Below, piece by piece: positions 1 to 64,000 of a stretch of DNA of 64,000 nucleotides. Every line of letters starts with the position of its first letter. Positions within the stretch are counted from its first letter, which is position 1. A program made the position numbers and the translations under genes. The notes under the pieces were generated by a model. That model worked only from the letters and a program-made list of their open reading frames with translations. It was not told the DNA's origin and ran no database searches. Source of the stretch: Thermoanaerobaculia bacterium (GTDB lineage: Bacteria; Acidobacteriota; Thermoanaerobaculia; Thermoanaerobaculales; Sulfomarinibacteraceae). Location of the stretch: NCBI GenBank assembly GCA_027061805.1, contig JAMOWA010000059.1:62001-126000 (forward strand), written 5' to 3'.

Positions 1-167
1 GGTGGTGCCGTTGGTCCGGCTGAAGTTGCCCAGGCAGGTGAGCCCGAGGCGATTCTTCGGTGTCCTCCGCAGGAAGTGGAGCGCCCCGCTGGTCTCCGCC
101 CGGAACATCGGGAGGAGGGTACACTCGTCTCCAGGCCTGCGAAGATTTCTCATGGGGGAGGGCTCCT

Positions 168-2087
168 GTGGTCTCTCAACGAAAGAACGACACCATCGAC
201 GCTGCAATGGCCACATTCCGCGAGGTCGTGCGGCAGGCCGGACGGCTCTCCAGGAGACAGCTCCTCGCGTGGGCGGAGGATCACTGGAAGCTCTTCGAGC
301 CGGTTGCCGCGATCTCGAGGTCCCGACCACCTCAGGAGCATGCACTCCGGGCCCTTGCCAGGCACCTGGCAGGACTCCTCTGGGACCACGTTCCCAGGCC
401 GGAACAGGGCTACCGGCCCTTCGGGACGCCACGGCGGAGCCCTGCAGGCGGAGTTCCAGGCTCCACGCCGGGCCGCAACGACCCCTGTCCCTGCGGAAGC
501 GGCCTCAAGTACAAGAAATGCTGCCTCCAGACCCGGAGGCTGCTCCACCAGGCGGTGGACGAGGCGTGGCTCGAGCATGTCGAGAGCGTCCTTCCCGGCC
601 TTGCCACAGAATGGTTCCTGGAGGACCTCGAACCCGGGAAGCTGGAGGAGGTGGTGGCGAGGAACCCGGAGGCCCTGGTCCTTCCGGCGGCGAGGGTACT
701 CGAGGGACGCGGCAGGCCGAAGCTGGTCGCCCGGTTCCTGGAACCCCGGCTGGACCCCGCCATGCCAATGGTCGAGGGGACCCTCGAGGCCTTCCTCCTT
801 CTGCTCCGGTCCTTCGTGGCGTGTGGATGGACCCGCAAGGCCACGACACTGGCCCGGAACGCCGTGCGACATCACCCGGCCGACGAGAAGGTGGCCACCG
901 TCATCGCCAACGAGTTGATGCCCCTCGCCACCGCCGGCAGGGACACGGACCTCGCCCCCATCCTCGAGCTGGCGGACCTCGCCCCGCGATCTCCGTCGCT
1001 CAGGCTTCTCGCTGCAATGGCGAACCTCCACTCGGGCCATCTCGACCGTGCTCAGGAAACCGCAGGGGAGGCCCTGGCCCTGGCGAAGGACAAGAACCTG
1101 GAGCTCCCGACAGATCTGGAGAGCATCCTCGAGGTGACGGCGAACGATCCCGAGGCCGCCCACAGGCTCTTCGTTCTCGGGACCTGCCTGAGCGCCTCCA
1201 TGTACGAGAAGCTCGATCTCCTCAAGGAAAGCCTCCGGGACCTGTTCCTGGGACGAACAGAGGCACCGGCCGGAGAGGAGGTCATCCCGGTGGAGGGTGA
1301 GCCCGGCGCGTACCGGTTCGCCAGGCGTTCCGCCGTCGGACAGGCCATCTGGGAGCGGTTCGACATCACCGGGGAGATGGAGCCCGGAGACGAAGAGAGG
1401 ATCGCGGAGCTCCTTGACCTTGCATTGAAGGACCCGCTTGATCTCGGTGTCCTCGAGGCGCTGCTCTCCGAGCTCGAGGCGGCGGAAGAGGACATCCTGT
1501 TGCTCGAACTCCACGTGTGGAACATCGCACACCATATGGTCCCGGAGGAGATCCGGGAGGGCCGTGTCCGGCTGGAATGGGGATGGCACGAGAACAGACC
1601 CTACCTCCGGCTCCTCGCCAGGAAAGTGCGGAAACACAGGCTCGTGGGGAAGGACGTCGCCCTGGAGATCGCCCTGATCCTCCTGGCCCTCGACCCCGAC
1701 GACCACCAGGGGATCCGGGGAGACGCCGTGCACCTGGCGCTGGAGCTCTCCGATCCGCGGCGTGCGCTGGAGATCCTCCGCCCCTTCGAGGAGGACCTCC
1801 TCCCGGAGACACTCTACGGGCGTGCCCTCGCCCACTTCATGCTCGGGGAGCGGGAGGAGGCCGATGCCGCCCTGGACCGCGCCATCGCCCACCGGCCCCT
1901 CGTCGCCCGGAGACTCCTCGATCCCGATCTCCTGCCTCCGGAACTCTCGCCCCTCGGCGTGGTGGCGGGCGGTGACGACGAGGCGTGGTTCTACACGGTG
2001 GACTGGGCCCACCTCTGGGAGCACGAACCCGGAGCCATGGAATGGCTCCGGGAACGGAATGGTCGGCGCCCTTCCAGGATACGCTGA
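168..2087 (+). CDS. SEC-C motif protein with helical repeats
   Basis: Predicted soluble protein of 639 residues. A complete SEC-C zinc motif (GRNDPCPCGSGLKYKKCC) lies at residues about 102-119, and the rest is Leu/Glu/Ala-rich helical sequence that reads like degenerate TPR repeats, including an LALDPDDHQGIR segment seen in other SEC-C/TPR proteins. SEC-C is a small metal-binding motif known from the SecA C-terminus, where it contacts SecB and ribosomes; its role in stand-alone proteins is mostly unknown. I chose the GTG at 168 because GGGGGAGGG sits 5 nt upstream; ATG 207 is the alternative. A TACACT -10-like hexamer is at 120-125. It is convergent with tRNA-Asn. The function is not recognisable beyond the motif. 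Confidence 0.75.
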   Translation: MVSQRKNDTIDAAMATFREVVRQAGRLSRRQLLAWAEDHWKLFEPVAAISRSRPPQEHALRALARHLAGLLWDHVPRPEQGYRPFGTPRRSPAGGVPGSTPGRNDPCPCGSGLKYKKCCLQTRRLLHQAVDEAWLEHVESVLPGLATEWFLEDLEPGKLEEVVARNPEALVLPAARVLEGRGRPKLVARFLEPRLDPAMPMVEGTLEAFLLLLRSFVACGWTRKATTLARNAVRHHPADEKVATVIANELMPLATAGRDTDLAPILELADLAPRSPSLRLLAAMANLHSGHLDRAQETAGEALALAKDKNLELPTDLESILEVTANDPEAAHRLFVLGTCLSASMYEKLDLLKESLRDLFLGRTEAPAGEEVIPVEGEPGAYRFARRSAVGQAIWERFDITGEMEPGDEERIAELLDLALKDPLDLGVLEALLSELEAAEEDILLLELHVWNIAHHMVPEEIREGRVRLEWGWHENRPYLRLLARKVRKHRLVGKDVALEIALILLALDPDDHQGIRGDAVHLALELSDPRRALEILRPFEEDLLPETLYGRALAHFMLGEREEADAALDRAIAHRPLVARRLLDPDLLPPELSPLGVVAGGDDEAWFYTVDWAHLWEHEPGAMEWLRERNGRRPSRIR

Positions 2088-2134
2088 AGCGCCCGTGCCG
2101 GCTCACGGCAGGGGACCCCCTTCCGGCCACCACG

Positions 2135-2158
2135 AAAAAACCGCCCTTCCGGGCGGTG
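2135..2158 (-). terminator. Rho-independent terminator of tRNA-Asn
   Basis: On the minus strand a 6-bp stem (CCGCCC/GGGCGG, loop GGAA) is followed directly by six T. It lies just downstream of tRNA-Asn and may also stop the convergent SEC-C gene. Confidence 0.8.
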
Positions 2159-2170
2159 GGGTGTCCGTGT

Positions 2171-2245
2171 TGGCTCCGGAGGAGGGACTTGAACCCCCAA
2201 CCTAGTGGTTAACAGCCACCCGCTCTACCATTGAGCTACTCCGGA
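2171..2245 (-). tRNA. tRNA-Asn (anticodon GTT)
   Basis: A 75-nt cloverleaf on the minus strand. Acceptor strands TCCGGAG/CTCCGGA pair, the anticodon loop reads CTGTTAA with anticodon GTT, the T-loop is GTTCAAGTC, and the CCA end is encoded. Confidence 0.95.
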
Positions 2246-2263
2246 GCACGGTGACAGGGCGGG

Positions 2264-2291
2264 ATTGTAGCCGAAACGCCTTGCATGTCAA
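2264..2291 (-). promoter_or_regulatory. Promoter of tRNA-Asn
   Basis: On the minus strand TTGACA (2291-2286) and TACAAT (2269-2264) are separated by 16 nt, about 19 nt upstream of the mature tRNA 5' end. It is a close match to a housekeeping sigma-70 promoter. Confidence 0.8.
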
Positions 2292-2337
2292 CCGCTGCGC
2301 TGCCGCATGGCGAGCCGGAAGTCCGGTGGCCCGGCTC

Positions 2338-3165
2338 TCACCCGCGCCCCGGCCGGGTGGCTCCGGAGGCGGAGGCCCGGAGGAGCTCGAAGCGGAGGCG
2401 CTCCACCGGGGCGTCCGCGAGGGCATCGTGGAGCTCCGCCGCGGAGCCGAAGCGGGCCCCGGACAGCCGCCGGCCCTCGCAGTGGACGGCGGCCCCCCGC
2501 CCCTCCAGGGGCCAGGGATCCAGACGCAGCCGGCCACCCACCAGGAGGCGGACCGTGACCGTGAGCTCCTCGCCCCGCCGCCCCACCGCGGGCAGCTCGA
2601 AGGGGAAGGGCATTCCGGCGCAGAGCCAGACGGAGATCCGGTCGGCGGCCGCGAGGACCATGGCGTTGGCCCGGCGGCCGGGACCGCGGAGGGCGTGCTC
2701 GTAGCGGGGGTCGGAGGCAAGGTCGGTCTCCCAGGTGGCCACGGTGGCCGCCATCTCGGCGGCGAATCCCCGGGTGAGCGCCGCCCCCTCCGCGTCGTCC
2801 CTCGCCTCCAGGTCGGCGAGCTTGCGGGCCGCCAGCATCCGGTGGTGGTCCGCCACCAGGAGCCCGGTGTAGCGGGAGGCCTGGGCCGCCCGGTGGACCG
2901 ACTCCCGCCAGATCTCCAGGTGGACCGGGGTCTCCATGGCATCGAAGGTCCGCGGCCGGCCGGTGGGGTCCAGCGCCGGGGCGGCATCGAAGGCGGTCCA
3001 GCCCGAGTCGTGGAGCAGGACCGCTGCGAGGACCTCGGCCGCCGGTGCGGGCCGGGCGAAGCGCCGGTTGCCCCAGTGGCGGGCGATCTGCCACGCCATC
3101 CAGGCGTGGGAGGCCTGGGTGATGGCCAGCGGTCCGGCGTGCGGGGACTCCCCGTGAAGAAACAC
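2338..3165 (-). CDS. DUF3891 family protein
   Basis: Predicted cytosolic protein of 275 residues. The N-terminal half matches the DUF3891 pattern: ITQASHAWMAWQIARHWG, then AAVLLHDSGWTAFDAAP, then a HLEIWRESV segment. The spaced His/Asp residues resemble an HD-type metal site, but no enzymatic function has been established that I know of. The GTG at 3165 is 5 nt downstream of a TAGAAT box with no Shine-Dalgarno, so the mRNA may be leaderless. It is followed by tRNA-Asn on the same strand and preceded by the amidase; nothing ties it to either pathway. Confidence 0.75.
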   Translation of the reverse strand: MFLHGESPHAGPLAITQASHAWMAWQIARHWGNRRFARPAPAAEVLAAVLLHDSGWTAFDAAPALDPTGRPRTFDAMETPVHLEIWRESVHRAAQASRYTGLLVADHHRMLAARKLADLEARDDAEGAALTRGFAAEMAATVATWETDLASDPRYEHALRGPGRRANAMVLAAADRISVWLCAGMPFPFELPAVGRRGEELTVTVRLLVGGRLRLDPWPLEGRGAAVHCEGRRLSGARFGSAAELHDALADAPVERLRFELLRASASGATRPGRG

Positions 3166-3170
3166 GGCTC

Positions 3171-3176
3171 ATTCTA
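3171..3176 (-). promoter_or_regulatory. TAGAAT -10 box, leaderless start of the DUF3891 gene
   Basis: TAGAAT on the minus strand is separated by GAGCC from the GTG start at 3165. One of eight clear TAnnnT-start pairs in the window. Confidence 0.5.
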
Positions 3177-3217
3177 CACACTGCACGCCGGGCGGTCCCC
3201 GGACGGGCACGGGCGCT

Positions 3218-4891
3218 TCAGCCCAGCAGGTCGAAGTCCACGCGGGGCCGGCGCCGCGCGGTGCCGGCCTCCACCACGCGGCCCAGCTCCAGCAGCAGGT
3301 GTTCCTCCCACGGGCGGCCCATGAGCTGCAGGCCCACGGGAAGGCCACCGGGGTCGTACCCGGCGGGCACCACCAGGGCCGGCAGCCCGGCGAAGTTGCC
3401 GGGGAAGGCGAAGCGCATGATCTCGACCACCGTGGAGGTGTCCGACTCGCCCCGAACCAGGTCCTTCGGCACGGGCGGCGCGGTGATGGCGGCCGCAGGC
3501 GTGGCGATCACGTCCACCTCCGCGAGCACCCGGAGAAGGTCCTCCACCGCCCGCGTCCTGAGGCGCTGGGCCTGCACGTAGTCGGTGGCCGTGAGCTCCC
3601 GGGCCAGCGCCAGGAGCAGCCGGCCGGGCAGGCCGAAGTCCCGGCGGTGCTCGGGGTCCCAGCGGGCCATGGCGGCGGCCATCTCGGAGAGGATGGTCAC
3701 GGCGTGGGCCACCCGCATGGCGTCCAGGCCGGGGATCATCACCTCGCGGACCTCCGCACCGGCTGCCTCGAGCAGCCCGACCCCCGCCCGGCAGGCCTCC
3801 ACCACGGCGGGCCGCGCGTGCTCGAACCACGGCCGGTAGATCCCCACCGTCACCCCGGACAGGTCCCGGCGCCCCAGGTCGGGCAGCCGGACCGGCGGCT
3901 GCCCCAGGGTGCCGGGGTCCCCCGGGTCGGGGCCGGCCACCAGGGCGTAGGCCAGGGCGGCGTCCTCCACGGTGGCCGTGATGGGGCCCAGGTGGGCCAC
4001 CGACCAGCACAGCGGCGCGGCCCCGGCCTCGCTCACCCGGCCGAAGGTGGCCTTGAGCCCCACGCAGCCGCAGAAGGCGGCCGGAATGCGGATGGACCCG
4101 CCGCCGTCGGCGCCCACGGCCACCGGGCAGATCCCTGCGGCCACAGCCGCGGCCGAGCCCGAGGAGCTGCCGCCCGTGTCCCGGCCGGGGTCGTGGGGGT
4201 TCCGGGCCTGGCCGTGATGGGCGTTGAAGCCCAGGGGCGAGATCCCGATCTCGTGCATGTTGGTCTTGCCCAGCAGCACCGCGCCCGCGGCCCGGAGCCG
4301 GGCCACCACCGTGGCGTCCCGGGCTGCGGGGGCCGAACCCAGGAAGCTCGTCCCCACCGTGGTGGGGTGGGGAACCATGTCCACCTCGTCCTTCACCGCC
4401 ACGGGGACACCGTCCAGGGGTCCCAGCGGCTCGCCCCGCCCCAGGCGCTGCGCGGACTCCCGCGCCTGGCGCAGCACGTCCTCCCGGTCCACGGCGATGA
4501 AGGCCCGGAGCGGCCTGTCGCCCTCCTCCGAGGCCTCGATGGCCTCGAGCGCCCGTTCGGCCACCGCCACAGGATCGGCGTCCCCGGCGCGGTAGGCCGC
4601 CGCGAGGTCCCGGACCGTCCGGGGCCGCTCGCCGGGGACCTCCGGGGCCGCGTCGCACAGCACGAAGCCCGGTGCGGGGACCGCGCCGTCCCCCTCGCCC
4701 CCGAGCGCCGGCCGGCAGGAGGGCGGCTCGTCCACCTCCAGGCTCCGGAAGGCGGTGATGCCCGCGTTCTTCAGGAGGCTCCCCATGAGCGGGCCCTTCA
4801 GGGGTCCCTCCAGCACGCGGACCATCAGGCCGAGGCCCGTCCCACTCACCCTTGGCAGCTTCACCGACGCGAGATCGTAGCGGTCGTCCAT
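3218..4891 (-). CDS. Amidase (amidase signature family)
   Basis: Predicted 557-residue amidase of the Ser-cisSer-Lys class. The catalytic Lys is in [11 protein letters not shown] (residue about 167) and the glycine/serine core is [16 protein letters not shown] (about 238-253), which carries the cis-Ser and nucleophile Ser. The family hydrolyses carboxamides and includes GatA, but no gatB or gatC is adjacent, so a stand-alone amidase is more likely. An N-terminal extension of roughly 85 residues before the amidase fold looks like that of plant-type or long bacterial amidases. The start at 4891 is supported by AAAGGAAGG upstream. The substrate cannot be read from the sequence. Confidence 0.85.
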
Positions 4892-4959
4892 GGAGCCTTC
4901 CTTTCGTCCTGCGGCCATTGTGCCAGAGCGGAGGGCGGGAGCCCGGGGGTCACCTGGAG

Positions 4960-4965
4960 TAGAAT
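4960..4965 (+). promoter_or_regulatory. TAGAAT -10 box, leaderless start of the nucleotidyltransferase gene
   Basis: TAGAAT is followed by CGCTGC and then the ATG at 4972. There is no Shine-Dalgarno. Confidence 0.5.
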
Positions 4966-4971
4966 CGCTGC

Positions 4972-5475
4972 ATGTCCCGGCGTTTCGAACCAGTTCTTGC
5001 GGCGCTGAACGACGCGGAGGTGCGGTACCTCGTGGTGGGTGGTGTGGCCGTCCTGCTCCACGGATACCTGAGGACGACGGCCGACCTGGACCTCGTGGTT
5101 GAGCTCGAGGAGGACAACGTGGACCGCGCTCTCGCTGCCCTGGGGCGCGCCGGGTTCCGGCCCCGGGCTCCGGTTCCCCTGGAGGCCTTCGCCGACCCCG
5201 GGCTCCGCCGCTCGTGGATCGAGACGAAGAACCTCCAGGTATTCTCCCTGTGGCACGAGGCGCTTCCGGGCTTCGAGGTGGATCTCTTCGTGGAGGAGCC
5301 CCTCGACTTCGAGGCGGCGTGGGCACGCCGGATCGAGGTGCCCCTGGAGCACACGGTGGCGCCCGTGGTATCGCTCGAGGATCTTCTCGCCCTCAAGCGC
5401 GCAGCCGGGCGGGCACTGGACCTGGAGGACATCGAGGCCCTCCGGTCCATCGCCGGAGATGCCGATGAGGGATGA
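4972..5475 (+). CDS. Nucleotidyltransferase-fold protein (AbiEii/MNT-like)
   Basis: Predicted 167-residue cytosolic protein. The N-terminus carries GGVAVLLHGYLRTTADLDL, the Gly-Gly plus Asp-x-Asp pattern of minimal DNA-polymerase-beta-type nucleotidyltransferases. The second half (VEEPLDFEAAW, VVSLEDLLALKRAAGR) is typical of AbiEii-like or DUF6036-like members. Family members act as toxins or antitoxins that transfer nucleotides to tRNA or protein, or are uncharacterised. The stop overlaps the start of the next small gene, so the two probably form one unit. It sits immediately left of the defence island repeat but outside it. Confidence 0.7.
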   Translation: MSRRFEPVLAALNDAEVRYLVVGGVAVLLHGYLRTTADLDLVVELEEDNVDRALAALGRAGFRPRAPVPLEAFADPGLRRSWIETKNLQVFSLWHEALPGFEVDLFVEEPLDFEAAWARRIEVPLEHTVAPVVSLEDLLALKRAAGRALDLEDIEALRSIAGDADEG

Positions 5476-5674
5476 GCGGCCGACTCCCGACGACCCCGGG
5501 TGGAGCCGTGGGGCCACCCTCCGGCGCCAGCGCCGGACCGGCCTCGGGATGACGCCGGCCCGGAGGCTCCAGTGGCTGGAGGAGATGCTCGACGAGCTCC
5601 TGCCCCTGGTGGGCCGGGCACGGCGGGTGGAGGGACACCGCACGCCGGAGGAGGACCACCGGGATCCTGCCTGA
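5459..5674 (+). CDS. Small partner protein of the nucleotidyltransferase
   Basis: A 71-residue ORF starting at ATG 5459 (or 5465), overlapping the 3' end of the nucleotidyltransferase gene by 17 nt. Its charged sequence contains TPARRLQWLEEMLDEL, like the short amphipathic proteins that often accompany AbiEii/MNT-type nucleotidyltransferases. A toxin-antitoxin or accessory pairing is inferred from gene order alone. There is no signal peptide or membrane segment. Confidence 0.55.
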   Translation: MPMRDERPTPDDPGWSRGATLRRQRRTGLGMTPARRLQWLEEMLDELLPLVGRARRVEGHRTPEEDHRDPA

Positions 5675-5693
5675 GACGGGATGGGCCCGGTCA

Positions 5694-5798
5694 GCGACCC
5701 CCACGGCCACGGGTGGATTCCGGGGGGACGGAGTACCAACCACCAAGCGCAAGAAAAGGCCGCCTTTCGGCGGCCTTGCGCTTGCTGGTTGCGGGGGC
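5694..5798. repeat. Left direct repeat of the defence island (att-like)
   Basis: Positions 5694-5742 match 18254-18308 over their whole length except one 6-bp unit (GGCCAC) missing here and one A/G substitution. A different hairpin follows, then TGGTTGCGGGGGC (5786-5798), which equals the last 13 nt of tRNA-fMet read from the CCA end. After this the match stops. The layout fits a displaced tRNA 3'-end fragment at the far end of an integrated element. No integrase gene is visible. Confidence 0.7.
5756..5777 (-). terminator. Terminator hairpin in the left repeat
   Basis: Perfect 9-bp stem AAGGCCGCC/GGCGGCCTT with a 4-nt loop, followed on the minus strand by TTCTT. It sits where the tRNA-fMet terminator sits in the right repeat, but the flanking arms differ in sequence. 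Confidence 0.6.
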
Positions 5799-5970
5799 GC
5801 GCAAGCAGGTGAGTATCGACCTCTCCTCATGTATAACGACATCAATAACTTGATGGGGGCTCCCGACCTTCCGAAAACCTGATAAACCACGACTGGCCCC
5901 CTGTGACTGATTTCCGCGTCACCGCAGTTGACGTGCCGATCACAGTCCGGATAGATTGGTGAGGAGGAGC
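5799..5970. other. Leader region of the defence operon
   Basis: An AT-richer stretch than its surroundings with no ORF I can support. Candidate promoter elements are TTGACG (5928-5933) with TAGATT (5952-5957) 18 nt later, and an isolated TATAAC (5832-5837). The Shine-Dalgarno GAGGAGG (5961-5967) precedes the methyltransferase ATG. The first promoter would give only a very short leader, so the assignment is tentative. Confidence 0.4.
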
Positions 5971-7416
5971 ATGTCTATCAGAGGAACACTCCCCTACACT
6001 CCCACATGTCTTGATCTCTTTTCCGGCGCAGGCGGCTTCAGCCTCGGTCTTGAACTGGCTGGCTTCAGAAGTGTCGGATCCGTGGAGATAGATGTGCGGG
6101 CCGCGGCCACCTTCGCGAGGAATCATCCGGAAGCCAGGTGTTCCTTCCACGGCCCGGAAGGGGACATCACGGCGATTTCACCAGCGAGTATCGCCTGCAG
6201 GCTCCAGGATGAAGGCGTCCCTCAACTCGATCTCCTCGTTGCCAGTCCTCCGTGCCAGGGTTTTTCCATGGTCGGGCGCGGCAAACTCAACTCCTTGCAA
6301 GGACAGGACGATGCCTACGTGTCCGACCGGCGAAACGGACTTTACCATCACGCCCTCCGGATACTGGAGGAACTGAGACCATCGGCCTTCCTCCTGGAAA
6401 ACGTCGTGGGCATTCTCCGCGTTGGAGGAAGGAACAGCGCGGAGGACATCTGTGTCGCACTGGAGAAGGCAGGTTACGTCCCGAGGTGCTCCGTCCTCAA
6501 TGCTGCCTGGTATGGCGTACCCCAGATGCGAGAAAGGGTCGTGATCATGGCCCTGAGGAAGGATCTTGGCCACGAACCACAGTTTCCACAGATCACCCAT
6601 GACGCCCCGGTCAACAGGGGACATCTCACCTCACGCAACTCCCTCGTGGGGAAGTGGAAAAACCCGGAGTACTTTGTTCCCAGGGAAGCACTGCTCCCCG
6701 ATTCGCCCCTTCTTCCTGCAGTCACCGTTGGCGAGGCTCTCGAGGATCTTCCACCCTTCACCGAGCACCTCGTCTCACTCGAAAACGGAAACAGGTACAG
6801 GGCACTCAGGTCGAGATTCGCCACCATTCCCTATCCTCATGAACCGCGTAACGCCTACACACATCTCATGAGGTTCTGGCCGGGACTTCCACCCTCGACG
6901 GGGGTATCCGATCACTATTGCAGGTGGACCCCCAGGGATTTCAAGACCTTCTCGCTCATGAGGCCTGGTGACTGCTACCCGGAAGCTCTGGCCATTGCGA
7001 TCCGTCGTTACAAGGATGCCTGCGAGCAGTACCGGAAGATCGGAGGTATCCCCCCTCTGCGGGAGGACTACGTTCCTCCGTACAACCCACACAACTTCCC
7101 TCAGAAGTGGCAGAAGCTCGATCCCGAACTCCCTTCCTGCACCGTCACCGCACACCTTGCGAGGGACACGTACTCTCATATCCACCCGGATCCCCGTCAG
7201 GCACGCACCATCACCATCAGGGAGGCCGCCCGCCTTCAGTCCTTTCCCGACTCCTATGTCTTCATCGGAAACACCGGCGATGTTTACCGGCAGATCGGAA
7301 ACGCCGTTCCTCCGCTGCTCGGCGCGGCAATCGGTGTGGCCATCATCCGAAAGGTCTTCCCGACGTCCTTCCAGAACATTTCCCGTCATGACCTCTCACA
7401 GTCTCATGTGTTCTGA
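5971..7416 (+). CDS. drmMII: DNA (cytosine-5) methyltransferase, DrmMII-like
   Basis: Predicted 481-residue C5-cytosine methyltransferase that transfers methyl from SAM to cytosine in DNA. Motif I is DLFSGAGGFSLGLE (about 14-27), motif IV with the catalytic Cys is ASPPCQGFS (about 90-98), motif VI is ENVVGIL, motif VIII is RERVV, and motifs IX-X (LQSFPD, GNTGDVYRQIGNAVPP) close the fold. The stretch between about 190 and 390 holds the target-recognition region. The ATG at 5971 has GAGGAGG just upstream. As first gene of the island it would mark host DNA, the role of DrmMII in class 2 DISARM. The target sequence is unknown. The gene overlaps the next by 29 nt. Confidence 0.9.
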   Translation: MSIRGTLPYTPTCLDLFSGAGGFSLGLELAGFRSVGSVEIDVRAAATFARNHPEARCSFHGPEGDITAISPASIACRLQDEGVPQLDLLVASPPCQGFSMVGRGKLNSLQGQDDAYVSDRRNGLYHHALRILEELRPSAFLLENVVGILRVGGRNSAEDICVALEKAGYVPRCSVLNAAWYGVPQMRERVVIMALRKDLGHEPQFPQITHDAPVNRGHLTSRNSLVGKWKNPEYFVPREALLPDSPLLPAVTVGEALEDLPPFTEHLVSLENGNRYRALRSRFATIPYPHEPRNAYTHLMRFWPGLPPSTGVSDHYCRWTPRDFKTFSLMRPGDCYPEALAIAIRRYKDACEQYRKIGGIPPLREDYVPPYNPHNFPQKWQKLDPELPSCTVTAHLARDTYSHIHPDPRQARTITIREAARLQSFPDSYVFIGNTGDVYRQIGNAVPPLLGAAIGVAIIRKVFPTSFQNISRHDLSQSHVF

Positions 7417-8224
7417 ATTTGCCAGGCCCCCTGCCGTCTCCGACAGCCTCGTGAACGCCTGGAGAACCAGAACCCTGGAGCGCCTTCTCGAGAGATTTCC
7501 CCCTGAACACGCAGGCCGCCTCCTCGATAAGGTGGAGAATCATCTTCGCGATCTCTCCGTCACCCTGCATGGGCTTCACGGCACTCCCCATCTCGGCAAC
7601 ATGGCCGATCCCACTGACGAGTTCGTCTACATAGTCCTCTCACGCAAGACAGCAGAACGCGCCTACGCACCGGCATTCCGGAGGCTCAAGGAGTTCGGCT
7701 CGTGGGCAGCCATCATGGACCTGCCCGAAGACAGGGTGGTGAATCTCATTCACGGCTCGGGCCTCGAGTCAAAAAAGGCGTCTGCGATCATCGCCGGACT
7801 CCGGACCATCACGGCCAGGTTCGGGAAGCCAGACCTCTCTCTCGCTGTCAGACTCGAAGACCCCGACCTCTTCGATCTTCTTGCGGGCCTCCCGGAGATC
7901 GGTCCCAAGAGTGCCCTTTGCGTGATGCTCTATGCCTTCCGCCGCCCCGTCTTCCCCGTGGATGCCCACGTTGGCAGGATCCTCGCTCGACTGGGGGTCT
8001 TCAGGCCATGGGACATCGACCTCAGGTCTCTCGATCACAGACAACGACAGAGGGTACTGATCGACGTCGTCCCTCCGGACCTGAGGTATCCTCTCCATGT
8101 CAACCTGATACAGCACGGCAGGCTCACCTGCACGGCCACATCGCCGTCGTGCTCCGAGTGCGCCCTGTCCACCATGTGTGAGTCGTTCAGGGATCCTGAC
8201 GATGGGGCTGGAGAACCGCGATGA
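7388..8224 (+). CDS. Endonuclease III-like DNA glycosylase/AP lyase (HhH-GPD, 4Fe-4S)
   Basis: Predicted 278-residue HhH-GPD protein. The helix-hairpin-helix is LPEIGPKSALCVMLYAF (about 168-184) with the EndoIII catalytic Lys retained in GPKS. The catalytic Asp is in FPVDAHVGRIL (about 190-200). The C-terminus has CTATSPSCSECALSTMC, the exact C-x6-C-x2-C-x5-C iron-sulfur loop of EndoIII. The protein should therefore excise damaged or mismatched pyrimidines and nick the strand. An N-terminal segment of about 60 residues is extra. It sits inside the defence operon behind the methyltransferase, so it may repair T:G mismatches from deaminated 5-methylcytosine or attack foreign DNA. ATG 7406 is an alternative start. 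Confidence 0.85.
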   Translation: MTSHSLMCSEFARPPAVSDSLVNAWRTRTLERLLERFPPEHAGRLLDKVENHLRDLSVTLHGLHGTPHLGNMADPTDEFVYIVLSRKTAERAYAPAFRRLKEFGSWAAIMDLPEDRVVNLIHGSGLESKKASAIIAGLRTITARFGKPDLSLAVRLEDPDLFDLLAGLPEIGPKSALCVMLYAFRRPVFPVDAHVGRILARLGVFRPWDIDLRSLDHRQRQRVLIDVVPPDLRYPLHVNLIQHGRLTCTATSPSCSECALSTMCESFRDPDDGAGEPR

Positions 8225-9207
8225 CATCAGGGGATTTCTTCCAGAAATTCTGTCGGAACGTCAGGGTCGGAACTCCGACCGAATCCCCTGACGTGTTGCC
8301 CGCCTGGACTCGCTTCATGATGGAGCTTGCCCACGACGCGGCTGCCAGGAAAATCCCCGATGCTTCGCGGCTTGTCCACTTCGTTCTGGTGCCGGTCAGA
8401 GAACTCTGCTCCCAGTTTCTGGCACTGGGATCCCTGGTCGCGTCCCTGGCCCATGGAACTGCTCACCTTTCCTGGGAACGGTTGCGAGAGTTGCCCACCG
8501 GCACGACTGTCTACTTCCTGCTGCACCGGCCCGGTCAGAACAAGAATCCCCGTCCGGTCACGGGGAAGATCATCTCTCCCTCAGAAGAGGGGTACCCGAG
8601 AGTCCAGGTCGACGAGCCTTACAGGTACATTCAGACCTTCACGATGCGGAACTTCGAGAGGTACAGGGTGTCCCTGACCCAGTACCCCGGTGCAACCCGG
8701 ACCGCGAGAATCACAGGTGTCACCCGATTCTACAGGTCCTTTTTCCCGGACCTGGACCCGTCGTGGTCCATCTCCACCTCGAATGTTGTCCTCGTCGTGT
8801 GTTCCTCGGCTCCCTGGCAACAGGCGGCCGAGAGTGTCGTTCTCCGAACAATCTCCACCTCGGGATCATGGACCCTGAAAAGGATCCTGATGCCCGGAAA
8901 GCCACCCGGTGAACGAGGCACGAAGACCGTCGTCACCAGCACCGAATCACCCGAGGGTCTGACACGTCTTCCGTCCTTTCCGCCCGTGGCGATCCTTGAT
9001 GGGCCCCGGGCTTTCCGTCTTTTTGACAGGGTGCTCTCCCGACGGATCGTCGTGCTGATCGAGACCTGTGAGTACGACGGCCTCGTTCAGGACAGGCTCA
9101 TGGGACTCTTGCCGGCGAGACTGGATGACAGATCGCTGGATCCCATCAACCTGACCACGCCCGTTCCACCAGGAGTTCAGCTCGTTTCCTTTCTTCTCCC
9201 GACATGA
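8221..9207 (+). CDS. Unrecognised defence-island protein A
   Basis: Predicted 328-residue protein with no motif I can name. It begins with an ATGA overlap with the glycosylase gene, so it is translationally coupled. There are no signal peptide, membrane helices or Cys clusters. The middle (GKIISPSEEGYPRVQV, FTMRNFERYRVSL) reads as beta-rich, and the C-terminal 130 residues alternate hydrophobic strands and charged turns (ILDGPRAFRLFDRVLSRRIVVLIE). With the next gene it occupies the slot where class 2 DISARM loci can carry drmE; whether it is the N-terminal part of a split DrmE is only a guess. Confidence 0.6.
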   Translation: MTSGDFFQKFCRNVRVGTPTESPDVLPAWTRFMMELAHDAAARKIPDASRLVHFVLVPVRELCSQFLALGSLVASLAHGTAHLSWERLRELPTGTTVYFLLHRPGQNKNPRPVTGKIISPSEEGYPRVQVDEPYRYIQTFTMRNFERYRVSLTQYPGATRTARITGVTRFYRSFFPDLDPSWSISTSNVVLVVCSSAPWQQAAESVVLRTISTSGSWTLKRILMPGKPPGERGTKTVVTSTESPEGLTRLPSFPPVAILDGPRAFRLFDRVLSRRIVVLIETCEYDGLVQDRLMGLLPARLDDRSLDPINLTTPVPPGVQLVSFLLPT

Positions 9208-9221
9208 GGGGAGAGTACAGC

Positions 9222-10817
9222 ATGGCCCACAGCAGACTCCAGACCGTCTCCCACATCTTCGCCAACGCGGAGGCCTTCGAGGTCATCAACGTGGGTGTGG
9301 CGGCCACCCCACAGATCAGTGCAGCCCTTGGAGAGATCAGAGAATGGTTCCACCTCGCCCAGGTCCATCAGGATTCTCCGGACATCCGCCGGATACGATT
9401 CCACCTGGCACTCCTGCGACGGACCATCGTGAGGGCCCTGCTTCCATTTCAGGAAATCGCCGACCATCTTTCCGGCCACGTTGAGGTGCTCATCCGGGCC
9501 GCCCTGGGATATCCCGACCTCGAACAACGTGGCTCCGCACTCCGGGACCATGTGATGTCCCTGACCGATACCGTGAACCCCAAGGTCGAGGCCCTCGAGC
9601 AGCATCTCGCGGGCAATTCCTCGGCAGGGAAGGTGGAAGAACGGGGCCTCATCTCTCCTGGCTGCGCACGCGCTCTGTCGGGCTGGAGTGGTGGAGACCT
9701 CGAGATCCTCCTCGACCTCTTCCCCGACCTCCGGCTGATCACGTCGAGGACCCAGCTTCTCTCGGGGCTCTACACCGAGATCATACTGCCGTGGGGCGAC
9801 AGGGACTGCCCCTTCCTCGATGAGGTGTACTTCTCGGCACGTGCCCGACAGGTCGTCACTCTGGCCTACCCCATGGAGCCGGTGGCGAGGCCGGTACCGA
9901 GGGAACTTCCCCGGATACCCGGCCTTCTGACCGGGTCCGGCGATCGGAGCATCACCTCGATACCTCCACCCCCCGGACCATCCTCGACAGAACCCGATGA
10001 GCCCGTTGCGGAGGAGGAATGGGAGCTGTACCGGTCCGGGGAGATCTCCCGGGAGACCACGATCTCCGATCGGGAGTTCCTGGTCGATGCCCGGCTTGTC
10101 ATCCTCGCCAACGGGTCACGGGTCTTTCTTGCAGACGACGGCAAGATCGTCGAGCTTTCCGCCTACCTCGACGGACACGTCGAACCTGGTGACCTCGGGC
10201 GACTGCCCAGGAAACCGGTGAAGGATCTTCAACCCGGAGACATCATCCTTCTGAGAACATCAGGCAGTGGTGATTTCCTCGACACCGTGGCCGAAGACCG
10301 TCTCCGGAAGGATGGTCGTGATGACGTCCTGCGGAAGGGCCTCGACTGGAAGGACGCACTCCGCCGGGCTCTCCAGCAGGAGGGGGCTCGGAAGATCCAC
10401 CAGCTTCTTGCGGCACGAGGACACAACCTGCAGGTCAATCCCATGTACATCTGGAAGTGGACCACGGACGAGATTCTCGCTCCCCGGGACCAGGGAATGT
10501 TCTACGAACTCATCGCCATACTCGAGGATCTTGGCCTCCTCGAGACCGAGGCACTGGAGACCGCCGAGGCCAGATGGCGGATGATCAGGGAGATCCGGAG
10601 CTACAGGAAGAAGGCTGCCGCCGAGATCCGCAATGCCCTCCTCACAAAGGTCAGGGAGATCATAAGGAAGAAGGTGACCATCAACGACGAGCTTGTCCTC
10701 TCGCTTCCCGGTGTCGATGCGGGCGAGATGGCCTGCATCAGGGTCGTCGCGATGGATCCCCGGACGGCACAGGTTGCCTACCACAGGATCGGCACGGTGA
10801 CTCCGCTGGACCTGTAG
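9222..10817 (+). CDS. Unrecognised defence-island protein B (possible DrmE-like)
   Basis: Predicted 531-residue protein. I chose ATG 9222 because GAGGGGAGAG lies 6 nt upstream; ATG 9204 overlaps the preceding stop and would add six residues. The N-terminal third is helical, the middle holds a Pro-rich linker (about 245-260), and the C-terminal half includes LQPGDIILLRTSGSGDFLD followed by a helical region with WKWTTDEILAPRDQGMFYELI and a basic coiled stretch (REIRSYRKKAAAEIR). I do not recognise the family. By position and domain feel it could correspond to the C-terminal part of DrmE, but this needs a profile search. It ends 5 nt before the NERD-helicase gene. Confidence 0.6.
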   Translation: MAHSRLQTVSHIFANAEAFEVINVGVAATPQISAALGEIREWFHLAQVHQDSPDIRRIRFHLALLRRTIVRALLPFQEIADHLSGHVEVLIRAALGYPDLEQRGSALRDHVMSLTDTVNPKVEALEQHLAGNSSAGKVEERGLISPGCARALSGWSGGDLEILLDLFPDLRLITSRTQLLSGLYTEIILPWGDRDCPFLDEVYFSARARQVVTLAYPMEPVARPVPRELPRIPGLLTGSGDRSITSIPPPPGPSSTEPDEPVAEEEWELYRSGEISRETTISDREFLVDARLVILANGSRVFLADDGKIVELSAYLDGHVEPGDLGRLPRKPVKDLQPGDIILLRTSGSGDFLDTVAEDRLRKDGRDDVLRKGLDWKDALRRALQQEGARKIHQLLAARGHNLQVNPMYIWKWTTDEILAPRDQGMFYELIAILEDLGLLETEALETAEARWRMIREIRSYRKKAAAEIRNALLTKVREIIRKKVTINDELVLSLPGVDAGEMACIRVVAMDPRTAQVAYHRIGTVTPLDL

Positions 10818-10822
10818 CAGCC

Positions 10823-12595
10823 GTGGCACGACTGATTCCCCCCGTACTTGATCCTTCGTGCCCCTCCAGGGGTGAGAGGTTGCTCTTCTCGAGGTTCCAG
10901 CGAGATACCGGGACATCCGGATGGCTGGTCTTTCACTCGCTGGGTGTTGTCCGTCATCCGACACGCATCGAGGGGGAGCTCGATTTCGTGGTTGTCGTTC
11001 CCGGGGAGGGCATTCTCTGCCTCGAGGTCAAGTCCGGGCCGGTGTCCCGTCGGGACGGTCTGTGGTTCTTCGGTAAATCATCGACCTCTTCCTCCCCTCG
11101 CAGTCCTTTCCGGCAGGCCGCGGAGGGCATGCATGCCCTGCGTGCCGAATGCGCCAGGAGGAATCCCTCTCTCGGACGACTCCTCTTCTTCTCGGCCGTG
11201 GTGTTCACGGACATCGAGTTTGACGAGATCTCACCCGAGTGGCACTCCTGGCAGGTCGTGGATCGGCTCCTTCTGAGCAGAGAGCCCGTCTCGAGGATCT
11301 TTCCGCGTGTTCTCGAGAATGCTCATGCCCACCTCCGGGAGTCCCCCTCTGCAACCTGGTATCACCCGGACAGGAGCCGGCCCGGGGAACCGGATATCAG
11401 GGCCCTGGAGCACGTGCTGAGAGGGAACTTCGAGTACCCCGTCATGCCCCATCACCAGGCCGCGGTCACCGAGCGGGAGATCCTCGATTTCACCACCGAG
11501 CAGTTCCGTGCCCTGGATCTGATGGAGGAGAACGAGAGAATCCTCTTCAAGGGTCCTGCCGGTACGGGGAAGACATTCCTCGCGCTCGAGGCGTCGCGAC
11601 GTTCCGTCTACCGTGGACATCGTACCCTTCTGACCTGTTTCAACACGCTGCTGTCTGGCTGGCTTCTCGACCAGTGGGCAGATCGGCCAGACACCACCGA
11701 TCACCCCCTGCATGTCTCGACATTCCACTCGCTGCTTCTCGAGATAGCAGGTCTCGATCCACCCGGGAAGCCCGGTCCCTCCTACTGGTCCCACACACTT
11801 CCCGAACTTGCCCTGGAAACACTCCTCGAAGACAGGAGCCCGGTGACGCCCTTCGAGCTCCTGATCGTGGACGAGGCCCAGGACCTTATCACCGATCTCT
11901 ATCTCGACATCCTCGACCTCCTTCTCGAGGGAGGGCTGTCGGGAGGCCGGTGGTTGATGTTCGGGGACTTCGAGAACCAGGCAATTTACAGCGGAGGAGA
12001 GACAGCGCAGCAACTCGAGTCCCGGATCTCCGCAAGAACCACCTCTCTCGTGAGGTATCCGCTGAGAATCAACTGCAGGAACACGACGCCCATAGCGAGA
12101 CTCCTCGAGATTGCGTGTGGGCTCGATCCGGGATACTCCCGCGTCCTCCATCTGGAGGATACACCACACGTGAGTACATTCTTCTGGTCCTCCCGGAGCC
12201 ATGCCGAGGACCTGCTTGAACGCCGCCTGCTGGATCTGTCGAGTGTCTTCCGCCCCGAGGATATCGTCGTGCTCTCGGCCCGGGAAGATTCCAGCTCGCT
12301 CGCGGGATCCCTGGCGAGTGGTGAGGCGAACGTGCCCCTTGTTCCTCTCCGTGAGGCCACGAGGGGACGGAAGAGAATCCGGTATTCCACCATCCACGCC
12401 TTCAAGGGCCTCGAGGCCCGCGCGGTGGTTCTCACCGACCTCGATCCCGCCCGGGGCGGGAAGTTCGAGGAACTGCTCTATGTCGGCATGAGTCGTGCCC
12501 GGCTGGACCTCACGATTCTTCTGCCCGAGGACTCTAGAGAGGCCTGGTCGAATCTCATTGTCCGTGGAACGGACAGGCTCATTGAAAGGACTTGA
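10823..12595 (+). CDS. NERD nuclease-related domain / SF1 (UvrD-like) helicase
   Basis: Predicted 590-residue two-domain protein. The N-terminus carries a NERD domain with GELDFVVVVPGEGILCLEVKSG split as E-x-DF ... LEVKSG (about 49-72), the acidic and Lys positions of the restriction-endonuclease-like fold. A superfamily 1 helicase follows: Walker A GPAGTGKT (about 243-250), Walker B VDEAQD (about 349-354), motif V STIHAFKGLEARAVVL (about 522) and motif VI LLYVGMSRAR (about 551). The helicase is short, lacking large UvrD 1B/2B insertions. The start is the GTG at 10823 because the NERD sequence begins directly there. In this operon it may supply the nuclease activity that DrmC would otherwise provide. 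Confidence 0.85.
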   Translation: MARLIPPVLDPSCPSRGERLLFSRFQRDTGTSGWLVFHSLGVVRHPTRIEGELDFVVVVPGEGILCLEVKSGPVSRRDGLWFFGKSSTSSSPRSPFRQAAEGMHALRAECARRNPSLGRLLFFSAVVFTDIEFDEISPEWHSWQVVDRLLLSREPVSRIFPRVLENAHAHLRESPSATWYHPDRSRPGEPDIRALEHVLRGNFEYPVMPHHQAAVTEREILDFTTEQFRALDLMEENERILFKGPAGTGKTFLALEASRRSVYRGHRTLLTCFNTLLSGWLLDQWADRPDTTDHPLHVSTFHSLLLEIAGLDPPGKPGPSYWSHTLPELALETLLEDRSPVTPFELLIVDEAQDLITDLYLDILDLLLEGGLSGGRWLMFGDFENQAIYSGGETAQQLESRISARTTSLVRYPLRINCRNTTPIARLLEIACGLDPGYSRVLHLEDTPHVSTFFWSSRSHAEDLLERRLLDLSSVFRPEDIVVLSAREDSSSLAGSLASGEANVPLVPLREATRGRKRIRYSTIHAFKGLEARAVVLTDLDPARGGKFEELLYVGMSRARLDLTILLPEDSREAWSNLIVRGTDRLIERT

Positions 12596-12601
12596 CGTCA
12601 G

Positions 12602-15600
12602 ATGGACAGGCTCGAGACAAACGTCAGGAACAGAACGTGGATGCTCGACAGGATCAGGGCCGAGTTTGTGGGTCCGGACCCGCCGCCCCACTCCGTCGCC
12701 GAGGTGATCTCATACAGCAAGGTCGTCGAGTTCACTTCCTGGGATCACTTCAGGAGACCGAAGATCCAGCCCGACGGAGAGGAGATTCTCTGGCAGGATC
12801 CTCCTCTCCGGAGATATGGCGCCGGCGTGCTCTTTCCCGCCGGGGTGGTTACGGATGATCCCCTGGATGCCGGAGACGAGGAGGATTCTCCGGACGCTCC
12901 CGCTCCCGATGACCCCGACGAGGCCGCTCGTCTGGCCAGCCAGCTCGACAAGATGAGAGACATTGCCGGAGGGTCCTCGGAAGATCTCACCGGGGGTCTC
13001 GAGGAGGACGTGGCCCTCGCGAACTCGTACCGTCCTGCCTCATTGGCCGTGAGCTTTCTCGGAGACCTGGACCGCGAGGAGCAGGGACTCGAGATACGGG
13101 TTTCCTTCGCCACGTACCGCAAGGCCACGGCACTCATCCACCCCGATGATGGTGATTCCGGGAAAAGAAAGGAGCCAGCTGAACGGACCATCTGGTTCCG
13201 TGTTTCTCCCGAGGCCACCGGTGAGAGTTCGCCGACCATCTTCCTGTCCAGTGCTGACATCCTGGCGGCCTCCCACCCTGTGACACGAAATGTTCCGGGC
13301 GATGCCGCATCGAATCTGAAGCTGATCGTTCTCGCACGCCCACATGGCGCAGGTGACACCAGGCTCTTCACCGTCTGCCTCAAGAATGACTCCAGGACGG
13401 CATCACGCTCACTCGACGAGAGCAGCTACTTCCAGTGCGAGCTCGAGGTGAGGGGTGCGTCGGGCCGGCCCTGGATCCTCCCCTATCCTCAGGCCCCGGT
13501 CGATTCTCTGGATGAAGAGGAGCGCACGACGCGCCTCCTCTACAGGGACCGTAGGATCTATGCGATAGGTCATGGATGTTCCGCCGAATGGGACACTCCC
13601 TGCGACCTGTCCGGAGATATTCCTTGCGCCACTGCCGTCCGGTCGGAGGTCCTGCCCGTGCACGAGACGCTACCGATCACTCCTGACATCCGTGATTCCA
13701 GTGGGAACTCACTCCGGGTCGACATGCGACCGCTTGCCGGTCTCCGACCGGACGATGACTGGACGGAAGAGATCCTGCATCTTGCCGACGAGTACGACCT
13801 CTGGATCGAGGGCCTCGGGACGAGCATTCGTGAAGGAGAGAACCGGGAGGAGGGGATCCCTCCAGGACTTCGCGAGACGGCCACAGCCCTCGTCTCCAGG
13901 TGCAAGGAGTGCGCCCGAAGAATCCGTGAAGGTGTCCGTTACCTGGAGGAAAACCCTCTGGCCCTGAAGGCATTCAATCTTACAAACGAGACCATGCTCA
14001 TCAGTCAGCTGCGGGCAAGTCGAACCGTCCGCACACCCAGGATGGATCCCGAGACCTATCGGATGGAATTCGATGCGCCGGCCCCGGCCCCCGATCTCCT
14101 CGGTGACGATGCATCTCGCGGATACTGGCGGCCATTTCAGATCGCGTTCCTGCTCATGTCCATCCCGGGAATCTGCGAGCCCGACCATCCCGATCGCGAG
14201 ATCGTGGATCTCATCTGGTTTCCGACGGGAGGGGGGAAGACCGAGGCGTATCTCGGACTCACCGCATTCACGATCCTCTACAACAGGCTCGAGGGGCGAT
14301 CAGGGGCTGGGGCAGATGTCCTCATGCGTTACACGCTTCGTCTCCTGACCGCCCAGCAGTTCGAGCGGGCCAGCCTTCTCTTCTGTGCGATGGAGGACGT
14401 TCGCGAAAGGCACCGGAAATCTCTCGGTGACAGGCCTTTCAGGCTCGGGATGTGGGTCGGTGGTTCTGCCACTCCGAACACCCGTCAGCAGGCAGTCACC
14501 GCCCTCCGAAGACTCCGGGAAAACCCCGGGAACATGAATCCTTTCATCGTGCTCAAGTGCCCGTGGTGTCACGCAAGGTTTGGCCCCATGGAGGATGAAG
14601 ACAGCCGTCGTGGTTCTCGTCGCCGGGGTGCAGATTCTCGCCGGGTGTTCGGATACGAGGAAATGCCCATTTCAGAATCCTCGAGCAGGAATACCGTGGT
14701 CTTCAGGTGCTACGATCCGGGCTGTGCCTACTACTCCAGGCCCCTTCCCATCCTTGTTGTGGACGAGGACATCTACGAGATGCCGCCGGATCTCGTCATC
14801 GCCACGGTCGACAAGCTCGCCCTTCTCACCTGGAAGCCCGAGACGGGGAGTCTCTTCGGCATCGGTGCAGGAGGGACCCGGACCGGACCACCACCAACAC
14901 TGATCATCCAGGACGAGCTTCACCTGATCTCCGGCCCTCTGGGGTCCATGGTCGGTGCCTTCGAGACTGTCATCGAGGAACTGTGTACGTTACGAGAGAC
15001 AGACGATGATTCCCTGAGACGCTGCCTGCCAGCACGCCCCAAGATCATCGCCTCCACCGCAACGATCTCGCGGGCAAGAGAGCAGATCTTCTCGCTCTAT
15101 GCACGCGAGCAGACACAGCTCTTCCCCCCGTCTGGCCTCGAGGCCACCGATTCGTTCTTTGCGGTCGAGGACCATGATCGACACGGCCGGATGTATGTTG
15201 GCCTGCTTGCACCCGCCCACGGATCACAGCAGACAACACAGGCAAGACTCTTCGCGACACTCCTCCAGGGGGCCATGCTCCTCCCGACCGCCGCGGAGGA
15301 TCCCGCAAGTCGGGATCCATGGTGGACCCTCCTCGCATTCTTCAACTCTCTCCGGGAGCTCGGTTCCGTGGCCACTCTCCTCCTTGCCGACACCCGTGAT
15401 TACCTCAGGGTCATCCTGGATCGCCACGGCCACCGCTACTCGGAAAACAGACGGACCCTCTACGAGATTCTCGAACTCACCAGCCGGATCCCCGGCGACA
15501 AGATCCCGGAATCCATCAAGAGGCTCGAGGTTCCGTACGGATCGGACGGTGAACGTGGTAAGAGGGGGAAGCATCCCGTCGATGTCTGTCTCGCCTCGAG

Positions 15601-16270
15601 CATCATCGAGGTCGGTGTCGACATCGACAGACTCGCCATCATGACCATCGTCGGCCAGCCCAAGACCGTCTCCCAGTACATCCAGGTCACCGGCCGTGTC
15701 GGTCGCCGATCGGACACACCCGGGCTCGTGATTGTCTCCTTCAGTCAGGCAAAACCCAGGGATCGCAGTCACTACGAGTCGTTCCGGGGCTTTCACCAGG
15801 CACTCCATGCCGGGGTCGAACCGACCAGCGTTACACCGTTCAGCCCCCCGGCAACAGATCGGCTCCTCCATGCGATCCTTGTTGCCCTGGTGAGGCAGGT
15901 GCTCGGAGGGAGGGCAAGGAACAGCCCGGACCCCTTTCCCCTCGAGCCCGGATCTCCGGCCGAACGCCTCGTGAGATCGGTGCTCACGCAGAGAGTCGAG
16001 AAGGTCGATCCCGGCGAGTGCGATTACCTGCTCCATGTGCTGGGGCGCCGCCTCGAGGAGTGGAGAAGCTGGGCACCGGCGAGTTACGGCGGCTTCGGCA
16101 CGATACCGGAGGATCCCCCCCTCATGCACCCGGCCGGGAGCCATGTTCCCGAGAGCTGGGAGGGGCGGAGCTGGCCCACTCCATCCTCCCTGCGAAACGT
16201 GGACGCCACGTGTGAGGCCGAGATCACCTTTCATTACAATCAGGTCACCGAGACAGGAGGTGTCTCGTGA
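12602..16270 (+). CDS. drmA: DISARM helicase DrmA
   Basis: Predicted 1222-residue SF2-type helicase. The N-terminus (LDRIRAEFVGPDPPPHS) and the segment LPILVVDEDIYEMPPDLV match what I know of DrmA. Walker A is WFPTGGGKTEAYLGL (about 540-554), the DExH box is IQDELHLISGPLGS (about 768), motif III is ASTATISRA, and motifs V-VI are SSIIEVGVDIDRL (about 1001) and IQVTGRVGRR (about 1025). A CPWC...CYDPGC pair (about 655-700) probably binds zinc in an insertion between motifs I and II. In DISARM, DrmA pairs with DrmB as an ATP-driven DNA translocase that recognises unmethylated or entering phage DNA. It is followed by drmB with a GTGA overlap. Confidence 0.9.
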   Translation: MDRLETNVRNRTWMLDRIRAEFVGPDPPPHSVAEVISYSKVVEFTSWDHFRRPKIQPDGEEILWQDPPLRRYGAGVLFPAGVVTDDPLDAGDEEDSPDAPAPDDPDEAARLASQLDKMRDIAGGSSEDLTGGLEEDVALANSYRPASLAVSFLGDLDREEQGLEIRVSFATYRKATALIHPDDGDSGKRKEPAERTIWFRVSPEATGESSPTIFLSSADILAASHPVTRNVPGDAASNLKLIVLARPHGAGDTRLFTVCLKNDSRTASRSLDESSYFQCELEVRGASGRPWILPYPQAPVDSLDEEERTTRLLYRDRRIYAIGHGCSAEWDTPCDLSGDIPCATAVRSEVLPVHETLPITPDIRDSSGNSLRVDMRPLAGLRPDDDWTEEILHLADEYDLWIEGLGTSIREGENREEGIPPGLRETATALVSRCKECARRIREGVRYLEENPLALKAFNLTNETMLISQLRASRTVRTPRMDPETYRMEFDAPAPAPDLLGDDASRGYWRPFQIAFLLMSIPGICEPDHPDREIVDLIWFPTGGGKTEAYLGLTAFTILYNRLEGRSGAGADVLMRYTLRLLTAQQFERASLLFCAMEDVRERHRKSLGDRPFRLGMWVGGSATPNTRQQAVTALRRLRENPGNMNPFIVLKCPWCHARFGPMEDEDSRRGSRRRGADSRRVFGYEEMPISESSSRNTVVFRCYDPGCAYYSRPLPILVVDEDIYEMPPDLVIATVDKLALLTWKPETGSLFGIGAGGTRTGPPPTLIIQDELHLISGPLGSMVGAFETVIEELCTLRETDDDSLRRCLPARPKIIASTATISRAREQIFSLYAREQTQLFPPSGLEATDSFFAVEDHDRHGRMYVGLLAPAHGSQQTTQARLFATLLQGAMLLPTAAEDPASRDPWWTLLAFFNSLRELGSVATLLLADTRDYLRVILDRHGHRYSENRRTLYEILELTSRIPGDKIPESIKRLEVPYGSDGERGKRGKHPVDVCLASSIIEVGVDIDRLAIMTIVGQPKTVSQYIQVTGRVGRRSDTPGLVIVSFSQAKPRDRSHYESFRGFHQALHAGVEPTSVTPFSPPATDRLLHAILVALVRQVLGGRARNSPDPFPLEPGSPAERLVRSVLTQRVEKVDPGECDYLLHVLGRRLEEWRSWAPASYGGFGTIPEDPPLMHPAGSHVPESWEGRSWPTPSSLRNVDATCEAEITFHYNQVTETGGVS

Positions 16271-18207
16271 GTACCGGCCAGCGGCCTCTCAGGAGATCGC
16301 AGCTCATCGTGCCCTTCGGTGTCGGTGCGCTCGTGGACTTTCCAGGGCCTGTCACCCTCATCCACGCGGGCCTCGATGCCTGGCCCGGTCCGGGGCCGGA
16401 AAGTAGAACGGAGTTCGAGATCCGCGACGACCGGAGGCTCCTCAGGCGCCTCGGCGTCCACCTTCTCTATCAGCCACCGGACTACCGTCCCCGGAGCCAC
16501 CACGGGGCCAACCGCAGCGATCCGAATCTCGAGATCAGGATCCCGTTTCTCCGCTTCCCTCTCTGGCATGTCTGTCCCAGCTGCGGGAGGATGTACCGGG
16601 CTGCCCTTCATCACCGCGCGGCTCCCATCTGCGAGGGTCCCCTCTCCACCGGAACCCGCCGGGGTGACAGTCACAGGAGGACTGTCACGATCCAGGTCCG
16701 TTTCGTCGCTGCCTGCAGCAGGGGACATCTCCAGGACTTCCCCTGGTGGGAGTGGGCTCTCCAGGGAACGGAACTCACCAGGGATGGCCTGCGTCTCAGG
16801 ATGCACTCGACCGGAACAGCCTCTCTTGCGGGGGTCACCATCATCTGCGAGAGGGACACGGATGACGGCAGAATCGAGGTGGTTGCCAGACGGTCCCTCG
16901 CCGGTGCGTTTTCACCCCTGGATTCCGGGGACTCCTCCCTGTCCAGACTCGGGATCACGTGCAGCGGCCACAACCCGGCCCTCGCCGTACCGTCTTCGAC
17001 CAGACCCGCTCCAGGTTGTGGTGAGGTGCTTCATCCCGTTCTCAAGGGTAGCTCCAGCCTCTACTTTCCAAAGGTCGTGAGTTCCATCTTCATACCGGTG
17101 GAGGAACGTGTTCTCTCCGATGATCTGCGGACTCTCCTTGAAGACGGTACCTTCCGGAGCAGGGTCCTTCACCTCATGGAGGCACTGGATCGCGAGAGCG
17201 TCTCCCCGCTCATCGAGAGCCTCATCGGCGAACACCTTCCCAGATCCAGGATCACCGCCTCGGACGTCATCGATGCCATCATCGACCAGGGTGTCATCCC
17301 ATCCGGTGTGGAGATCGAGCCCGACGACCCTGGTGAGGTCCATTACAGGTATCAGGAGTACCGCGTTCTCGCGACGCCCGAACCATCCTCCTTCGGTGAC
17401 GATCTGCTCGTCCGGCCTCGAGGAATACATGAATATGATTCTTCTCTGCGCGACCTTCTCAGCCACGTCGCCCTCCTCCCGAAGCTCCGGGAAACTCGTG
17501 CCTTCGTGGGTTTCTCCCGGCTCTTTCCCGAGGACGGACTCGATCACAGGGAGCGCTGGAACCTCATCTCTCGAAAGAGACTGAACTGGCTGCCAGGCGT
17601 CGTCGTCAGAGGTGAGGGGATATTTCTTGTCTTCAATGAAGATCTGATATCCCTGTGGAAAGAACAGGGTGGCTCCACTCTTGAATCCCGGGTCTTGCGA
17701 CTCCAGTCGAGCCTTGACAGGCTCCGTGCCGACAGGCATCAGGAAACCGTACAGATCACGCCTCGATTCGTTCTCCTGCACACCTTCTCTCATCTCCTCA
17801 TCAACCAGCTCGTCTATGAATGTGGCTATGGGTCCGCCTCCCTCAGGGAAAGAATCTACTCCTCTGATGATCCCGACGCTCCGATGGCAGGCATCCTCAT
17901 CTACACGGCAGCCGGGGATTCGGAAGGAACCCTGGGAGGGCTTGTCAGGATGGGACAGCCCGGACGACTCGAATCCGTCGTACGAAAGGCCATCGAGAAG
18001 GCCAGATGGTGCTCGAACGATCCTGTCTGCATCGAGAGCCTGGGGCAGGGCCCCGGCAACTGCAACCTTGCAGCATGCCACGCATGTGCCCTGCTGCCAG
18101 AGACCTCCTGTGAGGAGCAGAACAGGATTCTCGATCGGGGAGTGATCATCGGGACCCTTCAGGATCCCGAGCTGGGTTTCTTTTCTCGAGGCATCTCAGA
18201 GCCGTAG
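16267..18207 (+). CDS. drmB: DISARM protein DrmB (DUF1998)
   Basis: Predicted 646-residue DUF1998 protein starting at GTG 16267, overlapping the drmA stop (GTGA). The N-terminus RRSQLIVPFGVGALVDFPG is the usual DrmB opening. CPSC near residue 101 and the C-terminal cysteines (CSNDPVC, CNLAACHACALLPETSC) suggest zinc sites. The DUF1998 core is LHTFSHLLINQLVYECGYG and MAGILIYTAAGDSEGTLGGL. In characterised DISARM systems DrmB binds DrmA and forms the DNA-sensing complex. It is the last gene of the island operon; a hairpin follows 26 nt after the stop. Confidence 0.9.
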   Translation: MSTGQRPLRRSQLIVPFGVGALVDFPGPVTLIHAGLDAWPGPGPESRTEFEIRDDRRLLRRLGVHLLYQPPDYRPRSHHGANRSDPNLEIRIPFLRFPLWHVCPSCGRMYRAALHHRAAPICEGPLSTGTRRGDSHRRTVTIQVRFVAACSRGHLQDFPWWEWALQGTELTRDGLRLRMHSTGTASLAGVTIICERDTDDGRIEVVARRSLAGAFSPLDSGDSSLSRLGITCSGHNPALAVPSSTRPAPGCGEVLHPVLKGSSSLYFPKVVSSIFIPVEERVLSDDLRTLLEDGTFRSRVLHLMEALDRESVSPLIESLIGEHLPRSRITASDVIDAIIDQGVIPSGVEIEPDDPGEVHYRYQEYRVLATPEPSSFGDDLLVRPRGIHEYDSSLRDLLSHVALLPKLRETRAFVGFSRLFPEDGLDHRERWNLISRKRLNWLPGVVVRGEGIFLVFNEDLISLWKEQGGSTLESRVLRLQSSLDRLRADRHQETVQITPRFVLLHTFSHLLINQLVYECGYGSASLRERIYSSDDPDAPMAGILIYTAAGDSEGTLGGLVRMGQPGRLESVVRKAIEKARWCSNDPVCIESLGQGPGNCNLAACHACALLPETSCEEQNRILDRGVIIGTLQDPELGFFSRGISEP

Positions 18208-18233
18208 AGACCTGCAGCTGCCTCCTGCTCTCC

Positions 18234-18252
18234 GGCCCGGCAGGACCGGGCC
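18234..18252 (+). terminator. Hairpin after drmB
   Basis: Perfect 7-bp inverted repeat GGCCCGG/CCGGGCC with a 5-nt loop, 26 nt after the drmB stop. No U-tract follows, so its efficiency as a terminator is uncertain. Confidence 0.5.
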
Positions 18253-18253
18253 T

Positions 18254-21458
<3,205 letters not shown>

Positions 21459-21718
21459 GCCGGGGCGAGCTTACCATGCAGCCTTCCGGGGAATCACCCC
21501 TCCAGCCAGGGACAGGGACGCGGTCGGGATCGGGGGCACGGCCACGGTCAGGGCCACGGACAAGAGCAGGGGCGCAGGGGCGAGGGGGCGCAACAGCCGC
21601 ACCTCCCCTCATCCTCTTTCGTTTCACGCTTCACCTTTCACGGATGGGCCGGGTCGGGGTGATGGACACGCACTTCCCGCGCGACGTCTCGTCTCCAGGT
21701 CCCCCTGGCCGGCAACCC
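21459..21718. repeat. Intergenic region with degenerate hexamer-period tract
   Basis: Between about 21506 and 21575 the minus strand reads as six-base units of the form GNCCNT (for example GTCCGT, GGCCCT, GACCGT). The same type of tract occurs at 61505-61565 and 61698-61790. A G-rich segment (21570-21590) follows. I see no gene here. Confidence 0.6.
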
Positions 21719-23209
21719 TCAGTCCTCGTGGGGGTTCCCGTCCGGAGTACGGGAATCCGTGGCCTCGTCCTCCGGACCCGTCCGGTGCTCCCCATCGCCG
21801 CCGTCGTGTACCTCCCACGGGAAGGGGGTCCGGGCACCCTGCTCCTCGGGCAGGGCCCACTTCTTCACGGCCACCACCTCCTTCATGTGGGAGATCACCT
21901 GGAGGGCGATCTCCCGGAGCAGCGGCTCCAGCTCCAGGGGGCCGGGGCCGGAGAGGACGTCGTCCAGCACGGAGGTCACCACCCCCCGCACCGCCTCCCG
22001 CCCCTCCTCGCTCTCGAAGGTGCTCTGGACGGTCTCCAGGGCGGAGTCCACGAGCACCTCGCCCACGGTCCGGACGATTGGCCTGACCACAACGTGGGGG
22101 AGGGGGAGGTTCCGGAGGCTCTCCGACTCCTCGATGGCGGTCTCCAGGTTGAGGAGGACGAGCTCCCGGAACCGGTCGAGCGTCGTGCGGTTGGTGATCA
22201 CCGTGGCCAGCTGGTCCACGATGACCCTCTCGATCTCGGCGCGCCGCGGCTCGATCACGGAGCGCGCGATGCGCACGTGGGTGCCGTCGGCGAGCTCCTC
22301 CTCTACCTCGGAGAGAATCCGGAGGGCCACCCGGTCGGAGACCTCCTCGGTGATGATGTTGGAGAAGTAGGCCACCGTCCGGCTGAAGAAGTCCGTGCCG
22401 ATCTTCGAGAGGTCCGACCTGCGGAGACGCATGTAGACCGAGACCAGCCGCAGCAGCCGGAAGGGCCGGAAGTAGGCGGTGGGCAGCAGCCCCAGCACGT
22501 CGTACCAGTTGAAGATGGGGAAGAAGTACCAGCGGGCGTGCTCCCGGCGCCTGATGGCCAGGTACCAGCGGCCCAGGAACTCCACCCAGAACAGCAGCAG
22601 GAAGGGAAGGTCCAGCTTCCAGAAGTGGTCGGTGAGGTGACCGCCGCGGTCGAACTCCCGGTGGTAGTTCAGCTCGAGGTTCCGGATGAAGGCGGGGTCC
22701 AGGTGGTCGAGCCGGTACCGGAGCTCCACCGGGTCGTCGGGCCAGAGCACGGTCAATGCCCGGCGGAGCTGGGCGGGGTTCCGGAGTGCCCCCGGCGTGA
22801 CCCCCACGGACCGCGCCACCTCCTGGACGATGGTCTGGTAGGTGGCGGTCTGGCCCGAGCGCTCGAAGGGGTTCTCGAGCAGGATCCGTGCAGTGAGCTC
22901 CCGCAGGAGCTCCACGCGATTCGCCACCTCGGGGGAGTCCGGGTCACGGGCCACCAGCGTGCGCGTCTCCGAGATGACCTCCAGGAACTGTCCGGTCAGC
23001 GGGTGGGGCTCGATCCCCTTCACCGGGTCATAGAGCCTGGTGATCACCGGCACATATCGGAAATAGTACGGACGGAGCCACAGGTAGGTGAGATCGAAGA
23101 CGATCATCCAGAGATTGATCAGCGCCACCCACACCATGAAGATGTCCCAGGCCAGCCGCACCTTGTCCCTCCGCGGCAGGCTCCTGAGCTGGTCGAAGAC
23201 TGTTTTCAT
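21719..23209 (-). CDS. Predicted membrane protein with ion-channel-like N-terminus
   Basis: Predicted 496-residue protein with two clusters of membrane helices: about 13-38 (LAWDIFMVWVALINLWMIVFDLTYLW) and about 185-240 (LPFLLLFWVEFLGRWYLAI, then WYDVLGLLPTAYFRPFRLLRL). The second resembles the S3-S4 part of voltage-gated-type ion transporters, with Arg-rich RPFRLLRLVSVYMRLRR, but no pore helix or selectivity filter is visible. A long helical cytosolic tail follows and the C-terminus is acidic. ATG 23209 is chosen because the hydrophobic segment starts just after it and GGAGGGAG lies upstream. The function is unknown. Confidence 0.65.
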   Translation of the reverse strand: MKTVFDQLRSLPRRDKVRLAWDIFMVWVALINLWMIVFDLTYLWLRPYYFRYVPVITRLYDPVKGIEPHPLTGQFLEVISETRTLVARDPDSPEVANRVELLRELTARILLENPFERSGQTATYQTIVQEVARSVGVTPGALRNPAQLRRALTVLWPDDPVELRYRLDHLDPAFIRNLELNYHREFDRGGHLTDHFWKLDLPFLLLFWVEFLGRWYLAIRRREHARWYFFPIFNWYDVLGLLPTAYFRPFRLLRLVSVYMRLRRSDLSKIGTDFFSRTVAYFSNIITEEVSDRVALRILSEVEEELADGTHVRIARSVIEPRRAEIERVIVDQLATVITNRTTLDRFRELVLLNLETAIEESESLRNLPLPHVVVRPIVRTVGEVLVDSALETVQSTFESEEGREAVRGVVTSVLDDVLSGPGPLELEPLLREIALQVISHMKEVVAVKKWALPEEQGARTPFPWEVHDGGDGEHRTGPEDEATDSRTPDGNPHED

Positions 23210-23509
23210 GGGTCCGGGGCTCCCTCCGGAGACGATCTGCGATTCTACCCTGGCGGAACGGACCCGGTACAAGGATCCAGGCACATTCCTGGACAGGTTC
23301 GGGCCAGGCACATGACATTCCGGGCTGGCAGGTGGCACCGGAGATGCAGGATCCGAAAGAGGCGGTGCCATTCTCGTCCATGCAACCCATCCGTTCCACC
23401 GTGCCTGTTCCGGCCGCGACAGCGGCGTGAACCCGCGTTGCCGGCGGCCCTGGGAATCCTCGTGGCGGTCCAGGTGAGCAGGCGTCCGGAGGAGGACCCC
23501 CGGCCTCGC
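23210..23509. other. Intergenic region, no gene seen
   Basis: About 300 bp between two minus-strand genes. It holds a TAGAAT -10-like hexamer on the minus strand (23247-23242) upstream of the membrane protein gene, and short repeated words (CCAGGCACAT at about 23277 and 23305). No ORF or RNA is supported. Confidence 0.4.
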
Positions 23510-24886
23510 TCACTCCTCGGCCAGGCCGAGGCGGTGGACCTTCTCGTTGAAGGTGGTGGGGCTGAGGCGAAGCAGGCGGGCGGCCTGGCGCTGGACCCCC
23601 CCCGTGCGCCGGAGGGCCTCCGCGATGAGGGTGCGCTGGTAGTTCTCCACCGCCCTGCGGAAGTCGAGACCCTCGGGAGGCAGCACCGTGGCCGACTCGG
23701 TGCGCGCCATGCCCCGCCGCACGGTCTCGGGAAGGAGGTCCTCCCCGATGAGGTCCTTCTTGCAGAGCACCACGGCCCGTTCCACCACGTTCTGGAGCTC
23801 CCGGACGTTCCCGGGCCAGGGGTAGGCCATCAGGGCTTCCATGGCCCGCGGGGTGAAACCCTCGATGTGCCGTTCGTTCTCCGCCGCGAAGATCCTCAGG
23901 AAATGCAGGGCCAGGAGCGGGATGTCCTCCGCACGGTTCCTGAGGGGCGGCAGCTCGATGGAGATCACGTTGAGGCGGTAGTAGAGGTCCTCCCGGAAGG
24001 ACCCATCCCGGACCTCGCTCCAGAGGTCCACGTTGGTGGCGGCGATGATCCGGACGTCCACCTGGACGGGTACCGTCCCGCCCACCGGATGGAACTCGCG
24101 TTCCTGGATCACACCCAGGAGCCTGGCCTGGATCTCCAGGGAGAGCGTTCCGACCTCGTCCAGGAAGAGTGTCCCCGAGTCGGCCGACTCGAACACCCCG
24201 CGCTGGCCACCCCCCGGCTCCTCCACCTGTCCGAAGAGCGTGCTCTCCATGAGCTCCTCGGGAATCGCGCCGGTGTGCACCGGAATGAAGGGCCCGCTGC
24301 GGCGGGGGCTCAGGCGGTGGATGGACCGGGCCACGAGCTCCTTGCCCGTCCCCGGCTCGCCGACGATGAGGATGTTGGACCGGGCGGGCGCGGCTCGCTG
24401 GACAAGCTCCAGGACCTCCCTCATGGCCCGGCTGGTGCCCACGATCTCCGCCAGGCCGGCCAGCCGGTTGCGGAGCCGGAGGTTCTCGGCCAGGAGGCGC
24501 CGGTGCTCCGCTGCCCGCTGGATGAGGTGCAGCACCTCGTCGTTCTTGAACGGCTTGGGCAGGTAGTGGAACGCCCCGGCGCGGATGGCCTCGATGGCCG
24601 ACTCGATGGAGGAGTAGGCCGTGATCACCACAACGGGGAGGTCGGGGTCCCGCTGCCTGAGCTCGGGAAGCAGCTCGAGCCCCGAACGGTCCGGCAGCAT
24701 CACATCCAGGAGCACCACGTCCACCGTGCCGGCCCCTCCATCGAGTACGGCCAGCCCTTCGGCGGCCGTGGAGGCATGAACCGCGGCGATGTCATTCTGT
24801 TCGAGAAGGGTTCCGAGGATCTCGTGGAGGACAGGCTCGTCGTCGATGATCAGGACGGTGAGACGCTCCCGGCCAGGGACAGCCAG
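23510..24886 (-). CDS. NtrC-family response regulator lacking GAFTGA; probable CTG start
   Basis: Predicted 458-residue regulator: receiver (acidic pair in VLIIDDEP, phosphoacceptor Asp about 61 in VVLLDVMLP, Lys in LPKPFK), AAA+ domain (Walker A GEPGTGKE about 176-183, Walker B GTLFLDEVG, R-finger region NVISIELPPLRNR), and a Fis-type HTH (GGVQRQAARLLRLSPTTF). The sigma-54 contact loop, normally GAFTGA after LFG, reads LFGQVEEPGGGQ. The first ATG/GTG/TTG in frame (GTG 24724) would delete the start of the receiver; CTG 24886 gives an ideal N-terminus with GAGGG 7 nt upstream. It partners with the adjacent kinase. Confidence 0.8.
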   Translation of the reverse strand: MAVPGRERLTVLIIDDEPVLHEILGTLLEQNDIAAVHASTAAEGLAVLDGGAGTVDVVLLDVMLPDRSGLELLPELRQRDPDLPVVVITAYSSIESAIEAIRAGAFHYLPKPFKNDEVLHLIQRAAEHRRLLAENLRLRNRLAGLAEIVGTSRAMREVLELVQRAAPARSNILIVGEPGTGKELVARSIHRLSPRRSGPFIPVHTGAIPEELMESTLFGQVEEPGGGQRGVFESADSGTLFLDEVGTLSLEIQARLLGVIQEREFHPVGGTVPVQVDVRIIAATNVDLWSEVRDGSFREDLYYRLNVISIELPPLRNRAEDIPLLALHFLRIFAAENERHIEGFTPRAMEALMAYPWPGNVRELQNVVERAVVLCKKDLIGEDLLPETVRRGMARTESATVLPPEGLDFRRAVENYQRTLIAEALRRTGGVQRQAARLLRLSPTTFNEKVHRLGLAEE

Positions 24887-27615
24887 ATCACGGCCCTCGT
24901 GCCGCCCAGAGGAGAGTTCTCGAGCCGTATCCCACCTCCCTGATGCCGGATCATATCACGCGTGATGGCCAGTCCCAGGCCGGTTCCACCCCTCCGGGAA
25001 CGGGTGGTGAAGAAGGGTTCGAAGACCTTCTCCCGCAGCTCGTCCGGCACGCCGGGACCGGCGTCGTCCACGGTGATCACCACGCGGTCGTCCACCGCCT
25101 CCACGTGCACCTCCACCGTGCTGCCGGAGGGTGAGGCCTCCAGCGCGTTGCGGACAAGGTTGCCCACGGCGAGCTCCACTGCGCCCGGCGCCGCCAGCAC
25201 GTGGAGCGAGGGATTCGCGGCGCTCTCCACGGTCACCCTGGCCGGTTCGCCGAGCGATCGCGCCGCCTCCAGCGCCGCCGACCGCACCACCTCCATGATG
25301 GGGAAGACCACCTTCTCCGAGCCCACGCCCCGCATGGCCTGGTGGAGGTTGGCCACGATCCGCGAGACCCGGAAGCTCTGTTCCACCAGCTTGCCGATGA
25401 GCTCTCTCCGGGGATCGTCAGGTGGTGTCATCTCACCCAGCATCTGGGCGAACGACGCGATCCCCGTGAGCGGCGTGTTCACCTCGTGGGCCAGGCCGGA
25501 GGCCAGCCGCCCCAGAGCGGCCAGGCGCTCCTGCTCCCGCAGGCGGTTCTGGAGATCCCTGAGCTCCGTCACATCCTGGAGCACCACCACCCGCCCGTCG
25601 AACCGCCCGCTCTCGAGCTCCAGCACCGACACGGCCATGACCACCCAGCGCCGGGGGACACCGAGAGTCTCACCCTCGGCATTGACGGCGTGGAGCGGGA
25701 GGCCGGGCTCCCAGTGCTCCGGCAGGGAGACCAGCTCGCCCAGGCGCCGGCCCACCAGCAGGCTCTCCTCGGTCTCGAAGATGGAGGCCGCACGGGCGTT
25801 GGCGGAGAGGATCCGGCCCGTGGCGTCGCAGACGAGAATCCCCGCCGCGGAGGACTCGATGATCCGCCGGGTGTTGGCGTGGAGGATCCGGTACTCCTCG
25901 GCCTGCCGCTTGAGATCGTCCATGAACCGGGCGCTCTCCAGACCCAGCGCCGCCTGGGCGGCCAGGGCCGTCACCAGCTCCCGGCCCTCGCGCCCGAGGG
26001 GAAAGATCCCCCGCCGCAGGCCCATGTAGAGCAGCCCGTGGACGGTCCCCACCCGCTCCAGCGGTACCCTCTCCACGTAGCCCAGGGCGGGCAGGGATGA
26101 CTCGGTCGGGGCCGGAAACGGCCCTCCCAGGACCACCGCCGGCAGGTCCCGGGGGAGCTCGTCCTCGCCGGTGACCCTCACGAAGTGACGATCGCCGCTC
26201 CGTACGAAGGTGGCCAGCGGCTCCACCTCGAGCCCTTCCTGGAGCGCTCCGGTGAGCCTCTCCAGCAGCTGCCGCGGGTCCGTGGTCTCCGCCAGCTCCC
26301 GCGTGGACGAGGTGATCAGCCACCGCGGCGCCGGCCGGCCATGGTAGAGCCAGGTGTCCAGGAAACCCTCCACCCGCCGGCGCACCGGAAGCAGCAGCAC
26401 CACGAGGATCACCCCCGTGCCGAAGGCCAGGAGGTTCCGGAGGGCGCCCACGCGCTCCATGGTGGGAAACAGGAGGCTGTTGAGCGTGGCGAAGATGAAC
26501 CCGCCGATAACCACCGCCAGGGTGGCCGACACGCTGTCGCGGGTGATGGGCTCCAGGTCCCAGAGCCGGTACTCCTTCAGCGCGGCCAGAAACCCCGCCG
26601 GGACCGCAACCACCGGAAGGACGGCCATCCACGAGAACGGTTCGAAGGGGATTCCCAGCCATCGTGGCAGGAGCACCAGTGCCCCGTAGGGGAAGAGCCC
26701 CACGAACATCCCCAGGGCGGTCCACTCGATCTGGCGCCGGACCCTCGCCACCCGCGCCGCCTCCCTCCATCGCGTGATCTGCAGCCAGGCGGCCACCAGG
26801 AGGGCGATCACGAAGGCCACACGAAGGGCCACCGCCACCCTGCCCCACCAGAGCTGTGCCCACGGCACCACCGCGGTCGCGGCGGTGACCGCCATGGCCA
26901 GGACCGTCAGGGCGTCCCACCCCCGGGGAGCCGATCGTCCCCCGGGGAAGATGGCAAAGAACCGTACCAGGAGAAAGGGGATCGCCGCCCCCGCGGCCCG
27001 GTGCAGCACCCTGAGGATCTCGCTGTCCGCCGCCACCCTGTGCGGCACGGCCGCCACCACCAGGGATGCCACCGCCAGGAGAAGGAAGGTGGTGGCCTCC
27101 GGCCGGGAGGTTCCCAGGACTGCGGACAGGGCGAGCAGCAGCCCCACGATGGCCACCACGGTCCGGGCGAGATAGACGGGATCCACCCGCAGTGGCGGAG
27201 GAACGTACCTCAGGGTCACTCCCGCACGTCCCTCCCCGGTCACCTCCAGCTCGTGCTCGCCGGCCCGCAGGAGGCGCCGCACGGGATCGCCGAGCCCCGC
27301 CACGGGGGTGCCGTCCACGGCGACAATCACGTCGCCGGGGCGCAGCCCGCTCCGGTCCGCCGAGGACCCCGGGGGAACCTGGACCACCCGGATCCCTCCC
27401 TCCTCCCAGGCGACGCCGAAGTCGAGGGTCCGGAAGGTCGCGAACGTCCGGGATCCGGCCACCACCGCCACCACGACGGCCACCAGCGCCACCAGCACGA
27501 GCACCACCCTGCGGGGTCCCGGACGGCCGACCCTGACGGTCTCCGTCTGCCCGGACTCCAGCCGGCGGCGGATGCCACTCGCAGCGGGTGACCTCGCGGA
27601 TTCAGCGCGCTCCAC
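24850..27615 (-). CDS. Membrane sensor histidine kinase (PDZ-7TM-GAF-PAS)
   Basis: Predicted 921-residue kinase. One membrane helix at about 35-55 is followed by a PDZ-like periplasmic domain (SGLRPGDVIVAVDGTPV), about seven further membrane helices to residue ~410, a GAF-like domain (about 440-565), a PAS domain (about 590-680), HisKA with H-box GLAHEVNTPLTG (His about 711), and HATPase_c with N-box VRNALEAS, DDAGPGVPDEL and GTGLGLAI. The GTG at 27615 overlaps the deoC stop by 14 nt and is preceded by GGAGGAGG. The 3' end overlaps the regulator gene in the -1 frame. It should autophosphorylate and pass phosphate to the neighbouring NtrC-like protein. Confidence 0.88.
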   Translation of the reverse strand: MERAESARSPAASGIRRRLESGQTETVRVGRPGPRRVVLVLVALVAVVVAVVAGSRTFATFRTLDFGVAWEEGGIRVVQVPPGSSADRSGLRPGDVIVAVDGTPVAGLGDPVRRLLRAGEHELEVTGEGRAGVTLRYVPPPLRVDPVYLARTVVAIVGLLLALSAVLGTSRPEATTFLLLAVASLVVAAVPHRVAADSEILRVLHRAAGAAIPFLLVRFFAIFPGGRSAPRGWDALTVLAMAVTAATAVVPWAQLWWGRVAVALRVAFVIALLVAAWLQITRWREAARVARVRRQIEWTALGMFVGLFPYGALVLLPRWLGIPFEPFSWMAVLPVVAVPAGFLAALKEYRLWDLEPITRDSVSATLAVVIGGFIFATLNSLLFPTMERVGALRNLLAFGTGVILVVLLLPVRRRVEGFLDTWLYHGRPAPRWLITSSTRELAETTDPRQLLERLTGALQEGLEVEPLATFVRSGDRHFVRVTGEDELPRDLPAVVLGGPFPAPTESSLPALGYVERVPLERVGTVHGLLYMGLRRGIFPLGREGRELVTALAAQAALGLESARFMDDLKRQAEEYRILHANTRRIIESSAAGILVCDATGRILSANARAASIFETEESLLVGRRLGELVSLPEHWEPGLPLHAVNAEGETLGVPRRWVVMAVSVLELESGRFDGRVVVLQDVTELRDLQNRLREQERLAALGRLASGLAHEVNTPLTGIASFAQMLGEMTPPDDPRRELIGKLVEQSFRVSRIVANLHQAMRGVGSEKVVFPIMEVVRSAALEAARSLGEPARVTVESAANPSLHVLAAPGAVELAVGNLVRNALEASPSGSTVEVHVEAVDDRVVITVDDAGPGVPDELREKVFEPFFTTRSRRGGTGLGLAITRDMIRHQGGGIRLENSPLGGTRAVIWLSLAGSVSPS

Positions 27616-28282
27616 CGTGGTGGGCCTCCTCCATGATCCGGACCCCCGACGAGGTTCCCAGCCGGGTGGCGCCCGCGGCCAGCATGGCGCGGGCCCGCCC
27701 CAGGCTCCGGATCCCCCCCGAGGCCTTGACACCGGCCGCCTCCCCCACCACCTTCCGGAGCAGCGCCACGTCATGGATCGTGGCACCCCCCGCCAGGAAC
27801 CCCGTGGAGGTCTTCACGAAGTCCGCACCGGCAGCCACGGCGACCCGGGCCGACCGCTCCTTGGCATCGTCGGAGAGCAGCCCGCACTCCAGGATCACCT
27901 TCAGCACCGCACCACCGGCATGGACGGCGCCGGCCACCGCCCGGACATCCTCCCCCACGGCATCCCACCGGCCCTCAACGGCCAGGCCGATCTGCTGGAC
28001 CATGTCGATCTCGGCCGCTCCCGAGGTCACGGCCCTCGCCGCCTCGGCCACCTTGACAGGGGTCAGGCTCGCACCCAGGGGAAAGCCGCACACGGCGGCC
28101 ACCCCCACCTCGCTGCCTTCGAGCTCCGCCACTGCGAGCTCGACCCACACCGGGTTGACACAGACCGCCGCGAACCGCCACTTCCTGGCCTCGCGGCAGA
28201 GTGTCACGATGTCCTCCGAGGTGGCCTCGGCCCTGAGCAGGGTGTGGTCGATGGATCGGGCAAGCTCGTACAGATCGTTCAT
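27602..28282 (-). CDS. deoC: Deoxyribose-phosphate aldolase
   Basis: Predicted 226-residue DeoC, the family's normal length. It cleaves 2-deoxyribose 5-phosphate to glyceraldehyde 3-phosphate and acetaldehyde. Signatures are SIDHTLL near the N-terminus, AAVCVNPVWV, AAEIDMVQQIG (catalytic Asp), ADFVKTSTGF (Schiff-base Lys) and VKASGGIRS (second Lys). ATG 28282 is chosen because the fold begins directly after it. It is divergent from efp and overlaps the kinase gene downstream; the pairing with the kinase has no obvious metabolic logic. Confidence 0.95.
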   Translation of the reverse strand: MNDLYELARSIDHTLLRAEATSEDIVTLCREARKWRFAAVCVNPVWVELAVAELEGSEVGVAAVCGFPLGASLTPVKVAEAARAVTSGAAEIDMVQQIGLAVEGRWDAVGEDVRAVAGAVHAGGAVLKVILECGLLSDDAKERSARVAVAAGADFVKTSTGFLAGGATIHDVALLRKVVGEAAGVKASGGIRSLGRARAMLAAGATRLGTSSGVRIMEEAHHGGAR

Positions 28283-28361
28283 GGCGGCCCCCGTCTTCCG
28301 ATCGCTTCCGGATCCCATGGTACCGCGGGCCGGTTGCGGAGGGCAGGTGACCGTCATCGAG

Positions 28362-28367
28362 TACAAT
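28362..28367 (+). promoter_or_regulatory. Candidate -10 box for efp
   Basis: TACAAT about 61 nt before the efp start. No good -35 lies 16-18 nt upstream. Confidence 0.4.
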
Positions 28368-28428
28368 ACCCGCCGAACGGCCACGGACCCCCCGGGGAGG
28401 GTGGCATACATCGTTCAAGGGAGAGACC

Positions 28429-28995
28429 ATGCAGATCATCGCCACCCAGCTCCGCTCCGGCCAGATCATCGTTCACAACGGCGAGCTCTACCGTGTCCTG
28501 AGCACCACCCACGTGACCCCCGGCAAGGGAAACGCCCTGGTGCAGAGCAAGCTCCGCAGCCTGAGGACGGGGCTCCAGACCGAGCACCGCTTCCGGCCTT
28601 CGGACAAGGTGGAGGTGGCCCGTATCGACACCCAGGAGATGCAGTACCTCTACTCCGACGGCACCAACTTCGTCTTCATGAACATGGAGACCTTCGAGCA
28701 GCTCACGCTTCCCGCCGAGGCCCTCGCCGGCACCGAGGGGTACCTCCTGCCGGACACCATCGTGGAGGTGGACCTCCACAAGGGCGAGCCCGTGGGCGTG
28801 GAGCTGCCCAACACCGTGGTGCTCGAGGTGGTGGAGACCGAGCCCAAGCTCAAGGGGGCCACCGCCGCGGGCAACTCCAAGCCCGCGAAGCTGGAGACCG
28901 GGATCACCGTGACGGTCCCGGCCTACATCGAGGCCGGCACGAAGATCGTCGTCGACACCCGGACCGGGGAGTACGTCTCCAGGGCCGAATCGTAG
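28429..28995 (+). CDS. efp: Translation elongation factor P
   Basis: Full-length 188-residue EF-P, which relieves ribosome stalling at polyproline. Three beta-barrel domains are visible. The modification loop TPGKGNA carries Lys at about 34, so EpmA-type lysylation or another Lys modification is possible, not Arg rhamnosylation. The C-terminal signature is TVTVPAYIEAGTKIVVDTRTGEY. GGGAGAG lies 5 nt before the ATG. Many neighbours here have polyproline runs (PilP, the third pseudopilin), which would need EF-P. Confidence 0.97.
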   Translation: MQIIATQLRSGQIIVHNGELYRVLSTTHVTPGKGNALVQSKLRSLRTGLQTEHRFRPSDKVEVARIDTQEMQYLYSDGTNFVFMNMETFEQLTLPAEALAGTEGYLLPDTIVEVDLHKGEPVGVELPNTVVLEVVETEPKLKGATAAGNSKPAKLETGITVTVPAYIEAGTKIVVDTRTGEYVSRAES

Positions 28996-29097
28996 GGCGC
29001 CGTGCGGAGGGGGGAAGCGCTCCCACCCCCGTGAGGAGCATCGGTGCAGGGGCGAGGCGGAGAACCCCGTGCCGCTGCCGCCGCCCTCCGCCCGTGC

Positions 29098-29103
29098 TAC
29101 GCT
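29098..29103 (+). promoter_or_regulatory. TACGCT -10 box, leaderless start of the parvulin lipoprotein gene
   Basis: TACGCT is followed by TCGCGG and ATG 29110. There is no Shine-Dalgarno. Confidence 0.5.
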
Positions 29104-29109
29104 TCGCGG

Positions 29110-30045
29110 ATGAGGTGCGCGATGGCGTCGCGGCTGAAGCCATGGTGGCGGATGGCCGTCGGGGTGGCGGTCACGATGGTGGTCGCAGCGGGCTGCGACA
29201 AGCCCGAGCGCCCCAACGTGGTGGCGATCGTGGGCGGCCACAAGGTGGAGCTGGAGTGCTTCCAGGGGTACGTCACCGGGGTGCTTGGCGAGAGCTGGAG
29301 GATGGCGGACGATCGGCTGGCGTCGCGGCTCCTCGACCAGTTCCTGGACCAGGAGGTGGTGGCGGCGGCGGCGCGCCGGGAGCGGCGCTTCAGCATTCCG
29401 GTGGAGCCGGCAAGGAGATCGGCCATGGTACGCGACCTGATTCCGGGACTCTGCGGGCCTGCGCCGACGCCAGGTCCGGAGGAGATCCGGAGGGCCGTGC
29501 AGGAGAAGCTGTCGGGGCCGCAGAGGCGCAGGGTGCACGTGCGCCAGCTGGTGCTTGGAACCCGGGAGGAGGCTCAGGCGGTGCGCGCACGGCTGGCCGC
29601 GGGCGAGGACTTCGTGGAGCTCTCCCGCGCCGTGAGCCGGGCCCCCAATGCCATGGACGGCGGCGAGCTCGGGTTCCTGGAGGAGGGCATCCTCCCGGAG
29701 GACCTGGAGAAGGTCGTGTTCTCCCTGCATCCCGGAGAGATCTCGGCCCCGGTGGAGGGCCCCTCCGGCTGGCACCTGTTCCAGGTGCTGGAGGTCTTCG
29801 ACGCAGGGTCCGTGGACCGCAGGGTCGTGGAACGAGAGGTCCGGGCCAATCTCACCGAGGAGGCGGTCCGGCGCCACGCCGAGGCCTGCATCGACCGGCT
29901 CCAGGCCCAGGTGGGCGTGGTCGTGCTCGCGGATCACCTCTGGTTCCGCTACGATGGGCGCCATGTGGAGGAGCACGATGTTGCGACGGATGGTGATGCT
30001 CGCGGTGCTGATGGGGATGCTGACCGTGCCCGGGACGGCGGGTGA
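29110..30045 (+). CDS. PpiC/parvulin-type peptidyl-prolyl isomerase lipoprotein
   Basis: Predicted 311-residue lipoprotein. A signal peptide ends in a lipobox (VVAAGC, Cys about 26). An N-terminal SurA/PrsA-like helical region follows, then a parvulin domain with RRVHVRQLVLGTREEA, DFVELSRAVSRAPNAMDGGELGFL and PVEGPSGWHLFQVLEV. It should help fold secreted or outer-membrane proteins. The last ~22 residues are Asp/Gly/Arg-rich and overlap the start of the next gene by 68 nt, so the tail may be poorly constrained. ATG 29122 is an alternative start. Confidence 0.85.
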   Translation: MRCAMASRLKPWWRMAVGVAVTMVVAAGCDKPERPNVVAIVGGHKVELECFQGYVTGVLGESWRMADDRLASRLLDQFLDQEVVAAAARRERRFSIPVEPARRSAMVRDLIPGLCGPAPTPGPEEIRRAVQEKLSGPQRRRVHVRQLVLGTREEAQAVRARLAAGEDFVELSRAVSRAPNAMDGGELGFLEEGILPEDLEKVVFSLHPGEISAPVEGPSGWHLFQVLEVFDAGSVDRRVVEREVRANLTEEAVRRHAEACIDRLQAQVGVVVLADHLWFRYDGRHVEEHDVATDGDARGADGDADRARDGG

Positions 30046-30955
30046 ACGGAGGGTCGTCGAGGCCATCATGGCCCGCGTCAACGACAAGATCATCACGGTG
30101 ACGGACTTCCGGAAACGGCTCCGGCAGGACCTCTCCCAGATCCCGAGGCAGCTCTCATCCGAGGAGATCCGGAGCTTCGCCCACAGGATCTTCGACGACA
30201 TGGTCAACGAGCTGGTCCTCATGGAGCGTGCCAAGGAGAAGAAGATCGAGGTGACCAGGGAGGACGTGGACCGGGCCATCGAGGGGCTCAGGAAGCAGAA
30301 CAACCTCACCGATGACGACGCGTTCAAGGAGGCCCTGGCCAGTGCGGGGCTGACTGAGGCCGTGATCCGGGAGCGCTACCGCCGCAACATGCTGCTCCAG
30401 CGGGTGGTCCAGTCCGAGATGACGGCCACGGAGATCACGGCCCAGGAGCTGCTCGACGAGTACAACGCCAGCAAGGAGAAGTACAGGACCCCGGAGAAGG
30501 TGCACCTCGAACAGGTCTTCTTCCCGGTGGCCGAGGACGCCAAGGACCGGGAGGCGGTCCTCGGCCGGGCCAGGGGCCTCGTGGAGCGGGTCCGGAAGGG
30601 TGCCGACTTCAAGGCCGAGGCCACCCTGGCCGGCCTGGAGGTCCAGGACCTGGGCGAGATTCCCGTGTCCGACCTCCGTGACGAGATCAAGGACGCCCTC
30701 CAGGGACTCGAGGAGGGGGGAATCACGGACGTGATCTCCACCGGAGGGGGGTTCCAGGTCATCCGCCTCGTTGCGCGGATCCCGGCGGGGTACCAGCCCT
30801 TCGAGGAGGTGAAGGAGCAGATCCGTCGGGGGCTCTCGGAGAAGCGGTACCGGGAGCAGTCGGAGGGACTGGTCAAGAAGCTCCGGGAGGACTACCTGGT
30901 GGAGACGCACCCCGAGATGGTGGACCAGGTGCTGGAAGGCACGATCGGTGAGTGA
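29978..30955 (+). CDS. SurA-like periplasmic chaperone/PPIase
   Basis: Predicted 325-residue exported protein. The signal peptide is MLRRMVMLAVLMGMLTVPGTAG. The SurA-type N-domain (EAIMARVNDKIITVTDFRKRL, FDDMVNELVLMERAKEKKI) precedes a degenerate parvulin domain (KVHLEQVFFPV ... GGGFQVIRLVARIPAG). ATG 29978 is chosen because GGAGGAG lies 5 nt upstream; ATG 29963 is in frame. It likely guides outer-membrane proteins such as PilQ and the TonB receptor. It forms an operon with the preceding parvulin and, through an overlapping GTG, with the YhaM-like gene. Confidence 0.85.
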   Translation: MLRRMVMLAVLMGMLTVPGTAGERRVVEAIMARVNDKIITVTDFRKRLRQDLSQIPRQLSSEEIRSFAHRIFDDMVNELVLMERAKEKKIEVTREDVDRAIEGLRKQNNLTDDDAFKEALASAGLTEAVIRERYRRNMLLQRVVQSEMTATEITAQELLDEYNASKEKYRTPEKVHLEQVFFPVAEDAKDREAVLGRARGLVERVRKGADFKAEATLAGLEVQDLGEIPVSDLRDEIKDALQGLEEGGITDVISTGGGFQVIRLVARIPAGYQPFEEVKEQIRRGLSEKRYREQSEGLVKKLREDYLVETHPEMVDQVLEGTIGE

Positions 30956-31913
30956 GGCGCGACGCTGGATCCGTGACCTCTCACCGGGCACGGACGTGGA
31001 GGAGACCTACGTGGTGCGCTCCCTGGACGTGCGGCAGCGGCGTGGAGGGGGCAACTACCTGGCGCTCACCCTCGCCGACCGGACGGGCCAGGTCGCCGGG
31101 CTCGTGTGGGAGGACGTGGATCGGCTGGCGAAGATCCTGAAGCCGGGATCCGTGGTCCGGGTCCGGGGTCAGGTCCAGCGGTACAACCAGCGGCTCCAGA
31201 TCGTCATCCGCTCTGCCCGGGTGGTCCCGCCGGAGGAGGTGGACGAGTCTCTCTTCGTGCGGTCCTCGTCGGTGGACCCCGAGCGGCTCTGGGCCCGCCT
31301 CATGGAGCTGGTGGAGGGGGTGGAGGACGAGCGGCTCCGGCAGCTCCTCTTCCGGATCTTCGCCGATCCCGAGGTGGAGCAGCGGTTCCGGGTGGCCCCG
31401 GCGGCACGGAGCATGCACCACGCCTACCGGTCGGGCCTCCTGGAGCACACGGTGTCCATGGCCACGGCGGCGCGGATGCTCGCCGGACACTACGGGCTCG
31501 ACGGGAGCCTCGTGGTGGCGGGTTCACTCCTCCACGACCTGGGGAAGATCTGGGAGCTCGAGATCGGCGCCGGCATCGAGTACACGGACGACGGCCGCCT
31601 CCTGGGTCACCTCCCCCTGGAGGTCCTCTGGGTGGACCGGCGGATCTCCGAGATGGAGGACTTCCCCGCGGAGACGCGGCGCAACCTCCTCCACATCCTG
31701 CTGGCCCATCACGGCGAGTACGCCTACGGCTCGCCCCGCCGTCCCAAGACGCCGGAGGCCCTCCTCGTCCACATGGTGGACAACCTGGACGCCAAGGTGG
31801 CGGGCATGCTGGACGCCATCCATTCCGGTGGGGACACGGGCGAGGCGTGGACCGCCTACGTGCCCATGCTGGAGCGGTACGTCTACCGCCGGCGCCCCGA
31901 CGAGGAGGGGTGA
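30948..31913 (+). CDS. YhaM-like 3'-5' exoribonuclease (OB fold + HD)
   Basis: Predicted 321-residue protein. An N-terminal OB-fold nucleic-acid-binding domain (YLALTLADRTGQVAGLVW ... VVRVRGQVQRYNQRLQI) is followed by an HD hydrolase domain with metal ligands in HHAYRSGLLEHTVSMA, GSLLHDLGKIWEL and ILLAHHGEYAYGSP, and a C-terminal HMVDNLDAKV. This arrangement is that of YhaM/CbfI, which trims RNA and DNA 3' ends. The GTG start overlaps the SurA-like stop. It converges with the selenoprotein gene, 1 nt away. Confidence 0.88.
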   Translation: MSEARRWIRDLSPGTDVEETYVVRSLDVRQRRGGGNYLALTLADRTGQVAGLVWEDVDRLAKILKPGSVVRVRGQVQRYNQRLQIVIRSARVVPPEEVDESLFVRSSSVDPERLWARLMELVEGVEDERLRQLLFRIFADPEVEQRFRVAPAARSMHHAYRSGLLEHTVSMATAARMLAGHYGLDGSLVVAGSLLHDLGKIWELEIGAGIEYTDDGRLLGHLPLEVLWVDRRISEMEDFPAETRRNLLHILLAHHGEYAYGSPRRPKTPEALLVHMVDNLDAKVAGMLDAIHSGGDTGEAWTAYVPMLERYVYRRRPDEEG

Positions 31914-31914
31914 G

Positions 31915-32142
31915 TCAGCCCGTCATCTCCCGGATGAGGCGGACCACCTCGCCGGGATCGGGGAACCGACCCGTCTGTCCCTTGGAGAACACGAGACGCC
32001 CGTCCACCACCACGTCGAAGACACCCCGTGCGCCCTTGACCAGCTCCGCACGGACCCCGAGCTCGCGCTCGATCTCGGCCGCCACACTGGCGGCCCGGGG
32101 CCTGTAGTTTCACACCACGCAGTACTCGATGGAGATGTCCAT
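31915..32142 (-). CDS. SelW-like (Rdx family) selenoprotein with in-frame UGA
   Basis: Reading through a TGA at 32112-32110 gives a 75-residue protein beginning MDISIEYCVVU. This is the CxxU redox motif of the SelW/SelT/Rdx family, followed by YRPRAASVAAEIE, a central VKGARGVFDVVVDGR and a C-terminal FSKGQTGRFPDPGEVV. All match a thioredoxin-like Rdx fold of normal length. A 7-bp stem with AGTGT loop begins 15 nt after the UGA (32095-32077), as in bacterial SECIS elements. GAGGGAGG precedes the ATG. Standard gene finding would stop at residue 10 and lose the gene. The redox partner is unknown; sel genes are not in the window. Confidence 0.88.
32077..32095 (-). promoter_or_regulatory. SECIS-like hairpin
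   Basis: Perfect 7-bp stem GGCCGCC/GGCGGCC with a 5-nt loop AGTGT, located 15-33 nt after the UGA of the SelW-like gene. Its position and apical G/U fit the SelB-binding bacterial SECIS. Confidence 0.75.
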
Positions 32143-32307
32143 CGTTGCCTCCCTCGGGCGCTCCCAGGTCCGCGGGATGCACCGTGTCTCGCCTCCTAGT
32201 GTATCGTGCCCCTGTGGAGAGATACCGGAGGGACGTTCCGGCGCGGCGGACGGGATGGCTCCCCAACGCGGGGGCTTTCCGCTCCGTACTGGAGACGAGG
32301 AGAGCCT

Positions 32308-32940
32308 GTGGTGGACGTGTGCCTGACAGCGATCCAGGGAGGGACGGCCGGCGGAGGCGCCGTGGACGAGCGTGAGGTCGTCGAACGGGCCCGCCGCGGG
32401 GACGAGGCCATGTTCGCCCGTCTCGTGGAACGGCACTCCCGCTCCCTGCATCGCGTGGTGGCCCGGATGCTGGGTGACGACGAGGAAGCGTGGGACGTGG
32501 TCCAGATGGCCTGGCTCAGGGCCTGGCAGCGGCTGGGCCGCTACGACGACCGCTGGAGGTTCTCCACGTGGATCCACAGGATCGCGACGAACCTGGCCAT
32601 CGACGTGCTGCGGGCCCGATCCAGCCGGGAGCGGGCTCACACCACGGGCGGTGCCGTGTGGCTCCGGCCCACGCCCACGGGCGGGCGTCCCGGGGACCTT
32701 GTGGAAGAGAAGGACGTGGAGCGGATCCTGGGAGACCTGGTCCGCGATCTGAGTCCGCAGCAGCGGGCCGCCTTCATCCTCCGCGAGGTGGAGGGCCTGG
32801 ACACCGCCGAGGTGGCCGAGATCCTGGGGTGCTCGCCGGTCACCGTGCGGAACCACGTGTTCCAGGCCAGGCGGGCCTTGCGAAAGGCCATGGCAGAGCG
32901 CTACCCGGAGTACGTTCCCGGTGGCGAGAGGGGGAGATGA
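32308..32940 (+). CDS. ECF-type RNA polymerase sigma factor
   Basis: Predicted 210-residue sigma-70 family factor. Region 2 is REVVERARRGDEAMFARLVERH through DDEEAWDVVQMAWLRAW and FSTWIHRIATNLAIDVLR. Region 4 is LSPQQRAAFILREVEGLDTAE and EILGCSPVTVRNHVFQARRALRK. The GTG at 32308 has AGGAGAG 3 nt upstream; GTG 32362 (VDEREVVE) is a plausible shorter start that begins exactly at region 2. The stop overlaps the anti-sigma start (ATGA). It is divergent from the selenoprotein gene. As the first gene before the pilus cluster it may direct pilus transcription. Confidence 0.9.
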   Translation: MVDVCLTAIQGGTAGGGAVDEREVVERARRGDEAMFARLVERHSRSLHRVVARMLGDDEEAWDVVQMAWLRAWQRLGRYDDRWRFSTWIHRIATNLAIDVLRARSSRERAHTTGGAVWLRPTPTGGRPGDLVEEKDVERILGDLVRDLSPQQRAAFILREVEGLDTAEVAEILGCSPVTVRNHVFQARRALRKAMAERYPEYVPGGERGR

Positions 32941-33443
32941 TGGAGTGCAGGCGGTTCGAGGAGCTGTTGGAGGCGTACCTGGACGAACGGCTCGAGGGGG
33001 CCGATCGCGCGGCGTGGAGGGAACACCTCAGGGAGTGCGCCCGGTGCCGCAGGCTTGCCCTCGAACGGGAGCCGGTCCTGCTGCTGAGCCTGGCGCCGCG
33101 GACGGAGGCCTCCGGAGAGCGGGTGGCGGCCTGCGTGGGAGCCGTCCGTGCCCTGACGCACGGGCAGCGCCTCCAGCGGACCCTCGGGCGGCGGCGCCGT
33201 GCGTGGCTCGCAGCCGCCGCGGCCGCGGTGCTGGTGGCGGCCGGGGCCCTGGGGATCCGTGGACCGGGGCACGAGGACCTGCAGGCGGCCGCCGCCCCGC
33301 CGGCCGTGGAGCGGGCGGGGGACGGCGTGCCGGCTCCGGAGGTGGAGGTGGAGACGCGGGACGGGGAGGTCCGGGTCTACCGCTACGCCGTGGACGGTGA
33401 CATGGCGGTGGCCTTCGTGGTGGACCCGTCCATGGAGCTCTGA
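32937..33443 (+). CDS. Zinc-finger anti-sigma factor
   Basis: Predicted 168-residue protein. The N-terminus is a zinc-binding anti-sigma domain: ECRRFEELLEAYLDERLEG followed by HLRECARC (H-x3-C-x2-C). One membrane helix (about 82-102, AWLAAAAAAVLVAAGALGI) anchors it, leaving a periplasmic tail of about 65 residues. It should hold the preceding sigma factor until a signal releases it. It is coupled to the sigma gene by ATGA and lies 2 nt before the first pilus-cluster gene. Confidence 0.85.
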   Translation: MMECRRFEELLEAYLDERLEGADRAAWREHLRECARCRRLALEREPVLLLSLAPRTEASGERVAACVGAVRALTHGQRLQRTLGRRRRAWLAAAAAAVLVAAGALGIRGPGHEDLQAAAAPPAVERAGDGVPAPEVEVETRDGEVRVYRYAVDGDMAVAFVVDPSMEL

Positions 33444-33445
33444 CC

Positions 33446-34261
33446 ATGCGGCGGCTCCTGACCTGCATGGTGCTGGCGGCCTGTGCGGTGACCACGGGCC
33501 CGGTGTGGGCTGCGCCCGGCAACGCCCTCGTGGCCCGCACCTTCCATCTGAGATACCGCCCCGTGGACGAGGCCGCCCAGCTGGCCCAGTCGCTGCTCTC
33601 GGGCAACGGCAACCTGACGGTGTACCCGGCGAAGAAGGCGCTCACGGTCCAGGACACCCCGTCGGTGCTGGACCTCGTCGCCCACGTGTTCCGCGAGTAC
33701 GACCGGCCGGACCCCGTGTTCCGGGTGAGGGCGACACTGCTGGAGGCCTCCAACGAGGAGGGGAACGGGACCTCCGGCGTACCGGACGACGTGGACCCCA
33801 GGGTCCGGAGGATGTTTCCCTTCAAGGCCTACCGGAAGCTGGGCACGGCGGTGCTGGAATGGGATGCCCCGGGACCGATCTCGGCCACCCTCGGGGAGGG
33901 GTTCGTGCTGGAGGGACAGGCCGCCTGGAGTCGCCTGCGGACCGGAGCCCCCGCCCCGTCCGGGGGTGAGGGCGACACGCCGTCCGTGACGGCGAGGGAC
34001 CTCCGGACGGCCTGGGAGCTGGGTGGCAAGGACATGGTGGTGAGCATGCTGCGCCACCGGAGGCTGGTCATCGAGGACCTCACCCTCAGCCATGCCGGGG
34101 ACCGGGAGGGCAAGAGCCCCAACGAGCTCCTCAGGACCCGGGTGGTGCTGGCACCGAACCAGGAGGTGGTCCTGGCCATGAGCCCCTCCGAGGACGCGGA
34201 GCGCGCCGTGATCATCGTCCTCAAGGCCCTGACCCCCCACCGGCGGGTGGAGGCCCGGTAG
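33446..34261 (+). CDS. Exported protein with secretin N1/NolW-like domain
   Basis: Predicted 271-residue exported protein. A signal peptide (LLTCMVLAACAVTTGPVWA) precedes a secretin-type periplasmic repeat (RTFHLRYRPVDEAAQLAQSLL ... ALTVQDTPSVLDLVAHVFREYD). The remaining 170 residues look beta-rich and have no motif I can name. There is no secretin barrel, so it probably works with PilQ in the periplasm rather than as a channel. It is packed between the anti-sigma gene and pilC with 2-nt and 0-nt gaps. Confidence 0.7.
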   Translation: MRRLLTCMVLAACAVTTGPVWAAPGNALVARTFHLRYRPVDEAAQLAQSLLSGNGNLTVYPAKKALTVQDTPSVLDLVAHVFREYDRPDPVFRVRATLLEASNEEGNGTSGVPDDVDPRVRRMFPFKAYRKLGTAVLEWDAPGPISATLGEGFVLEGQAAWSRLRTGAPAPSGGEGDTPSVTARDLRTAWELGGKDMVVSMLRHRRLVIEDLTLSHAGDREGKSPNELLRTRVVLAPNQEVVLAMSPSEDAERAVIIVLKALTPHRRVEAR

Positions 34262-35470
34262 ATGCCGGAGTTCCAGTGCCGCATCGGGGCGTCCGACGGC
34301 TCCGTTCTGGAGCAGAGGCGGATCGCATCCTCCGCCGAGGCGCTGCGCCGGGAGCTGGAGCAGGAGGGGTTCCACGTCTTCTCCATCACGGCCCCCCGCC
34401 TGAAGCTCCGGCTCCCCTTCGTGGGGCGCCGCGAGAAGGTGGGTGGCCAGGAGTTCATGATCTTCAACACCCAGCTGCGGACCCTGCTCAAGGCGGGGCT
34501 GCCCCTGGCCCAGTCGCTGGAGCTCCTGGCGGCCCAGCAGGGCAACCCCCACTTCAGGGCGCTCCTGGAGAAGGTCCACCAGCAGGTCACCACCGGCGTC
34601 TCCATCTCCGACGCGTTCCTCTCCCTCGGTGACGCCTTTCCCCGGCTCTACGCCAACACGTTGCGGGCCGGGGAGCGGTCGGGTGACCTCGAGGGGATGC
34701 TGGACCGGTTCACGGCCTACCAGAGGATGATGGAGGCCGCCCGCAAGAAGATCGTGGGCGCCCTGACCTACCCCGCGGTGCTGGTCTTCCTCTCCATCGT
34801 CCTGGTGGTCATCATGATGACCTACGTGATCCCCAACTTCACGGGGTTCTACTCCGATCTCGGAGCGGACCTCCCGCTGCCGACCGTCATCGTCATCACC
34901 GTGGCCAACTTCGTCCACGATCACGTGGTGGCCCTCGTGCTCACCACGGTGGCGTCGGTCTGGGGCGCGCGGGTCTGGAGGAAGACTCCCAGGGGGCGGC
35001 GACTCCTGGACCGGCTCGTCCTCAGGCTGCCCATCCTCGGGAATCTGGCCCACATGTTCGCCCTCTCCCAGTTCACCCGGTCACTGGGGGTGATGCTCGG
35101 TGGGGGTATCCCGATGGTGCCGGCCCTGGAGACCGCCGTGACCTCGGTGAACAACGCGTGGGTGTCCGAGCGGTTTCTCAGGTGCATCCCGGAGGTGCGC
35201 GAGGGTCAGGCCCTCTCGGATTCCCTGGAGAGGACCGGGCTGGTGCCGGAGCTGGCGGTGGCCATGATGCGGGTGGGCGAGTCCACGGGGGCGCTCCCCG
35301 AGATGCTCACCCACACCTCCTCGTTCATCGACGAGGACATCGACTTCCTGCTCAACAGGATCGTGACGCTCCTGGAACCGGCGATCCTCGTGGTGATGGG
35401 GGTTGTGGTGGCGGGTCTGCTCCTGGCGGTCTATTATCCACTGCTCACGCTGGTCTCGAAGATGCAGTAG
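34262..35470 (+). CDS. pilC: Type IV pilus inner-membrane platform protein PilC (GspF family)
   Basis: Predicted 402-residue GspF/PilC protein. Two repeated T2SSF domains are seen: FNTQLRTLLKAGLPLAQSLELL ... RAGERSGDLEGMLDRF and FTRSLGVMLGGGIPMVPALE ... MRVGESTGALPEML. Membrane helices are at about 170-195, 215-240 and 370-395. A short N-terminal cytosolic domain (EFQCRIGASDGSV) precedes. It forms the platform on which PilB acts in pilus assembly. The ATG follows directly on the preceding stop. Confidence 0.95.
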   Translation: MPEFQCRIGASDGSVLEQRRIASSAEALRRELEQEGFHVFSITAPRLKLRLPFVGRREKVGGQEFMIFNTQLRTLLKAGLPLAQSLELLAAQQGNPHFRALLEKVHQQVTTGVSISDAFLSLGDAFPRLYANTLRAGERSGDLEGMLDRFTAYQRMMEAARKKIVGALTYPAVLVFLSIVLVVIMMTYVIPNFTGFYSDLGADLPLPTVIVITVANFVHDHVVALVLTTVASVWGARVWRKTPRGRRLLDRLVLRLPILGNLAHMFALSQFTRSLGVMLGGGIPMVPALETAVTSVNNAWVSERFLRCIPEVREGQALSDSLERTGLVPELAVAMMRVGESTGALPEMLTHTSSFIDEDIDFLLNRIVTLLEPAILVVMGVVVAGLLLAVYYPLLTLVSKMQ

Positions 35471-35479
35471 GGGGAAACA

Positions 35480-37123
35480 GTGGCGACGGATCAGAATCTC
35501 GACGAGGCACGGATGCTCCTGGGGGCCACGGATCCTCCGGACGAGCAGGAGGACCTCGAACGAGCCCGTGCCCTTGCGGAGAAGCTGGGCCTGCCCTTCG
35601 ATCCGCTGGACGAGTTCCACGTGGACCCGGAGCTCTTCCGGACGATCCCCGTGGAGACCATGCTGCGCTACCAGTTCCTGCCCATGGAGCAGAGGGACGG
35701 GGTGCTCAGGGTGGTGATGGCGGACCCCTCGGACGTGGTGGGCGTCACCGAGCTGGAGACCGTGCTGGCGCTGCCCCTGGACATCTCGGTGGGACCGGAG
35801 CGGCGGATCAACGACATCCTGGAGAAGTCCGAGTCCACCCAGAGGGTGCTCGACGAGGCCACGGAGGGGTTCCGGCTCCAGCTGGTCCAGGAGGCGGAGG
35901 ACGGCGAGGAGGTTCTCTCCATCGACCGCATCACGGCCGACGCCTCCCCCATCATCCGGCTGGTGGACTCCATCCTGTTCAACGCCATCCAGCGTCGGGC
36001 CTCGGACATCCACATCGAGACCCAGGACCGCGAGGTGGTGGTGAAGTACCGCATCGACGGGGTGCTCTACCAGGCCATGGAGCCCATCGACAAGGAGCAC
36101 CACTCCACCATCATCAGCAGGATCAAGGTCATGTCCGAGCTGGACATCGCGGAGAAGCGGATTCCCCAGGACGGCCGCTTCAAGGTGCGGTTCTCCGGAC
36201 GGACCATCGACTTCCGCGTGTCCATCATGCCGACGGTGCACGGCGAGGACGCGGTGATCCGGATCCTGGACAAGGAATCGGCAAACCGCGAGTTCCGGAC
36301 GCTCAACCTGGAGGTACTGGGCCTCGACGACGAGACCAAGCGGAAGCTCAGGAAGTACATCAGGGAGCCCTACGGGATGGTCCTGGTGACGGGCCCCACG
36401 GGCTCGGGCAAGACCACCACCCTCTACGCCTGCCTGTCGGAGATCGCCACCTCCGAGGACAAGATCGTCACCATCGAGGACCCCGTGGAGTACCAGCTCA
36501 AGGGCATCACCCAGATCCCGGTGAACGAGAAGAAGGGCCTGACCTTCGCACGCGGTCTCCGGTCGATCCTGCGCCATGACCCCGACAAGGTCATGGTGGG
36601 CGAGATCCGGGACGAGGAGACCGCCCAGATCGCCGTGCAGTCGGCGCTCACCGGCCACCTGGTGTTCACCACGGTCCATGCCAACAACGTGGTGGACGTC
36701 ATCGGCCGCTTCCTCAACATGAACGTGGACCTCTACAACTTCGTGTCGGCTCTCAACTGCGTGCTGGCCCAGCGCCTGGTCCGGAAGATCTGCGTCCACT
36801 GCAAGAGGCCGGTCCATGTCTCCGACGAGCTGCTGGAGGACTCCGGGCTCGAGCCCGACCGCTACGCCGACTTCACCTTCTACGAGGGAGCGGGCTGCAT
36901 CGAGTGCAACGGGACCGGGTTCCTGGGCCGGCTCGCCATCTCCGAGCTGCTGGGGCTCTCGGACAACATCCGCGAGCTCATCCTGGGCCGGCGGTCCGCG
37001 GCCGAGATCAAGCGTGCGGCCAAGGCCGAGGGGATGCGCTTCCTCCGGGAGAACGCGCTCCAGAAGGTCTTCGCCGGGGTGACGACCCTCAAGGAGATCA
37101 ACAAGGTGACCTTCGTCGAATGA
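35480..37123 (+). CDS. pilB: Type IV pilus assembly ATPase PilB (GspE family)
   Basis: Predicted 547-residue hexameric ATPase. An N-terminal MshEN/GspE-N domain (about 20-130) precedes the ATPase core: Walker A GPTGSGKTTTLYA (about 304-316), Asp box IEDPVEYQLKGITQ, Walker B VGEIRDEETA (about 372-381) and His box TGHLVFTTVHANN. CVHC (about 437) and CIECNGTG (about 473) form the family's zinc site. It powers pilus extension. GTG 35480 lies 9 nt after the pilC stop. No PilT retraction ATPase is in the window. Confidence 0.95.
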   Translation: MATDQNLDEARMLLGATDPPDEQEDLERARALAEKLGLPFDPLDEFHVDPELFRTIPVETMLRYQFLPMEQRDGVLRVVMADPSDVVGVTELETVLALPLDISVGPERRINDILEKSESTQRVLDEATEGFRLQLVQEAEDGEEVLSIDRITADASPIIRLVDSILFNAIQRRASDIHIETQDREVVVKYRIDGVLYQAMEPIDKEHHSTIISRIKVMSELDIAEKRIPQDGRFKVRFSGRTIDFRVSIMPTVHGEDAVIRILDKESANREFRTLNLEVLGLDDETKRKLRKYIREPYGMVLVTGPTGSGKTTTLYACLSEIATSEDKIVTIEDPVEYQLKGITQIPVNEKKGLTFARGLRSILRHDPDKVMVGEIRDEETAQIAVQSALTGHLVFTTVHANNVVDVIGRFLNMNVDLYNFVSALNCVLAQRLVRKICVHCKRPVHVSDELLEDSGLEPDRYADFTFYEGAGCIECNGTGFLGRLAISELLGLSDNIRELILGRRSAAEIKRAAKAEGMRFLRENALQKVFAGVTTLKEINKVTFVE

Positions 37124-38028
37124 ACATCAGGGAGCTCCTCACCACGCCGCTGCCCGCCACGGGCTGGGTCCTGGACACCGGGATGGTGGCCGGCGTGCGC
37201 AACGACCGGAAGACGGGGTCCGTCTGTGCGGCCCGCGAGGTGACCGCCGGTGCGGTGGAGGTGGGACCCATGGGGCTCCAGAAGGTGGAGGCCACGGCCC
37301 TGGTGGCGGCACTGCGCCCGGTCCAGGAGGGGATCGCCGGGGGCAGGCGCCCCGCGGTGCTGGTTCCCTGCCGCTGGGTGCGCCTCCACCTCATGGACCT
37401 GGACGAGCTCCCGCGGAAGCGGTCCGAGCTGGACGAGGTGGTCCGGTGGCGCCTCAAGAAGCTGGTTCCCGTCCGTCCCGCCGACCTCCGACTGGACCTG
37501 GTGCCCTTCAAGGCGGGCGAGGGCCGGTGGCGGGTCCTGTGCGTCTCGGGCGTGGAGAGGGCCTGGGAGGCGCTGGAGCAGGCGTTCGCCTCGGTGGGGG
37601 TCCAGCCCGCCCTGCTCACCCCCGTGGCCTTTGCACTGACCAACGCTCCCCTTTCCGAGAACGCCACGGGCGTGGGCGTCCACCTCGAGATGGGGATGCT
37701 CACGGTGCTCGTGTGGGCGCAGCGCCAGCTCCTGCTGGTCCACACCAAGCTCCTGCCCCCGGGAACCATGCCGTGGGAGCTGGTGGAGCGGGAGCTCCGG
37801 ACGGTGGCCCTGTACATGCGGGAACGGCTGGGGATCGAGGGAGCTCCCGAGGTGCTGGCGCTGGCCGGCCCGGGTGTGGCGCTCGAGGAGCTCCTGGGGC
37901 GGCTCGGCGCGCTGGGTGAGCACCGGCCCCTTCCTTCCCCCCCACCCCCTCCCTGTCCCGGGGTCGGCGAGGACGTCCGATCGGCGCTCAGGGCAGTGAT
38001 GGCCCTGGCCGCGGGAGTGCCCCGATGA
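37120..38028 (+). CDS. pilM: PilM-like actin-fold protein
   Basis: Predicted 302-residue cytosolic protein in the pilM position, starting in an ATGA overlap with pilB. It is shorter and more divergent than typical PilM. I can see LPRKRSELDEVVRWRLKKLVPV, a usual PilM segment (lining up partial membrane interaction), and VGVHLEMGMLTVLVWAQRQLLLVHTKLLP, which resembles the actin-like second phosphate region. The C-terminal 25 residues are Pro-rich. PilM binds the PilN N-terminus and links the ATPase to the PilNOP complex. Confidence 0.75.
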   Translation: MNIRELLTTPLPATGWVLDTGMVAGVRNDRKTGSVCAAREVTAGAVEVGPMGLQKVEATALVAALRPVQEGIAGGRRPAVLVPCRWVRLHLMDLDELPRKRSELDEVVRWRLKKLVPVRPADLRLDLVPFKAGEGRWRVLCVSGVERAWEALEQAFASVGVQPALLTPVAFALTNAPLSENATGVGVHLEMGMLTVLVWAQRQLLLVHTKLLPPGTMPWELVERELRTVALYMRERLGIEGAPEVLALAGPGVALEELLGRLGALGEHRPLPSPPPPPCPGVGEDVRSALRAVMALAAGVPR

Positions 38029-38600
38029 TGCTCCCGAACCTGTCCTCCCGTCCCTTTCTCAACACCAGGCCGGTGTGGGCGGTGACGGCCCTGGCGGCCG
38101 GAATCGGCGTGGTGCTGCTGGCGATAAACACCGGCCTCTATCTTTCCAGCAACCGGAGGCTCGAGGCCCAGCTCGCCCGCCGCGCCGGGCTTGTCGAGCA
38201 GGTCCGCACGCTTTCCGACGAGCTCCGGCGGGACACCGCGGCACTGGAGAAGGTCCCCTGGAAGAAGCTCCGGCTCAGGGCCCGGAGGCTCGACGGGATC
38301 CTTCACGAGTACGCCTTCTCCTGGCGCCGGCTCTTCCGAGACCTGGGCGATGTCCTGCCCAGGGAGGTGCGGCTCTACCGGATCTCCCCGGACGTCTCGG
38401 ACAGTGGGGTCGTGCTGACCATCGCGGGCACCGCCCGGAACCGCGAGGCCCTGCTCGAGCTCCTGCAGAACATGATCGACGATCCCCGTTTCGAGGACCC
38501 CCTGCCGAGGTCCGAGACGACACCGGAGGGCGCCACGGGCACGGGGTACGAATTCCGGATGAAGGTGAGCTACCTTCCCGGTGGGGAGGTGACGCCGTGA
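38025..38600 (+). CDS. pilN: PilN-like pilus alignment protein
   Basis: Predicted 191-residue bitopic protein. The N-terminus LPNLSSRPFLNTRPVWAV is the PilM-binding cytosolic tail type (N-L-x-x-R-P-F). A membrane helix (about 20-42), a coiled coil (about 45-85) and a ferredoxin-like periplasmic domain follow. It is coupled by overlap to pilM and pilO. Confidence 0.85.
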   Translation: MMLPNLSSRPFLNTRPVWAVTALAAGIGVVLLAINTGLYLSSNRRLEAQLARRAGLVEQVRTLSDELRRDTAALEKVPWKKLRLRARRLDGILHEYAFSWRRLFRDLGDVLPREVRLYRISPDVSDSGVVLTIAGTARNREALLELLQNMIDDPRFEDPLPRSETTPEGATGTGYEFRMKVSYLPGGEVTP

Positions 38601-39217
38601 CGGCCCGAGGTATCGCCTGGAGGCGCATGGCTCCCATCTGGGTGCCCGCGGTCCTCTTCTTCCTGGGCAACCTGGCGGTTCTCGGGTGGCTGAGCGGGTC
38701 CACGGTGGGCCGTGAGGCCCAGGTGAGGGCGGAGGTGGACCGGCTGGAGGACGAGGTGCGGCGGCTGGAGAGGCTCCAGCGACAGGCCCGCAAGGAGCGG
38801 GAGGCCGTGGAGGCGCTCCACCGGGACATGACCGTGCTCTACGACGATGTCCTGGGCTCCCTGGAGGAACGGCTCACCCCCATCCTCCGGGAGGTGGGCG
38901 AGGCGGCCCGTGTGGCAGGCCTCCGCCCGGAGAGGTTCAGCTACTCGGCCAAGGAGGTGAAGAAGCTGAACCTCTTCGAATTCAGTATCACGTTCTCGGT
39001 GGAGGCCCGGTATACCGCGGTGGTGAAGCTTCTCCAGCGCCTCCGGAATTCACCGGAATTCCTCATCGTGGACCGCCTGAGCCTGGCGGGTGAGGAGGGC
39101 TCCACCACCGACACGATCCGTCTCGGGATCCGGGTGAAGACCTACGTGGCCGAGGCGGACGAGGCGCTGCTGGAGGCGCTCCGGGCAGGTTCGCTGGCGG
39201 GAGGCGAGGGCCCATGA
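38597..39217 (+). CDS. pilO: PilO-like pilus alignment protein
   Basis: Predicted 206-residue bitopic protein starting at GTG 38597 within the pilN stop. A membrane helix (about 11-32), a strong coiled coil (about 38-75, EVDRLEDEVRRLERLQRQ) and a ferredoxin-like periplasmic domain (about 105-190) match PilO. It heterodimerises with PilN. Confidence 0.85.
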   Translation: MTARGIAWRRMAPIWVPAVLFFLGNLAVLGWLSGSTVGREAQVRAEVDRLEDEVRRLERLQRQARKEREAVEALHRDMTVLYDDVLGSLEERLTPILREVGEAARVAGLRPERFSYSAKEVKKLNLFEFSITFSVEARYTAVVKLLQRLRNSPEFLIVDRLSLAGEEGSTTDTIRLGIRVKTYVAEADEALLEALRAGSLAGGEGP

Positions 39218-39783
39218 GTGGGAAGGTCAGGCTCTCGCGCCAGACGATGCTCCTGGGCATCCTTGGAGTGCTGCTGGTGGTGATGGCGCTCCGCTTCCTG
39301 CCGGGGTCTTCTGGTTCCAGCACGGGGGGCGGTGATGCGGCCGTGGACTTCCTCGCCCAGGAGGTCCCGGCGCTGGAGATGGCGGTGCTCACACCGGTTC
39401 CCGAGGAAACCCCGGGGAACGCCAGAAACCCCTTCGTCTACGGGCCGAAGCCCACGCCGACGCCGGACACCCGGCCCCGCCCCACCCTGCCGCCCCGGCC
39501 CACACGCCCGCCCCGGCCCACGCCCACACCGCGCACGGTCCGGACCGCGGACGGCCGGGTGCTGCCGCCCCCACCTCCCTTTCGCAAGAAGTACATCGGC
39601 TACTTCGGGCCGGAGGATCGCCCGGTGGCGGTGTTCCGTGAGGGCAAGGAGGTGAAGGTCCAGGTCAGGGGTGGGGTGCTCGATGACGTGTTCATCGTCC
39701 GTGACGTGGGGTTCAACGCCGTGGAGATCGGATTCGTAGGTTATCCGGAGGAGGTCACGACCCGTGTTGAAATCGAGAAGTAG
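39214..39783 (+). CDS. pilP: PilP-like pilus protein with proline-rich linker
   Basis: Predicted 189-residue protein coupled by ATGA to pilO. An N-terminal membrane helix (about 9-27) replaces the usual PilP lipobox. A very Pro/Thr-rich linker (about 75-115, PTPTPDTRPRPTLPPRP) leads to a small beta domain (YIGYFGPEDRPVAVFREG) like the PilP C-terminal homology domain that contacts PilQ. Naming rests mainly on position between pilO and pilQ. Confidence 0.7.
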   Translation: MSGKVRLSRQTMLLGILGVLLVVMALRFLPGSSGSSTGGGDAAVDFLAQEVPALEMAVLTPVPEETPGNARNPFVYGPKPTPTPDTRPRPTLPPRPTRPPRPTPTPRTVRTADGRVLPPPPPFRKKYIGYFGPEDRPVAVFREGKEVKVQVRGGVLDDVFIVRDVGFNAVEIGFVGYPEEVTTRVEIEK

Positions 39784-42121
39784 CAGGTATCTCGGCGCGG
39801 CACTGGCCGTCGTCCTCGTGATCCTCGCGGCGGGGTGCGCCTCGCAGCAGGCCGTCAACGAGGCCAATGCGGCCATGAAGGTGGAGAACTGGGACGGCGC
39901 GGTCTACTACTATCTCGAGGCGCTCTCCAGGGATCCCGGGAACCCGAAGCTCAAGGTCCAGCTCATGAAGGTCCGCCAGAAGGCGGCCCAGGAGCATTTC
40001 AAGCGGGGCATGGCCCTCAAGGAGATCGGGCAGCTCCTGACCTCCCGGAACGAGCTCCAGATGGCGGTCCAGCTGGACCCCACCCACGAGTTTGCCGCCC
40101 AGGAGCTCCGCAAGGTGGACAGGGAGCTGGAGATCCTGAGCCGGCCCGAGGGGGCGGAGTCGCTCGAGGAGATCAAGGCCAGGGTCGAGGGTGCCAAGGT
40201 CCAGCCACCGCTCCTCAACCCGAGGTCGGACGAGCCCATCACGCTGAGCTTCCCCAAGCCGAAGCCGGTGAAGGAGATCTACCGGGCCCTGGGCAAGGCC
40301 TACGGCTTCAACGTGCTCTTCGACACCAAGCTGAAGAACGACAAGATGTCGGTGGAGCTCCGCGATGTGACCGCCAAGCAGGCGCTGGAGATCGTCATGC
40401 AGGGGGCCGGGCACTTCTACAAGGTGCTCGACGAGAACACCATCATCGTGGTGGAGGACACACCCCAGAACCGGCGGGACTACGAGGACCTGGTCATCAA
40501 GACCTTCTTCCTGTCCAACGCCGAGGTCAAGGACGTGGACAAGATGCTCCGCTCGCTGATCGAGGCGCGGCGCCTGGCCACCAACGAGCAGCTCAACGCC
40601 ATCACTGTCCGGGACACGGCCGACAAGGTGGCCATCGCCGAGAAGCTCATCAAGGTGAACGACAAGGCCAAGGCGGAGGTGATGATCGACGTGGAGCTCC
40701 TGGAGGTCAACTCCACCAAGCTCCAGGAGCTGGGAATCAAGCTGTCCACCCAGAGCTTCCTGCTGGCCCTGAACGACGGCATGGGGGACGAGAACGGGCG
40801 GATTCCCCTGGACCATATCAAGGATATCTCGCGTGGCGACTGGTCCATCACGGTGCCCAACGTGCTCATCAACCTGGTCAAGTCGTCCTCGGACGCCACC
40901 TCGCTGGCCCAGCCGAAGATGCGCATCACCGAGGGCGAGAAGGGCCAGCTCCACATCGGGACGCGGACCCCCATCCCCACCACCACCTTCAACACTGCCA
41001 ACACCATCGGCGGCAACGTGGTGCCCATCACCAGCTACCAGTACCAGGACGTGGGCATCAAGATCGAGGTGGAGCCCCGGGTCCATCACAACCGGGAGAT
41101 CACGCTCAAGGTCACCGTGGAGGTCTCCAACATCGCGGGCTACAACGACGACGGCCAGCCCATCATCGGGACCCGGACCATCAACACGGTGATCCGCCTC
41201 CAGGACGGGGAGACCAACATGCTGGTGGGCCTCTACGCCGAGGACGAGTCGTCCACCAGGACCAAGATTCCTCTCCTGTCGGACATCCCCGTCCTGGGAC
41301 GGCTGTTCACCAACGACAGCACCAAGCACCAGACCGCGGACCTCGTCCTGACGCTCACGCCGCACATCATCCGGTTCCCCGACATCGAGCTCGAGGACCT
41401 GGAGCCCCTGTGGGTGGGCACCGAGAAGAGGATCTCCTACTTCGGCAACTCGCCCCGGGTCCGTTCGGGCAGGGGCATCCCCGGGCCCTTCGACGCGGCG
41501 AGCACCAAGGGGCGCAGGTCCCCCAGGACATCCAGAAGCTCCAGGACATCCAGAAGCTCGAGGGGCAGATCCACATCGCGGACAGGCCGCGGCAGCTCCG
41601 CGGGGGCGAAGCCGGGAGTCTCGCTGGTTCCGGACTCCGGCCTGAACAGGCAGGACCTCGAGGTCAGGGTCGCCCCCGCCGACGGTGAGGGCGTGGTGGA
41701 CGACGTTCCGCAGATCCAGCTGTTCCTTCAGCCCCAGATTGCATCCCTGAAAGTGGGCGAGCGCAACGTGACACAGGTTGCGCTGTCCGGTGCCCGGGGG
41801 ACCTACAGGGTCCGGCTGGACGTGAGCTTCGATCCCGAGACCGTGCAGCTCGAGGGAGTGCTCTATCCGCCCGGCGTGGTGGAGACGGACCGTCAGCAGC
41901 TGGACCCCGACGAGGGGGTGCTGACCCTCGATCTTGCGGTGAACCACCCGGACGAGGCCGCCCAGCTCGTGGCCTCCCTGGGGTTCAGGGCTCTGGCACC
42001 GGGGGCCTCTCCCCTGGCCGTCTCGGTGGAGGAGCTCATCGACCAGGACGGTGCCGAGGTCCCGGTGGCCGTGGGCGGCGGCAACATCTTCATCCTCGGC
42101 GAGGTGAAGGCGGCGGACTGA
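39764..42121 (+). CDS. pilQ: Pilus secretin PilQ/GspD with cohesin-like C-terminus; internal frame disturbance
   Basis: Predicted 785-residue outer-membrane secretin, starting at GTG 39764 (or TTG 39767), overlapping pilP by 20 nt. It has a lipobox (LAAGC, Cys about 25), TPR-like helices (about 30-120), an STN/N0 domain (ITLSFPKPKPVKEIYRALG), NolW-type repeats, and the secretin barrel with VPITSYQYQDVGIKIEVEPR and PLLSDIPVLGRLF through LVLTLTPHIIRFPD. The C-terminal ~140 residues read like a cohesin-type beta domain. Residues about 584-614 form a Ser/Arg-rich stretch with poor GC3; the -1 frame there is clean (see findings). It forms the pilus exit channel. Confidence 0.9.
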   Translation: MLKSRSSRYLGAALAVVLVILAAGCASQQAVNEANAAMKVENWDGAVYYYLEALSRDPGNPKLKVQLMKVRQKAAQEHFKRGMALKEIGQLLTSRNELQMAVQLDPTHEFAAQELRKVDRELEILSRPEGAESLEEIKARVEGAKVQPPLLNPRSDEPITLSFPKPKPVKEIYRALGKAYGFNVLFDTKLKNDKMSVELRDVTAKQALEIVMQGAGHFYKVLDENTIIVVEDTPQNRRDYEDLVIKTFFLSNAEVKDVDKMLRSLIEARRLATNEQLNAITVRDTADKVAIAEKLIKVNDKAKAEVMIDVELLEVNSTKLQELGIKLSTQSFLLALNDGMGDENGRIPLDHIKDISRGDWSITVPNVLINLVKSSSDATSLAQPKMRITEGEKGQLHIGTRTPIPTTTFNTANTIGGNVVPITSYQYQDVGIKIEVEPRVHHNREITLKVTVEVSNIAGYNDDGQPIIGTRTINTVIRLQDGETNMLVGLYAEDESSTRTKIPLLSDIPVLGRLFTNDSTKHQTADLVLTLTPHIIRFPDIELEDLEPLWVGTEKRISYFGNSPRVRSGRGIPGPFDAASTKGRRSPRTSRSSRTSRSSRGRSTSRTGRGSSAGAKPGVSLVPDSGLNRQDLEVRVAPADGEGVVDDVPQIQLFLQPQIASLKVGERNVTQVALSGARGTYRVRLDVSFDPETVQLEGVLYPPGVVETDRQQLDPDEGVLTLDLAVNHPDEAAQLVASLGFRALAPGASPLAVSVEELIDQDGAEVPVAVGGGNIFILGEVKAAD

Positions 42122-42122
42122 C

Positions 42123-42596
42123 ATGACGGCCCGGAACCTTTCCCGGCACGGCGAGCGTGGCTTCACGCTGGCGGAGCTCGTGATGGTGGCGGCGCTGATC
42201 TCCATCCTGGCGGGCATGGCCCTGCCCATTGCCAGGTACACGGTGAAGCGCCAGAAGGAGGCGGAGCTGCGGCTCGCCCTCCGGCGGATGCGGACCGCCA
42301 TCGACGAGTACAAGAGGCTCTCCGACCAGGGGATGATCCAGATCAAGCTGGGCTCGGAGGGCTACCCCCCCGATCTCGAGACCCTTGTGGAAGGCGTCGA
42401 GGTGGTGGGCCAGCCCGTCAAGCGGAAGTTCCTCCGCAGGATCCCGCGGGACCCCATGACGGGGACCACCGAGTGGGGGCTGCGCTCCTACCAGGACGAG
42501 CCCGACTCCATGTCCTGGGGCGGCCAGAACGTCTACGACGTCCACACCACCTCCGAGGGCGTGGCCATCGACGGCACCAAGTACAAGGACTGGTGA
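42123..42596 (+). CDS. Type IV pseudopilin (GspG-like) 1
   Basis: Predicted 157-residue prepilin. The class III leader ends in RGFTLAELVMVAALISILAG, with cleavage after Gly, Phe at +1 and Glu at +5. The rest has the GspG-type pattern ELRLALRRMRTAIDEYK, YPPDLETLVEG, FLRRIPRDPMTG and a C-terminal YDVHTTSEGVAIDGTKYKDW. It would be processed by PilD and assembled into the pilus or pseudopilus. No pilD is in the window. Confidence 0.9.
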   Translation: MTARNLSRHGERGFTLAELVMVAALISILAGMALPIARYTVKRQKEAELRLALRRMRTAIDEYKRLSDQGMIQIKLGSEGYPPDLETLVEGVEVVGQPVKRKFLRRIPRDPMTGTTEWGLRSYQDEPDSMSWGGQNVYDVHTTSEGVAIDGTKYKDW

Positions 42597-42598
42597 AC

Positions 42599-43063
42599 AT
42601 GAAGCGTTCCGACCATCAGTGTCCCCAGGAGACCCCGATCCCGGCCACCCGGATCCGTGGGCCGGCGTGCGAGGGCCAACGTGGCTTCACGCTCATCGAG
42701 CTCATCATCGTGATCGCCATCATCGGCATCCTGGCCACCATCGCCGTACCTGCCATGCGGACGGCTCCCCAGCGCGCCCGCGAGGCCGCGTTGAAGGAGA
42801 ACCTCTTCACCATGCGGTCGTGCATCGACCAGTACCTTGCGGACAGGGGCACGTACCCGCCGTCGCTGGAGGCCCTGGTCGAGGAGGGCTACCTCCGGCG
42901 GATCCCCGATGATCCCGTCACCCGGGCGCCCGACTGGCAGGTGGTGTACGCGGAGGCCGACGAGGACGAGGACCTGCTCCCCGAGGGCTCGCAGGGGGTC
43001 ATCGACGTCCACTCCGCATCCCAGGACATCGGGCTGGACGGGACCCCCTACGCGGAGTGGTGA
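42599..43063 (+). CDS. Type IV pseudopilin (GspG-like) 2
   Basis: Predicted 154-residue prepilin with a longer leader (about 29 residues) ending in RGFTLIELIIVIAIIGILA, Glu at +5. The conserved middle is LKENLFTMRSCIDQYLADRG, YPPSLEALVEEGYLRRIPDDPVT, and the end is VIDVHSASQDIGLDGTPYAEW, clearly paralogous to the preceding pseudopilin. The start is 2 nt after that gene. Confidence 0.9.
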   Translation: MKRSDHQCPQETPIPATRIRGPACEGQRGFTLIELIIVIAIIGILATIAVPAMRTAPQRAREAALKENLFTMRSCIDQYLADRGTYPPSLEALVEEGYLRRIPDDPVTRAPDWQVVYAEADEDEDLLPEGSQGVIDVHSASQDIGLDGTPYAEW

Positions 43064-43080
43064 GCGGAGGACGACGGGGC

Positions 43081-43743
43081 ATGGAGCGGGGGGGGCTCGC
43101 CGCACCTGCACGGGGCTCCGAGGGGGGCTACACCCTCGTGGCCTTCGTGGTGGCCCTCGCCATCATGTCCATCATGATGGGGGTGGCGGTCCAGGTGATC
43201 AGCTTCCAGGCGCGGCGGGAGAGGGAGGCGGAGCTCATCTTCCGGGGCCAGCAGTACGTGGAGGCCATCCGCCTCTACAAGAAGAAGTTCGGCCGGTACC
43301 CCAACTCTCTCAAGGAGATCTGGATGGCCAAGCCGCGGGTGATCCGCAAGAAGTGGAAGGACCCCATCACCGACTCCTGGTACTGGGGTATCGTCCACCC
43401 GGGCCAGGAGGGGGGCAAGATCGGCAAGGGTGGAGGCGGACCGGGGAGCTCCTTCGGGACCCCGACGCCCACCGTGACCCCCACGCCGTTCCCGACACCG
43501 AAGCCCGGCACCCCCCCCGAACAGCTGCCCATGGAGGTGGGACCCATGATCGGGGTCTACTCCACCAGCCCGGAGAAGAGCATCAAGGTCTGGGAGGGGC
43601 GGACCACCTACCGCGAGTGGAAGTTCGTCTACAAGGAACAGAAGGCCGGCAAGGGAGGCGGTGGCACCCCGGCCCCGCCCGGCCCGAAACCCCCGTCGCC
43701 ACCCGGTTCGAAGCCGCCGGTCCCGCCCCGGAAGGGCCGCTGA
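43081..43743 (+). CDS. Type IV pseudopilin 3 without Glu5
   Basis: Predicted 220-residue prepilin-like protein. The leader ends in [19 protein letters not shown]: Tyr at +1 and Ala at +5 instead of Glu, as in tip pseudopilins of the GspK/PilX kind, although the globular part ([23 protein letters not shown]) is GspG-like. A Pro/Thr linker (about 130-155) and a Pro-rich tail are unusual. ATG 43081 with GGAGG upstream is preferred; GTG 43057 overlapping the previous stop would add 8 residues. Confidence 0.8.
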
Positions 43744-43775
43744 CCACGGGGGGCGATGCCCCGCCCCGCATGGTG

Positions 43776-43781
43776 TAGACT
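43776..43781 (+). promoter_or_regulatory. TAGACT -10 box, leaderless start of the M16 peptidase gene
   Basis: TAGACT, then CCCCGC, then GTG 43788. There is no Shine-Dalgarno. Confidence 0.5.
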
Positions 43782-43787
43782 CCCCGC

Positions 43788-45026
43788 GTGACGGAGAAGA
43801 GGTCCCATGCGATGCCCCCCCCCGGCCTGGTGGTCCGGGGCATGGAGGGGAAACGGACGGTCTCGGCCGGCGTGTGGCTGCTCCACGGTGCGGCCCACGA
43901 CCCCGCACCTCTGGCGGGCGCCACCCACCTGGTGGAGCACCTGACCCTGCGGCGCTGCGGCGGCCGCAACCGGAAGGAGCTGGCCCGCCTCGTGGACCGC
44001 CTGGGGGGTGGCGTGGACGCCTGGACCGGTTCCGAGACCATGGGCCTCAGCCTCCAGACCACGGTGGACGCCCTGGACGAGGCCCTGGACCTGCTCGTGG
44101 ATGCGGTCCTCGAACCCACCTTCGATCCGGACGACGTGGAGCTGGAGCGCCGGGTGGCCCTGGCGGAGCTGGAGCTCACCCGCTCCGATCCCGAGGACCG
44201 CGTGGAGGAGGCGATCCTCCAGGCGGCCTGGGGGGAGCACCCGCTGGCCCGTCCCATCATCGGGGACGCCGCCTCCCTGGCCCGGCTCACCCCCGGGGTC
44301 CTCCGCGACCACCACGGATCCTTCCTGAGGCCGGGCGGCCTCCTGGCGGTGGTGGTCGGCGATGTGGATCCCCTGCGGGTGGCGGAGAGGCTTCGCCGGC
44401 TCCCCCTGGGTGCGTCCCCCGTGGAGCCCCACCTCCCCCCGCTGCGATGGGCCGGCGGCGGTGTGCGGGTCCCCTGGACGGCGGGCGACCAGGTGCACGC
44501 GCGGCTGGCCTTCCCCGGCGTGGCCATCGGCGCACCGGAGGTGCCGGCGCTCCTGGTGCTCAGCAGGGTGCTGGGGGGTGGCGCCTCGAGCAGGCTCTTC
44601 CAGCGGCTGAGGGAGGACGAGGGGCTCACCTACGACGTCTTCTCGGGACTGGTGCTGCGCCGTCCCGGGGGGCTGGTGGAGGTGGGCTGGGCCTGTGGCT
44701 CCGAGGTCTTCGACAGGGTGTGGGAGATCGTGCTCGAGGAGCTGGACCGTGTGGCGGACGACCTCGGACCCACCGAGGTGGAGGTGGCGGTGGAGGCCAT
44801 GGGCCGCGGCCTGCTCATGGAGGCCGAGGACCCCGCGGCCCACTGTGCCATGGAGGCCTCCGAGCTGCTGGAACGGGGCCGGGCGTTCCACATGGAGACG
44901 GTCCTGGCCGAGCTCGAGTCGGTGGACGTGGAGGCGGTCCGGGCGTTGGCCCGGCGGATCTTCGACCGGGACGCCATGGCGTGGGCCGTCTGTGGGCCCG
45001 AGGCCGTGCTGGAGCGCGTGGCGTGA
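43788..45026 (+). CDS. M16 family zinc peptidase
   Basis: Predicted 412-residue peptidase of the processing-protease type. The inverted zinc motif HLVEH (about 47-51) and a downstream Glu cluster ([19 protein letters not shown], about 125-145) supply the metal ligands. The C-terminal M16 domain shows [27 protein letters not shown]. There is no signal peptide, so it is cytosolic. The stop overlaps the dut start (GTGA). It begins a new transcription unit after the pilus operon. Confidence 0.9.
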
Positions 45027-45469
45027 CCGTCACCGTCCGCCTGAAGCGCCTGCCCCATGCCGACGGACTTCCGCTTCCCCGGTACGCGACCGCCCATGCC
45101 GCCGGGGCTGATCTCGTGGCGGCTCTCGAGGAGCCGGTGGTTCTGGCGCCGGGCGAGCGCGTGGCCGTGCCCACGGGCCTCGTGCTGGAGATCCCCACGG
45201 GCTGGGAGGGCCAGGTCCGGCCGCGCTCGGGGCTGGCGCTCCGCCACGGCCTCACGGTGGCCAACGCCCCGGGGACCATCGACGCCGACTACCGGGGCGA
45301 GGTGAAGGTGCTGCTGGTGAACCTCGGCAACGAGCCCGTCACCATCGCGCGGGGCGAGCGCATCGCGCAGCTGGTGATCGCCCCCGTGGCCCGGGCCGGG
45401 TTCCTCGAGGCGGAGAGCCTGGAGGCCACGGACCGTGGCCCGGGCGGCTTCGGCTCCACGGGGAGGTAG
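45023..45469 (+). CDS. dut: dUTP diphosphatase
   Basis: Predicted 148-residue trimeric dUTPase (dUTP to dUMP and PPi). All five motifs are present: [44 protein letters not shown] and the C-terminal arm [13 protein letters not shown] 45023 overlaps the M16 stop, a gene order (M16 then dut) found in many bacteria. Confidence 0.96.
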
Positions 45470-45470
45470 C

Positions 45471-46283
45471 GTGGAGATCGTGGTCCTGGCCTCCGGTTCC
45501 TCGGGCAACGCGGTGTACGTGGTCTCCGGCGGGGACGCCATCCTGGTGGACGTGGGGATCTCGGCCACCTCCGTCCACAGGCGGCTGGCCGCGGCGGGCC
45601 ACGACCTGGAGCGGCTCCGCGCCGTGGTGGTGACCCACGAGCACACGGACCACATGAAGGGGGCCCGCGTCCTCCTCAAGCGGCATCCCGTGCCGCTGTG
45701 GGCGACGCAGGGCACCTGGGGCGGCCTCGACGTCCGGACACCCGGGGGCGGGACGCTGCGTTCCGGGGTGACGGTGAGCTTCGGGGGCCTCCGCATCACG
45801 CCGGTCGCCACCAGCCACGACGCGGCGGAGCCCGTGGCCGTCCTGGTGGACGACGGGAGCCACCGTGTGGCCGTGTGCACCGACACCGGCGTGGTGACGC
45901 CGCTGCTCGAGGAGCGCCTCAGGGGCTGCAACCTCCTGATGCTCGAGGCCAACCACGACGCGGACCTGCTCCGTCACGGCTCGTACCCGTGGCACCTGAA
46001 GCAGCGCATCGCCTCGCGGCACGGCCACCTGGCGAACCACCAGGCGCAGGAGGCACTGGACCGCATGTTGACGCGGGACCTGCGGGGCGTGGTGGCCCTC
46101 CACATCTCGGAGGAGAACAACGAGCCCTCCCTGGCGGAGGCCTGCCTCGCCACGGTGGTGAACGGCTCGGTCCCGGTGTCCGTGGCCGGCCGCCACCACA
46201 TGGTCCGGGTGGTCCTCGACGGCGACGCCGTGACCATGGAGCGTCTCGGCGCGCCTCCGGCCAGGGGCCGGACGGCGCGCTGA
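45471..46283 (+). CDS. Metallo-beta-lactamase-fold hydrolase (WalJ/YycJ-like)
   Basis: Predicted 270-residue MBL protein. It opens with VLASGSSGNAVYV, then the metal motif VVTHEHTDH (H-x-H-x-D-H), TSHDAAEPVAV, CTDTGVVTP and LEANHDADLL, and ends with HLANHQAQEALD and ALHISEENNEP. This is the YycJ/VicX (WalJ) pattern, an exonuclease-like branch. GTG 45471 with GGGGAGG upstream is 1 nt after the dut stop. Confidence 0.88.
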   Translation: MEIVVLASGSSGNAVYVVSGGDAILVDVGISATSVHRRLAAAGHDLERLRAVVVTHEHTDHMKGARVLLKRHPVPLWATQGTWGGLDVRTPGGGTLRSGVTVSFGGLRITPVATSHDAAEPVAVLVDDGSHRVAVCTDTGVVTPLLEERLRGCNLLMLEANHDADLLRHGSYPWHLKQRIASRHGHLANHQAQEALDRMLTRDLRGVVALHISEENNEPSLAEACLATVVNGSVPVSVAGRHHMVRVVLDGDAVTMERLGAPPARGRTAR

Positions 46284-46400
46284 CCCCCACGCGGCCTGCG
46301 CATGGCGGGCCTCCGGAACGTGCTCTCGTCCGGAACCTCGCAGCGGCAGCGCCATCCACGTCGGCCTCCCCTTGACCCGTTCGCCCGGCTGGCCTAGGCT

Positions 46401-46622
46401 CGCGTTCAACGGGACGGTGCAAGGGAAGCCGGTGCGAGACCGGCGCGGCCCCCGCCACTGTGACCGGGGACGGACCGTTCACGGGGAGACCCAGCCACTG
46501 GTCGGCGCGATCCCGAGGGGTTGACCGGCCGGGAAGGCGAACGGATCCGGCTGCCACGGAGGGACACCTCCGCGGCGCATCCGGAAGCCAGGAGACCTGC
46601 CGTTCCGAAAAGAAACGGGAGG
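46401..46622 (+). promoter_or_regulatory. Cobalamin riboswitch with SD-sequestering hairpin
   Basis: The aptamer contains AGGGAAGCCGGTGCGAGACC (46422-46441), GCCCCCGCCACTGTGA (46447-46462), GGGAAGGC (46531-46538) and the B12 box GCATCCGGAAGCCAGGAGAC (46577-46596). Immediately after, CCTGCCGTT (46596-46604) can pair with AACGGGAGG (46614-46622), which contains the Shine-Dalgarno of the receptor gene. That suggests translational repression when cobalamin is bound. TAGGCT (46395-46400) is a possible -10. Confidence 0.93.
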
Positions 46623-46628
46623 TTTCGC

Positions 46629-48494
46629 ATGGTGTCCATCCGTCGTGTCCCATCCGTCAATCTCTGTCTTCTTGTCGCCGCCCTTGTCCCGGTGGTGGGC
46701 CTCGCCCAGGAGGACCCCGGTCCCGTACGGGAACGGGGCGTCTTCCGCGAGCAGGTCACGGTGACCGCCACCGGGGAGGCCACCCCCGCCGACGACGTTC
46801 CGGCCGCCGTCACCATCATCGACCGGCAGGCCATCGACGACGCCGGGTCCGACACGGTGGTGGACCTGCTCCGCCGGGTTCCCGGTCTCACCGTGATGCG
46901 GTCCGGCGCGGAGGGCTCGCTGACCTCGGTCTTCACACGGGGTACCAACTCCAACCAGACGCTGGTGCTGTACGACGGCGTCCGGCTCAACTCGCCCTAC
47001 TTTGCCGGCTACGACTGGAGCCTCCTCACCACCTCCGGGCTGGAGCGGATCGAGGTGGTCCGGGGCCCCTACTCGGTCCTCTGGGGTGCCGACGCGGTGG
47101 GCGGGGTGGTGAACCTCATCCCCTCGCGGGCCCGGCGGGGCTTCGGCGGCACGGCGCTGCTGGAGGGCGGACAGGCCGGCTGGAGGCGTGCCGAGGCCAC
47201 CGTGGGGTGGGCCTCGGAGAGCTTCGACGTGATGGCCTCCGGCTTCACCCGGGAGGGCGACCAGGAGCTGCCCAACAGCGACTTCTCGCTGGGGCAGGTC
47301 ATGCTGGACGCCGGGTGGAGCTGGGAACCGGGGAACCGGGTGGGCATCCTCGTCCAGAGCCTCGATTCGGACCTCGAGATCCCGTTCGCCGGCCCCGCCG
47401 CCACGCCCAACCGGCGCCAGTCGGCCAGCCAGGACCTGGTGGCCCTTCCCCTGCGGTGGCAGGTCTCCGGGAGGTGGAGCCTGGAGGCCACGTTCTCCCA
47501 CACGAGCCGCGACCTGGCCTTCCGGGACCCTGACGACCCGTGGGGCTTCACCGCCTCCGACACCGGCGCCGACACCGACGAGGTGCGCCTGGCCTCCACC
47601 CATCGGCTGGGCGGCCACGCCCTCGGCTGGGGCCTCCAGTGGCGGGGGGACACGGTGGACGACCGCTCCTCCTTCGGCACCAACCTGGACCACAGGAGCA
47701 CGGACACCCTGGGGCTCTTCGTGCAGGACGCCTGGACGATCTCCCGGGAGGTCCGCCTCCTGGCCGGGGTCCGCTGGGACGATGCCGACGAATGGGGCTC
47801 CGAGCTCTCGCCCAGGGTGGGAGTGGCGTGGACCGTGACGCCGCGATGGGAGCTCAGGGCCTCGTGGGGTCGGGCCTTCCGCCAGCCCTCGGTGGGCGAG
47901 CTCTACTTCCCCTTCTCGGGGAACCCGGACCTCGACGCCGAGACCTCCACCTCGGCCGAGGTGGGCGTCGTCCACACCACCCCGAGCGGTGCGGCCCGCT
48001 TCGAGCTCGAGCTCTTCACCACCAGCATCGACGACCTCATCCAGTTCGACCACGCCACCTACACCTTCGGCAACATCGACTCGGCCGACATCTCCGGCGC
48101 CGAGCTGGCGGGTACCTTCCGTCTGATGGAGGAGCTGGGGCTGGGGGTGCAGGTCACCTGGCTGGACACGGAGGACGATGCGGGCCGGGAGCTCCTCCGG
48201 AGGCCCGAATGGAGTGGATCGGTCACGGTCAGCGGGAGCCCGGGCGGTGACCGCTTCCAGGGGGACCTCACGATCGTCTGGCTCGGGAGCCGTGACGACG
48301 TGGACCCCGGCACCTTCCAGCGGGTCCGCCTGGGTGGAACGGTGACGGCGGACCTGGCGCTGGGGTGGCGCGTGCTCGAGCCACTGGAGCTCACGCTCTG
48401 CGTGGTCAACCTCACCGACAGGTCGTGGGAGGCGGTTGCGGGGTACCCGGCTCCGGGGCGCCGGTTCATGGGCGGGTTGCGGTTCCGGTACTGA
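46629..48494 (+). CDS. btuB: TonB-dependent cobalamin receptor (BtuB-like)
   Basis: Predicted 621-residue outer-membrane receptor. Signal peptide to about residue 26, TonB box region EQVTVTATGE (about 40-49), plug domain (PAAVTIIDRQAI, VDLLRRVPGL, FTRGTNSNQTLVLYDGVRLN, IEVVRGPYSVLWGADAVGGVVNL) and a C-terminal barrel ending in GGLRFRY with aromatic last residue. The upstream cobalamin riboswitch identifies the substrate as a corrinoid. No btuFCD transporter follows in the window. Confidence 0.92.
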   Translation: MVSIRRVPSVNLCLLVAALVPVVGLAQEDPGPVRERGVFREQVTVTATGEATPADDVPAAVTIIDRQAIDDAGSDTVVDLLRRVPGLTVMRSGAEGSLTSVFTRGTNSNQTLVLYDGVRLNSPYFAGYDWSLLTTSGLERIEVVRGPYSVLWGADAVGGVVNLIPSRARRGFGGTALLEGGQAGWRRAEATVGWASESFDVMASGFTREGDQELPNSDFSLGQVMLDAGWSWEPGNRVGILVQSLDSDLEIPFAGPAATPNRRQSASQDLVALPLRWQVSGRWSLEATFSHTSRDLAFRDPDDPWGFTASDTGADTDEVRLASTHRLGGHALGWGLQWRGDTVDDRSSFGTNLDHRSTDTLGLFVQDAWTISREVRLLAGVRWDDADEWGSELSPRVGVAWTVTPRWELRASWGRAFRQPSVGELYFPFSGNPDLDAETSTSAEVGVVHTTPSGAARFELELFTTSIDDLIQFDHATYTFGNIDSADISGAELAGTFRLMEELGLGVQVTWLDTEDDAGRELLRRPEWSGSVTVSGSPGGDRFQGDLTIVWLGSRDDVDPGTFQRVRLGGTVTADLALGWRVLEPLELTLCVVNLTDRSWEAVAGYPAPGRRFMGGLRFRY

Positions 48495-48523
48495 GGCCGG
48501 GTGCGCTCCACCGGTTCGACGAC

Positions 48524-48547
48524 GGGCCCGCCCCCCGGGGCGGGCCC
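48524..48547. terminator. Convergent-gene hairpin
   Basis: Perfect 11-bp inverted repeat GGGCCCGCCCC/GGGGCGGGCCC with a 2-nt centre between the convergent receptor and cytochrome genes. There is no T-tract on either side, so termination is inferred from position and strength. Confidence 0.55.
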
Positions 48548-48554
48548 CTCCGCA

Positions 48555-49667
48555 TCATGCCGCGTCGTCACCCGTGGCCGGGCTCGCGAGCACCCGCCGG
48601 ACCATCCAGGCCACGGTGGCCAGCCCGGCCACCAGGAGCACGGCGAAGAGGAGGAAGATCCCCCACTCGGGCGCCTCGGGCAACCGGTGGCGGGAGGTGA
48701 ACTCCACCAGGTACCGCACCCGGACCTGGTGGCGGGTGACGGTCATGAAGACCATGGAGCCGAGCATGAGCAGCACGGCCCCGTTCACGAGGCCGGGCCG
48801 CGCCACCGGATCCGCGGCCCGGGCCAGGAGGACCAGCAGGCCCAGGCCCAGGAGGATGCCCAGGGTGAGTGGGAGGTGGACCGCAGCACCCCCTTTCATG
48901 AGCCTCTCCAGGACATCGTCGGGGAGGAGGAGCAGGAGGAGGAAGCCGTCGACGAGCTCGAGGAGCGTCGTCCAGAGGGCCCACTTCCAGGTGTAGCGTG
49001 CCATCTCCTCCTCCAGCGGACCACCCCCTGCCCTGACCTTCCGCACCGCCCACCAGCACACCACGAGCGCCGAGAAGCCCACCGCCGCCAGGACGAAGTG
49101 CGCGAGGCGGGGCAGGAAGGTCGGGTCGGCAAGGATCGACCAGGGGTTGTCCAGTGCGGCGGGCCAGCGTCCGGGCTGGGAATGGAGGAGGTTCACCATC
49201 ACCTGCACCGCGGCCACCAGGAGGAACATCACCGCCGAGAGGACCAGCCAGAGCGTGGCCGTCCTGGTGGGTGGGGTGGACCGGAACTTGTAGAGGTAGA
49301 GGGCGTAGTACCCCACCATCAGGACCACCAGGAGGCAGAACCAGATCCAGCCCAGGAGGATGGTGGCGGAGTAGAAGTACTGGCCGTAGATCACCTGGAT
49401 GAAGAGAAGGGGCGCCACACCGGTGGTGATGGCCAGGGAGACGCCGTACCCGTTGATGGCGGCCAGGCGGGAGGCGAGCGCGGTCCGCGGGTCTCCCTCC
49501 CGGCCCCCGGAAAAGAGCCGGGCGAGCGCCGCCAGGAGCGTCCCCCCCAGCGTGAGGTTCACGAAGATCAGGTGGAGGAAGAAGGTGAAGACCAGCAGGA
49601 AGGTGAAGAGCCATGCGGGCCCGGGCATGGGCGCCGCGTCCGGTGCGGGAATGAGATCCGGGAACAT
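48555..49667 (-). CDS. Multi-helix membrane subunit of a cytochrome bd-like complex
   Basis: Predicted 370-residue protein with about nine membrane helices (for example LFTFLLVFTFFLHLIFVNLTLGG and FCLLVVLMVGYYALYLY). Several helices carry His or Glu near their ends (FTFFLHLIFV, LPRLAHFVLAAVGF, WTTLLELVDGF), as in haem-binding CydA-type helices. The ATG shares a base with the stop of the upstream cytochrome gene (TGATG), so the two make a complex. It likely binds haem b or quinol in the second CydA-like subunit; not CydB by sequence. Confidence 0.65.
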   Translation of the reverse strand: MFPDLIPAPDAAPMPGPAWLFTFLLVFTFFLHLIFVNLTLGGTLLAALARLFSGGREGDPRTALASRLAAINGYGVSLAITTGVAPLLFIQVIYGQYFYSATILLGWIWFCLLVVLMVGYYALYLYKFRSTPPTRTATLWLVLSAVMFLLVAAVQVMVNLLHSQPGRWPAALDNPWSILADPTFLPRLAHFVLAAVGFSALVVCWWAVRKVRAGGGPLEEEMARYTWKWALWTTLLELVDGFLLLLLLPDDVLERLMKGGAAVHLPLTLGILLGLGLLVLLARAADPVARPGLVNGAVLLMLGSMVFMTVTRHQVRVRYLVEFTSRHRLPEAPEWGIFLLFAVLLVAGLATVAWMVRRVLASPATGDDAA

Positions 49668-51190
49668 CAGCGGCCTCCCTTCTCCTCGCCCGCGCCTCCG
49701 GAGCGCAGGGTCTCCAGGTAGGCGGCGAGGGCCTCGAGCTCCCCGTCGGTTCCGACGCATGGGGGCATGTAGGGGTGGGACAGAGCCCGGGTGTCCACCG
49801 GGCGGAACCCCCCCGCTTCGGCGTAGACATCTCCCATGTCCCGGAGCCTCTCCAGGGTTCCCGTCACCATCCCGGACAGGAGGTCCTGCATCATCTCCGG
49901 ATCCTCATCCATCTCGGCCACCGTGGGCAGTGATTCCCTCATCTCGGCCGCGGAGGAGTCCCGGTGGCAGGGGAGGCACCTCGCACGGAACACCGTTTCC
50001 GCCGTGGCCGCATCGCTCCCCGCCACCGCCTTGAGTCCGGCCAGGGTGGGCAGGGCCCGGCGGATGCCCTGGTAGCCGTCGAGGGTGTGGCACGGCGAGC
50101 ACTCCACCCGGAAGACCTGCCGCCCCACGGAGACCGGGTCCTCGCCGGCCGCCAGCGTGGCCCACCCCGACACGGCGAGCACCCCCTCCCGGTCGACCTC
50201 TCCGATCCGCTCCACCAGCAGGCCGTTGGTGAACATGTAGTCGTGGATGAGGAACGGCTTCCGGGCCCCCTCCCTCACGCGCTCGTACCCGGCGAACGCG
50301 GCGAACGCGGCGGCCGCCACGAAGATCGCCGGAACCACCCGCACGAGGCGGGGGATTCCCACGAGGAAGACCATGGCCAGGATCAGCGTGAGGGCCATGG
50401 CCCAGAGTGTGAGGCTCCGTGTGGCCGCCAGCTGCTCGAGGAGGGGCTCCGCACCCAGGAACAGGCGGCGGATCCCGTCCGGCAGCGCCGCCTCCCACCA
50501 TCTGTACCCGGCGTGGGCCAGCAGCGTCCCGGCCACCAGCCACCAGCCCAGGAAGCGGAGGAGACGGGGCCTCGCCTCCGGGGAGGCCCTGAGCGCCGCG
50601 AACACCATGAAGACGGCCGCCATCATCAGGGCGATCCCCGTCCGCAGCACAACGCTCGGCCAGCTGGTGGGGTTGAAGAAACCGTCCCAGAATCCGCGGG
50701 TCTCCAGCCAGCGGCCCGGCGTGAGCATGAAGGTCACGATGCCGTTGATGACCACCAGCGAACCGTAGGCTCCCACGACGTAGAGCCAGCCGACCATGAG
50801 GTGGGCTCCCCTGGAGATCCTGTCCCAGGTGGCGTAGTAGACCAGGGCGGCCACGATCTCCAGGATGAAGAAGACCCACTCGATCGCCCAGGCCCACACG
50901 TAGTTGTGGATGAGCGCGGAGATGGCGGCGGGCGAGATGAGACCCGCCACCACCCAGATTCCCACACCCGAGATGGCTCCGAACACCGTGGAGAACAGGA
51001 TCAGAACCAGCGAGGAGCGGCGGGCCAGCTCGCGGAGCTCCCGGTCCCCCCGCCGCACGGAAAGCGTCTCGGCCACCGCGATGAGCAGGCCGCCACCCAC
51101 GGCGAAGTGGGACACGATGACGTGGGTCACGGCCACCCACGCCATGAGCATCCCGCCCCCGATGGCCACATCCCATACCGGATAGTCCAT
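49667..51190 (-). CDS. Cytochrome bd-like subunit I fused to a di-haem cytochrome c
   Basis: Predicted 507-residue protein. The N-terminal ~330 residues form about nine membrane helices with CydA-like spacing: THVIVSHFAVGGGLLIAVAE (His ligand and Glu), GVGIWVVAGLISP and WAIEWVFFILEIVAALVYY (Glu pair). The C-terminal periplasmic part has two haem c motifs, CSPCH (about 364) and CLPCH (about 404), and a TDGELEALAAYL segment. It probably oxidises quinol or passes electrons between quinol and c-type haem. ATG 51190 is preceded by GGAGGATG. It is a two-gene operon with the next membrane subunit. Confidence 0.75.
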   Translation of the reverse strand: MDYPVWDVAIGGGMLMAWVAVTHVIVSHFAVGGGLLIAVAETLSVRRGDRELRELARRSSLVLILFSTVFGAISGVGIWVVAGLISPAAISALIHNYVWAWAIEWVFFILEIVAALVYYATWDRISRGAHLMVGWLYVVGAYGSLVVINGIVTFMLTPGRWLETRGFWDGFFNPTSWPSVVLRTGIALMMAAVFMVFAALRASPEARPRLLRFLGWWLVAGTLLAHAGYRWWEAALPDGIRRLFLGAEPLLEQLAATRSLTLWAMALTLILAMVFLVGIPRLVRVVPAIFVAAAAFAAFAGYERVREGARKPFLIHDYMFTNGLLVERIGEVDREGVLAVSGWATLAAGEDPVSVGRQVFRVECSPCHTLDGYQGIRRALPTLAGLKAVAGSDAATAETVFRARCLPCHRDSSAAEMRESLPTVAEMDEDPEMMQDLLSGMVTGTLERLRDMGDVYAEAGGFRPVDTRALSHPYMPPCVGTDGELEALAAYLETLRSGGAGEEKGGR

Positions 51191-51301
51191 ACGCCATCCT
51201 CCGAGGGTCCTGGTTGTCCAAGAATACCACTCCGGCCACCGGCGGGCGGCGTTTGGCACCTGTCCCCGGGCACCCCGGGGACACTCCTGCAACGGCCTCA
51301 T

Positions 51302-51500
51302 GTGAACCTGTTGCAAGAGTCCTGGATCGAGGAGGAATCCCGCGGATCGGCTCCAACCCGCCCGGGAAAATGAACCACGGATGACACGGATTGATCGGAT
51401 CACGAAGAAGATAGAAGAACATCCGGATCCACGTTCGATGTCATGCCAGGTCGATGGATATGAGCTTCAGAGGGTCTCGCAGGCGGCTCATGTGATACCG
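51302..51500. repeat. Dispersed intergenic repeat, copy 1
   Basis: About 200 bp that matches 56492-56692 in inverted orientation. Recognisable words are TGAACCACGGATGACACGG, GAAGAAGATAGAA and TCCTGGATCGAGG. It lies between the cytochrome operon and fur; no ORF is supported. The rest of this gap (51191-51301) holds a GC-rich word TTTGGCACCTGTCCCCGGG and nothing else I can name. Confidence 0.8.
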
Positions 51501-51505
51501 GGCTC

Positions 51506-51534
51506 TTGACACCGCCTCACGGATCCACTATCGT
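51506..51534 (+). promoter_or_regulatory. Promoter of the fur-family gene
   Basis: TTGACA (51506-51511), 17-nt spacer, TATCGT (51529-51534), about 36 nt before the ATG at 51570. It starts right after the repeat copy. TTGATTGAGAAGCTGATAAT downstream is AT-rich and could hold an operator. Confidence 0.65.
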
Positions 51535-51569
51535 TGATTGAGAAGCTGATAATGAGTCTGGATTAGATC

Positions 51570-52034
51570 ATGAGCAACCTTTCACAGCGCGCGCAGAAAC
51601 TCTTCATCCAGTACCTGAGGGAGAACAACCTCAAGGTGACCCAGGAGCGGCTCGCGCTCCTGGCGGAGATCTTCTCCACCAGCGAGCACCTCGACGCCGA
51701 CGAGCTGCTCGTCCGGATGAAGACCAAGAACAAGAAGGTCTCGCGGGCCACCGTGTACCGGACCCTGGACCTCCTGGTCCAGTGCGGCCTCGTCCGCAAG
51801 AGCCGCCTCGGCCACGAGCACTACTTCTACGAGAAGGTCCAGCCGGGCAAGCGGCACGACCACATGGTGTGCACCCACTGCGGCAGGATCCTGGAGTTCT
51901 GGGATCCCGCACTGGACGAGCGCCAGCGGCAGATCTGCCAGGAGTACCACTTCCGGCCCTCGTTCTATTCCATCCAGATCCAGGGTCTGTGCGAGGACTG
52001 CCAGAAGGTCGAGCAGGAGAACACGTTCCTGTAA
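51570..52034 (+). CDS. Fur-family metalloregulator
   Basis: Predicted 154-residue Fur-type repressor. The winged helix includes LKVTQERLALLAEIFSTSEHLDADELL and VSRATVYRTLDLLVQCGLV (recognition helix). The dimer domain has HDHMVCTHCGRILEF with a CxxC, and a second CEDC near the C-terminus, forming the structural zinc site. Whether it senses Fe(II), peroxide (PerR) or Zn cannot be decided; the nearby peroxiredoxin and ferritin genes make iron or peroxide plausible. It converges with tyrS, 11 nt apart. Confidence 0.92.
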   Translation: MSNLSQRAQKLFIQYLRENNLKVTQERLALLAEIFSTSEHLDADELLVRMKTKNKKVSRATVYRTLDLLVQCGLVRKSRLGHEHYFYEKVQPGKRHDHMVCTHCGRILEFWDPALDERQRQICQEYHFRPSFYSIQIQGLCEDCQKVEQENTFL

Positions 52035-52045
52035 GAACGGCTCCC

Positions 52046-53272
52046 TCAGACGAACCTCACCCGGGCGAACCGCCGTTTCCCCGCCCTCAGGAGGACCGTC
52101 GCGCCGGGTGCGGCCGGGATCTCCGCCTTGATGTCGGTGATCCTCTCGTCGTCCACCCGGACGCCTCCCTGGGCGATGAGTCGGCGCGCCTCGGAGTTGG
52201 ACGCCGCGAGACCGGCGTCGGCCAGGACCCGTGAGAGCAGGACCGTGGCCCCGGGAGAGGGGAGCTCCACCTCCGGGATCTCGGTGGGATCCTGTCGGCG
52301 GGAGAATACCTTCTCGAACTCCCTCTGGGCCTCGATCGCGGCCTCCTCCGAGTGGAACTCCGCCACCATGGTCCGGGCGAGCTCCTTCTTGACGTCCATG
52401 GGGTGCCGCTCCCCGGCCTCCACGTCGCGCCAGAGCTCCGCGATCTCCTCCTCGGTCCTGTCGGTGAGCAGGAGCCAGTACTTCCACATGAGCTCATCGG
52501 AGACCGACATGAGCTTGCCGAACATCTCGAATGGCGGGTCCTCCACCGCGATGTAGTTGCCGAGGGACTTGGACATCTTCTCCACACCGTCGAGCCCCTC
52601 CAGCAGCGGCACGGTCATCACAACCTGGGGCTCCAGGCCGTGCTCCCGCATGAGGTGCCGCCCCATCAGGAGGTTGAAGAGCTGGTCGCTGCCCCCCATC
52701 TCCACGTCGGCCCCGAGAAAGACCGAGTCGTAGGCCTGGGCCAGCGGGTAGAGGAATTCGTGGAGCCCGATGGGCTGCTGGGCCTCGTAGCGCTTCCGGA
52801 AATCGTCCCGCTCGAGCATCTGCGCCACGGTCACCCGGGCCGCCAGGCGGATCCAGTCCGCCGAGCTCAGCGCGCCGAGCCAGCGGGAGTTGAAGTCCAC
52901 GACGGTGGTGTCGGGATCCAGCAGCCTGTAGATCTGCCGCTCGTAGGTGCGGGCATTCTCGGCGATCTGCTCCGGGGTGAGCTGGGGTCGGGTCGCCTTC
53001 GTGCCGGTGGGGTCCCCGATCAGCCCCGTGAAGTCCCCGATCAGGAAGATCACCCGGTGGCCGAGCTGCTGGAAGTGCCGCATCTTCCGGATCACCACAG
53101 TGTGCCCCAGGTGGAGATCGGGGGCCGAGGGGTCGAAACCGACCTTGACCGTGAGGGGCGTCCCGGAGGCCGCGGACCGTTCGAGCCTCGCCCTGAGGTC
53201 CTCACGCCGGATGACGTCGGTACACCCCTTGGTGAGGTACGCCAGCTGGTCGTCGATGCTCCGTGCTTCCAT
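52046..53272 (-). CDS. tyrS: Tyrosyl-tRNA synthetase
   Basis: Predicted 408-residue class I synthetase of the bacterial TyrS type. The HIGH motif appears as HLGH in VGFDPSAPDLHLGHTVV, the KMSKS motif as EKMSKSLGN, and the tyrosine pocket includes YPLAQAYDSVFLGADVEMGGSDQ. A C-terminal S4 RNA-binding domain (SNSEARRLIAQGGVRVDDERI) is present. ATG 53272 is chosen because the family begins a few residues before LAYLTKGCTDVI. Confidence 0.96.
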   Translation of the reverse strand: MEARSIDDQLAYLTKGCTDVIRREDLRARLERSAASGTPLTVKVGFDPSAPDLHLGHTVVIRKMRHFQQLGHRVIFLIGDFTGLIGDPTGTKATRPQLTPEQIAENARTYERQIYRLLDPDTTVVDFNSRWLGALSSADWIRLAARVTVAQMLERDDFRKRYEAQQPIGLHEFLYPLAQAYDSVFLGADVEMGGSDQLFNLLMGRHLMREHGLEPQVVMTVPLLEGLDGVEKMSKSLGNYIAVEDPPFEMFGKLMSVSDELMWKYWLLLTDRTEEEIAELWRDVEAGERHPMDVKKELARTMVAEFHSEEAAIEAQREFEKVFSRRQDPTEIPEVELPSPGATVLLSRVLADAGLAASNSEARRLIAQGGVRVDDERITDIKAEIPAAPGATVLLRAGKRRFARVRFV

Positions 53273-53362
53273 GGAAACTCCCCTCCGGCCGGCCGGGGCC
53301 GGTTTCTCCAGGACGGCAACTCTACCCAAGCCGGACCCCCGGGGCAATCGCCGCCCCCGGGG

Positions 53363-55381
53363 TCAACGGGCGGGTGACGGAAGCTCCTCCACGGGGAGGG
53401 GGCCGGCCCCGGTCCGTTCCAGCATGTCCACATCTGCCCACGCGGCAAGGAGCGGAGCCACCTCGTCTGCGCCGAGCGTGAGGGCCAGGCGCTCGAGCTC
53501 CGCGCCGGTCTGCCACCGCCCGCCACCCGCCACCAGCGCCGCACACCGCCGCGCTCCACCCAGGGAGCCGGAACCTCCAGCGACCAGGCGCGTCGCAACG
53601 GTCCACCTCACGGAGGCGAGCTCCCTCTCGCCCGGCGATGCGACCAGTCCTCCCCATGATTCCAGGAAGGCCGTCTCCACGTCGTCCACGGTCCCGTCCC
53701 CCGTCGCCACGGCCACCAGGACCCGCTGTCCTGGAACTTCCGGCGCGAGGATCTCGACCTCCAGCCCGTCTCCGATCCGGCGTGCCCTCGAGTCGAGAAG
53801 TGCCGTCACCACCGCTGCCTCCGCGGACCCCACCTGCGGATCCAGGGGCAGGATCACCACCACCGTGGATCGGGTCCCCGGGACCGCCATGCGCCGCCGG
53901 GGATGTACGCTCACGTCCTGTCCCTCCGGGCTTGCCTCGCCCGGAGGAAGATCTCCGAGGAGCTTGCCGAGGGCCTCGAAGGCGGCCTCCGCATCGACGG
54001 TCACGATGCCCAGGGCGAGGTTGGGAGGCGCCAGGAGGCGGGCCGGTGTCAGCGCCGCCTCGTCCATCCCGAGGAGTGCTGCGGCGAGCTCGAGAGCGAC
54101 CGTGCGGGCGTTCCGGTCCCGGGGAAGGGGTGTCGTGTCCCTCCCGAGGGTGTTCAACGCCCCGGCGAGCACCTCCAGGAGACCGTCCAGCCCGTCCGGG
54201 GGACCGGCGAGCTCCAGGCGGGGTGGGCCCGACTCCACCCGGATCCAGCCGGGCGCCTGCGGCGAGGTCCGGATGACCCCGGCCAGGCGCGTGAGCACGG
54301 TGGCGGCCCGGGAACCGTCAAGGTCCGGCGTCACCACGGGCCGCACGCACAGGGCGGTGAGGGAGGCGCCAGGACGCTCCAGGACGGCGACGGCCATGTT
54401 GTTGCCCAGGACATCCTGGCGAGGTCCTCCCGCGAAGCGGGGATTCAGGGCCTGCGGGGGAAGGTGGAGGGTTGCCTCTCCGGGATGGCGGGGCAGCCAG
54501 GTCGCCGCCGCCTCCCTCACCCCGGCCAGTGTGGCACCGTCGGGTCCGAAGAGGTACTGGCGGACACCGTCGGCCCCACCCGCCATCCAGATCCGGAGGA
54601 GCTCCTCGGCACCCTGCGGATACTGCTCCAGCAGCCCGCCGCGTCTCACGGCCAGTCGGGTCCTCGCCCGCTCCACACCCGCGGCATCCAGGCCGGTGGA
54701 CTCCCCGAGCTGGGCGAGCTCCCTGCGGAGCCGGGACAGCTTGAGGGAGGCGAGGTCGGCCGCCACCCGCGCCTCCAGGGTCACCTGCCGGGCTCCCGAC
54801 AGCACCCGGAGGCCCGGCACGACGCGTTCCAGGAGCTCCGGCGTCATCTCGAACAGGAGCTCCACGGGGGTCCTGCGGGGATCATCGAGCGGTGGCAGGG
54901 GGATCCGGAGGCTCAGGGATGCCTCCGATCCCGGCGCACCGAGGCGCCGCTCCACCGTGCCCTCCGACAGCTGGCTCCCGGACGTCCGGCGGAAGGTCCG
55001 CGCCTCCCGCTCGCCCAGGGCCAGTGACACCGCCGTTCTGAGCGTGGCGCCCGAGCCGGCCCCCACGGTGACGACCACCGGTGGAGCGGGGCCCTCGCCC
55101 GCCAGGGCGGTCTCCAGGGCCCGTGCGAGCGTCAGCTCCCCGGCCGTGAGGCTCCGGATGGACCATGAGCCGTCCCCGGCAAGCACGGGCCAGGCCACGG
55201 AGGTGGCCGCCGCCTCGGGCTGCACCACGGCGATCAGGCCGGTTCCGCCGGGGAGCTCCTGGAGGTCGAGGGCCTGCCCCCTGGCGGCTCCCGGCACCAG
55301 CACCGGAAGACCCAGGAGAATGGCGAATGCAGCGGGGTGAAGCACCTTGAAATGCGAGAAGACCCATCGTATCAATGGCAT
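53363..55381 (-). CDS. Exported M16-like protein without the zinc motif
   Basis: Predicted 672-residue exported protein. The N-terminus has a signal-like helix (HPAAFAILLGLPVLVPGAARG). The overall pattern (ELTLARALETALAGEG, GREARTFRR-like segments, VTLEARVAADLASLKLSRLRRELA, NNMAVAVLERPGASLTALCVRP) suggests M16/insulinase-type half-domains, but HxxEH is absent, so it would be an inactive subunit. The family assignment is by feel and needs a profile search. AGGGAG lies 5 nt upstream of the start; the promoter region is shared with the divergent membrane protein gene. Confidence 0.55.
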   Translation of the reverse strand: MPLIRWVFSHFKVLHPAAFAILLGLPVLVPGAARGQALDLQELPGGTGLIAVVQPEAAATSVAWPVLAGDGSWSIRSLTAGELTLARALETALAGEGPAPPVVVTVGAGSGATLRTAVSLALGEREARTFRRTSGSQLSEGTVERRLGAPGSEASLSLRIPLPPLDDPRRTPVELLFEMTPELLERVVPGLRVLSGARQVTLEARVAADLASLKLSRLRRELAQLGESTGLDAAGVERARTRLAVRRGGLLEQYPQGAEELLRIWMAGGADGVRQYLFGPDGATLAGVREAAATWLPRHPGEATLHLPPQALNPRFAGGPRQDVLGNNMAVAVLERPGASLTALCVRPVVTPDLDGSRAATVLTRLAGVIRTSPQAPGWIRVESGPPRLELAGPPDGLDGLLEVLAGALNTLGRDTTPLPRDRNARTVALELAAALLGMDEAALTPARLLAPPNLALGIVTVDAEAAFEALGKLLGDLPPGEASPEGQDVSVHPRRRMAVPGTRSTVVVILPLDPQVGSAEAAVVTALLDSRARRIGDGLEVEILAPEVPGQRVLVAVATGDGTVDDVETAFLESWGGLVASPGERELASVRWTVATRLVAGGSGSLGGARRCAALVAGGGRWQTGAELERLALTLGADEVAPLLAAWADVDMLERTGAGPLPVEELPSPAR

Positions 55382-55405
55382 ATGAACTCCCTGTTCCGCT
55401 CATGG

Positions 55406-55411
55406 TAGCAT
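55406..55411 (+). promoter_or_regulatory. TAGCAT -10 box, leaderless start of the 55419 gene
   Basis: TAGCAT, then GCCGGCC, then ATG 55419. There is no Shine-Dalgarno. Confidence 0.45.
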
Positions 55412-55418
55412 GCCGGCC

Positions 55419-56360
55419 ATGACACGATCCCTGGATCCCCTGCATCCCTCGACGCTCCTGGCTGGCTGGCTGACCGGGCTCACCGCGGTCCTGCTCTCAC
55501 CCCTGGTTGCAGCGGCCGGGCAGGGCCTCGGGGCAATGCTCGGTGGCTGCGGATGGATCGGCATCACCGTGCCCCTCCACCGCCAGGTGTGGGCCCTGGT
55601 CAACGAGCCCACCCTCAACTTCGCCTCCACGGGTCTCGCCTCGGCCTACTGGCTGGGTTCCATGGTCCTTCCGGGCCTCCTCGGACTGGGCGTCGTCCGC
55701 TTCCTCCCGCGTCCCCGGACCGTGGCCTCCGAGCTCCTCACCGCGCATCTCGCCTGGAACCTCACGCTGCTCACCCTCTGCTGGATCCCCCTCCTGGACC
55801 TGGAGGACGGACACCTCGTCCGCTTCCTGGAGCTCCACGACCTTCCCCGGCCTCTGCTCTTCCTCCCCTCCCTCGGCGCACTGGCGGGCGCGCTCCTCGC
55901 CGCCCTGCACCTGCTGTCCTTCGCCCGGGCCGCCAGGCCCACGGGAGGCCGCCTCTACCGGCTGGGGGCCGTGTTCCTCCAGCTGCTCCCACCCACCCTC
56001 GCCTACCTGGCGGCGAGCGTGCTGCTCCAGGGAGGCATCCCCGTCCGGGCCGCACTGGCCGTGGCGGTGCCGGTGCTCGGCGCCCTCGGCCTGGCCTGGA
56101 GCGGTTTCCCCCGCCCGTGGGTCTTCACCATCGAGGGCCCGTCGGCTGCCACGGCGCTCCGCTTCGGCGCGGGGATCCTGGTGGCGGGCGCCCTCCTGTG
56201 GGGGGCGGGACGTCCGGTGGAGTTCGGTGGGGTGACCGGCCTCCTCTGGGGCTCCCCCGGACCCTACAACAACGTGCGCACCTGGGTCCGGCCGGTGTCA
56301 CTGGTCCCCCGGTCCACGGGGGATGTGGGATCTGCGGAGGATGGGGCCGGGGACTCCTGA
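55419..56360 (+). CDS. Unrecognised polytopic membrane protein
   Basis: Predicted 313-residue protein with about seven membrane helices (for example TLLAGWLTGLTAVLLSPLVAA, LVLPGLLGLGVV-like, LLFLPSLGALAGALLAALHLL, ALAVAVPVLGALGLAW, FGAGILVAGALLWGA). I do not recognise the family. ATG 55419 fits the TAGCAT-7-ATG pattern; ATG 55410 overlaps that box and would add three residues. The C-terminal tail is polar and Gly/Asp-rich. It is divergent from the M16-like gene. Confidence 0.6.
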   Translation: MTRSLDPLHPSTLLAGWLTGLTAVLLSPLVAAAGQGLGAMLGGCGWIGITVPLHRQVWALVNEPTLNFASTGLASAYWLGSMVLPGLLGLGVVRFLPRPRTVASELLTAHLAWNLTLLTLCWIPLLDLEDGHLVRFLELHDLPRPLLFLPSLGALAGALLAALHLLSFARAARPTGGRLYRLGAVFLQLLPPTLAYLAASVLLQGGIPVRAALAVAVPVLGALGLAWSGFPRPWVFTIEGPSAATALRFGAGILVAGALLWGAGRPVEFGGVTGLLWGSPGPYNNVRTWVRPVSLVPRSTGDVGSAEDGAGDS

Positions 56361-56491
56361 GTCTCTCCCACCCACCCGGGGACATGGACCTCCGGGTGCA
56401 TGGATTTCCCGGACCGGGAGGAGGTCGACGAAAGGCAGCCTGCGCCTTCCGTCCACGTCGTCCCGACGGGTGCGCTCCCCCGGTGCATCGT

Positions 56492-56692
56492 TCCGGGAAT
56501 CACTTGAGCCACTTGCAAGACTCTCTGAAGGTCATACACGTCGGCCTGGCGTGAAATCGAACGAATATCCGGATCAATTTCTATCTTCTTCTTGATCCGG
56601 TAAACCCGTGTCATCCGTGGTTCATTCTCCCGGGTGGGAGGGGGCCGATGCCGCGGGAATCCACCTCGATCCAGGACTCGTGCAACAGGCTC
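56492..56692. repeat. Dispersed intergenic repeat, copy 2 (inverted)
   Basis: Inverted counterpart of 51302-51500; words such as CCGTGTCATCCGTGGTTCA and TTCTATCTTCTTCTTGATCC are the reverse complement of copy 1 with scattered changes. It lies just upstream of the peroxiredoxin promoter. The earlier part of the gap (56361-56491) holds no feature I can support. Confidence 0.8.
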
Positions 56693-56694
56693 AC

Positions 56695-56723
56695 TTGCAA
56701 TCCAGAATCACTCCTGATAATAT
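56695..56723 (+). promoter_or_regulatory. Candidate promoter of the peroxiredoxin gene
   Basis: TTGCAA (56695-56700) followed after 15-17 nt by GATAAT/TAATAT (56716-56723), the most AT-rich spot in the region. Confidence 0.5.
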
Positions 56724-56788
56724 TCGGATGTCCGGTCCACAGCGGACCGGGACGACCCGAAATCACCGGAAACTCAAGGAGGTTCACC

Positions 56789-57379
56789 ATGTCTCTCGTC
56801 ACCAGGAAGGCCCCCGATTTCACCGCCAAGGCCGTGATGCCCGACAACAGCTTCGAGGAGATCTCCCTCTCCTCCTACCGCGGAAGGTACGTGATCCTGT
56901 TCTTCTACCCCCTGGACTTCACCTTCGTCTGCCCCACGGAGATCATCGCCTTCGACCGGCACCTCGCCGAGTTCGAGAAGCTCGACTGCCAGGTGATCGG
57001 CGTCTCCGTGGACTCCGAGTTCAGCCACTGGGCCTGGAAGAACACCCCGGTGGAGAAGGGCGGCATCGGCAACATCCAGTACCCGCTGGTGGCCGACATG
57101 ACCAAGCGGATCTCCAGGGACTACAAGGTGCTCCTCAAGGACGCCGGCGTGGCCCTGCGCGGCCTGTTCCTCATCGACAAGGAGGGCATCGTCCGCCACG
57201 AGGTGGTCAACGACCTCGGCCTCGGCCGCTCCGTGGAGGAGGCCCTGCGGGTGCTCAAGGCCCTCCGCCACCTGGAGGAGTACGGCGAGGTCTGCCCCGC
57301 CGACTGGCACGAGGGCGAGGAGGCCATGAAGCCCACCGCCGACGGTGTGGCCGAGTACCTGGCCGGGCACGCGAAGTAG
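56789..57379 (+). CDS. 2-Cys peroxiredoxin (AhpC/Prx1 type)
   Basis: Predicted 196-residue peroxiredoxin that reduces H2O2 and organic peroxides. The peroxidatic Cys is about residue 48 in FYPLDFTFVCPTEI, the resolving Cys about 169 in GEVCPADW, and GGIGNIQYPLVAD is the typical 2-Cys GGLG-like loop. AAGGAGG sits 6 nt before the ATG. A strong hairpin follows the stop. Its reductant is not encoded nearby. Confidence 0.96.
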   Translation: MSLVTRKAPDFTAKAVMPDNSFEEISLSSYRGRYVILFFYPLDFTFVCPTEIIAFDRHLAEFEKLDCQVIGVSVDSEFSHWAWKNTPVEKGGIGNIQYPLVADMTKRISRDYKVLLKDAGVALRGLFLIDKEGIVRHEVVNDLGLGRSVEEALRVLKALRHLEEYGEVCPADWHEGEEAMKPTADGVAEYLAGHAK

Positions 57380-57399
57380 GCATCCCCGGCTGATGGCGA

Positions 57400-57425
57400 G
57401 GGCCGGGGCACCCCGGCCCTTCGTT
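57400..57425 (+). terminator. Terminator after the peroxiredoxin gene
   Basis: 9-bp stem GGGCCGGGG/CCCCGGCCC with a 2-nt centre followed by TTCGTT, 20 nt after the stop. Confidence 0.65.
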
Positions 57426-57447
57426 GCCCCACCGCAGCGCTATACTC

Positions 57448-57471
57448 GGCCGGCCGGCCCACCGGCCGGCC
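57448..57471 (+). promoter_or_regulatory. Perfect inverted repeat in the ferritin leader
   Basis: GGCCGGCCGG-CCCA-CCGGCCGGCC lies between a TATACT -10 box (57441-57446) and the ferritin Shine-Dalgarno (AAGGAGG, 57478-57484). It would form a 10-bp hairpin at the mRNA 5' end or an operator overlapping the start site. Confidence 0.55.
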
Positions 57472-57491
57472 ATTTCCAAGGAGGTTGTCCC

Positions 57492-58001
57492 ATGATCTCG
57501 CCAACCATCGAGAAGGCTCTCAACGAGCAGACCCACGCCGAGCTCTACTCCTTCTACCTCTACCTGTCGGTGGCCGCCTGGTTCGCCGACCGCCACCTGG
57601 ACGGCTTCGCGGGGTGGATGGAGGCCCAGGCCCAGGAGGAGATGGAGCACGCAATGAAGCTCTTCCACCACCTGCAGGACCGTGGCGGCAGGGTCCGGCT
57701 GCTCGCCCTGGACGAGCCCCCCGCCGAGTGGGCAGGCCCCACCGAGGCCGTGGCCGCCGTGCTCGAGCACGAGCGGTACATCACCGGCCGGATCAACGCC
57801 CTGGCCGACGTGGCGGCGAAGGAGAACGACCACGCCACCCAGGTCTTCCTCCACTGGTACATCGCGGAGCAGGTGGAGGAGGAGGCCACGGCCGACCGCC
57901 TCTACCATCAGGTGAAGGCCCTGGCGGACTCGCCCCACGGCCTCCTCATGCTGGACCGGGAGCTGGCCGGGCGGAAGGCCGAGGCGGGAACCGCCGACTG
58001 A
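57492..58001 (+). CDS. ftn: Ferritin
   Basis: Predicted 169-residue bacterial non-haem ferritin that oxidises and stores iron. Diiron ligands are visible: Glu17 in NEQTHAELYSFY, Glu50 and His53 in QEEMEHAMK, Glu94-region in VLEHERYITGRI, and HWYIAEQVEEEA near residue 125. Length is normal. The gene has its own -10 box, leader hairpin and AAGGAGG. Its position after peroxiredoxin fits an iron/peroxide defence pair. Confidence 0.95.
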   Translation: MISPTIEKALNEQTHAELYSFYLYLSVAAWFADRHLDGFAGWMEAQAQEEMEHAMKLFHHLQDRGGRVRLLALDEPPAEWAGPTEAVAAVLEHERYITGRINALADVAAKENDHATQVFLHWYIAEQVEEEATADRLYHQVKALADSPHGLLMLDRELAGRKAEAGTAD

Positions 58002-58003
58002 GC

Positions 58004-58888
58004 TCAGCGCCCGGCCCGGGCGAGCTCCACCAGCAGGTCCACCACGGCGCCGGCCACGCCGGCGCCCGTGGCGGACTCCAGGTGCCGGAAGCCCGGGGTG
58101 GGGTTCACCTCGCCCACCACCATGCCCTCCGGTCCCGGCAGCAGGTCCACGCCGCACACCCCCAGCCCGAGGGATTCCGCCGCCGCGAGCGCGAGCTCCG
58201 CGTCACGGCCTCCCGGATCCCACGGCTCCACCGTGCCCCCACGCGCCGCGTTGGACCTCCACTCGCCGGGGGCGGCCCGGTAGCGCGCCCCGGCCACCAC
58301 CCGACCCCCCACCACGAGGGCCCGGAGGCTCACGCCGCCGGTCTCCACCCAGCGCTGGACCACCAGCTCGTCGCCCATCCGCCACAGGCTGTCCACCACG
58401 GCCTCCAGGTGGTCCCTGGCGTCGCACCGGATCACCCCCACACCCATCCTGGACCGGCGCTGCTTGACCACCAGGGGAAACCCCAGGGCCGGGGCGGCCT
58501 CGGCGGCCAGGGCCTCGGGGTCGGACCCCGCCACCGTGGCAGGCACCGGGAGCCCCGCATCCGCCAGGGCACGGACCGTCCTCCAGTGGTCCCGGGCCAC
58601 GCGGGTTGCGTCCGGCCCGTTGGGTGTTGGCACGCCGCCGCGGACGTACGACTCCAGGAGCGCCAGGGTGCTCTCCGGCCGCCAGTTCCCCACCCTGGCC
58701 AGGACCGCACCCGGATTCTCCCGCAGCAGCGAGGCCCCGTCGAGGCGGACGTCCGCCCCTCCCTCCGCGACGGCCACCGCCCGGGTGGCGTCCACCACGA
58801 CGAGGTCCGCGTCCAGCCTGCGGGCCTCCTCCTGGAGGCGGCGGTTGACCTCCAGGCCGGGGCGGGCCGACAGGAGATGGAGCTCCAT
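58004..58888 (-). CDS. RimK-type ATP-grasp ligase-like protein
   Basis: Predicted 294-residue ATP-grasp enzyme of the RimK/LysX type, which joins an amino acid to a carboxylate. Landmarks: RVARDHWRTVRALADAGLPVPAT, FPLVVKQRRSRMGVGV (ATP-binding Lys and flexible loop), VQRWVETGGVSLRALVVGG, EWRSNAARGGTVEPW and the metal loop GVCGVDLLPGPEGMVVGEVNPTPGF split across about 250-275. ATG 58888 is preferred because TACAAT ends 7 nt upstream; ATG 58897 overlaps that box. The substrate is unknown. It is convergent with ferritin, 2 nt apart. Confidence 0.82.
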   Translation of the reverse strand: MELHLLSARPGLEVNRRLQEEARRLDADLVVVDATRAVAVAEGGADVRLDGASLLRENPGAVLARVGNWRPESTLALLESYVRGGVPTPNGPDATRVARDHWRTVRALADAGLPVPATVAGSDPEALAAEAAPALGFPLVVKQRRSRMGVGVIRCDARDHLEAVVDSLWRMGDELVVQRWVETGGVSLRALVVGGRVVAGARYRAAPGEWRSNAARGGTVEPWDPGGRDAELALAAAESLGLGVCGVDLLPGPEGMVVGEVNPTPGFRHLESATGAGVAGAVVDLLVELARAGR

Positions 58889-58895
58889 GCCGTCC

Positions 58896-58901
58896 ATTGT
58901 A
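58896..58901 (-). promoter_or_regulatory. TACAAT -10 box, leaderless start of the ATP-grasp gene
   Basis: On the minus strand TACAAT, then GGACGGC, then ATG 58888. There is no Shine-Dalgarno. Confidence 0.5.
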
Positions 58902-58985
58902 GGGGGTATCCCGCGCCGGGTCGCTCCATGGTTCACCCCTCGCATCCCGGAACCTTCCCGGAAGGCGTCCCGCGTCCGAGCCGGG

Positions 58986-58991
58986 TATACT
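58986..58991 (+). promoter_or_regulatory. TATACT -10 box, leaderless start of the DUF4388 gene
   Basis: TATACT, then CTCTGA, then GTG 58998. There is no Shine-Dalgarno. Confidence 0.55.
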
Positions 58992-58997
58992 CTCTGA

Positions 58998-60371
58998 GTG
59001 ATCCACGGCGAGCTTGCCAGCCTGCACCTGGGCGACCTTCTCCAATGGCTCCAGCTGGGTGGCCTCAGCGGCCGGCTGACCCTGCTCGGCGAGGGAAAGG
59101 AACGGCGCCTCGATTTCCTCGAGGGCAAGGTGGTCTTCGTGTCCTCCGTGGTGCCCTCGGAGCGGCTCGGATCCTGGCTGGCCGCCCAGGGCATCCTGTC
59201 CGTCGACATCCTCCGGCGGGCCCTGGCCATCTCCCTCTTCCGCAGGAACCTCTACACCGAGGTTCTCGTGGAGACCGGTGCGATCGATCCGGCCAGCCTC
59301 GTGACCGCCATCAAGCGCCTGGCCACCACCATCACCACACGGATCCTGCTCTCCCCGGCACAGTCGTTCACCTTCGATCCGTCGTTCCCGGTCCAGGATC
59401 TCCTGGCCCTGGACCTGGAGCTCGACCCCAACCGGCTGCTCCTGGAGGCCGCCCGCCAGACCGACGAGGACTACGGCGAGGTCCGGGAACGTCCGGAAGC
59501 GGAGTTTCCCTTCAAGGGCGAGGCCTTCGAGGACTTCTTCTGGGAGCTCGTCCAGCAGGGTGTCTCCGCCGATGACCACGTGGACGGATCGGAGCTCAGG
59601 CGGCTCCGCTCCGGCGTGGGTGACGTGGTGGGCGTGCTCTCCCAGTGGGCGGTCACCGGCCCCGGCCTCGTACCGGTCCCGAAGCTCCAGGCCGCGCGCG
59701 TGGCGGAGACGTTCCAGGAGGCCGCGGAGCCCCCCTTCCTCGGCAATCCTCACACCGTCTGGAACCAGATGGCCATCGTCTGCGGCGTGCGCGCTCCGGG
59801 CGAGGCCGTCCCTTCCTCTCTCGCGGAGCTCTCCAGCGACGCCTGCGCCCGGACCGTGTGCGAGGAGATGGCGAACTCCGAGGCCTGGCGCCGCCCGGAC
59901 GTGGACCGCCTGGACGGCCTGACCTCCACCACCGCCCGGAGGTGGGCCCGGCTGGCCTCCTCGGCGGCCGCACATCTGGCCGTCGTCCGGGAGGAGACAA
60001 CGCTGGCAGCCCACCTGCTGGTGGTCCCCTCGGACCTCGTGCTGTGGGCCCTCACCATGGTCCGGATACGCCATGCGGGGATCCGGAGAGCTCTCCTGGA
60101 GCTGCTGCCCCACCGGCTCGGGACGATCCTGGCCATCCAGGCGGGTTTCCCTGCGAACATCGTGTCGCTCTTCCACCCCTCCGATCCGTCGCCGCTGGCG
60201 GCCTGCCTTCATCTGGCGCGTCCGGCGCTTCCCATGCCCGAGGTGTGGCCGGATCCCCTCCCCGGCGGACAGGAGGTTCTCCTGCAGGTTGCCCCCGCCG
60301 AGGCCCTCGCCCGGGCCGCCCGGGCCGCCCGCGAGTCCGCCGATGCCTCCAACATCGGGGAAATGGGGTAG
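58998..60371 (+). CDS. DUF4388 (PATAN) domain protein
   Basis: Predicted 457-residue cytosolic protein. The N-terminal ~100 residues match DUF4388: GELASLHLGDLLQWLQLGGLSGRLTL, RRLDFLEGKVVFVSS, RLGSWLAAQGILS. The domain is linked to two-component and GTPase signalling in delta-proteobacteria-like and Acidobacteriota-like genomes. The remainder is helical and unrecognised, with LVVPSDLVLWALTMVRIRHAGIRRALLELL resembling HEAT-like repeats. The start overlaps no other gene and appears leaderless. Confidence 0.75.
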   Translation: MIHGELASLHLGDLLQWLQLGGLSGRLTLLGEGKERRLDFLEGKVVFVSSVVPSERLGSWLAAQGILSVDILRRALAISLFRRNLYTEVLVETGAIDPASLVTAIKRLATTITTRILLSPAQSFTFDPSFPVQDLLALDLELDPNRLLLEAARQTDEDYGEVRERPEAEFPFKGEAFEDFFWELVQQGVSADDHVDGSELRRLRSGVGDVVGVLSQWAVTGPGLVPVPKLQAARVAETFQEAAEPPFLGNPHTVWNQMAIVCGVRAPGEAVPSSLAELSSDACARTVCEEMANSEAWRRPDVDRLDGLTSTTARRWARLASSAAAHLAVVREETTLAAHLLVVPSDLVLWALTMVRIRHAGIRRALLELLPHRLGTILAIQAGFPANIVSLFHPSDPSPLAACLHLARPALPMPEVWPDPLPGGQEVLLQVAPAEALARAARAARESADASNIGEMG

Positions 60372-60374
60372 GAT
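60369..60374 (+). promoter_or_regulatory. TAGGAT -10 box, leaderless start of the epimerase gene
   Basis: TAGGAT, then GGCAGC, then GTG 60381. The box overlaps the stop codon of the preceding gene. Confidence 0.45.
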
Positions 60375-60380
60375 GGCAGC

Positions 60381-61421
60381 GTGAAGATACTCGTTCTCGG
60401 CGGCACGCGGTTCGTTGGGCGCGCCATCGTCAGGCGGCTCCTCCGGGAGGGGCACAACGTGACCATCCTCAACCGGGGGATCTCCCCGGACTCCTTCGCC
60501 ACGAGGGTCCGGAGGGTGGTGGGCGACCGCCGGGACCCTGACACTCTCAGACGGGCGGTGGCCAAGGGGGACTACGACGCCGTGGTCGACGTGACCGCGT
60601 ACCGCGGGGAGGAGACCTCGGCGGCGCTGGAGGCCTTCCGCACCATCACGGGACACTTCATCCACATCTCCACCGCGGCCGTCTACCTCATTCGCGAGGG
60701 GCTCTTCCCGCCGTTCCGGGAGGAGGACTTCGCCGGGCGGCTGAGCCCCAGACCCAGTGCCGATCGCTCCTCCTGGCTCTACGCGTACCACAAGCGACGC
60801 TGCGAGGAGGTTCTCCAGCGGGCCTGGGAGGAGGACCGGTTCCCCTCCACGTCCCTGCGCCTCCCCATGGTGATCGGTCCCGGGGACTACACCCGCCGTG
60901 CAGACGCCTACCTGGAGCGGCTGGCCTCCGGGGGTCCCCTCCTCCTCCCCGACGGCGGGCTCAACTCCTGGGGGTTCCTGTGGGTGGAGGACGTGGCCGA
61001 GACCGTCGTCACGAACCTTGCCAACTCCAACGCCTTCGGACAGGCCTACAACCTCGGCCAGCGGGAGGCCATCAGCCTGCGCCAGTTCCTCGACCTCGCC
61101 TCCCACGCCCTCGGCGCCGCGGCACGGCTCATCTCCATCCCAACGGAGTGGCTGGACGCGGTGGGGCTGGGCACGGGCTTCAGCCCCTTCAGCCACCACC
61201 ACGACATCCTCCTGGACTGCCGCGCGGCCGAGGAGGATCTCCTCTTCAGGTCCACCCCCCCGGTCACGTGGATGGCGCAGCTGGTGGACGACTTCCGCCG
61301 CCGGTGGACCGGGACGGTGGAGGCCTTCGCCAGCACCCGGGCCTTCGAGCTCACCCTCGCCAGGGAGATGGCCCCCATCCGCCTGCCGTCACTCACCGCC
61401 GCGGCCGACGCCACCCGGTGA
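60381..61421 (+). CDS. NAD-dependent epimerase/dehydratase family protein
   Basis: Predicted 346-residue short-chain dehydrogenase-like protein. It begins with the Rossmann motif LVLGGTRFVGRAIV, then VVDVTAYRGE, HFIHISTAAVY and YAYHKRRCEEVL (the Tyr-x3-Lys site), and SLRLPMVIGPGDYT. The lack of an early Gly-x2-Gly-x2-Gly variant beyond GGTRFVG is typical of the isoflavone-reductase-like/CSP41-like branch. The substrate, a nucleotide sugar or similar, is unknown. The gene follows the DUF4388 gene by 9 nt but has its own -10 box. Confidence 0.85.
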   Translation: MKILVLGGTRFVGRAIVRRLLREGHNVTILNRGISPDSFATRVRRVVGDRRDPDTLRRAVAKGDYDAVVDVTAYRGEETSAALEAFRTITGHFIHISTAAVYLIREGLFPPFREEDFAGRLSPRPSADRSSWLYAYHKRRCEEVLQRAWEEDRFPSTSLRLPMVIGPGDYTRRADAYLERLASGGPLLLPDGGLNSWGFLWVEDVAETVVTNLANSNAFGQAYNLGQREAISLRQFLDLASHALGAAARLISIPTEWLDAVGLGTGFSPFSHHHDILLDCRAAEEDLLFRSTPPVTWMAQLVDDFRRRWTGTVEAFASTRAFELTLAREMAPIRLPSLTAAADATR

Positions 61422-61839
61422 GGGCGTGACGACGTCCCCGGTCCCCGCAGGGGAGCAGGGGGGCAGAGGCGAGGGGACGCAGGAGATAGGGGGAGAATCC
61501 CACCCCGTTCCCGACCCCGTCCGTGACCGTGTTCGTGGCCGTGGCGTTGGCCGTGGCCGTGACCCTGACGCCGGCGGTGCGCGGCTCACGGGGGCGGGCG
61601 GCGGGGATCGGAAGCGGCGGCAGTGTCCGGCCGCGGAATACGGCGGTGGACTCGGGTGCGGGTACAGGTGATTCGCCCATGCTCCCCTGCTCCCCGACAG
61701 TGTCCCTGTCCCTGACCCCGTCCGCGATCCTGTCCCCGTCCGTGACCCCGTCCGTGACCGTGCCCCTGCCCGTGTCAGCGTCCCCGGCCGGGCCGGTACG
61801 GCCCCCGGAGCATGTTCCCCCTCCCGGGTGGGTGGGGGC
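61422..61839. repeat. Intergenic region with two hexamer-period tracts
   Basis: About 418 bp without a supported gene. Tract one (61505-61565) runs in units such as CCGTGA, CCGTGT, TCGTGG, CCGTGG. Tract two (61698-61790) runs GTCCCT, GTCCCT, GACCCC, GTCCGC, GATCCT, GTCCCC, GTCCGT. Both are in the same strand sense; the tract at 21.5 kb is in the opposite sense. Between them is a GC-rich stretch. ORFs through the tracts are low-complexity and rejected. Confidence 0.65.
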
Positions 61840-64000
61840 TCACTCCGGCCAGGCCAGCTCCACGGCGGTGCCGCCGGACTGGCGGTTCTTGAGCACCACG
61901 CGGCCCCCGTGGCGCTCCACCACGCTCCGGGCGATGGTCAGGCCGAGCCCCAGGCCGCGTCCCGTCGCCATCGAGGCGTTCCTGCCCTTCCAGAACGGCT
62001 CGAAGACGTGGGGTAGATCGTCCTCGGGAACACCCGGCCCCGCGTCCAGCACCCGGACCATCACCCAGGGGGTTCCCTCGTGGACGATCCTCTGGAGCTG
62101 GAGCTCCACCTCCCCGCCCTCGTCGCTGAACTCGATGGCGTTCTTCAGCACGGCCCGCAACGCCACGAACATGGAGGCCGCATCGCACCGGATGGCACCA
62201 AGGTCCGAGGGGGCCCGCACGTGGACCTCCACGTGGCGCCCGTCGGCCAGCTCCCGGAGCGGAGTCACCACGTTCCTCATCAGCTCGGGAAGGGTGATCT
62301 CGGTGATCTCGAAATCGGGAATGGCTCCCACCAGGACCCCGGCCTGGGCCACGCCCTCCATCATCTCCCCGAGCCGGTCGGCCTCCTCGCGGACGACCTC
62401 CACCAGGCGCCGGGCCTTGGGCGAGACGATCTCCCCGGACCCCGCCAGGATGCGGGATGCCGTGACGAGCGAGCTCACCGGTTCCTTGAGCTCGGCGGAG
62501 ATCCTGCCGATGAGGTCCCTCTTGAGGCTGTCGGTGGAGGCAAGCGCGGCGTAGGCCTCCTCCAGCAGGGCGTTCTTCTGGGTGAGCTCGGCGGCGAGCT
62601 TCCGGACCTCGTCGAGGGTGTCCTCCAGCTCCCCGGTGCGCCGGGCCACCTGGTCCTCCAGGTCCCGGTTCGCCTCGGACAGGCGTTTCCACGCCACCGC
62701 GTTGGCGTACACCACCGCCGCCGTGGAGGCGAGGACCGTGGCCAGCTGAAGGTCCTCCTCCTCGAGCTCCGGTCCGGAGGCACCGGCATAGGCCGTCAGC
62801 ATCCCCGCCAGCCTCCCCTGCACCGGAAGGGGCACGGCCAGGCCGGAACGGTACCCTGCCCTCTCCAGGACCTCCTCCACCGGTTCCGGGTCTCCCTCTC
62901 CGTCGGCCACCGTGACGAGACGCGGCTGCCTGTCCTCCAGGAGCCCCAGCGCCAGCGGCTCACCGGCCTCGTCGGTGGTGGCCAGCCACGGGTCTCTCGC
63001 CATGCCCCGGACGAGGGCCTCCTTGAGCTGGCCCGATCCCGGCACGAGCAGGACAGCCGCCGCCTGGACGTCCAGGAGACCGACCACGTCGTCAAGCAGC
63101 CGGCTGAAGACATCCTGGGGATCCCGCTCCTCTCCGGCGGCCCTGACGAAGTCGGACACTCCGCGGAGGATCCGGACCTTCCGCTCCAGCTGCTTCTGGA
63201 GCGTCTCCAGGCGCACGTTGAGGTCGGTCATGAGCACGTTGGCCCGGACCGCCTCCTCCACCAGGGCATCCCTGGTCAGGGTCTCTCCAGCGGCGGATGT
63301 GAGCTCGGGCTTGAGGATCGTGACGTGCTCCTCCGGAGGCGCGGTATCACGGTCCGTGGAGATCCTGGCCTCCACGAACGGCCGGAGGGCCGCCCGTGTC
63401 TGCTCCCGGAGGCGCTGCAGGACCGGCGTTCCCGTTCCGACCCCGAGCTTGTCGGCCACCGAGACCAGTGCGGCCTCTGTCACGGCGGCGAAGGCCTCCA
63501 TGACACCCTCACCGGTGATGGCCACCGAGGGGAAGGCGGACGCCCCCGTCACGTTGAGGTCCGATTCCATCTCGGCCACCGGGAGCACGTCGGGAAGGTC
63601 ACGCTTGTTGTACTGGAAGACCAGGGGCAGGTGCTCACTCTCGAGCCCGTTGGCGGCAAGATTCTCCCAGAGGTTCGCCAGGGACTTCACGTTGGCCTCC
63701 CGCTGGCTGGCCTGGGAGTCCGCCACGAACACGATGGCATCCGCCCCGGAGAGCACCGCCCGCCGCGTGGCGTTGTACTGCACCTGCCCCGGGACCGTGT
63801 AGAGCTGGAGGGCGAGCCGGAACCCCCGGATCCTCCCGAGCTCCAGCGCCAGGAGATCGAAGAACAGCGTCCTGTCCTGGGCTGTGTTCAGAGAGTACAG
63901 GCGGGTCCTCTGCTGGGGATCCGTCACGCGGTGGATGTGCTGCAGACAGGTGGTCTTCCCCCCGAGGGCAGGCCCGTAGTAGACCACCTTGATCTTGACC
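61840..64000 (-). CDS. MglA-like GTPase fused to GAF and histidine-kinase-like module (5' end off window)
   Basis: At least 719 residues; the start lies beyond the window because the frame continues as VKIKVVYYGPALGGKTT. Domains: MglA/Ras-like GTPase (P-loop GPALGGKTT, switch region TVPGQVQYNATRR, NKRD specificity motif), linker, GAF domain (about 270-430 from the window edge), coiled coil, dimerisation helix RISAELKEPVSSL, and HATPase_c (N-box KNAIEFS, DAGPGVPEDDLPHVFEPF, GRGLGLGLTIA). The H-box His is Ala, so self-phosphorylation at that site should be impossible. It may read GTPase state and act as a signalling scaffold or ATP-binding switch. Confidence 0.88.
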   Translation of the reverse strand, partial: VKIKVVYYGPALGGKTTCLQHIHRVTDPQQRTRLYSLNTAQDRTLFFDLLALELGRIRGFRLALQLYTVPGQVQYNATRRAVLSGADAIVFVADSQASQREANVKSLANLWENLAANGLESEHLPLVFQYNKRDLPDVLPVAEMESDLNVTGASAFPSVAITGEGVMEAFAAVTEAALVSVADKLGVGTGTPVLQRLREQTRAALRPFVEARISTDRDTAPPEEHVTILKPELTSAAGETLTRDALVEEAVRANVLMTDLNVRLETLQKQLERKVRILRGVSDFVRAAGEERDPQDVFSRLLDDVVGLLDVQAAAVLLVPGSGQLKEALVRGMARDPWLATTDEAGEPLALGLLEDRQPRLVTVADGEGDPEPVEEVLERAGYRSGLAVPLPVQGRLAGMLTAYAGASGPELEEEDLQLATVLASTAAVVYANAVAWKRLSEANRDLEDQVARRTGELEDTLDEVRKLAAELTQKNALLEEAYAALASTDSLKRDLIGRISAELKEPVSSLVTASRILAGSGEIVSPKARRLVEVVREEADRLGEMMEGVAQAGVLVGAIPDFEITEITLPELMRNVVTPLRELADGRHVEVHVRAPSDLGAIRCDAASMFVALRAVLKNAIEFSDEGGEVELQLQRIVHEGTPWVMVRVLDAGPGVPEDDLPHVFEPFWKGRNASMATGRGLGLGLTIARSVVERHGGRVVLKNRQSGGTAVELAWPE

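Follow-up and report, generated by a model that had tools for sequence, protein, structure and literature searches.

A putative SelW-like selenoprotein gene with an in-frame UGA and a conserved SECIS-like hairpin in a Thermoanaerobaculia genome

An Rdx-family frame interrupted by UGA

The stretch of DNA analysed here (64,000 nucleotides, hereafter the window) carries a short reading frame that is complete only when translated through a UGA codon, which raises the question of whether this codon reflects a damaged or misread gene, or specifies selenocysteine (Sec). A first-pass annotation had proposed a SelW-like frame through an in-frame UGA at 31915–32142; the frame is present, on the minus strand (no strand had been given), with an ATG at 32142–32140, a stop TGA at 31917–31915, and 75 residues including the putative Sec11. 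The in-frame UGA (32110–32112, minus strand) falls at the second redox residue of a CxxU motif (C8-V-V-U11), and a Shine-Dalgarno-like GGGAGG, read from the sequence, lies at 32148–32153 (minus strand), 5 nt upstream of the ATG. With TGA translated as U, the product reads MDISIEYCVVUNYRPRAASVAAEIERELGVRAELVKGARGVFDVVVDGRLVFSKGQTGRFPDPGEVVRLIREMTG, followed by the TGA stop; the peptide quoted previously was in the correct frame but had skipped N12, the residue after the UGA. It had also been suggested that a gene caller would discard the gene. Stop-based calling would truncate it, but might instead keep a 56-residue open reading frame (32085–31915); the probable selenoprotein was recovered by reading of the sequence alone.

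A profile search of the window's genome returned an Rdx match running through one TGA (E 1e-16 genome-wide), and the translated protein scores above the cut-offs of Pfam PF10262 (Rdx; 70.7 bits, cut-off 22.6), TIGR02174 (61.4 bits, cut-off 34.2) and NCBIfam NF041051 ('SelT/SelW/SelH family (seleno)protein'; 93.6 bits, cut-off 88), which places it in the Rdx/SelW-like family. An AlphaFold model built from 25 homologues (mean pLDDT 97) positions C8 and U11 between the first strand (residues 3–8) and the first helix (residues 14–28), consistent with a thioredoxin-like fold bearing the CxxU motif at the β1–α1 turn. In a Foldseek comparison with the PDB, the best matches are all SelW-related, with TM-scores of ~0.9 (0.90 to 2fa8), whilst lower matches include MIEN1, mouse SelW and thioredoxins. 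Sec11 aligns with the second Cys of the CxxC motif in two SelW-related proteins of solved structure, 2fa8 and 3dex, such that the UGA stands opposite a Cys of homologues. The earlier description of a complete Rdx-family protein with a CxxU motif thus agrees both with the family profiles and with the confidently predicted SelW fold.

The gene is flanked by a convergent gene for an OB-fold and HD domain protein (30948–31913, plus strand) and a divergent gene for an ECF-type sigma factor (32206–32940, plus strand), both assigned by Pfam and both outside the system. These neighbours are kept only in the closest relatives, and hence no functional link to selW can be drawn from them. A search for phage homologues found none.

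Conservation of the UGA among relatives

The window is part of a contig of a draft assembly, and a single stop inside a short gene could mean that an ordinary SelW gene of the Cys type has suffered a nonsense mutation or been miscalled at one base. Among 148 related genomes, drawn from the same family, order and class, 130 contain an Rdx match, and an in-frame TGA is found wherever the match extends across the site; the three matches lacking an in-frame stop are partial and start past the Sec position (at profile positions 15, 42 and 39). When individual loci were fetched, the exact site was found to read YCxxU or equivalent in 93 of 97 relatives. The remaining four are partial or were not recognised; the two of these that were inspected do not cover the Sec site, one (L078) having a non-homologous 5′ part and the other (L074) ending at a contig edge. 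The segment following the UGA, on whose conservation the first-pass annotation had staked its reading, is kept in about 130 relatives, and an alignment to SelW family members, also proposed there, pairs Sec11 with the Cys noted above.

Named homologues spanning at least six phyla have a TGA at the residue corresponding to Sec11, and YCxxU or its equivalent is found in MAGs labelled Acidobacteriota/Thermoanaerobaculia, Planctomycetota, Myxococcota, Gemmatimonadetes, Acidimicrobiia, KSB1, Caldithrix, Neomarinimicrobiota and Gammaproteobacteria, among others. Judging by the nearest named homologues, the organism itself most likely belongs to the class Thermoanaerobaculia (Acidobacteriota). No Cys form of SelW was seen in the 148 related genomes or in these named homologues, which fits the report that, in organisms using Sec, Cys homologues of SelW-like proteins are very few or absent (PMC1794560). 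Such conservation across independent assemblies refutes a pseudogene or sequencing error as the origin of the TGA, to which we assign a negligible probability.

A SECIS-like hairpin downstream of the UGA

Starting 15 nt after the UGA, a perfect 7-bp stem encloses a 5-nt loop (GGCCGCC-AGUGU-GGCGGCC; 32077–32095, minus strand), exactly as the first-pass annotation had described it; the hairpin spans +15 to +33, and its loop begins 22 nt past the UGA. Its location just downstream of the UGA and its small loop with a G near the 5′ side are features by which bacterial selenoprotein genes are recognised. As a single sequence, this hairpin is weak evidence (the whole-region fold gives z = -1.0, and 7 bp at the site are reached by about 5–6% of synonymous redraws of the gene's own sequence), and the claim is carried by comparative evidence. 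An Rfam search of the window returned no SECIS family, and only a cobalamin riboswitch (46398–46618, plus strand; 72 bits) and two tRNAs.

The gene could be real and its conserved hairpin a consequence of codon bias in an Ala-Ala-Gly/Ser-Leu-Ala-Ala segment rather than a SECIS, given that GC-rich Ala codons pair easily and that about 6% of redraws of the gene's own sequence attain the 7-bp stem. The family as a whole was examined using 72 non-actinobacterial sequences and redraws in which synonymous codons were drawn according to the usage of the same genes. The mean stem with a 5-nt loop at +22 is 5.6 bp, against 1.8 ± 0.26 in the redraws, a separation of about 14 SD; no register other than +22 has a strong stem (the next best reaches 3.2), and the mean is still 5.5 in 50 non-redundant sequences below 85% identity. 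At this register the stem is no longer than 4 bp in 11 of the 72 core relatives. Compensatory changes are evident at +18/+30, where C-G, G-U, G-C, U-G, U-A and A-U pairs all occur. The loops of relatives are mostly GGUCU, AGUUU or AGUCU, with GGUCU the commonest, and their codons are not chosen at random: GGT is used for 21 of 24 Gly (about 20% at other positions in these genes; Fisher p 2.5e-11) and AGT for 23 of 23 Ser (about 6% elsewhere; Fisher p 3.7e-22), p-values that ignore shared ancestry and so overstate independence.

Sixteen Acidimicrobiia-type sequences (L077, L079, L085, L086, L092, L093, L095, L096, L097, L100, L102, L106, L109, L111, L114 and L115) have an equivalent hairpin with the loop at +18, 4 nt nearer to the UGA, a mean stem of 5.7 against 2.4 ± 0.39 in redraws, and CGUGN-type loops. 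A shift of 4 nt is not a multiple of three, and this argues against a codon-bias origin. Taken with the redraw control, the loop codons and the compensatory pairs, it leads us to reject that origin, which we consider extremely improbable. To judge from the aligned sequences, the hairpin is conserved across relatives in position, pairing and loop, far beyond chance, in keeping with its earlier designation as a SECIS-type element.

Sec machinery encoded in the genome

The assembly to which the window belongs (3.1 Mb in 68 contigs, 97% complete) encodes SelA (476 bits), SelD (372 bits), SelB (334.6 bits, with a C-terminal winged-helix domain, on the window's own contig) and tRNA-Sec (78.3 bits). 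ARAGORN assigned the anticodon tca to the tRNA-Sec, and returned tRNA-Ser for those next-best tRNA matches on which it was run. All four components to be sought elsewhere in the genome according to the first-pass annotation are thus present, and its proposal that the organism decodes Sec stands.

A frame that is open when TGA is read as X does not alone prove Sec, as the UGA might be decoded as Trp or Cys through a reassigned code or a suppressor. TGA also terminates the SelW-like gene itself and several of its relatives, however, and the presence of SelA, SelB, SelD and tRNA-Sec, together with selection on the hairpin and its loop, likewise opposes decoding as another amino acid. On these grounds code reassignment was rejected, and we rate its likelihood as minimal.

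Among the 148 related genomes, 139 have selA; of the 18 that lack an Rdx match, 17 carry it, which implies that SelW is not the sole reason for keeping Sec. SelD in this family (L018:1228-2517, plus strand, G000:C67) is of the Cys type with an N-terminal Se/S-carrier domain (PF11823, DUF3343). Most relatives of the same family match it over the full fused length; in the other family of the order, SelD is unfused and contains an in-frame TGA. DUF3343 has been proposed as a selenium chaperone (PMC5322559), and the accessible part of that literature on DUF3343 describes no fusion to SelD.

Other candidate selenoproteins

A second probable selenoprotein, Prx/TlpA-like with a UGGC motif, is encoded elsewhere in the genome (L126, G000:C13:40811-41158, minus strand); its TGA lies within FWFPTUGGCRAELP and is followed by its own hairpin, GCGCGG-AGUUG-CCGCGC. 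No formate dehydrogenase alpha homologue in the genome exceeded the cut-off and none had a TGA; the AhpD/CMD genes of the genome also have no TGA. A mechanical scan of the window gave other CxxU/UxxC frames with a hairpin at 17645 (plus strand), 39281 (plus strand), 51300 (minus strand) and 63890 (minus strand). The hairpin at 51300 is a perfect 10-bp structure (TGTCCCCGGG-GTG-CCCGGGGACA) that follows a UGRC frame and is probably unrelated to Sec.

Proposed decoding and function

The frame, family, fold, machinery genes, conserved UGA and conserved SECIS-like hairpin observed here are best explained by a functional SelW-like selenoprotein gene, the UGA of which is almost certainly decoded as Sec via the downstream hairpin. 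By analogy with established Sec decoding in bacteria, a ribosome arriving at the UGA (codon 11) would encounter Sec-tRNA-Sec, made by SerRS, SelA and SelD and carried by SelB; binding of SelB to the hairpin beginning 15 nt downstream would then allow Sec to be inserted in place of termination. The predicted product is thioredoxin-like and 75 residues long, its CxxU redox centre lying where the first strand gives way to the first helix. From knowledge of the SelW family, the Cys-Sec pair most likely switches between reduced and selenenylsulfide states, the protein serving as a small thiol oxidoreductase that exchanges electrons with thioredoxin or glutathione.

We also put forward, tentatively and with some doubt, that SelW in the class must carry Sec, and that the SECIS of the SelW family has two registers, with the loop at +22 in most phyla and at +18 in Acidimicrobiia; SelB and hairpin spacing would then have co-adapted separately in different lineages.

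Comparison with known systems

A literature search found no paper on SelW in the Thermoanaerobaculia class specifically, and Sec decoding with SelW is documented here as a near-universal trait of that class. A recent bacterial predictor put the number of known selenoprotein genes in an acidobacterium at three (PMC12013277). The Cys-type SelW-related structures 2fa8, 3dex, 2ojl, 2oka and 2p0g share the predicted fold of the window protein (TM about 0.9, 24–37% identity), but have CxxC where the window protein has CxxU, and are encoded without a UGA or SECIS.

In the SECIS of E. coli fdhF, a hairpin immediately following the UGA, the loop is GGUCU and the stem has a bulged U. The window hairpin likewise lies shortly after its UGA, and GGUCU is also the commonest loop in relatives, whereas the window stem has no bulged U and its loop is AGUGU.

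SelW-like proteins have long been known as a family of bacterial selenoproteins (PMC1088965, PMC1794560, PMC2398784). Like its other members (PF10262 / TIGR02174 / NF041051), the window gene combines the characteristic size, a thioredoxin-like fold, a CxxU motif with UGA at the second redox residue, and, just downstream, a SECIS whose small apical loop contains a G (PMC1088965, PMC2398784). The gene is a further member of this known family, which is among the most abundant described in bacteria, and general knowledge of selenoproteins is thereby unchanged; nothing basic sets it apart, the one difference being that the Sec form appears universal in the Thermoanaerobaculia class.
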